NCBI RefSeq assembly: GCF_040436345.1
Contig: NC_133234.1
Span: forward strand, 14,405,446 to 14,469,445
Reading direction: 5' to 3'
DNA: 64,000 bases
From: Pagrus major
Lineage: Eukaryota; Chordata; Actinopteri; Spariformes; Sparidae
The position numbers were made by a program, and so were the translations under genes. The notes under the pieces are model-generated. The model was not told where the DNA came from. It was given only the letters and a program-made list of their open reading frames with translations, and ran no database searches. Positions 1 through 64,000 of this stretch are shown piece after piece. The stretch's first letter is position 1. Each line of letters begins with the position of its first letter.

Positions 1-179
1 TACACATCCTCGTTTGGGCTTGGACTTAAAGTTGGTTGATTATGTTAAACAAACAAATCTCACACTATAAAAAGTCTATAAGTAGCCCACACACCTGACA
101 CAAGAGGTGACAAGTTGCTTCAGTTCGTCAGTGACTTTATTTCCAGTTTTGAGTTCATTCTGAGCTGTCTCGTCTTTAG
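1..179 (+). other. Left edge: intron upstream of the first visible CENPT exon
   Basis: No exon is supported here. The stretch ends in a pyrimidine-rich run and AG at 178-179, which acts as the splice acceptor for the first visible CENPT exon. The start codon and first coding exon of CENPT must lie to the left of the window. A second AG at about 144-145 is an alternative acceptor, but the reading after it does not resemble CENP-T. Confidence 0.5.
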
Positions 180-3100
180 TGCCTCTACAGCACCGAGTAC
201 CAGCGCGACCAGGCGCAGCAGCAGAGGAGGTAACAAAGATGCTGTTCCCCAAACTCCACAGGACATGCTGAGGCGCAGCATGAGACATAAAATACGTGAG
301 GTGAGGAAGATAAACAGAGTCAATGCTGGTGATGGACATGTTGTTGTGTCTCTTAAAACTCACCCATCCACCTTCTTTCCAGAGTATAACGAGGAAATCT
401 CTGCCTGCTACAAAAAGGAGGACCACCTCAGTCGTGCTCAAAAAGATAAACACACCTGGCCCAGCCTCGATGCTGTTTGATGATGGGGACACACCGAGGC
501 ACATACTCAAGAACATCCTGCTCACAGGTGAGTGTATGGGCCTGCCTGTATTCACACACCATGCTGCAGCTGTTTGTTGTCCTTCTAACCATGTCATGTT
601 TCATGTGATTCAGAGCCTGTGAGGTCCCCTGTGGTTCATGAGAGAGCTGAAACAGAAGAGCCACAGCCGTCTTCAGCCAACTCCGGCAATACCAGCAAAC
701 GTCCAAGGTTAGCACCGTGTGTAACTGAATTGATGTAGACTTGCAGTCTCTCCTGCTAGATTGACTGTTGAGTATCTGGCTAGATGTTGCTGTGTATTTA
801 TTACAGGTTTGTATTTGCTTCACTTTCAGCATTGAGCTGTCAGGGTTAGACTTGCCTGATATAACTATTGGCAACGCTACAAGTATCGTGAAGGGACTGA
901 GCAGAAAGAGACCCCGCCGGAGCCTTAATGTAACAGCTTTTGAGAAGCGTCTTAAAGGTGGAGAAGGTAAGGTTAAAGCCACCACTGATGGGCTTCACTG
1001 CTTTAACTGGATTTTGTAGGATCTTAAGGATGGTTAGTATTGTGAATTCATATATTTACATTGCTGCTTGTGCTTACAGATGTTGAAGAGGAGATCGAAG
1101 AGGCAATAGACGAGCAGTCATCGCTTTCTTTAAGGTAATCTGCATAAAAAAAAGAAAAAATGGTTGACTCATCCGGAATTGTCTGATCTTTGTGTTTTTT
1201 TCAAAGCAATTTGATAACTTTTTACAATGTTACTAAGTGATTAGATAGCTATGTGGCTTGTCCAATCTGTTTCTTTTCTTTTTTTGGCAGTTCCACTTCC
1301 CTGAGTTTAAAAACTCCCTTTGTGGATGTTCGGACGGAGCGAAAGCGCCTGCAGAGAAGAGTTTCTAACCGACGAAAAATCACGGAGGAAGAATTTGGTG
1401 CTGCTGTGAATAAAAGGCAGATGGGAGGTGATTATGAAGATTGTAACTAAAGTTTTCCTTTTCATTCCATGTGTGATCAAATATGTAACAAGTATTTTTT
1501 TTTAACTATTTAAACTGTAAAATGTCATTAACCGGAAGATGGTTTGTTTGTTTTTTGCAGAAAACCATAAATTAATCATTTAAATTATATTTCTTCCAGG
1601 GATTGATTCATTGACTTAAAGTTTCAAGGCTAGACCAGACTATTTTAAACTTAAAATTGTCCCTCTCCCGTTTATTCTGACCTGTTGTGGAGTATATTTG
1701 AATGTAAATGTTATATTTCAGAAGGTTGAAGGAAGCTCTTGTTTTAAGAGAGGAGAAGAACACTGTAGTATGTATGTGAGTCATTTGCAGCTGCTGTCCT
1801 CAGTTATTGTCGCTAAGTCTCTTTTTTTTGTCCTTTGTGGTTTTTTCTCTCCCTTCTTGTCTCTCAGAGGTGAGCACCTTCGTCGAGCGGGGTCACAGTG
1901 AGACCGCCTTCTCTGAGGGCTTCACTATGGGTTTCAGCAAACTCAGCGAACCCGACATCACCACTGATATCGTCCACTGTAACACGGCTCTCTACGCCCA
2001 GCCTGATGCCATGACCTCCAACTTTTCCATTGTTGCAACTCAGGACAAACCCACGGTGATGGCGTCTCAGCTTCAGAGACAGATGATAGAGGAGGAGGAG
2101 CTGATGGAAGCGGAGCAGAACATGCCGGGGGAAGTGGGTTCATTGTATTTGTTTCCAACTGAAGAGGTAGTGGAAGAACTTCAGATTGAAGAAAGTTCTT
2201 CTCGATCTCTGTCCAAGGATGATTCAGGCATGGCAGAATCTCCAAAGGAGGAATGGAAGAGTGCAGCTCATGGTCAACATGAAGATGCTGCAGCCATGTT
2301 GCAACCTGAGAGAGAGGAGGAGGGCACTAGTGAAAGGGATGATAGAGCCGAGTCTGAGGAAGACGAGAACAGAGTGGAATCTCAAACCGAAGAGGAGAAT
2401 GAAGAGGATGGTTTAGCCGACTCTCAAACTGAGGAAGATGACGAAGAAGGTGGAGTTGATTCCCAGCCTGAAGAAGATGTTGCAGCCGGGTCTCAGTCTG
2501 AGGAAGAGGAAGTTGCACCAGAATCTCAAACAGAAGATGAAGAAGAAGAAGGTGGAGCAACCAGGTCTCAGTCTGAGGAAGAGGAGGTTGTACCGGACTC
2601 TCAAACCGAAGAAGAGAGTGCAGTCGACTCTCAAACTCAAGAATTAGGTGCTGTTGAGGAAGAGGGAGATGTTGTAGAATATCAGAGTGGTCAAGAGGAT
2701 CCTGCAGAGGGGGGTTCGGCTGACTCTCAAGCCGAAGATGAGCATGATGGGAAGCCGGAGGAGGAAGATGGTGAGCAGGCATCAGAACAGCTGGAACCTG
2801 ACTTTGAACACATCAGTCGCAGAGCTCATTACTCTGCGGGCGGAGTCCTGCTGGTTAGAGAAGCAGAGGGGGATTTGTCAGACGCCACAGAGGCAGGTGA
2901 GGATGTCAGAAAAAACATTTCCCTGTGGACATAAGGGCTGTAACCAACAATCGTATTTATTATCGATAAATCTGTAAACTATTGTTTAGATGAATGGTTT
3001 TTTTAGTTGATAAGAAAATAGGCCTGTAGTTTATGAATAGTTGTCTGGCTGATATTAAATCTGTTCGACTGACTCATGTCAAAGTGTTTTAAAGTGAAAG

Positions 3101-5318
3101 TACTTGTTAACAACCACGTGTTGATATTTGCGTGTAGGATGGTCCGATGGCAAGTCCAAAGCACACAGTGCTGGTGATGTACGCAGCAGCCTGGAAATGG
3201 GAAGCCACGAGAGCGGTCCGCATCATACTGAGATCCCTGACGTGGCTGAGTCCTCTTCTCAAGGACAGACGGATGCTTCTGGTGCAGAGGCCGAGCACGA
3301 CGCTGATAAAGAGAACTCCTTGCGTCTGTCTGTTGAACACAGCGGACACTTATATGATGATTCACCTGAAGAAGAAGCTGCTCAGGACTCCGCTGAACAG
3401 GAGGAAGAATGGGAGGATGGAGATGATGGTGAGGAGAATGAAGGTCAGCCTCTCTTTGTGTCTGTTTTTATGTAAAAAAAAAGTTTGGTAAAAATAAAAC
3501 ACACTGTTTTCTTTTATAAAACCTTCAGAGGTCCCCAGCAAGACTCCAGCATTTGTCAGAGAGAAAAGGAAGTTTTTTCACCCTGATCCTCTGGCCTCAC
3601 CTTCTGTTCTGAAGAATGTTCAAGCAAGGCAAGTTGCATCTCAAACATCCCTTAAATTTTTAATCAATACTTTACTAAAATGTTGTCCAATTGGTGCAGA
3701 ATGTCCAACGTCAAATACAGTTTTAAAAGTATATTTATAACTTTTAACTGTCTGGAAGGCAACAGAAAGTTTGATTGACTATGCAGATTTGATTGATATC
3801 TTCAATGTTACTGACAAGTTCTTCTTGTGTGTTTTGCCAGCAGTAGCACAGGTGAAGGTTTGCCTGCACCTAAACCAAAAAAGCAGGTGAGAAAGAGGAC
3901 AGCGGCCGCTAAAAAGAAAGGAGGCCTCCCTAAGAGCTACCTTATGAATGTGTTCAAGCACTTTGCCAAAACGAAGGTCTCTGCAGACGTGTACCCTGTT
4001 CTACAGGAAACGTGAGTTACTAAACTGACCGCTAATTTTGTTTTGCACTGTAAAAGCTTTCTCTCTCTGTACTGTACACACTGACCTCATTGTTGTTCAC
4101 TGACAGGATGGATAAATTCTTCGAGCGGATGGCAGAGGACTTGGAGACGTACGCTCTTCATGCAAAGAGAAAAACCATTGAGGTTGAAGATGCTGAACTT
4201 CTGTTGAAAAGGTAGGAGGGTTGTGTGCTCGAGTGAGTTCGCATGCTGTTCTAAGACGGCAATAATGACTTTCTGTGATCAAAAGTTTTTAACGTGACAA
4301 GAAACACATCTCATAAAAAAGTTCTTTTAAACTTTATTTAAAAAGACAGTTGGAGAAAGATTTGTTTTGTGGCCACACTGATTGGTTGCCATGCCTTGGA
4401 TCAATGAATAGCATGAATATTAGTAAACTGTATGACATCTGCATTCAGCACAAAATAAAATGCTATAACATGTTTATTTCAGTGTAAAACACATTTTTGA
4501 CATTGACATATTAATTGTTACAGCCAACGTGCACACACCCAGCAGACATGGAGCAACATAAGCATTAATATGTGGTTGTGTGTCTGGCAAATTCTGGTTC
4601 TTTAGCTTTTAAATTCTCCACTATGCTAACCAGCTAGTTGCTAACTGTGTCTGTCTGCTGCTTGGTGGTTGGCAAGTACTGCACAGTGAGTTTTAGAGCT
4701 ATTTGAAAAGTTGTGGAGCCCTAAAACCTAAACACTGAGCTAAAAGACACTATAAAGCTCCGTAAAGCTGAAGGAAACTACAGATACAGTGATAGCTCCA
4801 TGTTGTCTCAAGCAAAACAAACCCTTTAATATTTCACAGATTCATGTGACCAATTGTTAATATAAAATATTTATTAGAGCAGCTTTAACAAAACAAAATA
4901 AAAAGCCTTTTAAAAAACTCAAATACAGAAAATACATTTAGTTCCACTCACATCAATTCACAATGAAAAAGAGCACGAATTACAGACAACAAGCAAACTT
5001 CACATTATCGACCTCTAGATGGCAGCCTTGAGCTCCATGTTCAGTCTGAAGAAAAGCTCAGGAGAGAGTAATTGAAATATGCAACGTTGATCAATGAGAG
5101 CATAGATCTTGCCTGCATTATAAATAAAAATGCCTGACACTTAATTACTTACATTAAACTTACCCGGTGTGTTTTTTGCACTCTGCAGGCAGGGTTACAT
5201 CAATGACAAGGTGCCGGTGGAAGTGCTTATCGAAAAATATCTTCGTATGGACCAGCGCAAGCTTCTGATCCCCATTGCAACCAGTGGAAATGTTGTTATT
5301 CCTAAAAAGCGGAGATGA
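180..5318 (+). CDS. cenpt: Centromere protein T (CENP-T), 5' partial
   Basis: CENP-T is a DNA-binding subunit of the constitutive centromere-associated network. Its C-terminal histone fold pairs with CENP-W, and its N-terminus recruits the NDC80 complex when phosphorylated by CDK1. Exons read: 180-300, 383-527, 614-707, 830-966, 1080-1134, 1291-1427, 1868-2896, 3138-3443, 3529-3628, 3841-4011, 4107-4211, 5189-5318; all phases join, giving about 843 visible codons. The second exon carries TPRHILKNILLT, matching the human CDK1/NDC80-binding motif around Thr85, and an earlier TPQDMLRR resembles the Thr11 motif. The long exon is acidic and repetitive. The last three exons form the histone fold plus the two-helix extension (MDKFFERMAEDLE, then YINDKVPVEVLIEKYL and LLIPIATSGN), ending in a basic PKKRR tail before TGA. 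The first exon is missing at the window edge. Identification is firm; the exact 5' exon borders are less so. Confidence 0.93.
2326..2645 (+). repeat. Coding acidic S-Q-T-E-E repeats in the CENPT large exon
   Basis: Inside the large CENPT exon, roughly ten imperfect copies of a 10-18 residue unit occur. Each is built on S-Q-T/S/P-E followed by a run of Glu/Asp and short Ala/Gly/Val linkers. The frame stays open throughout. The repeat lies in the linker between the NDC80-binding N-terminus and the histone fold, where disorder is expected. Such a tract can change length by slippage or unequal exchange. The human protein is also Glu-rich here, but I do not recall this SQ periodicity in it. Confidence 0.8.
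3629..3840 (+). other. CENPT intron with a GC donor (GC-AG intron)
   Basis: The exon ends AAG and the intron begins GCAAGT, the usual context of a GC-AG intron; it ends TTTTGCCAG. Joining 3628 to 3841 makes the codon AG|C (Ser) and keeps the frame open into the basic linker before the histone fold. No GT donor in the immediate vicinity gives the right phase. Confidence 0.75.
4212..5188 (+). other. Last CENPT intron, 977 bp
   Basis: This intron separates the two halves of the histone-fold region. It is AT-rich with no long open frame. The part at about 4580-4810 (gctaaccagctagttgctaac and following) has the look of the non-autonomous repeat fragments seen elsewhere in the window, but I could not define its ends. 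Confidence 0.45.
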
Positions 5319-5676
5319 TTTATTTATTTATTTTTAATCTGTTTAATCTGGTTTCTTGTCTTGAACAACTGATGTCTCAATGTAATGTTGTTTACCAGAA
5401 TATAAAGATTTCTGTAAATGTGTAAATATTTGTGTATTTTTAACCAAGACTTCAGTTTTGTTTGTGACGTCTGTATAGCCCTTGTCTTTGTATTTCTCAT
5501 CTGTATTAATATACTGTGTGGGGTCGAGTGTGAGTATAGATATGTAACTGGCTGTTTGACAACAGTACTTTGTCTTTATCACGTAAGATGACATCAGTAT
5601 GTCTCAACTTTCCCTGTCTTTTTATGCATACACTTTCTTTTCTGAAACAGAAAATGATGTACTGACTTGTCAAACT

Positions 5677-5694
5677 AATAAACCTTGAAATAAA
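5677..5694 (+). terminator. CENPT polyadenylation signals
   Basis: Two AATAAA hexamers (5677-5682 and 5689-5694) lie about 360 bases after the CENPT stop codon, giving a 3' UTR of roughly 0.4 kb. A TTT/TGT-rich stretch follows. Confidence 0.75.
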
Positions 5695-5709
5695 TTTCTC
5701 TTTCATATT

Positions 5710-6550
5710 TCTGTGCTGGATTAGCGTCCTTTAACTGTAGTCCTATCCCTGCTGAGTGGCCCGTTCTCACCTGTATGAACACTGATGAGAATGCAGGTTT
5801 CCTTTGACAGATTAGACTTGCAGTCCGTCCGGCTTTACTTGACAGTTGTATGAAAGAAATGTTATGGAAGCATTTAAATTGTGCATTTAAAGACTGGTCA
5901 GAGTTTGGGTGAAAGATGACCTAATCATGTATTTTATGACTTTATTAGAAAAGAAAAAGAAAGTAACACTTTGCAGGACTTTCCTCGTAAATCCATCTAT
6001 AAAGGTCATACTGTTCATTGCTTCGAATTCATTATAACTAACCCTTATCATAGTCAGTGGAACGAGTGAAAACAACTTATTTTGCTGACAAAAGCAGAGT
6101 ACTGTAGTTGTATTCATGAAAAATCTCCATTCAGTTTGTTTTTCACACTTTATTGCAAGAAAACTTTGGGGAATTAGAGGTTAAATATGTATTACAGACG
6201 CCTTCAGTGTGAGCAGATGAATCCAGAGATTTATTCCATCTACAGTTTAATTAAACTCAACCTTTAACAGTTGATATCCGTTAATCTTGGCCGGCTGTGT
6301 TAATAACCTTGGCGTGAGGCAATAGCTCAAACAGTCAGCTGATTAAATTAAGATAAAACAGATTTCTGTGGTGGTTAAATTAAACACTGGCCCTAGCATC
6401 CATGTGAATGAACTATATACATAACAAAGCTATAACTAGGTGATTTATTCCACCTCTTACAAGCTGAAAAGAAAGATAAATCAGATAGAAAGAAAATGAA
6501 GTCTCCTAATAGGATATTTTTCATTTAATTCATGGAGTGTGGGATTACTC
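5710..6550. other. Intergenic spacer CENPT-SPOP
   Basis: AT-rich spacer between the CENPT poly(A) site and the SPOP promoter. Only short open frames occur, and no RNA gene or repeat boundary was recognised. Confidence 0.5.
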
Positions 6551-6676
6551 CCAGACAGCAGGGGGCGCTCTTTGTGAGCCTGCTCGGGTCTGCCAGTTGT
6601 ACAGACAGCTAGCCTGCTAGCAAACAACAACAGAAGATCCCGGACAACTAGCTTTATAATTCAACCTAACACAAAG
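6551..6676 (+). promoter_or_regulatory. SPOP promoter region and untranslated first exon
   Basis: A CTCF-like core, ACAGCAGGGGGCG (6555-6567), matches 12 of 13 positions of the CCASYAGRKGGCR consensus. After it comes a TATA-less stretch that ends in a clear donor, CACAAAG|GTAAGT at 6676/6677. Because SPOP translation begins on a later exon, this is best read as the non-coding exon 1. The transcription start is not defined by sequence; it is probably near 6570-6610. Confidence 0.6.
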
Positions 6677-9394
6677 GTAAGTCCGGCGATAAATACACCA
6701 GAGAGCTGTGAAATAAGGACGAAAGACTTTAATTCACTCGATTGAGGCCGTTGTGTCGTATTAGCAGTCGCAGTTTTTGCGGTAATATCCCCGACCTTTT
6801 TGTTTGGCTTAGGTTAGCTGCTACATTATCCGGGCTAACTAGCCCACTAGCTTGATCGAGTTAGCTCGCGTGCTAACGTCAGATCTTCTGGATCATTGAC
6901 AGTGTTATGTACTTTTAACGGTAGAGGACCTTGTCGTAGCTGTATGGGACTTTAGTTTATTCACAAGCACACTGGTCTTTACGTGTAGCTAAAATAAAGA
7001 GTCAGTTTAAGGTAACATAGCATTGTCGATAATCTGTATTGTTAGCAGGTTATCTACCTGCTACTGTCACCGCCTACATAGTCTGCTTCAGTGTGAGCTC
7101 AGTAGGTTGACTTAGTATAAACATGTTGATTACAGCTACGTTTAAACCTAGGGTTAAAATGTAATATATGTTTGTGGGGTATACATGTCAGGACCAAGAT
7201 ATACAGTCTGTCTCAGGCCTTCATACATCTTCATTAAAACCATTAAATGTACTGAAGAGGATAATTTATTGTGGTCGGTTTGTCCTCAGAGGTGCTCATG
7301 TTGTTATGGTCTGTTCTCTCCAGTAAAGGTTCACTCAGCTGCTCAGGAACTGGTTTGTTGACCAGCTGTCATTTATAATTGTTTGAGTAGAAATGGATGA
7401 GGTGAAGTTGTGTGACCCTGAGGCAGTGTTATCTTCTCAATATTTGTGCATCAGGTTCACTGGGAACAGACCAACACCACAGCAGTGACTTCACCTGTAA
7501 TGTCATTTCTTCATACTGATAGGAGGTTTTGTCCATCTCGAACACAGTAACATGAGCGTTGGTATCTTTATGAAGATTAAGATGTTTTGTTTTGTCAAGA
7601 CTGTTTTTGGAGAAGGGTCGGCGCAGCTGTATACAAAATGTTTCGACCATAGTTTGTAGTGTGATGATAACATTGGATTGTAAGTATTAGTCCTGCCTGT
7701 GCATCAAGACAATCAAGATCAGATATGACTGGGAAACAAGTATTCTTCAGGTCAAGACCCCTTTACCTACATTTCAAATGCAGCAACTGTCTTAAATGTA
7801 GCTCAAATGCATCATTTAAGGATATACTGGCAGCTGTGTGTCTTCATTATGATGAACACAAGTGTAATCTGTGAGGCTTTCTCGCAGTTCTCTCCATCTT
7901 TAGTAGTATTTTATACATTTCTGCCTACTATTAAAGGTCAAAGTGCTGCCTTTAAGTTTTTCCTGAGTCTGAATCTCTTTGCCTTGCAGATATACTGAGT
8001 GAACATAACTGAGTTTAGCTGAGCGCACCTTTAGTGTGATGACCTAAAGTCAAATCCGCTGCGGTTGCACTCTCCATCTTTCAAACGGTGTAAAAAAGAA
8101 ATGCAATTTGTAAAATGATGAACCACCACTGAAGTCTCAAATCAGTTTTCGACTCAGGAATGCATGTGGTGAAATTTTGTATCATGAAACCGAGTCACAA
8201 ATGTCAGTTTCACTCCTAGTTGGCAAAGTATTTTAATACTTGTTCTCCTACTGAATGTGAAGTTACATTTCTTTATCTTACGTAGTTCAATTGTGCAGCT
8301 TAGAAAAATATAAATCAAATGTCTAGTATATGTTTTTCAGTAATCATAAGACGTTTATTTTATAAGCTCTCACAACAGCATTATTTGCATAATGCAGTGG
8401 CTGATGTGTCCTTTGCTGTAGGGCTGACTCATGTCAACATATTCAAATTTTAATACTGAGGCAGAATTTGATTTTAACTATACAAGTGGCCAGAAGAAGT
8501 CTGTCATAAATAGACCACCTGATAAAAAATCAGACAACTTTTAGGATTAGGATGTTACACACAGTTCACAATAGCAGTTTGTTGATTTCTGGTGGCTTCT
8601 TCTGATATTTGGAGCGTTTTGTGGTGTGGACATAAATCAAATCCAGTTGCACTCTTTTTAAATAACCAAAGACTTTCTTCCGTCATGATGTCTCACACAA
8701 CAACAGTGTCTGTCACGCAGAGTGGATCAGTGATTTTAATTGAAGAATCATACAACCGTAGTCTGCAGTGAACCCGTCTGTGACTTGAAGCCATTAAATT
8801 GTTGTTTACCTTTGTAACTGCTGGCTATTTACAAAACAATGAATAGGCATGGCTTCATCAAGGTTCCCACAGGTTCCTGGGTTCCTTGCCAGTTTATGAA
8901 TTTAAGGGAAACAATCAACTTGTAAATAGACATAATGTATTTTTGGAAAGAATAGGACTTGAAGTGTGTGTCTCCTGCAGTTGCATCATTGTTGGACGTT
9001 TTTGTCAGGTGTGTGCATGAGTGGTTAAAGTCGAATGATGCGGGTTAAGGCAAGTAAGCAAGAAAGCCAACATCAAGTGAACCTTACAGGAGACCTATTA
9101 CACTTGTTTTCTTTTCCTTCAGTGTGTTATGTAGGTATTTGTGCATGTAAAAGTTCTTGAAAGTTAAAAAGCCCAAAGTCAGCTCCTCTCTCCCACAGCT
9201 CGTCAGTAGTTCCACCTTTAATTCTGTGACTTTGTGACATCACACTACCTCACCATGTCACACATTTGCAAAATGTATGCCTATATTCATAATTATGCCT
9301 ATATTTACAAGTGAAGCTAACTGGAAGCTGAAAACACGGCATGTACAGCATTACTCCACTGCTCCTCAGATACACCTAAACCCTTTTTTAGCTT

Positions 9395-9850
9395 TAATGA
9401 CTGGACTACTTGCAGAGCTCTGCAGCCCGCAGGAACGTCTGCCCTTAGAGGTCAACACGTCAAGTGTAGCTGCTCGTCGGGGTATGAAACAGGTGACTGG
9501 AGACATTAGATATGCATTGAGGTCTCTCCTCCTTTTAACCTCCCGTGCCCGGCGAAGTGAGTAGGGTTTTAGCGAGGAAGTACCGGCAGGAGGTGAAGCC
9601 TGGGTGCTAATGCTTTTTTGCCCCGTCAAATCCCCTTCACTGTAATTGTGGGTCTGCACAAAGTCAGGGATGAGAGCGAGGCAAGCTGATCGCTGTAGCA
9701 AAATCAATAGTTCATACCTCTCTGAGATTGAGTTTTTAGGAAAGGAGGAGCACCGTGACCAAGGGCAGAATATGAAATCACTCCCAGAGAGGCCCAACGC
9801 GCGCTGTGCAATCGATCCCCGGTCCCTGTACCAATTATACTTTTAAGGTT
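9395..9850. promoter_or_regulatory. Candidate conserved non-coding element 1 (SPOP intron 1)
   Basis: Compared with the AT-rich intron around it, this block is GC-balanced and free of simple repeats. It carries several TAAT and TTAA homeobox-type cores and an ATCGAT. Open frames cross it on both strands (for example 9366-9797 minus), but none resembles a known protein or is framed by splice sites. The call rests on texture only; conservation was not tested. Confidence 0.3.
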
Positions 9851-11386
9851 TGTCTGTGGCTTACTGCGGTCCTCAAAGACCAAAGCTTTGGAAAAAGACA
9901 TTGTGTTCACTGACGCTATGACAAGGGTTGCAATTTTTTTCACCCCCCCATGGATATTGCTGTCTGAAATGCCTCCGTACCTCCAGTCTTTAATTTAGAG
10001 CAGAGATTGATTTCTCCTGTTTCTCAGTCGGGGGAGTGAAATGTGAGGAAAAACAAGCATTGTGGTAATAACTGCCACCTTATGTATCATATTTCCACAA
10101 ATATACATTCACACATTGTAATTTTGGTCTTTGGACTCTAATTCTATGTTATGGCCACAAATCCACCATTGTTGAAATGACAGTGCTGTGAAATTCAGTC
10201 AGCTTAGTCTTCACAGGATTCATGTGGAATAGTCAGAACCTTACCCTAACTTCTTGATTTTTGTTTAGTGTTTTTGCAGCCTTTACCATGTCAGGTAATT
10301 ATATTTGCTTAGATTATTGGATGCAGGTGAAAGTTCAACAGTTTGGTCTGTCTAAGTTTTTACTTACTGCAGGAGAAAAAAGTAAAAAGATGTAAGATTT
10401 CTCTCCTGGTTGATTCAGCAACATCTGTGGCTACCAAGTTAACAGAGAATACAGTGTAATACTACAGTAAACACTCATGGAGCAGCTACTTTGTCACAAA
10501 TAAAACAGAAGAGCAGCCTGTGTATCTGTTTACAGTCAGTGATAATTGTAACTGTGATCTGATCTGATCATCTGATGCTGCATGTGGTGTGAGTAGTTTT
10601 TCACACAACACTGGGACAGAGTACAGTTACCTTAGGAGTTGGAGGTGTGCAGCCTGCTGCTGTAACTCTTCATCTAACAGCTACCTGTAGCTGATCTGTC
10701 TTGCTCCAGTACACTGTTGAAAAAAATAAAACTGACCCGCTGACATAAAATGCAGAAAATGACGCATTTTTGATGTGTGTAAAATATACTGAGTTTCCTG
10801 TGGCTTCATCACAGTAATGTTTTTTTTCGTGTTGAACTCCTTTAATGTGAAGCAGCAGCAGCAGAAGGAAATACATTTACATTAGCTGTCACTTTATACA
10901 GCTCTGCCACCGTGTGACAGTAAACAGTGAGGCTGTCAGCAATGTAATAAATTAGCGCTGGATTACATGCATGCATAACTTTGCTGAGAATACACCATGC
11001 TCAGAAAACTCTTATTTTCATGATGTTCTTTGTGTATCTTACCAATCATATTCACCTAAAATGCATGTTTGATGCTTTCATATCTCATAATTAACTTTCA
11101 CTACATTTACATTGGAGACTTCATACACCTGTTGGGCCAAAGACTAAAGAAAATTGAGTTTTCCCAAAACTAGCAGTTAGTCAGACCACCGTGTTTAAAC
11201 ATTACAGGTACGACTGAAAATGACAACAGATATAAACAAGTTTGCTGATGTCAAATATCTTTACAATGTAAAACAAGCGCCGGTTGTTGACCCAGAATTG
11301 ACTGTTGTTGTTAGCGCAAAAGATGTAAATGTGAAAATGTAAATGCACTGAATGGCTAATACAGAAAAAATGCTGCCTATGAAAAG

Positions 11387-11640
11387 TACGGCTGAACGAT
11401 ATACAAAAAAAATCCTCATGCGATATGAGACAGATTTAGAAAGGAAGATATTTTTTGCATTTCATTATCAAAAATAGCATGTTCACTTACATCTGGAGAA
11501 TATGATTTGTAGCCGGGGCATGTCTGTAGCGCCACTATGCTTTATTTATAATGGTTTGTTGTGACACATTTGCCGATTTTGGATATTACACTTGGCCATA
11601 TTGTGATTTAAGATATTTTGATAAATTGTGCAGCTCTAAT
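11387..11640. repeat. Degenerate non-autonomous TIR element
   Basis: Begins ACGGCTGAACGATAT and ends AAATTGTGCAGCTCTAA, an imperfect inverted pair (GGCTGaACgAT against AGCTGCACAAT). Inside are GATAT-rich stretches. This matches the style of common fish elements with GGGCTGCACAAT-like ends. Confidence 0.5.
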
Positions 11641-12089
11641 GAATAAACATTGGTTTAGATTTTTTTGAAAATCTTAAGGATTATAACTTAAAGGTCTAAG
11701 GCTGATTTGTGTTCAGCTATTTCACCTATTAATGGATCACCTGTCCTTAAATCTGCTCACAACTCAGTCCATGCGTAATGAAACTGGAAAGCACAGACGG
11801 TTGAAAAAGGTGAATGCAGTGTGCGTCTCGATCAGAGTCCACCTGTCTGAGAATCTGAATTTGATTTCTCTCTCATACCTCTGTTTGATTTTCTTTTGTC
11901 TCCATCTAACCACTTTTTGGAGCAATTTATCTCTTTGAATGGTTCCACAGACGGTGGCCCATCTTTCATTCGCCACCTGTTTTTCCATTTGGCTTCTCTA
12001 TCACTTTACTTTTCATTTTCTTTCCTTGTCCCCTCCCTTTATCTTCGTCTCACTCCATCGTTGTTGCCACTGTTGAAGAATCAAGAAGA

Positions 12090-12560
12090 TTGGTTGGTTC
12101 TTCATTCATTGGATTTTTTAATAACTGGTCTGAACCAAGCCTCTGACAGTGAGTCCGTTGGGGGTCATATTAGCCTAGTATTCCTTATTATCCTTATTTT
12201 GTACTGTCACAATGGTTATTTTCACATCCGTAGATTTAGACACATTGCTATGTCGGACTGTTAGCAGAAAGTGGTCATGCCTCGGAAACTGACGATCTCA
12301 AGGATTTGTGGAGGCTTGAAGTTTGCTTTAGCATTAAAAATTATTCATCCAATTCAGAGGGGCCTAAAGGGTGTTAAGAAAACATTAGTTCTCATCATTA
12401 CGCTACTAAGATCTGTTGTAAAGTGTGCATCACGGGCTCTAAGCAGCATCATTGTCAATGTATCATCTTCATTAGGTTTAATCATCAGGAGCAGAGAGCT
12501 CAGCTTCCAGCCGCCACAATTTGTTCCACTGCATTTTGACCCAAATTGAATTTATGGATG
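12090..12560. promoter_or_regulatory. Candidate conserved non-coding element 2 (SPOP intron 1)
   Basis: About 470 bases of unique-looking sequence with many TAAT/ATTA cores and no tandem structure. A 92-codon frame (12271-12549 +) crosses it but has no splice context or recognisable motif. Candidate enhancer on composition alone. Confidence 0.25.
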
Positions 12561-13936
12561 AAGACTTTAAAATCTCAGGGGTGTGAGAAAGACAGGTGGA
12601 GACGGATGAAGGCTTTGAGAAATGGTGAAACAGAAAAGACTGGTGAAATGGAAAAGAAGATATTGAACAGTGGAGAGAAATTGGCCTCAGATTAACAGCA
12701 TGAGGGTCCAGAGAGAAACTGACTCGTGTTGTATAGGAATGGAAAAACAGTGCTTTGCACTGACCTTGCACCAAGATGAAAAAGGCTTATGCATCTGGCA
12801 TTGTGTCAAGATGTTGTCCAGTGCCGGGTATAGTAAGGTAGAAATGATGACAATACACCTCCACACCCGTATCACATACAGTAATTAAGCATTGACACTG
12901 GCTGTTTTCTAGTCTGAGGCAAACCTCTAGTTTTGTCCTTGAAACCCTGTCAGCTCGTCTCAAGTAAGGGGCATTTTACAGCGGAGGGCATTGTGGATGT
13001 AATCTCCAACATATCTGCATATGAATGCAGAATCTGTAAGGGGAAAAATCTGTTTGTATTCTGCTGTGGTCTGAGAGGTACTCACCAGTCATGTTGGAGC
13101 AAGCTTTGGTTGCATGCAGGTAAACTTTGTGAAGAGCAAAAGTGACAGAATACATACGGTATATAGTGAATACACTGGTTCCCACTGCAACGGTAAATCT
13201 TAAAAAAAACGGTCACGAATATGAATTTTTTTACAAGGAGCTAAATAAAGTTTTTAAACTTAACTCACATAAAAAGTGTATTTATTGAAGAATATTTTCC
13301 GTGGTGGATTAATGCACTGTGTGATGCTGTGTGAATATTGATGGCAGCAGGACGATGTTTGTTATCACCCAGTGCTACAGTTTGGCTCACTGTTGTGTTT
13401 TCGGACAACGACAGAGGTGTGTGGCACGGAGGAGTAGGCTATATCTGTGTGTTGGTCTTTTCGTGGGACATGACGACAATAACAGTGATACAGTAATATA
13501 TTCATAAAATATGTCACCAGTCTAATCCTTATGTGTAAATTCTGAGGACTCAGAAGTCTAAACCCTGACAGTCCCACCAACCCATCTGTGAACTGTAAAC
13601 CGGAAACATGTTCCTTTTTATTTATACCAAAGGCCAACAACCCAAATAGATATGCCCACACAAACTTTCCTTTCAAAGATCTGTTTGGAAATGTTGAAAG
13701 TCCAAGTAGTTTGTGGTTTTTGTGTTGTTTCATTGTCAACCCTTGTAGCTCAGTAAAGTTGGTTGTAGCAATTCAAAACGACTATAATGCTGTAGGTAAA
13801 GAGCTGGTCCAAGGTTTTGTTTTACAGGTTTTGATAGTTAACTTTAATGGCATCTCCTATAATGTTCATCTAAAATAGCTCTGTATCTAAAGGAGACAAA
13901 AGTCAGAATTTTATAGAGCGGGCAAAATACTTTGTG

Positions 13937-14278
13937 GTTTTAAAGCAACACTATGCAAGGATTGTCTCTTACAGTATCAGAGTGCAATTCACTTTTACAC
14001 TTCTCTTTCGTCCTCATCAGTCTCTTTGTCTCTGCCATGATGTCCTTAAAGAGAATACCAAGCTAGTGTCTTCTTATATCTAGCTGAAGGCCCATTGTAC
14101 ACTTCTAACAAGAGATCGTACCTACTCAACCCAAGCCACATAGTGCAGGGACCAACATTCAAGGTACAGAGCGAGACTGAAAGAGGTACCATTTTCCTGA
14201 TAACAAGTCACTATACAATCAAAATGATTTTGAAGCTGTAATTTTAAGGTATTATAGTTTCATAATGTTGCTTCAAAG
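13937..14278. repeat. Non-autonomous TIR element (about 340 bp)
   Basis: Left end TTTAAAGCAACACTATG and right end CATAATGTTGCTTCAAA form an inverted pair with few mismatches. There is no open frame inside, so this is a MITE-type element. The superfamily cannot be fixed from the ends alone. Confidence 0.6.
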
Positions 14279-14795
14279 ATATAATATTTTCCGCTGTTTC
14301 ATTTCTGGATTAAAATGTGTAAAAATGACCAGACCTTTGTGATGTATTTTGTTGAGTTGTGTACATACATTATCCTAAGTGTTTCCATCAATGTTCAAAC
14401 ACAGAGAAATCTGTATTTCTGTTGGCTGTAAGTAAATGCCAGATGATGCGTCAGAGACCGAGGAAGGAAGTTGGCGAACGAGACTAAACATACGTATGTT
14501 ACGTAATGTAACATAAAACTTTAAATCATTACCTCGTCCGTGAACATTTCTGCCCAAGCCACTTATAAAGATTTTGATCAGCCGTGGTGGTTGTTAAAAA
14601 ATTAAGATAACAACTCCCATGATCCCACGCTACTTAGGTCTTTGTTTGTTTTGTTTTGATTGATAGATCGCAGTAACATAAATTGCATACTGTACTTTTA
14701 AATCGTCCCTGTTGACCAGTTTAAGCTCTTCAACAGAGCCAGTAAGCAGGGTTGAATGGACTCTGTCCAGCGTATGATCATGCCTGTGAAGTTTA

Positions 14796-14798
<3 letters not shown>

Positions 14799-14838
<40 letters not shown>

Positions 14839-14848
14839 GTGTGTGTGG
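14799..14848. repeat. (GT)n microsatellite
   Basis: Nearly uninterrupted GT dinucleotides with one GC interruption. The open frames read through it (poly Val-Cys or His-Thr) are artefacts. Confidence 0.95.
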
Positions 14849-14984
14849 AAGGACGTGTGCATCACAAATCTGCACTGTGTGACTTGAAGGTAATTTGGGA
14901 ACCTTGGATTTGGCCAGTGGCTCCAGCCCCCCTTCACAGTCCTGAGAGGCAGCTTGTTTATTTACAGTTCATTTTTGAGACTTA

Positions 14985-15265
14985 ATTGCAATTGCAGCGG
15001 CTATTGATCTCAGAACAGGCGTGGGCCATCGATCTCCTGCTGTCCCCTAATGGGTCAGGGACAATTCATCTAGCCCTGACACCACAAACCTCAATAGCCG
15101 GCAGTGCGGCCGCATGAATTAAATGATATTGAATCTTAACTGGATTAATGAAAGATACAGTGCCTGTGCATTGCATCACAATGAGCTGTGCTTCGGTTTT
15201 AAAATGGGTTTCTGTGCGGTCGCCTGCCTCTCTGTTAGAAGAACTTGTTTGAGGATTTTCACGAA
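14985..15265. promoter_or_regulatory. Candidate conserved non-coding element 3 (just upstream of the SPOP start exon)
   Basis: A unique-looking block with several homeobox-type ATTAAT/TAAT cores, an ATCGAT and a NotI-type GCGGCCGC, ending about 70 bases before the acceptor of the start exon. It could be a conserved enhancer or a splicing/UTR element. No conservation data are available here. Confidence 0.3.
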
Positions 15266-15364
15266 ACTTCACAGAGATGGGATATAAATTCTGGTGGGAT
15301 CAGTTAATCACACTCACATTGTTTGTTTCTAGGGGGCAAACTGCTTCCATCTGGCGTGTACTGA

Positions 15365-21012
<5,648 letters not shown>

Positions 21013-22610
21013 CAGCCTCGCAGCAAGGCGTCTTCACTCATGCATCGCACACACATGCTCACACAAACACAATAAGACACAGATCCCCCCTCAAACACAC
21101 AGGGACAACTTTTCCCCTTGCTGTTACCTACTACACTACCTAAAGCCTCCCCCGAATCTCCCCCTTCTGCCCCATCCAATCCTGCTGTATTTTAGTCTCT
21201 TCTAAAGATGGAGGGAAGAAGAAGGAGGAGGAGGTGTAGGTGTAGGTGGAGGTGGAAGAGAGGGGCAGGTGGGCTCGTGAAGTGGATGTTTGTCGTTTAC
21301 AAAGTAACCGCAGCAACCCTCCCCCTTTTCTCCTCGGCTCTGGCTTAGTGAGGTCTGACATCGTGCTCTTTTCCGTGTGTGAAGTTAAATCCTTCGGCAT
21401 CCTGTTAGTTCCTACTTTGGAATCCGTTCGGGAGGAAGAACTGGACACGGCAACCCAGAAAGAGCTGTATGTATGGAAATTTGGAGACTTAAAGGACAAA
21501 TACAAATTAAGTCTTTAACTATTTTATCATAAGGCTTCTTTTTGCTCTGTTCTTAGCGTTTGGAGTAGAGCTGTCAGAGAAGCCCCCAAACTAATGGACA
21601 CATGGGCCTGTGAGGGACTAGAGAAGAAGAAGTGGGCCTCTTAGTTACAAACTAGAAGCCCCCTCCCCCACCCCCGAGTAAGACAACCAAGGGCTAGTCT
21701 AAAAATAGCAGATATGGGACAAAATCATTAAATAATTCTCCCAAAGAAAGTTGGGAAAACATTGCACTAAAGTCACAGGTCACCCGTCGGCAACCCTTAC
21801 CAGCAGTAAGTAGAAATACTGTAGGCAAGCACATACTGAAGCAAGCTTCATGGACCCAGCTGGACCAGAACAAGTTCCCTTTAAGAAGATTTATCAGCAA
21901 GTGACAAAATCAACACATGTACTCCCATGTAGAACTCTGCTTCATCTGCGTCCGTTTTCATTTTTAAAATCGCCGGGGACAGAAACAGAACAGAGGATAC
22001 AGAAAATAGCAGCCACAACTGGATGTCATTCTGGGGGAAATTGTGTTTTGCGTGTGGATCTGTCTTTGTAGCCCTTGAGAGAAAATGAAATCCAAGGTGT
22101 CGACGGACAAACCAACCAGGAGACGACAAGCGGAGGAGGAAAAAAATGTTTCAAAATGACATTAAGATTCAATCAGGCATGTTAATGTTCTTTTATGACG
22201 GATTTCTTATTTGTTTTTTTCCTCAGAACTGTCATTTCTATTTTTTTCATAGGAATTTGTACAGACACCAGTGTTTTTGAAGCTGTGTAAACTAAAGCAT
22301 TTTCAACCGTGAAATTGAAAACAAAAGAGGACAGATGTTTTCTTTGCAGGCATGAAGACTGAGGGGAAATGAAATCGAAATGAACACGTTTTAATGTTCA
22401 GAATAGACAGAATGTGAAAAAATGCACACCGAGGCAAACACATGAAATACATTTGAAGTTATCATTTGAACCTGGTGGAAAATGGTAATTGATAGAAGGA
22501 ACCATCGTTTCTTTCCTGTAGATATCGCCGGTTATGAGAAGTGACACTTAGTTGTTGCCATTTTTTGTTCCCAAAAGAATAAACCACAACTATTTTGTAT
22601 TGAATGCAAT
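21013..22610 (+). other. SPOP 3' UTR and polyadenylation signal
   Basis: About 1.6 kb follows the stop codon without another gene. AATAAA occurs at 22578-22583 in AAAAGAATAAACC, followed by TTGTATTG and other T/GT-rich sequence, and is the best poly(A) signal. The open frames inside (for example 21246-21518) have no family resemblance. Confidence 0.6.
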
Positions 22611-23380
22611 TCAAACCTTGTCTGGGTATTTTTCTATGAATTATGTGTTTGTGTTGAATTCGTTATTTTCAGCTGTCTCGTGGAGTTTCATTGGGAGAGG
22701 ATCGAAACACATCACACCTAAAGGTTATGTTTATGACATTTAGAGTAAAGATGACTCAAAATAAGTTTTAGAACAGAATGAAAAATCATATAGTGTCTAG
22801 TCTACTATTTTTTAGGAAACTTACTCTACTGCATATAATGTATCTTTGTATTCATCTCTTCAATCCCTAAATCCTTTCAGACATAGTTCACCTTTTAGGG
22901 CTGTGAATTAATGAGTCCCAGCCCAAACATAAACTCTTTGTGACTTTCTATTGTAGCAAAAGAAGAATGTGTTCATTTATTAGTGTTGAGGAGTTGGACG
23001 CCCCAGTAGCTCAGTCAATAGAGCAGGTTTTTCAGCACATTTTCTAACTTTTGATCTTAAAATTCTAACTTAAGTTTTGGTGAAACAGAAGAAAGAAAAC
23101 AAATATTGGTGTGAGAACTGGACTGAAGTAAACATACATAACAGGGGTGGATGTAACTAATTACATTTATGCAAGTACTGTACTAAAACTGAAATACTTA
23201 ATATTGTACTTTTTACTTCACTACAAAAAATGTTTACAGCTTCACAAAGTACAAGGTACAAGGCTACAGAGTAAGACTTTCAATATAAAATATGATCAGC
23301 CTTTAAAATATGAGACATTACTATGATAAAACTATGCAACAGAATGTAAAGGAATTAAAATGGGACCAGCTACAACAGTA
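22611..23380. other. Intergenic spacer with repeat fragments
   Basis: Gene-free. It holds a truncated tRNA-like SINE head (22999-23030) and, at about 23145-23230, a fragment of the same element seen in SPOP intron 3 (CTAATTACATTTATGCAAGT, GTACTTTTTACTTCA). Confidence 0.5.
22999..23030 (+). repeat. Truncated tRNA-derived SINE head
   Basis: GCCCCAGTAGCTCAGTCAAT followed by AGAGCAGG reproduces the acceptor stem start and box A of a tRNA. No box B or 3' half follows, so it is neither a tRNA gene nor a full SINE. Confidence 0.5.
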
Positions 23381-23383
23381 ATA

Positions 23384-23407
23384 CATATACATACATATTT
23401 ATATATT

Positions 23408-23470
<63 letters not shown>

Positions 23471-23549
23471 GTATATATGTATATATATATATGTATATAT
23501 GTATATATATATATATATATATGTATGTATATGTATGTATATATGTATG
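23384..23549. repeat. (TA)n / (TATG)n microsatellite, left of the Tc1 element
   Basis: Pure TA runs mixed with GTATATATG variants, ending directly at the transposon. The matching array right of the element suggests the transposon landed inside one microsatellite. The Tyr-Ile frames here are artefacts. Confidence 0.95.
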
Positions 23550-25190
<1,641 letters not shown>

Positions 25191-25336
25191 TATGTATGTA
25201 TATATGTATGTATATGTATGTATATATATATACATATATGTATATATATATATACATATATGTATATATATACATATATACATAAATATATAAATGTGTG
25301 TGTATATATATATATGTATATATATACATATGTATG

Positions 25337-25376
<40 letters not shown>

Positions 25377-25445
25377 TATTTATATATTTATGTATATATA
25401 TACATATATATACATATATATATAAATATATATATAGGTAGCATT
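25191..25445. repeat. (TA)n / (TATG)n microsatellite, right of the Tc1 element
   Basis: Continuation of the array on the other side of the transposon, with TATG, TACA and TGTGTG variants. It is low-complexity; long Tyr-Ile frames on both strands are artefacts. Confidence 0.95.
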
Positions 25446-26510
25446 TTACTGTTGTGAGTATAATATAATATAATAATATATATAATAATGTCCCATGAGT
25501 ATAACACTCATGACAGTTTCTTTTGATATTTTAAAGGATAAGTTCACCCCAAAAAGAAAAATAATTCAGTCATTATCACTACCTGGCTTTCACCAGCAGC
25601 CTCGAAACCACTTTAAGAAAACATGCACTTCCTCAAAAAGCTGAGATGATAGACTGCTAATGGTTATCTATAATGTTAATAACCTTTTTAGGCCTAAACT
25701 TGTACATTTTGTCATTTGAAGCCCACATGATGTCTAGACTTCTGAGTGAGTTTGTATAAAGACGCACAAATAAACATCTTCCATTAGAAATAATTAAGTT
25801 GCAGAAAAACTCACAAATGTAGAAATGTGTCTCTAAAGCTTATTTGTGAAGTCGCCCTTTTGAATCTTCAGTGGCCCCACGTGGTTTAAAAAGCCTTCAA
25901 GGTCTCTGTGCTGTTTTATAATCCAGTTTTCATTTGTGGGCACTTCTGAGATCATCACATGAAACACTTGTTTTTAGCCAGTTGGTTTGTTTTTAATCAC
26001 ACTTGTTTTTCTTTTTATTGCGCGACATACAGTAGAGTGTTAGGAAATACATGACATATGACAAAAGTGTTCAAGGTAAATACAAAATAAGAGTGTTGCC
26101 AATGCATGGTATTCTGATATATCTATAGTTTGATATCTTTCATGATACAAATAACAGACATTAGAGGACAATGATATATAAACCTTTACAAACTAAAAAA
26201 CAGATGACTTGATTATCTGATTGATCAGTCGGCTGTTTTTACAGTCGATTAATAATGTTATTCTTCTTATGTGATTACAAACTTGAAATCTTTGGGTTTT
26301 AACTTTATGATGGGCAGTTTTCACAACTTTGTGTCATTTCATTAAATAAATGAAAAATCATGAAAAATAATAATCACATCAATCGATAATGAAAACAATT
26401 GTTAGCTGCAGCCTTAATTATATACGCATTCAATGTAAACAGTCTAATATTACTCTTTTAGTCTACAACAAGCAAACTAACAATATAAACTTAACAGTAT
26501 TCGGTAAATT
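25446..26510. other. Spacer between Tc1 and the neurexophilin gene
   Basis: At 25523-25580 the sequence TTTTAAAGGATAAGTTCACC and the following AATTCAGTCATTATC is one end of the same repeat family found in reverse at 29508-29562 and 30866-30920; its partner end was not found nearby. A TTTATT at 26014-26019 would be AATAAA on the minus strand and may be the neurexophilin poly(A) signal. The rest is featureless and AT-rich. Confidence 0.4.
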
Positions 26511-26727
26511 TTAAAGGTCCAGTGTGCAGAATTTAATGCCAACGTTTGGTTTGTCCCTTCTTGGCTACTGTAGAATCATGGCGGACTCCATGGAAGAGGA
26601 CCCGCTCCCTCTGTAGATATTAGGTTCATTCTTTCTGGTGATTATAAATCAAGAAAAACATAATTATGAATATTTTATCACATTTCTGCCAATAGAGCCC
26701 TCCAAATCCTACACTCTGGACCTTTAA
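26511..26727. repeat. MITE, 217 bp
   Basis: Left end TTAAAGGTCCAGTGTG and right end CACTCTGGACCTTTAA form inverted repeats with one mismatch and a one-base difference. There is no coding capacity. It lies about 120 bases downstream of the neurexophilin stop, so it is probably inside that gene's 3' UTR. Confidence 0.75.
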
Positions 26728-26849
26728 GATTTGAAAAATACGTACTCTCTCGAGAAATACTAAACTTCTTCCATATCTCATAGCTGCTCCGACTGGATTT
26801 ATTTGAAGCATTACTCTCCACTGTAGTCCTCGGCTCAACCTCTGGTTGG

Positions 26850-28189
<1,340 letters not shown>

Positions 28190-28377
28190 ACTGCATCAAC
28201 TGAACTTCATTCGGGCTGAGCTAACTTCTGGTAGTCCATGTTGACGCTCTGTCCACAGGCAACGCTGGAGAGACGCTCAGATGTAGCAGCAGGAAACCTT
28301 CTGCAGTCTCCACTCACAGCACACACACTGCGAGGCTTTCTCACATCTCCAGATCTTTAACACTCAGTTTGGCTGTG

Positions 28378-28440
28378 TCTGCCCCCTCTCCCTCTCTCTC
28401 TCTCTCCCTCCCACCCCCTCCTCTCTCACCCACTCACCCA
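28378..28440. repeat. Pyrimidine-rich CT tract upstream of the neurexophilin gene
   Basis: A run of CCCTCTC/CTCTCTC and CCCACCCCCTCC lies 190-250 bases upstream of the ATG (a GA tract on the coding strand). It may lie in the promoter or 5' UTR of the minus-strand gene. No TATA box was found. Confidence 0.5.
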
Positions 28441-28799
28441 TCCAATCACACACACTCACATACCCTTTTCTTTAAGGATATGCTGTGTTAACATTATCAC
28501 ACACTGTATCTCGTGTCTTTCTCTCTTTCATAGAAAACATCTTGCAATATGATTCTGGTGATTAATTAATTTCTTTGACACTTTTTTTTAGAGTGTTATT
28601 TTCATTCATGGTGCTCAGGAGAAAAACTAATCCACGACTGTTAGATATTGCCATCTTGTGGCCGCATAACAAACTGCAGCCGGAGCTGCAAGTCAAAAGT
28701 TTAAGTTACATTATGATTAAAATCCCCTGCAACAGTCCCACAACATACCATCATGACATTTTTTTAGATACCTCCAAATAAGTAGCTACATTAGGACCC

Positions 28800-29070
28800 A
28801 CTTACCACACAATGAAACTATGCCTGCACATACTGTACTTGACAGCATTGCTTGGGCAGAAGAGCTGGGTGCCGAAATCACAGATGACAGTTCCATAAAT
28901 GTCAGACACCAGCTCATACAATTCAAGATTGTACATAGACTTTACTACACAAAATCAAGGCTCAATACTAAATATCCTGACATCTCCCCCCTGTGCAAAC
29001 AGGGCACAGGTACACTTGCCCACCAGCTGTGGCTATGTCAAAGGCGTCTATGTAATGTGCTACAGAGATA
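28800..29070 (+). mobile_element. Degraded L1-like LINE fragment
   Basis: The frame from 28820 reads WAEELGAEI, RHQLIQFKIVHRLYYTK and ISPLCKQGTGTLAHQLWLC. This resembles the tail of fish L1-type ORF2 downstream of the reverse transcriptase, with the closing Cys/His motif (C..C...H...C) only partly kept. It lacks the upstream reverse transcriptase, and the frame ends at 29131. Confidence 0.65.
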
Positions 29071-29382
29071 TATACTGACGTTCGCATGCCAACCAGCTAG
29101 TTCTCCCGATGGTCCAAAGATCCTGTGCTAGTGGTGTAAATACTAAGACTCTCCCAGTAGTCCAACTAGCTGAACAGCAGACTGAGCTAACAAGCAGCAG
29201 TTACTGTGGTAATATGCTGCCCCCTATTTGTTTGGAGTATAAATTCAACATGTGGCTAAATCTCACATATTGCACCTTTAAAACCTAAAAAACAAACAAA
29301 CAAAAAAACATAAAATGGCTCCATACAGCGTTATTAACACCCCTTTTAAAGCAGATTTTCCTTTTTATTGTCTTTTTTTTTT
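29071..29382. other. Repeat debris between the LINE fragment and the tandem duplication
   Basis: Contains GCTAAC-type words and ends near 29270 with CATATTGCACCTTTAAAACC, which looks like one end of a MITE. No gene was seen. Confidence 0.4.
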
Positions 29383-30731
29383 TACATTTTAAAACAACTC
29401 CCCATCTACTTCAGTTGTTTAGGAGAAAGCTGCAACGCTATTTTGCTGCAAAGCTCCAGAAACGTTCTGCGGACTACAAATCTTCACCTGACTTTCCAAC
29501 AGCATGAGGGTGAGTAGATAATGACTGAATTTTCATTTTTGGGTGAACTTTTCCTTTAATTCTGCAAGTAAAATGAGAAAAATGATTCCAGTAAAATCTT
29601 GTGTCATTTGGTCGATTTTTATAATGAAAAACACTTGTACAACCTTTCTCAATGACGCTGCCAGACAGATAAACTCTCCACTTTCATCTTGTGGCATTTT
29701 GGGCAGGGTTTATATGTGCGTGCCAAGAACAAAAACAACATTTCCTGATGGCACGGAACCAACAATAGTGTTGGTGTGGCTCACCACACCAGAGCCTGAA
29801 CTTTATCTAGAAAACTTTACAAATATCTGATGTTACAAAACTGGTACAGAATGAAAGACAGAAATTTCCAAAAAGGAAAGAGATTAAAGTAAAAGGATTA
29901 AATGTCTTTTCATTCTCTTCCTCATTCAGGAGAAGTCAGAGAGCGAGCTCTGTGCATCTCAGAGCGATAAGGAACACTAGATAGTCAAATGTCAAAAGTT
30001 ATTGATTACATCATGAGGCCGAGGCATGAGCAGAAAACAGACTCACTCAGCCCGACTTGCACCTTACAAAGACAGTGTGTTGTCTTTATCAATACAAATA
30101 TATTAGTCAGTATTTACCAGAAGCACAACAAATGTCAGTATGATATCAAATAATATACTTTTCATGGAGATTGTCATCTTTTTGTTGTAGCTGTTCTGTT
30201 ATTTGTTGTTTTTACACTTTGTATCTTAAGTTATTGTTGTATATTTCATTCTCTGTACTTTAAGTGGTTTATTTTATATTTTATGGATTATTCAAAAAAT
30301 GTCCACTTGTCACTGTAGTCAATTTCTTTTTTGCTTATTTATGACAAACAGATAAATATTATATGGAGCATACAAACAATAGACATATAAACAGTAAATT
30401 CATGCTAAATGGACATTTATATATCTCTTTTCCAGTCTAATGACTACTTAAAGTGCTTCACAACACATTCACAGACTGATGGTGGAGGCTGCCATGCACG
30501 GTGCCGGCCTGCTCATCAGGAGCAATTTGGGTTTCAGTATCTTGCTCAAGGATGCTTCGACATGCAGCCGGGGGATCCGGTGACCGAACCACCGACCTTC
30601 AGATTAGTGGATGACCTGCACTACTTCCTGAGCCACAGCCACCAATTCAATTCAGTTTAATTAAATGTAATATTTAAGAACACACAGATGCATCAGGAAG
30701 TTAAAGGCTGGCAATGTGTCAAGTGCCTCAG
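29383..30731. repeat. Tandem duplication, copy 1
   Basis: Starts ACATTTTAAAACAACTCCCC and ends CTGGCAATGTGTCAAGTGCC + TCAG. Blocks in the same order recur in the next 1.2 kb: a repeat end (29500-29562, GGGTGAGTAGATAATGACTG and following), TGACGCTGCCAGACAGATAA, GTGTTGGTGTGGCTCACCAC, CATTCTCTTCCTCATTCAGG, and CCGGGGGATCCGGTGACCGA. Copy 1 has about 0.55 kb (about 30010-30560) that is absent from copy 2. Short frames inside are not coding. Confidence 0.8.
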
Positions 30732-30748
30732 TTTTTTCCCATCTTTTT

Positions 30749-31931
30749 ACATTTTAAAACAAGTCCCCATCTACTTCAATTGTTTACTACAATGCTTTTT
30801 TGCTGTGAAGCTCCAGAAATTTTTTGTGGACTACAAATCTTCCCCTGACTTTCCAACAGCATGAGGGTGAGTAGATAATGACTGAATTTTCATTTTTGGG
30901 TGAACTTTTCCTTTAATTCTGCAAGTAAAATGAGAAAAAAGATTCCAGTAAAGTCACATTTCATTTGGTCGTTTTTTTATTATGAAAAACACTTGTACAA
31001 CCTTTCTCAATGACGCTGCCAGACAGATAAACTCTCCACCTTCATTTTATGCCTGGTTGGATGAGAAAGGCGTGATGATGGATGTACTAAAAGGGAAGGT
31101 GACTGATTGAGGCTGCATTTACATGAGCCTGAGATATTTGTGGTACACCATAATCACAGTAAATCTCAAAACATTTTGGTAGGGTTTATATGTGCATGCC
31201 AAGATCGAAAACAACACCTGATGGCACAGAACCAACGGTAGTGTTGGTGTGGCTCACCACAACAGAGCCTAAACTTTATCTGGACAACTTGATTTGCATG
31301 ATTTTCTGATGTTACAAAACTGGTACAGAACGAAAGACAGAAATGTTGACCCCCCCCACAATTTTTTTGCAATCACAATACTAGAGAAGTGATGCTTGTT
31401 AAATTAAACAGCTGACAACTCTCTCGTTGGGTCATACTTTCTTGGACTAAGTTTCCCCAGTCTGCCTTCCAGCTTGTGGCTCAGATCATATTGCACGATT
31501 GTTTTTTCTTTGATTCCACTGTTTGGGCCAATTTCCAACAAGGAACACGAGTGAAAAAAAGGATTGAATGTCTTTTCATTCTCTTCCTCATTCAGGAGAA
31601 GTTAGAGAGCAAGCTCTGTGCATCTCAAAGCGATAAGGAAAAAACTGACCGAAAACTGACGTGTTGTTGTTCTTGCTTCTCCTGATTACCACAAGGTTTC
31701 GTAAAATCCCTAACACTAGATAGTCAAACGTCAAAAGTTACTGATTATTTATTAATTATTATTTATTATTTATTATTATTTTATTATTATTATTATTTAT
31801 TAATAATCAGTGCATAATGAGGCCGAGGGTTAGGGTTAGGCCGGGGGATCCGGTGACTGAACCACCGACCTTCCAATTAGTGGACAACCTGCGAAGGGAG
31901 GCAATGACTGGCAATGTGACAAATGCCTCAG
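30749..31931. repeat. Tandem duplication, copy 2
   Basis: Second copy of the unit, starting ACATTTTAAAACAAGTCCCC and ending CTGGCAATGTGACAAATGCC + TCAG. It carries its own insertions at about 31050-31165 and 31385-31560, and a TTA/TTATTA run. Substitutions are scattered throughout, so the duplication is not recent. Confidence 0.8.
31741..31806. repeat. (TTA)n-type simple repeat
   Basis: Imperfect TTATTA/TTTATTA run inside copy 2 of the tandem duplication, followed by a short GGGTTAGGGTTAGG at about 31824-31838 that is too short to be a telomere relic. Confidence 0.85.
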
Positions 31932-34900
31932 GTGACAGCAGCTCTCTCTAAGAGAGTTTCTATGTGTTTGTGTGGTTGCCGTGACACCGCATAATCCCAA
32001 AATGGAGCATTTGGTCGGGTTTTCCTACAATCACTGTACCTAGTGTATTCACATTTAAAGGGATGGCGGCCGGCCTGATCTACAATCCCAATGAGTTGGG
32101 AATGACACTCAAAAATCAACTTTTCTTACAAATAGCACCCTTAAATAAATGGTTATAACATACTACAATATAGTTAGAAGCAGATTTTAAGTGTGTATTA
32201 CCCTGTTAACAACATTACAACTGTTATTTTCCTGAGATAAGAAGATAAAATCCAGATCACTTTTTCTTGCTAAATGTCTTCTTAGATGATGCCCACTAAT
32301 GTGTATATTACCAACAACAGCAAGGTACAGTGCAATTTTAACCTGTGTCAGGCCGTGACTGAAGAGAAAAGTGATGCAACGATCAATATGCTCTTGTTCA
32401 TCTGACATTGCTACACATAATGCAATGGTTCCTGCAGTGATTTGCATCTCATATAGCTTTGACTATCAAATCTTGTTATCTCGGAAAAAAACAATAGTTG
32501 TTATCTTTTGATAATAACTTGCGATCTAAAGAAAACAAGTAAAATGTAACTTATTATCATGGGAAAACAAAGGAAATAATATGTTTCACCCACAGTCGTT
32601 TAGAGCTCCCATACTTTTCTATATCACAAGCATAAAACAATAGCTGCAAGTTGGCTGATGTCTTGGTAGCTAGCTAGCCAACTTAACATTGTTATTGCTG
32701 ATTTCTGCATGACACTGCTGCACTTTTACGTACTTCAATGTTGCACTAGATGCATTGTGACAATACCAGGATTGCCATGGTAACGCCAGAGAAATCACCA
32801 CAGTTAAAAAAAACGACATATTGGAAATGACCGGTCGTTTACATAAACGCCATCAACAACTACTGATGAAGTCTGAAGTGTTGTCTAATTACATATGGGG
32901 AGCTTTCCACCACTACGACCTTGTAACTCTGTAACTTGAGCCTCCAACTACTTACTGCTGCTGTAATAAACATTTCAAACCTCAGTTGTTCTTTTACTTA
33001 TAATTGCTTTAACAGAATCCTGTTCACAAGCGCAACAGGGCACTGTCCAGAGTCTGTCGCACTACACGCATCACTGTTGCTCTATGTGGGAGTCAAGAAA
33101 ACTGAACTGCCCTCAGAGTGAAACCACCAAAGCACGGGAGTCACGGTACAAATTGAAATGATTTGAATTGCTTGAGTGACCTTGTTTCTTCCTTGTATTT
33201 TATCTATTGGCAAATTTTGTTTCACAGCATTTGATGAAAATATGCATTCAAGCCGGATCAGTTGGGTACAAAGTGTCAATACAGAGAGTGACGCATTTGG
33301 GGGATCAAGGAAATTATTTTACATGTAAGCAGAATAGGGGTTTCCCCTAGGCCCTGGTCGCAGATAAAGTCACACTGAAGAAGTACATAAACAAACGCAG
33401 GCATCAGGTATGTGCCACACCTGTGTCACTACCACAGAGGCCACTCAGGAAAAGGTTCATGAGGGAGGTTTCGTGTTGAGGCTTTTGTCAGATGTGGGAC
33501 AAGGTGTGTTTCTGTAGAAAGCTGTGGCTAACGATCTGTTGGCTTCTAATGTGGTGTGAATCTCATCCTAGTAAATCATGTCTTCAGTTAACTAGTCCTT
33601 GGTGATATGGCATTAAAATAATATTGCAATATTTGCAGGCTACATCACGACATAGTAAATATATAGTCTCGGGTCTCGATAACGATATGAACGTTAACAC
33701 ATCATTAGATTTAGCAGAATGCACTATAGTGCAAGATACTAAGTGTGTAATAAAACAACTCACGATCAGTTCAGTAGAAAGTAAGTTTGAAAATCAGATT
33801 CACACTTGTCTGACTTGTTGCCTCTAACATCTTAACTCAATTAACTCAATGCATGAAGAGATCTTGCAGTAATGAAACTTATCCTGTTTTGCAAGAATGT
33901 GCTTTTGTACCAGCTCATTTATACCAACAAGGGTAGGCTTAACAAACTAAAACGCCTCTCTGTGTAATGCAACACAGTTCAACAGCTGCTGCAGCCTCTG
34001 ATAATAATCACACAGTTTTATCAACACCTCTGAACTGGTCTCATCAACAACTTAACATAATAAGCTTCATGACAGTAGCCTACAATGTATGGCATGACTG
34101 TTGTATTAGACTTCTTCTAGCAAGGTGTGCCTAAATAACTAAGAACTAAATGAATGTGTCTTGTGTGTTGGACAAAATGAGGCTAGAGCACAATACAGTA
34201 TAACAACAGCTGGCTGAAACTTTAAGATTGGCTGCCATTCAAAAACGTCACTATGCCCAAAAGACAGCAAGTAACCAAATATTACTGTGATTTGTCTGAA
34301 GTTGAATTGTGCAGTCCTTATCGCACTTGTAAGCATCTCTGGAGGAGGGGCTGCATCCTTCCGAAGTCTGAATATGCTCAATGAGCGCTAACAAAAGGCT
34401 CCGAAAACTTTTTTTCTTAATTTCTTTGTATTTTGCTGTTTCTCTGTGTCAGCGATTCTGGTGAAAGATGGTTGATAGTTGAGCCTCATTCCCAGGTTGG
34501 TAAATATCTGCTTTGGGTTGGTGGCTCGCCATCTTTGAATGATGTGTTTACAAACAGCAACTGACAAATTTTTCATAGCATGCCTTCAATATACAGAGGT
34601 TTGTTTCATGTGGGCGCAATTTTATACTGAAAGCTCTTGTATCAGGGAATTTGCCTTGACTTCGGTTTACTACTCTTTTCTACCATTAGTCATTTGGGGG
34701 TAGATTCCTGGTTCACAATGTTAAAAGTTTTGACTTAAAACTGACAAGTACGTATTTTAGAAGACCACCAGGAGCAGGTTTAAACTAACCTTCGGATACT
34801 GCAAATAGCACATGTTGATTAATACCACACTGTGATTGAACAATGCAATGGCTGTTGAATAATGACACCATCCATCACTGTTTACATTGGCTCCCTATAA

Positions 34901-35955
34901 ATCTCGCTTTCACCATACTATTTTGTCTGCCACTGCACATGAAATTTACTGGGAAAATGAAAGCACCCTGGCACCATTTCTATCTGCTTCCGTTGCTCTA
35001 TTGAAGACTTAATGAATGAATAAACACATTTTTTGTCCGGTGTTATTTGTAGTTGCTACTCTGAGAAAAACTTTGAAGGATCTTGTTGTCTTTGCAACAG
35101 TAATACCAGTTAGAAATGCTAGGTGAGGAAAAGAGGTCTCTTTAAAGGAACTATAAAGGAAAAGGTAATGAATTGATAGGTTGAATAAAAGATGTATTCA
35201 GTCTCAAAAGTAGTTAAAAGTAGTTCAGAAACATTCAAACTCATCATATTTGGAGATACATGATTTTCTTGGAGCAGGAAGGGTTGGAAAAAGTGTAATC
35301 TGAAAAGTAGCTAGTGGCTAAAGCTGTAAACATGTAGTGGTGTAGAAGCATAAAGTTGCATAAAATGGGAATACTCAAGTAAAGCACAAGTACCTCAACT
35401 TTATAATTAAGTACAGTAATTTGTTACCATTCCACTGTAGACAAGAAGTCTGTGAGATGGTTGACACTGGATCAGCGCTTTGGTATTATCCAGTATCCTG
35501 AGAAGCAGAAAATGAGATTGTTGTATCTGTAGTATTCAACAATTTCTGAAATCATGCAAGTAGTATTTATCATAGATTTTAGCATGCAGCAGTTTAACAC
35601 ACACAACAGGGAAAAGGTGACTGTACAATGTAAAATATATTCCAGTGAATTAGGCCATTGCATTGGCAGCAGAAGTTTATCTGTTCCTTAATCACAATAG
35701 TGGTGGATAAATGATCTTTTTGGGGAAGTTTCTTGACACTTTATAGCACTTTAACACCCCTATGGACGAAAGCCTTTTAGTAGAGTGTTACATTACAGGA
35801 ACACAGTTTGATAATCTTCATTATCCTCTACTGACAATGTGGTATTGTAAGTTTTTACAAGGAAGTTAGGTCCATTTAATAATGACCTATTTGATATGAT
35901 ATTTGATGTTGATAAAAAAAAAAAAAACAACAAAAAAAACAGGTTTATGTCACTT
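31932..35955. other. Gene-poor spacer before the tectorin-like cluster
   Basis: Four kilobases with no supported gene. All frames are short and without splice context. A GATAT/ATCGAT-rich stretch near 33600-33700 and a GTACTT/AAGTAC fragment near 35330-35430 look like old TIR repeats. Poly-A at 35916-35940. Confidence 0.5.
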
Positions 35956-35956
35956 T

Positions 35957-36021
35957 GCCAGCTTTCCACGTATAAAGACCTGCAGTCTGTAAGGGATGAG
36001 GGAAAAGAACAGCATCACCCG
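35957..36021 (+). promoter_or_regulatory. TATA promoter and untranslated exon of tectorin-like gene A
   Basis: GCCAGCTTTCCACGTATAAA (35957 onward; TATAAAG at 35971-35977) is closely matched upstream of gene B by GCCAGCTTTTACTGTATAAA. A donor, CACCCG|GTAAAT, at 36021/36022 ends a short leader exon. It would join an acceptor TTTGTTTAG at 36167, 26 bases before the ATG. The parallel position in the two paralogues supports it. Confidence 0.55.
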
Positions 36022-36193
36022 GTAAATATTTTATTTTGTGGACATGGACCTTTATTTTTAATGCATATGCACATTTGCAAATGCATATTTCCAATTTAAA
36101 TCACTTACCAACATATAATTTAGTATTTTATCATAATTGTTTAAAAAATTCAATCCATTTTGTTTAGAAAGCAGATCTGAAGAGCATGGGAAA

Positions 36194-39100
36194 ATGGCAC
36201 ATCACATGTTGTCTGTGCTGCTTTTGGGAATGATAAGTAAGTAGTTTCAATAAAATGTCATATAATTGTATTCTATATATGTATGTTATCTCCTTTTCGT
36301 ATGTCAATTGATGTTTTGAAAATATACATTACTTCAGTTCTTTAGTATTTGTAAATTTTTTTTAGATTTATCCGGTTATATCCATTTATTAACATATAAA
36401 TCTTTGCTTCATTTCTGTGTAACTTACAGGCATGGTGACTCCCCATAGTTCAGGTAAGCTGAAGATAAATCTCGAGTTTTGTTTGTTTCATACTGTAGTC
36501 TTAGCAGTCAATCCTGCAATCATGTCATAGAGACTCTAACATTTAAGTCACCATATTAATACCAATGCTGTATGATTATTAGTCTAGTTTATCTTTATAT
36601 CAGCAGGATAAAGATGCACAATGATATTAGACAGATTTTTCAGTTATGTGATTTTGGTTTTGCCTCTATAAATTATATTGACTATGCTAGGATAAAACAA
36701 TCCAAGACATGCTCTGAACACTGCAAAAACTAAAAAGTCAAAACTTAAATTGAAGCAAATAGCTTAACAAAATGAACAAAAACAAATGCAACATGCAAGC
36801 CAGCCAAACAACACATAAAAAAAACTTGTGATGTTTTGCAGATTAGTCAGGAACAAGGACCTTTTTTTTATTACAGAGATCCTTGAAGTCAATTAAACAC
36901 TGGTATATCTGCAAACGTTACTGTTCATTTTTAATAACTGCAATTTTTTTCTTCCCAGGACATCTCTACCCAATAAATGGAACTTCAATCCCTCGATCTG
37001 ATGATGGAAGTTCTCCTTTAATAACCTTGCAACATCCTTTTTTCTATTTTGGACGGACATATGAACAGATTTATGTATGTAAAAATACTCTAATACAACA
37101 TAAACACAGTCAAACATTTGTAGACTGTGAAAAAAACACTGGTTTCATAATAACTTTTAACATGTGAAACTGCAAAACAAGGACATACTGTTGAAATTAA
37201 ATTAACTAAAAAATATTTGATAAGATGTAGTTGTCAAAGATAGTCAGTGTCTAGTGATTAACTGTTCATAAGAATTGTTTTACCTCAATATTTGTTTTCA
37301 GGTCAACCAGAACGGACATCTTACATTTGACAGGCCATGGGACAGGTTCAGAGCTTTGCGGTTCCCATTATATGGAGAAAGAGACATCATCGCTCCATTA
37401 TGGACAGATTTGGACAACACAATAAGTGGGCATGTCTACTACAATCAATACACCAGTGGCAGTGTCCTTCAACAAGCTACACAGGACATTAATAAGTATT
37501 TCCCAGGCCTGATGTTTAAAGCTACCTGGGTCTTTGTTGTAACATGGCATGAGGTGGCGTATTATCCAAATCCAAGATCAGTAAGTCATCTTGTTCTAAA
37601 TGGTGAAACACCCAAAAAAATACACACATCTCATGTTATGAAGTACTAAAAACCTTTTTTTTTTTCTCCAGAGCACAACTGTCCAAGCGGTCCTGATCTC
37701 TGGTCAACAGCTCTCATTTGTGCTAATGAACTATGAGGAAATAGACCCCACACCTTACAAAGTGCAGGTCAGAACAATGATCAATAAAGAAATAGAGTAT
37801 GTGCTTTTTAGGTGGTGTAACCAAAATAAAACACAGTGATTGCAGTGTATTGTCTGTATGACACAGTTTTAGTTTTAAAAAAAACATCAAAAGATAATTT
37901 AACATAAAAATATTTGTGTTCATGACATGTACTGTATATTCCAGGCTGGATATGACACAATCAACTCCACTCACTATTTCTCCATCCCTGGATCATTCTC
38001 TGACAATGCAACAGGCCGTAACTCATCTTTCCGTGTGAGCAGCAATGTCAATATCCCTGGTCGATGGGCTTTCCGGATAGACAATGGACAAAGAGGCTGC
38101 TATTTCAATGGTAAGATCAGATACAGAGGGTCACAGCAAGGGGCCACTTGTACTTTATGTACTTTATGTATTAATGGTGCCCGCTCGTGGAATATATACA
38201 TGTAAGACTGACAAAAAAATCTAGACTTGTAGAACAAATTACCACTCGACTGCACACATTATGGTTATTCTTTTTTTAAAAAGTTTTTCTTTTGGCCTTT
38301 CACGGCTTTATTGAGAGGACAGCTTAGACAGATGACAGGAAATAGGATAAGAGAGAGGGGGGATGACACACAGTAAAGGGCCGCAGGTTGGACTCGAACC
38401 CATGGCCACTACTGCGAGGACAAAGCCACTATACATGAGACGCCTGCTCTTCCAACTGAGAGCAGGGTTGTTTTCATTTTTTTTTTAATTGGAGGGGGGA
38501 GATTGGGGACCTCTATTAATATATCAATGATCAAAATTGTCACCGTATTGCAAATTGCATAACTAAGGATAGAAGTTTTTGTTTTCATGATTAATATGGT
38601 ATTGTTTGTGAGTTGGTTTGATTTAAATATGTGGTTGACCATTTCCTCCTGATCCTTTCAAGGTCAACATGTGCAGCTGGGTGATTCATTCTGGAGCGAC
38701 AATACCTGTGCACAAAAGTGCACCTGCACCTCAGCAGGCCTGCTGTGTATCAACCAACCCTGCTCCTTTTCCCAAATCTGCCAGCCAAGTGCCTTTCAGT
38801 TCTCCTGTCAGACGGTGCAGAGAGGCACTTGCACCATAAGTGGTGATCCACATTACTATACCTTTGATGGCACAGTGTTTCACTTCCAGGGCACCTGCAC
38901 TTATGTTCTCTCTGAGCAATGTGGTGCAGGGCTGCCGTACTATAGAGTAGAGGGCGAGAACGAGCACCGGGGCAGCACTCGTGTTTCTTGGACACGACTG
39001 GTCAAAGTGTATGTCTATAACGAAACCATTGAGCTTGTCAAGGGACGTCGTGGTGTAGCTAAGGTTAGTATTTATGATTGAGATCAAAAATGATACTTCT

Positions 39101-42100
39101 TTATGTATAAGATCAAATATGTCTTTGCTGCTCTTGACAGACTTGCTGATGTGCTTTCAGGTAAATGGAACCTTTGCAGCCACTCCGTTTTATCTCAACA
39201 ACGGCACCATCCAGGTTTATGAGTCAGGTTTTTCTGTGATCGTCAGCACTGTCTTTGGCTTGGAAGTATCCTATGACACAAATCACTATGTCAGGATCAG
39301 TGTGCCCTACGCCTATCGGAATGCAACATGTGGCCTCTGTGGAAACTTCAATGGTATTCGTCAGGATGACTTCCGAACCCGTCAGGGTGAGGTTGTGAGT
39401 TCTGATGTGGATTTTGCCAACAGTTGGCAAGCGTCACGGGACAATGAGACTGTTTGTGAGGCGCCATGTGGAGGTCTGGCCTGTGCTGCCTGCACTGATG
39501 ATCAGACAGCTTTATACAGCAATACTGACCATTGTGGTATCCTCGAGAACAGTTCTGGACCTTTTGCTGCTTGTCATCAACAACTTCCCCCACAGATTTT
39601 TGTGGAGAACTGTGTGTTTGATCTGTGTGTAGGAGGAGGGTACCAGCCCATCCTGTGCCAAGCCCTACATGTGTATGCAAGTCAGTGTCAACAGAATGGT
39701 GTACAGCTGCCAAGCTGGAGGAGGCGAGGCTTCTGTGGTATGTCTGTAATTCAATTAAAATAATTTCAAGATGTCCTTTGGGTAAAATAAAATGTCCTTG
39801 ATGTCAAAATCAATGTCATTTTTTCCTCTAGAAATCCCCTGTCCAGCCAATAGCCACTTTGAGCCCCAAGGCACAGGATGTCCAGCTACCTGTGTCAACC
39901 CCAATTCTACCCAGAACTGCCCTCTCCCTGCCCAGGAGAGCTGCATCTGCAATTCTGGCTACATCCTTAGTGCTGGGGTGTGTGTCCCTCATTCAGAGTG
40001 TGGCTGCAGCTTTGAGGGTCGCTACTACCGCTCTGGAGACACTGTAATACTAGACGAAGACTGTGGAAGACGCTGTAGCTGCAGTCATGGCTCCATGACC
40101 TGTCGCTCCCATGGTTGTGGTCCGCTTGAATCATGCAGTGTGGAAGAAGGAGAAAGAGGTTGCAGACCCAACAGCTATGCAACATGCTGGATCAGGGGCC
40201 CAGGGTCATATCACACATTTGATGGACTGGCATACCAGTATCCTGGGGCATGTCGATTGACCCTTGCCAAAGTGATGGGATTGTCTAATCACCCCCACTT
40301 TGTGGTGACAGCAGAAAAAGTGCCCAGAGACCGGCAGGGTTTTGCCCATTTGCTTAAGTTTGAGGCAGAGGGGACACACGTGTCCATTGAGATAGGCAGT
40401 AGCAGCAACGTACAGGTATGTGTTAACAAATGGGAAGGATAAGTTGTGAATGTGAATGTTATTTTCACTATTATGCAGTAAACTTGCACTTGTGTTAGAA
40501 TGTCTAGAATAATTCATATTTTCTTCTCAATCTGGATCTGACTATGTCTTTATATCTAAATGACCCTTAAGGTTGACGGTCAGCGGATCAGACTACCATT
40601 CAGTTCACCGTCCAGTCGAATCAAAATCCGCCAAAGCAGCGTTCACAGTATCATCCTTCACACTTCCTTTGGTGTAACTGTGGCAATAATGTGGCCTTAC
40701 TCTGTGCATGTCACCGCACCTGGTATCTACAATGGATCTCTGGGTGGACTCTGTGGTAACTATAATGGCCATCCAAATGATGATTTTCGTACACCAAATG
40801 GCACCCTGGTCAACAGCTCTCTGCTCTTTGGAGACAGCTGGAGAAGTGGCTCCCTCTCTGCACGCTGTGTGGAGAATGGAAATGACACTATAGATCCTGG
40901 TGAGTACTATGGCTTTCTTGGATTGTTACATGGGCTTTTTGCCCAGTGTTGCCAGAAATGATGCTCTTATCCCCACATTAGTGTCTGGGAGAATTTTTGG
41001 AAGGGATCAAGCAAACAATGTGCGAGCTCCCTCCTGTAATTAGGGATGCGTGATATATACTGCTGCAGTTTTTGGCCTAATATTGGGAAATTTATGTTAT
41101 CGGCCATTTATTGGTATCAGTAAAATGTACAGTGGATTAACGTAGCACATGATATTTAGGCAAACTGCTTCCACTGACTAACAAGCGCATCATCAGCACA
41201 CTCTGAGGCAGTAGATGGCAGTATGCACCTGTAAAGTTGGTTTGAGGTTCACAGACAAGAAGAAGAAGAAGAAGAAACAATGGAGAAGACAATTGCAATT
41301 TGCGATACATGTTCTACAAGGGTTCTGAGGAGAGGGAGAAAATCTAGAATGTTAACAACATAAATCTTATGATTAGAGCCATGGAAAATTAAATCGTCTT
41401 TGCTCACGACATCTTAGCCTTTCTTCCCCGTCGGATATGCCTGTTATGGGCATCAGCTAAAAAGAAATACCAAAGCTTGACCAAAATCAATCAAAATAAA
41501 CATGAATGAAAACAAATCACAATAAAAAACAAAGTATTGAAGACATGGTAGTAATAGAAGAAATTTGAAATTTTATAATTACAAAAAGGTAACAAGAACA
41601 TCAGTTGGGTGAATGTGCTGCCTTGTCTCTGACTTTCCTTTTATAATCATTACGACTATTATTATTATTACTTTACATTTTTTAATATAATTTTATTTAA
41701 ATTTGATATAGTCCTGTATTCATTGTTTAGATTTTTGTGTTGTCCTGCTAGTCTTCTGTTATGCCAGTGGCATAAGGTGGCTTTCATGTTGTTTTAAAAA
41801 GTATTTAATCTGTCTTTTTTGTTTTCTTTTTTGTTCCAAGAAGAAACCTGCCCGCCAAACAGCCATTATGAATCCTGTGGAACCGCTTGTCCTCCCACCT
41901 GCTTTTCTATTCCCAAAGTCTGTATTGCTCTGTGCCAAATGGGTTGCCAGTGTAATGATGGTTTTCTCCTCAATGGCGACCAGTGTGTACCACAATCAGC
42001 CTGTGGATGCTCTTCCCAAGGACGCCATCTGCAAGGTGGTGAACAGTTCTGGGATGGTGAGGAGTGTCAGAGCCTGTGTAGCTGTGATGGCACCACTGGG

Positions 42101-45100
42101 GCAGTCCACTGTATCCCCAGCTCCTGTGGTCCTCAGGAGTCCTGCCGTGTGGTGGATGGTGAGCTTGGCTGCCACCCCAAACCACACGGCATGTGCTCTG
42201 CCGCTGGAGACCCGCACTATCTCACCTTTGATGGCAAGGCCTATGACTTCCAGGGAACCTGCCGCTACGTTCTGGCGACACTTTGTAACACCACTGATGG
42301 TCTCCACCAATTTTCAGTGGAGGCAAAGAACGAGCCATGGAATGACTTGACAGTCTCAGTTACAGCTGAAGTTTTTGTATATGTGCTGGGGGTTCGAGTG
42401 CATATGTCGAGGGAGAGCCACGGTATGGTACAGGTGAGTTAAACAGATTAAAAATTATTGCAAAGATTTTTAATCAAATGATTCTTCAGAGCTCTAAGTG
42501 CAAGCTACACTGAAGGACAAATATAGCTCTGAAAAGCACTTGATAGATGCCACACAAATACAAAACTATGATTATTCTTCTAATGTTGTTTTTCTACTGC
42601 TTAAGGTGAATGGGGTAACTAAACACTTACCTATCCACTTGAATGGAAGTCATGTGTATATCTATACAAGAGGATTTAAAACATTTGTCATTACGGATTT
42701 TGGTCTGGAAGTCACGTATGATGGATGGAGTAGAGTTACTATCTCTGTACCTTCAGGTTACAGGTATCTGCCATGTTTGAATTCTTTAGTTTACATTCTG
42801 AAAAATATATATTATCAATTATTTGAGACATTTAGACTTCATCTTTCACCTAATTTATGACTCTTGATGTATTTAATCATTATCATCAATACAGTGGAAA
42901 AACATGTGGTCTCTGTGGAAACTTCAATGGAAATCAAAACGATGACTTCCAGACCCCATCTGGAATGACGGTCTCCACTCCAGATGAGTTTGGGACAGCT
43001 TGGAAGGTGGCAGGAAACTACACCTGCAGTGATGGGTGTGGTTCCTCCTGTCCACAATGTACCAATGAGCTTCCTGCTAGAGCTCAGTGTGAGGTGATTC
43101 AAGCAGCTGATGGCCCCTTCAGCTTCTGCCATGATCAGGTGGACCCAGCACCATATTTCAATGACTGTGTGTTTGATGTTTGTGTGTCTGGAAATCGCGA
43201 TCTTTTGTGCAGAGCCATTCAGGCATATGTCAGTGCCTGTCAATCTGCTAATGTTCGAATCTACCCTTGGAGGCAGAACACAATCTGCAGTAAGTCAACC
43301 AGTCAGTTTTTCTCAACATGTCTCCTGAGTGACTGTCTACTCACAAATGTATGTTATTAAATTATATTCACATAATAGCCATAATTTCTTTTCACACTTA
43401 TTAAGGAATCAACTGTCCAGCCAACGAACATTATGAGCTGTGTGGTACTGACTGTGGCCACACCTGTGCCAACAGCAATGATACCATGTGTGAGCAGATT
43501 TGCTCGGAGGGATGTTTCTGTGACAAAGGCTTCGTCAGAAGTGGGACAAGCTGTGTCCCAGTGGAAAGATGTGGCTGCCAACATGATGGCTTCTACTATG
43601 ATGTAAGCCACATCCCGGTTAATACTTTGAGTTAAGAATAAGCAACAATTTCATTAATGCTCGTTTTTTTCATGTTGCAGGCTGGTGAGTCGTTCTGGAC
43701 AGAGGGATGCTCCCAGCGATGTGAGTGCCACGCTCCCAATGACCTGCGCTGCTCTGCTGCGTCTTGCACTCCTGAACAAGAGTGCACCATCAGAAATGGC
43801 CAGCTGGGCTGTTTCGATGCAATGTCTACATGCACTGTGTGGGGGGACCCACACTACATCACCTTTGATGGGGCATTAGCTCACTTCCAGGGCACATGCT
43901 CTTACATCATTACTGAGAGTGTGAGCGAAGGCACCAATGAGACACAGTTTCAGGTAATTGCCACCAATAATCACCGTGGCAACAACCGCGTGTCTTTTGT
44001 ATCAGCAGTCGACATATACCTCTCAGATCCCCCAGAGAGTGCATACATCAGGATTGGACCCAACAAAAGAGTAAAGGTAATCTATTATTTATTTTCTAGA
44101 TGAACAATTTTCTACAGCTGTCTGCTGTAAAAACATGGAACAACAGCCCTCCTCATCATCTTGTTTGTCTCTCTAATCTCTCCTCCCTCCAGGTGAATGG
44201 AAGTGAGGTGTCTCTTCCCACCACTGCAGGAAGCTTAGCTCAGGTAGAAAGGCAGGGAAGCTACATAGTGGTCAAAGCCACTGACTTGATAGTCCAGTTT
44301 GATGGCCAGAGCACTTTATTGGTCAGACTGGACAGAAATCATCAGAACAGAGTCACAGGGATGTGTGGAAACTTCAACTATGACCCAGCAGATGATAAAG
44401 TCTTGCCCAATGGCACATCAGCACAAAATGACAATGACTTTGGACACAGCTGGAAGGCACCCACGAGCCAACCAGGGTAACCACAGCAAATACACTGTAC
44501 AGTTCAATACCAAATGCGTGACATGTTATATGAAGGTGGAGATGTTTGTGCTCTTTAAAAAGAAAAAAAATTTCATCTCAAGGACTGTCAATTTTTGGAT
44601 TTCTAAAATGAGAGCGTTTGGCTTAATTTTACAATTCTAAGTCTTCTAGAAATTCCTCAAACCACAAAGCAGAATATATATTTTTAACATGAACATAGAA
44701 ACCTGTAAAAACCAAGTTTCGAGGGTTTCACAATTAAACAAGGATATACAGTATTGTAAATCAACGGCAATAACTTTTGAGATACATTTCCATCAAACTG
44801 TTAAATGTGTAACACTGAATATCTTTTCCAGATGTGGATCCACAGATGATGACAGTGGTGATGGACTGAACAACTGTCCCTTTATGGACGAATACTCTGA
44901 GCTCTGTGGTGTCATCACCAACACCAGCGGTCCATTCAGTGACTGTCACCTGCACTCTGACCCCCAGCCTTTTTTCACCTCCTGCGTCTACGATCTCTGC
45001 CTCTACACTCCAGCCAATGGCATGCTGTGCTCTGCCGTCTCAGCCTATGAGAGAACCTGCTCTGTTTTGAGGCTGAACATCCCAGAGTGGCGCTCAGCTT

Positions 45101-45687
45101 TGCAGTGTGGTATGTTAATCCCGGGCTAATTGACATGGTTGTTGCATGAAAATAATGATTCCTTAGGAGATTATAGATTTTTTTTTTTTCTGTTATCTGT
45201 TCTGTTTCATCTGTCCTTGTCTCATTTCTTTTCCCACTTTTTTCTGCAGCTGAGTCAGACCCCTGTGAACAGCTGAACTGCACAGAGTATGAGTGGTGTG
45301 GTGAGAAAGACGATGTTTACGGCTGCTTCTGTGAGGAGCAATATTCTCGGCCCAACAACGAGAGCTGCGGTGCGAGCTCCTCTTGAAATATATTTTTTTT
45401 GTTAGATAACAGAAATAATAATGGCTGTGTGTGTCTTGACCTAACAAAAACACGTGAGAGTTGGGTTAAAACAAATAAAAATCTAGATACCATCTTGCTA
45501 TGACATCCCACCAGATGCAATGTCTGAGGACTGTGGAGTTGATTATCAACATAATTCTGACCCATGACAATCACTAGTCATTACTATGTTATTACATGGG
45601 ATCACGCCAATCTATAAACTCAGCCATCATTTTGATTTCACACCTGTTAAGTTTTGTGCATGCATCTTGCACAGACAAAAACAATAC

Positions 45688-45739
<52 letters not shown>

Positions 45740-46736
45740 ATCATGGCTGGTATTAATATGCATTCATGGCAAAAAGCATATTCAACAAGCTTTCCATGGT
45801 CCAGTCTGGGGATTTGGTATAACAAAATACATTTTCATTGTTTTATTCTAGACTCATCCATCACTTGTGCCGGTAGTTCAGGCACAATATCCCTGTCACG
45901 CTGCCAGCTGTTTGAAGCTGGCTTCCAACCTAGTGCCCTTCACCTCAAAGATGACTCCTGTAAAGGGACTCTTCAGGATGGACGACTGGTGTTCCACTTT
46001 AACAATGACGACCAGCTGTGTGGTACAGTTCTCAGGGTACAGTCCATGGCCTACACTGTTATCACCGCAGACGTAGAATTATTTTAGATGTGAATGTTCT
46101 CCACAGGATAGATTGCATCTGTCATATACTAATTCTACTTTTTAAATATTCAAATCTTAAAGAGCAATGGGACCCACTTCCGCTATGAGAACTCCATCCA
46201 GAGCAATGAAGGTGAAAATATTCACCTGGTATTCTCCTGTGAATACCCTCTGACTCAGGCCCTGTCTATGGATATAGGCATTAACCCTGTGGAGAGGTAA
46301 GAGTAAAGATAAGATAATCTCTTAAAAAATGCTGTATATCTTTAAAAGAACACATCTATTTTCACAGTGAACATCTGCTGACAGTGATGTATCACAGTGT
46401 GTGTAATATAACACACAAATCTGCACCTAAAGTGAGATTCTATCAAATTTGTCAGATTAGCACTAGTGGTGAAATTTCATCTATCTACAGTATGAACCCT
46501 CCAAACTGTCTTTTAAGTTTATCTACCTTGCTAACAACTGATACATTTCACAACACACTGTCTATAAATATGTGAATAGATTTTAAAAAAGCTCTTTGAT
46601 TTTGATTTACATATAATAATGTAAAGTGTTATACTATATATGTATATATATATATATAAAAATATACACACATATATATATAAATATACACATATATATA
46701 TATATATATATATACATATAGATATATGTATATATC

Positions 46737-46776
<40 letters not shown>

Positions 46777-46792
46777 GATATATGTATATATC

Positions 46793-46846
<54 letters not shown>

Positions 46847-48976
46847 TGTTCTAAAGCATGGGCAATCTATCTGCATCAGACTATATATTAAAAAACAATA
46901 TGGGATATCTTTGGGTTGTTGACAAAACCAGACATTTGTAGTCGTCATCTTGGGCTTTTGGAAGTACTGATCGAGATTTTTTACCATTTTCTGACATTCT
47001 AAGGACCCAACCACAACTAATCAATAAATTGAGAAAATAATCTTAACATTACTCAACAATCAAAATAATAATTAATTGCATCCCAATTGTACATATTGTA
47101 TTAATTACCAAAGTTCCACTAAATTCTTCTTTCTGTTGTTCTTTGTTTTTCTGTAGCTTTGTGAGGAAGAGGCTTCCTTCTGGCCAGGGAAGCTATCATT
47201 TGAGAATGACCCCCTACCAGGATGCTGGCTTCCACTCCCCCTCGACCAGTAAGATGAACGTAGAAATGGAAACTGACGAGAAGTTGTATGTGGAAGTGCG
47301 AGCAGAGGGAGTCGACGAAAGGCAGATCTCCACCGTTCTGGACTCTTGTTGGGCCACGCCAGTCAACAATGCCAGCTACCCTGTCCGCCGGGATCTCATT
47401 AGTGCAGAGTAAAGGATCTACTAGAAATTCACCTTGTGTTTCTTCAACCATCTTCTCTTCTAAGACTTAACCCTGTTACCCTACTAACTGTCACTTTCAC
47501 TCCTTCCCTGTTTTTCAGGTGTCCTTATCTAGCAGATGATAGGGTACAGCTGATTCAGAATGGCAATTCCACGGCGGCCAGATTCTCCTTCGAGATTTTC
47601 TCCTTTACCAATTTTCCATCTATCTACCTGCACTGCCAGGCCCACCTGTGTCTTTTGAGCAGCAACGACTGCACAGCTGTAAGTACCATTATCATCCTCC
47701 CTTATTCATCCTCCCACTTTCTTAAATCAGACAGTACAAACAGGTGAGAAATGAGACAGACATAGGTGTAACAAAATAAACAGACATACAGTGAGGGCTA
47801 CTTTGTTGAACTTTTGTAGAGGGCCCATTTTGCCACATCCAACTCTGAGATCCATATATCAATTTTTTCCAATTATGACTTTCTATTTCATGGCGAAACA
47901 GAAACCAGCAATGCTGTTTCATGTAAAGTCACGGTCTCCACAAGATAACTTTCACATGTAGATTTCTTCAGGCCAGAACTTCTATCAAGCATATGAAGTT
48001 TGGGGCATATTTGAGATTGTACAGTTGAGTTACAGCAGTTTTAACAAGTTTAACAACTTTTTATTGTTAAGGTCTTCAGATTGCACTAAACCTTGTACTG
48101 TTAAAGGCTAAATATAAGCACTAAATTCAAAATGGCCGACTTCCTGTTGGGTATAGGTCATCGCCCCAAGAGGCTTTTTTATAGATATAGATATAATGCA
48201 TTGTCCTACCAAATATGACACATCTGGTTGAAACTTTAGGGGGCACTAGTAAGCCATTTTGCCATGCCAATACACTTCGGACGTGTGCAAAGTAGTGCAC
48301 GTTTTAGAGCACTCTTGGCCCCTAAAAACAGTGCTTATCTTTTGTTAAGAATAATATGAACCCCTTCACTTTCAAAGGGTGCTCGCACTTGAAAGTTATT
48401 TTAAAAAAAATTAAAAAGGGAAATTTAATCAATGATGTCGCAAGTGTTGTAAAGCACTTTGAGCAGTCAGTTGACTGGAAAAGCATTTACGATGTTCGTA
48501 GACTTACCAGAGAAAAAGTGAAGAAAGAGATGAGGACTTATATTTATTCGGGTTATGATCTGTGTACAAAACAGGCAGAATTTCTCTTGACGGATGAAAC
48601 AGAACATTGTGTCATTGTGCTTTCGTGCTTCCATAAATTAATCCTGTCATCAAAAGCAATGACTTTAATTGCTCAGCTGCTTCGTGCCTTGTAATGTGCT
48701 GCACAACCCTTACAGTACGTGATCACAGTAAGTCAGCCAGAATCAATGCATCAATAAAAGAATGTTGTTCTTCTGCAGGATTGCCACCGCGGTCACCACA
48801 GAGTTCAGAGAGACGTTACCTCCCCTGACACTGTCATGCTCTCACTTGGACCTCTGGTTGTCATGCCGAGTGGATACACAGTATGAACATTCCCTCTTAT
48901 CTTTACATCACCTCTACATTCTTTCAGATCATATATAGATTATAACCTGTTTGTTCTCTTGCAGACAAAACGATGA
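36194..48976 (+). CDS. Alpha-tectorin-like protein, gene A (NIDO-vWD/C8/TIL-ZP)
   Basis: Secreted matrix protein of the TECTA type. Exons: 36194-36236, 36430-36453, 36959-37074, 37302-37580, 37672-37767, 37945-38110, 38663-39063, 39161-39737, 39832-40415, 40572-40899, 41841-42433, 42606-42763, 42895-43289, 43406-43602, 43681-44076, 44193-44476, 44832-45109, 45250-45369, 45852-46036, 46163-46296, 47157-47408, 47519-47678, 48779-48880, 48965-48976; about 1959 aa. Order: signal peptide ([10 protein letters not shown]), NIDO about 55-240 ([33 protein letters not shown]), vWC-like segment, vWD1-C8-TIL, vWD2 (C8 lost)-TIL, vWD3-C8-TIL, vWD4-C8, EGF-like (1640-1677), ZP (about 1680-1925). GDPHY stands in vWD1, 3 and 4; vWD2 has GPGSYH. 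CGLCG is intact in vWD1 and 3. The tail has [12 protein letters not shown], then stop, without membrane anchor. Exon 10 uses a proposed shortened donor; otherwise the gene would end early. Zonadhesin or FCGBP are alternatives, but NIDO plus ZP fits TECTA best. Confidence 0.88.
38270..38470 (-). repeat. tRNA-derived SINE in intron 6 of gene A
   Basis: Reading the minus strand, GCTCTCAGTTGGAAGAGCAG (box A-like) is followed about 40 bases later by GGGTTCGAGTCC (box B) and then CAACCTGCGGCC. The body continues to a T-rich end at about 38270 on the plus strand. The tRNA-like head is clear; the family name is not known to me. Confidence 0.7.
40900..41040 (+). pseudogene. Decayed second C8 domain of gene A
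   Basis: Directly after the CCTG|GTGAGT donor the old exon still reads [17 protein letters not shown], parallel to GEYCGILGSPHGPFVPC-type sequence in gene B, then hits TGA at 40959-40961. Beyond this only patches align with B (GGATCAAGCA, TGTGCGAGCTCC). About 240 coding bases are lost, and from about 41042 unrelated repeat-like sequence (GGGATGCGTGATAT, ATCGGCCATTTATTGGTATC) follows. Confidence 0.75.
41041..41840 (+). other. Rest of gene A intron 10, TE-like
   Basis: Begins with a GGGATGCGTGATATAT...CGGCCATTTATTGGTATCAG stretch typical of fish repeats with NATCGGCC motifs, then an AGAAGAAGAAG run (41260-41275), then AT-rich filler to the TTGTTCCAAG acceptor. It has probably replaced the original intron and exon end. 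Confidence 0.45.
45690..45739. repeat. (CA)n microsatellite in intron 18 of gene A
   Basis: About 25 uninterrupted CA units, about 110 bases before the ZP-N exon acceptor. His-Thr and Val-Cys frames here are artefacts. Confidence 0.95.
46636..46845. repeat. (TA)n microsatellite with internal palindrome in intron 20 of gene A
   Basis: TA runs interrupted twice by the same ACATATAGATATATGTATAT word followed by ATCTATGTGTGTA, so a unit of about 66 bases is itself duplicated. It is highly self-complementary. Confidence 0.9.
47760..48420. repeat. Interspersed repeat in intron 22 of gene A
   Basis: Contains AAAATGGCCGACTTCCTGTT, CCCCAAGAGGCTTTTTTATA and GGGGGCACTAGTAAGCCATT, wording I associate with a common teleost dispersed repeat often seen in introns and 3' regions. 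Ends are not defined and there is no coding frame. Confidence 0.5.
48356..48694 (+). other. Unrecognised 112-codon open frame in intron 22 of gene A
   Basis: A frame from ATG reads a Lys-rich, mixed-charge sequence ([35 protein letters not shown]). Composition is protein-like rather than low-complexity, and I recognise no domain. Its first part overlaps the end of the dispersed repeat and it ends 84 bases before the next exon. It has no promoter or poly(A) signal of its own. It may be chance or a relic of a mobile element; gene B has no counterpart inside the window. Confidence 0.2.
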
Positions 48977-49335
48977 AACCTTCTTGATGACCCTACTTGA
49001 CATTTTCTGATTGCAACAACTCTGGAGAGATCAATGTATACCCCATCATAGTATATTCATGACAGGACAGTCGCTTAATCATGTCAATTTGAATCTTTAA
49101 TTATATTGTCAATATTTAGAAAAGAACATGGTTTATGTAGTCGTATTTCCAGATCCCACAGAAAGCCCTACCCATAGCTTGTCTTCTCTGCAGAGACACA
49201 GCATAGATAGAAAGAACTAAGTAAAATACCAATCTTTTATTTCTGGGCTGTGATTAACTAAAGCGCCATGGAGAATGTTAAGCCTCGGATCTGGGCGTAC
49301 AATGTATTTCAATAAAAACAACTTGAGAAGCTTAT
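48977..49335 (+). terminator. Gene A 3' UTR and polyadenylation signal
   Basis: AATAAA at 49311-49316, 335 bases after the stop codon, is the first good signal and is followed by AT/GT-rich sequence. Confidence 0.65.
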
Positions 49336-50430
49336 GTGCCTGAAACACTGCTTCATGCATCAATTAATTTCACTCTTTGTAACGACTGCATTGTTGAGAG
49401 TGACCTTTTAAATGAATGATGTAACACTCATTGTTTTTAAAATGGAAAGTAAAAGTAAGATGAAGAATAAATTGTGTCCTAATTAAAAGACTGTGAGTCA
49501 TGATGAGTCTCATAAATCTTTATTTAGGTGTGTGTTCTTAAGATGTAACTATGATTTTTCTCTTGAAGTTTTAAGGTTTTGTCCAGATAATAATTGCTGG
49601 CATTGCAACAGACGAAAAAAAAAAAATCTTGCTGTCTATAAGCTCAGTTTGCAATGCCAGCTAGATAGGGATCTCTGGCATATTGTCGCACGACTGCACC
49701 ATTCCTTTATCACTCATCATCTTCATGGAATTTTTGGTTTCCAGTAAGCCACACAATTATCTTTACAATCATGGCACACACCTCCTTCAAGTATTTTTCA
49801 AGATTTATGAGCAGCACAGGTGTTTATGCTACTTTTCACTACGTGAGAGATGTCTGGATATGTGAGTACATATTCAGAATCACCATTTCAAGAAATGATT
49901 TTAGTGGCACCTGTATTCAATTCAGCTTATTTTATTAAGAAATTAGCATTTGACTCAAATCTTTCAACAATCACATATAAACTTGACTTACAGTCTTGAA
50001 GTCAAATTTTTTGTGAATGTACACTGAGCATGCTTTCAGTTATTGAGGGGTACACTCTACAAAATCTGTAGATCTACTGAGTTTGAATTTACCTAATTTA
50101 ATGTGTATTTTAGTTTGCCTCACTTTATGAATTGTGTTATATGAATAAACTTGCTTTAACCTTGAGTTGTTATGAAAGTGAATAAATTCACTAAATTTAT
50201 ATTCAATTAAAGTTTAGACATATACTGTGTGATTCTCAATAGCAATGCACGTTCAGAAAGAACACTTGCATGGTGAAGTGTTTTGCAGTTACCAACGTAA
50301 GGACAAATCTGTCACTTATTTAAAATCAACCAGACAGGCAAACAATTCTTCACCTTTAAAACAGAAACAAAACAGAAACAAAGCAGCAGCCCTTGGAACA
50401 GAAAGTACTCAAACTGATCAAGAAGTTGTT
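49336..50430. other. Spacer between gene A and the promoter-like repeats
   Basis: No supported gene. Frames at 49493-49747 and 50245-50439 are isolated and lack splice or family support. Confidence 0.5.
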
Positions 50431-50584
50431 AGGCCCTGATCAAAAAAGTCTGCTTTAGACAAGACAGTGCGGTGGGCCTGTGTCGCTTTTCTACAAATGT
50501 GAATACTGTTGCTGGGTGAAATGTTCATAAATACCCTTTTGGAGTGAAAACCTTGACACTTAAATAGCATTCGAACAACTGGAT

Positions 50585-50652
50585 AATTTAACTTTATCCA
50601 TGTGACTGCCGGTAACTGGTGAAGCAGGGCTGGCGATCAAATGTTATAAATG
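50585..50652 (+). promoter_or_regulatory. Promoter-like module, upstream copy
   Basis: Thirty-six bases containing GTGACTGCCGGTAACTGG (50585-50620) recur at 51759-51794 with one mismatch; CATGTGAC inside is an E-box. A TATAAA (50645-50650) follows 25 bases later. Weaker similarity extends upstream (TTTTCTACAAATGTGAA against TTTTCTACAATTGTGAA). No exon of a tectorin-like gene was found directly downstream. Confidence 0.45.
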
Positions 50653-50959
50653 GAAACAGCGGTGTGACTCTGTGCCTTGCGTCAGAAAGTTGAACATATC
50701 ATCTTTCAAAAAGCTAGAAAAAAGATCGCTGGACCATAGGAAAACAATGGTTTTGCTGGTGACATGGCCGCTTCCAAAATTACCCTTAGATTAATAAGAG
50801 TGCTCTATTACCAATTATCTGCTTCCCTCATTGCTAAATATGTTTAGTCTAAATGACTTGAACTTTGTTGTTTAAGTTAGGGCAAAATTGTATTAGTGGT
50901 TTAAAAATTAAGTTGACTGGAGCTCTCAACTAACTAGAATGGCACTCAGTAGAGTGCAT

Positions 50960-51260
50960 ACCTCTGCCAAGGCCCAACAGTACCCTTTAGTTTAATCAAG
51001 CCCAAGCCAACATCAATTAAGGATCCAGATTTTTATTTGGTTCTGTCTAAAATTGTACTCACTTTTTTTTTTTTTTAAATCAAGATCCATGCATTATTCC
51101 CTCAGAAATGAATGAAATGTGGATCTAGCAATTTTTAAAAAATAAAGTGAGAAAAAAATCCTGGATCCATCCCTTTACCCAGATCCACACCGCAAGTTAA
51201 TGGAGTCTATTGTGGGCTGAGAGTTTTTGAATACATTTTTCAATGTCGGGAGAATTCCAT
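50960..51260. repeat. Dispersed repeat fragment
   Basis: Words such as CTCTGCCAAGGCCCAACAGT, AATGGAGTCTATTGTGGGCT and repeated GGATCCA/GATCCA are those of a repeat common in fish intergenic DNA. Ends are unclear. Confidence 0.35.
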
Positions 51261-51758
51261 TGACCCGCATGGCTCCGGGGTGAAGGCAGCAATCTCTGAG
51301 ATGGATATCTCAAACCGTGTGACAATAAAACCTAAACTATTCTGATATCACTTGTGACAAGACCAAAACCAGTCCTTTCAGCATTTTGAAATATCCTGAT
51401 AACTAGCAAACATTTGAGACTGAAAGCAGAAAGTCCGTGGCAGAGTTAATTACCTACAACAAAGAGCAGGTTATAAAATCTCAGCAGTTAACACTGAAAA
51501 GAGAAATACAGTGTTGCAAAAATCAAGCTAATATTTTGATTTTGTTATTTTAATACATTTAATAGGAGAAATATTCAACAGGTGTCTTCAAAGGTGATCT
51601 GCCCATCTGGCAGCAGAAGTTAGTTCATACTTTTCTACAATTGTGAACAATGTTCTTGTTACCTAAAATGTTAGTATATTACACCTCCTCTTTGTTCCTG
51701 CTGAATACATTCTGATCTTCATACAATGGTATGTCAGGTTCACTTGTTATGAGGAAGC

Positions 51759-51892
51759 AATTTAACTTTATTCATGTGACTGCCGGTAACTGGTCAGACA
51801 AGGGATCTTTGGGGCTGTGCCAGCTTTTACTGTATAAAAACCTTGTTGCAACCCTGCATCTTCACATTCACAAAAGAAGCACATATGAACAG
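51759..51892 (+). promoter_or_regulatory. TATA promoter and untranslated exon of tectorin-like gene B
   Basis: The duplicated GTGACTGCCGGTAACTGG block is followed 39 bases later by TATAAAAA (51833-51840), inside a core (GCCAGCTTTTACTGTATAAA) shared with gene A. A leader of about 30 bases ends at GAACAG|GTAATT (51892/51893), to be joined to an acceptor near 53072 just before the ATG at 53099. Confidence 0.6.
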
Positions 51893-52552
51893 GTAATTAA
51901 TTAATTTTTATTTTTAATTCTTATTATTTTTTTAAATGCTGCGCTGCATAGTGATGGTATCTCCTAAATAGGTGGTGCTTAATTTATACTGGATTATATT
52001 CATATATTGACAATTTTCAATATCCAGTAGGCAATATGCAATCTAGCTGCACAAAGTACTGCAGCTGAAGTTATTTACATTTAATAAAGCAATTCATTTC
52101 ACAGACAGCATAAAACTTTATGTGACAGTCAACACTTTATTTTGTATTGTTATTTCAGACACATAGGTGAGGCTCACAGTCCTGTTTGCTCAGTCAGCCA
52201 GATAAAAGTGATGTGTTGTATACTGTAATAACATATTAAGTAATTATGATCAAAGATTAGGCAGAGCAAATGAAACAAGTGATTTGTTTTTCGTGCAGAT
52301 CTGGATTCAGGTGCAGGGCCAGGGTTTCTTAACATTGCAAGATATTGCTTCAAAAAAACAAAACTAATTTGTGCCATTTTCTCAGAAATGATTGCACTTC
52401 CCTGGTTAATAATTGTTGCACATGTATGCCAACTCTGTCTACTGTGCATATCTGGATCAACATGCATTCAAGTCTCGAAACATCTTTTAAAACCAAACAA
52501 CCAACTTATAGGATCATGCATCCTTAGTGAGGTAATGCTTTCTAGTTTGTTT

Positions 52553-52755
52553 GGGTGTTTTTGGTGTTACCTCCACCAAGGAGGTTATGTTTTTTCACCC
52601 ATTTCTGTTTGTTGGTTGGTTGGTTTGTCAGCAGCATTACACAAAACTACTCAAAAGATTCCCCATAAACTTAAATGGAGGATGGGTTTCCGCCAAGAAT
52701 AGACCCCATTTACTTTTGGTACAGATCTGGGACATATTCAGGAATTTCTTCTCAC
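52553..52755. repeat. Dispersed repeat fragment in the leader intron of gene B
   Basis: TTACCTCCACCAAGGAGGTT, then TTTGTTGGTTGGTTGGTTTG, TCAGCAGCATTACACAAAAC and ATCTGGGACATATTCAGGAA, a repeat widespread in fish. Two overlapping short frames here are not genes. Confidence 0.5.
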
Positions 52756-53098
52756 TGTAAGATAGGGTGTTTTTCCACAGTTTTGGTAATTTCTCAGGAA
52801 ATTAAATATGGCTCTTGATAGAAAAAAATCAGGCTTGTTTAAGTGGCTGGTATCCATGAGTGAGTACAATTTGATGCAGGTCCTAGATCTGGTGAGCTTA
52901 AATTAAAGTTAAGCAGTTATGGTTTAAAATTTAAAGTGATACAGTGCTTGATTGAATTAAAGGGGACTGTTGGGTCTTGGCAGAACTATGTGATCTACTG
53001 AGTGTCATTCTGGTTTTGTTACTGTGTTTTGTTTTGTTTTATCCAGGAACTTATTTTGTTATATTTTGTCAGCAGGTTTGAATTGTAAGCCTTTGAGA

Positions 53099-63716
<10,618 letters not shown>

Positions 63717-64000
63717 GTGACAATACCTTCTTCTTTGCATCTTTTATTTGGTAATTTTTTGACTTAGGTGTTGATAAACTAAATAAAAAATCCCATCAAC
63801 ATCTACATAATGATAGTAGGGTTTCAATATAGATATTTCACATTGCTACACCTGCACCTCAGGTCTTTCTTGAGTACTTTTCGATGGCATTGGTGCACCG
63901 TGATGACGCCGGTAATGACAATGACAAAGATTGAAAACAGGTGTCCTTGTTGTCCTTAATTGCTCACCAACTGCAGACTGCAACTTCACCAGTAAACATA
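63717..64000 (+). other. Right edge: start of gene B intron 20
   Basis: Begins with GTGACA after TGAGAG; no further exon appears. The ZP-C exons, stop codon and poly(A) signal of gene B must lie to the right. Confidence 0.7.

Follow-up and report, generated by a model that had tools for sequence, protein, structure and literature searches.

A complete D assembly consists of VWD, C8, and TIL modules, and the best solved relatives, by sequence, of the genes described here are the FCGBP assemblies 8rde and 8r0t. Among the alignments listed, both carry VWD, C8, and TIL in that order, as does the second D assembly (D2) of the intact tandem copy, gene B; unlike D2 of its neighbor, gene A, they contain C8 in the full-length alignments among those listed. 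According to the excerpted text of the FCGBP study (PMC10880436), the other D assembly structures it cites have C8 packed onto the VWD sandwich, which is not where C8 of FCGBP D10 sits; when a D10 mutant was treated with trypsin, its VWD and C8 fragments still resisted proteolysis. The same excerpt describes a disulfide in FCGBP D10 (C4097–C4255) that links VWD to a cysteine just before C8, and, judged by position, the partners of this disulfide would be retained in gene A.

The spiggin genes of stickleback, like the three genes described here, are a tandemly arranged fish family whose proteins have VWD and C8 domains; unlike them, they are mucin-like, and in spiggin B, which has four vWD and three C8 domains, the authors found no TIL, as stated in the available portion of that report (PMC4989455). 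The loss of coding sequence to an intron in one member of a duplicate pair also has a precedent. In the available part of PMC4852290, pseudoexonization is a term applied to duplicate genes, with cases of 8 and 45 nt in plant genes, in which what is exon in one copy aligns with intron in the other. Gene A is similar in this respect, since its positions 40900–40951 align with exon 10 of gene B, a segment that is intronic in gene A only if a donor at 40899 is used; it differs from the short plant stretches in that a whole folded domain is concerned, with a repeat inside. The class of event, from exon to intron in a duplicate, is already known, and the unusual part is a VWD–TIL unit without C8, which is not described in the available portions of PMC8729012, PMC10082768, PMC4852290, PMC10880436, PMC4989455, and PMC1325057, a statement that concerns these sources and not all print.

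Organization of the Tandem Gene Trio

The window, the whole stretch of 64,000 nucleotides that was analyzed (C20:14405446–14469445), contains two similarly built genes, A and B, of which B extends beyond the window end; a third tandem copy, gene C, lies downstream of the window (exons 1–22, C20:14475479–14489437). By gene content, the host is probably a teleost fish. According to the exon table, exons 1–22 of gene A occupy 36194–47678 on the forward strand in an open frame, and gene B runs on the same strand from window position 53099 onward. In the joined gene A protein, Pfam recognizes NIDO, four VWD, three C8, three TIL, four TILa, and ZP-C domains, the tectorin-like build of NIDO, D assemblies, and ZP, and we take the trio to be alpha-tectorin-like. 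The exon order of gene A is the same as that of B and C, and the phases are the same wherever compared, which for gene B means up to exon 20, where its table ends. Unlike gene A, both B and C retain an undamaged C8 in D2, encoded within a 553-nt exon, and a last exon with a tail.

The exon ends of A and B were chosen within 6 nt of hand-placed ends, and chains containing stops were rejected; an open frame was a condition when the exon ends of gene A were chosen, which weakens frame openness as evidence. The exons of gene C and the end of gene B were placed by likeness and splice consensus. Two acceptors separated by 3 nt, both in frame, are available to exon 11 of gene A (41839–41843), a pair that could add or drop one residue.

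D2 stands apart from the other D assemblies in all three genes. Many VWD domains, though not every one, bear a GDPH motif, as the available text of PMC10880436 states. The motif is absent from D2 of A, B, and C and is kept as GDPHY in D1, D3, and D4, a hint that D2 had already departed from the standard form.

Elsewhere in the window, a Neurexophilin coding stretch (Pfam, 1.5e-98) lies on the reverse strand at 26853–27545, and parts of a Tc1/Sleeping Beauty-like transposase, in two overlapping open stretches in different frames, lie at 23898–24948.

Loss of C8 from the Second D Assembly of Gene A

Exon 10 of B, like that of C, spans 553 nt and encodes the second half of VWD2 and the entire C8 (in gene B, 57605–58157 on the forward strand, by exon table, Pfam, and donor scoring). 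A first-pass annotation of the window had described exon 10 of gene A, set against the 553-nt exon of gene B, as broken by a TGA at 40959, and this was confirmed: when exon 10 of gene A is read past 40899, the in-frame TGA is reached 19 codons beyond 40901. The shortened exon 10 (40572–40899, forward strand; exon table and Pfam) is 328 nt long and encodes the second half of VWD2. Lengths of 328 and 553 nt both end in phase 1, as had been claimed, and exon 11 of gene A (41841–42433, forward strand), which spans TIL2 through the first half of VWD3 by the exon table, joins in frame. With the 40899 donor, exons 1–22 of gene A are stop-free on translation.

When D2 of gene A is read to the TGA, Pfam gives VWD only and no C8, and D2 is not a complete D assembly (VWD-C8-TIL), as C8 is absent between VWD and TIL. 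The last cysteine of VWD2 is separated from TIL2 by 12 residues without cysteines in gene A, vs. 87 residues, 6 of them cysteines, in B and C. VWD2 has four cysteines and TIL2 eleven in all three genes; with exon 10 cut, the 6 intervening cysteines of gene A are gone and the 4 of VWD2 stay. If the 40899 donor is used, VWD2 would directly precede TIL in gene A.

What follows position 40899 resembles a C8-coding sequence in decay. A C8 coding remnant occupies 40900–40956 (forward strand), with the TGA following at 40959; its first 52 bp (40900–40951) align with exon 10 of gene B at 76.9%, and a Tyr stands where B and C have their first C8 cysteine. Nonsynonymous change between A and B affects 8 of 36 sites in the remnant; for the retained part, the count is 26.5 of 229 (Fisher p=0.10). 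The corresponding counts between A and C are 9.5 of 36 and 27.5 of 230. The next 84 bp (40957–41040, forward strand), with several indels, are a probable continuation of the decayed exon, with a weak, gapped, co-linear likeness to gene B that was equaled by 12 of 4120 null windows; a second null test gave 30 and 16 of 3296 windows against B, 70 of 3296 against C, and 6 of 687 when anchored, and shuffles gave 0.007. The same shuffle test gave 0.052 for the repeat itself and 0.24 for a control intron piece, and this co-linear step is for that reason graded as moderate only. A clean deletion of C8 is less likely, given that this weak likeness to gene B persists.

The decayed stretch is followed by a dispersed repeat (41041–41440, forward strand, ends approximate), for which at least 47 matches, its own included, were obtained from 40 scored of 237 candidates, the others having 68–93% identity. 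The repeat is absent from introns 10 of B and C, which are too short to hold it (102 and 89 bp, respectively). The sequences CCTGTAAT (41033) and CCTGTTAT (41440) are alike at 7 of 8 positions by eye and form a possible target duplication. Of the 13 other copies fetched, 8 matched on the plus strand; 2 whose matched span exceeded 600 bases were left out and 6 entered a star tree of seven copies, in which the branch of gene A's own copy has K=0.157 (bootstrap 0.114–0.206). The damage to C8 looks old; the repeat may predate it inside the intron of gene A, in which case it provides no date for the damage.

A search of 40900–41840 with trio-derived models (open stretches of at least 30 aa, E≤0.001) gave no C8 match, and on that basis a C8 encoded as a separate exon within intron 10 of gene A was rejected. 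No end of C8 was found beyond the repeat, where the likeness of 41440–41519 was equaled by 3740 of 4120 null windows and 41440–41830 gave 0.257 in the shuffle test.

The Putative Donor at 40899/40900

The donor CCTG/GTGAGT at 40899/40900, to which the annotation had pointed, is present (CTG/GTGAGT, 40897–40905, forward strand) and scores 8.22 with a matrix built from the donors of genes A, B, and C, which places it 27th among the 68 trio donors, itself counted. A score of at least 8.22 is reached by 45 of the 3974 GTs of the window, real donors included. The idea that GTGAGT is new in gene A was rejected, as the hexamer is also found in the intact copies B and C (CTA/GTGAGT; at 57945 in gene B), where it serves as Ser-Glu-Tyr codons at the start of the intact C8. 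The preceding base is G in gene A and A in B and C, and the latent site of B and C scores 5.97 vs. 8.22 in gene A; the full-exon donor of B and C scores 8.93. This G/A difference, which no outgroup polarizes, may be a gain in A or a loss in B and C.

On these sequences, the best reading is that gene A is quite likely a living gene that splices at 40899. Gene A would be a living member of the trio whose second D assembly lacks C8: the C8-coding 3′ part of exon 10 has decayed and contains a dispersed repeat, and splicing would have moved to the 40899/40900 donor, whose GTGAGT consists of codons in the intact copies and attains a full-donor score with the preceding G. With phase 1 kept, translation would proceed from VWD2 through a 12-residue link to TIL2 and onward as far as the ZP module. 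A tentative further reading, to which we give a low probability, is that C8 of D2 is a removable module throughout the trio, which B and C sometimes splice out, and that gene A fixed the C8-less form before its C8 decayed; VWD–TIL would then be a regulated, later fixed form of D assembly in a matrix protein.

The 3′ End of Gene A

Exon 23 of gene A (48779–48880, forward strand), which encodes the end of the ZP module, was located by tblastn (51.7% to C and 54.8% to B), and its likely donor is in phase 0, whereas those of B and C are in phase 1. In the remnant of exon 24 (48965–49011, forward strand), recognized by comparison with B and C, each reading frame meets an early stop (within 3, 14, or 6 residues). 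The annotation had described all other exons of gene A as open, with the phases of gene B; this holds for the open exons 1–22 and for the phases through exon 20, but not for the donor phase of exon 23 or the stops of exon 24.

The tail encoded by exon 24 of B and C is 30 residues long and seems hydrophobic on visual inspection. In gene A, exons 23 and 24, joined as found, give a protein end of MPSGYTTKR. The available text of PMC8729012 offers nothing on the loss of such anchors. A hydrophobic C-terminal anchor signal is absent from gene A, as all three exon 24 frames stop early. Exon 23 of gene A contains RVQR, which by motif we take to be a furin-like site. If made, the product of gene A is probably secreted and not anchored, the loss of the last-exon tail leading to a secreted form; alternatively, the tail loss is a second scar of decay.

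The copies differ at other positions of their 3′ halves. At the end of exon 18 of gene A (45250–45369), a cysteine (NNESC) stands where B and C have tyrosine (NNESY), and this cysteine might complete an EGF-like set. Within the ZP module, exon 20 of gene B (63556–63716) has an extra cysteine (FCCEY; FSCEY in A and C), and nine residues are missing from exon 20 of gene A.

Probable Gene Conversion and Constraint

Identity between A and B is 72–90% in exons 1–6, 10–12, and 18–22 and 91–99% in exons 7–9, 13, and 15–17, with exon 14 at 89%. Gene C is 96–99% like A and B in exons 15–17, and B and C are 94–97% alike in exons 10, 11, 18, and 19, where A is not. The high-identity exons 7–9, 13, and 15–17 are read as products of gene conversion. 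Positions 43671–44478 of gene A and 61546–62353 of gene B are 98.3% identical over 808 bp, intron included, which probably reflects recent gene conversion, as compared with about 80% in many other exons.

Constraint was estimated with our own likelihood script, mainly over the 885 codons common to A, B, and C in exons 1–6, 10–12, and 18–22, the exons judged to be little touched by gene conversion. On the A branch, which covers pre-damage time as well, dN/dS is 0.449 (p=5e-10 against 1), and the B and C branches are lower over the same codons (0.287 and 0.323). The A-branch value is 0.415 in exons 10–12 (p=1.8e-6 against 1), 0.324 in the retained part of exon 10 (p=0.0003), 0.477 in exons 11–12 (p=0.0014), and 0.348 in exons 18–22 (p=1.1e-5); in exons 1–6, it is 0.669 and indistinguishable from 1 (p=0.18). 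The high-identity exons give 0.592 (exons 7–9, p=0.18) and 0.455 (exons 13–17, p=0.039).

The 885 codons of gene A contain no stop or frameshift. Neutral substitution of the codons of gene B produced a mean of 12.7 stops at K=0.16 and 9.7 at K=0.114, where none of 1000 runs lacked a stop; at K=0.03, the mean was 2.8, and 55 of 1000 runs lacked one. Provided that the repeat arrived while C8 was being damaged or later, a dead gene A would show about 10–13 stops, and on that condition the open codons argue for lasting constraint on gene A.

The possibility that gene A is dying or recently dead is doubtful, but it draws on several of these observations. The C8 damage and the lost tail would be its first scars, conversion and a short time since death would have kept the other exons open, and the donor would be a coding leftover. 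There are indeed two lesions; dN/dS is raised on the A branch, most clearly in exons 1–6; some exons are far more alike between copies than most others; and a death as recent as K=0.03 would leave some neutral runs stop-free. Against this stand the 885 codons free of stops and frameshifts, the dN/dS below 1 downstream of the damage, and the decay of the remnant together with the divergence of the repeat. The scattered stops and frameshifts of a dead pseudogene are not seen in exons 1–22 with the 40899 donor; the lesions found are confined to C8 and the 3′ end. The earlier argument from open exons against a dead gene is kept in part: exons 1–22 are open and dN/dS is below 1 in exons 10–12 and 18–22, but the 3′ end is lost, and conversion also keeps frames open.

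Other Readings of Exon 10

It is improbable that gene A encodes a short secreted protein of NIDO, D1, and VWD2 that ends at the TGA at 40959 and leaves the downstream exons unused. The frame does stay open past the donor up to that stop, but exons 11–12 and 18–22 are in frame with an A-branch dN/dS below 1, and the 40899 donor scores like real donors. An assembly artefact, in which 40900–41840 was wrongly joined and gene A really has a whole exon 10, is very improbable: tandem copies that are locally 98–99% alike can mislead assembly, but the likeness to C8 fades beyond the donor without ending abruptly there, a diverged repeat comes next, and exons 10–12 of gene A are merely 75–85% like those of B and C. 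The least probable is another splice route through exon 10, such as the further phase-1 donor sites at 40755 (7.03) or 40578 (6.95), both of which score below 8.22 and would cut into VWD2, whose retained part is among the constrained regions of gene A, while skipping all of exon 10 would, by the phases, shift the frame.

Implications

Rescue by splicing in a living gene, as originally proposed, is the best supported explanation, with open exons 1–22, dN/dS below 1 in exons 10–12 and 18–22, and old-looking damage in its favor; it is qualified by the lost tail, the presence of GTGAGT in B and C, gene conversion, and the value of exons 1–6. The sequences, the frames, the decay, the repeat, and the dN/dS values are established; donor use, the order of events, and secretion are inferences. 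If gene A is selected with VWD joined straight to TIL, C8 would be dispensable in one unit, and, if the reading is true, a latent donor within coding sequence would let a duplicate outlive the loss of a domain; beyond these two points, gene A would be a modest case of ordinary duplicate-gene remodeling.
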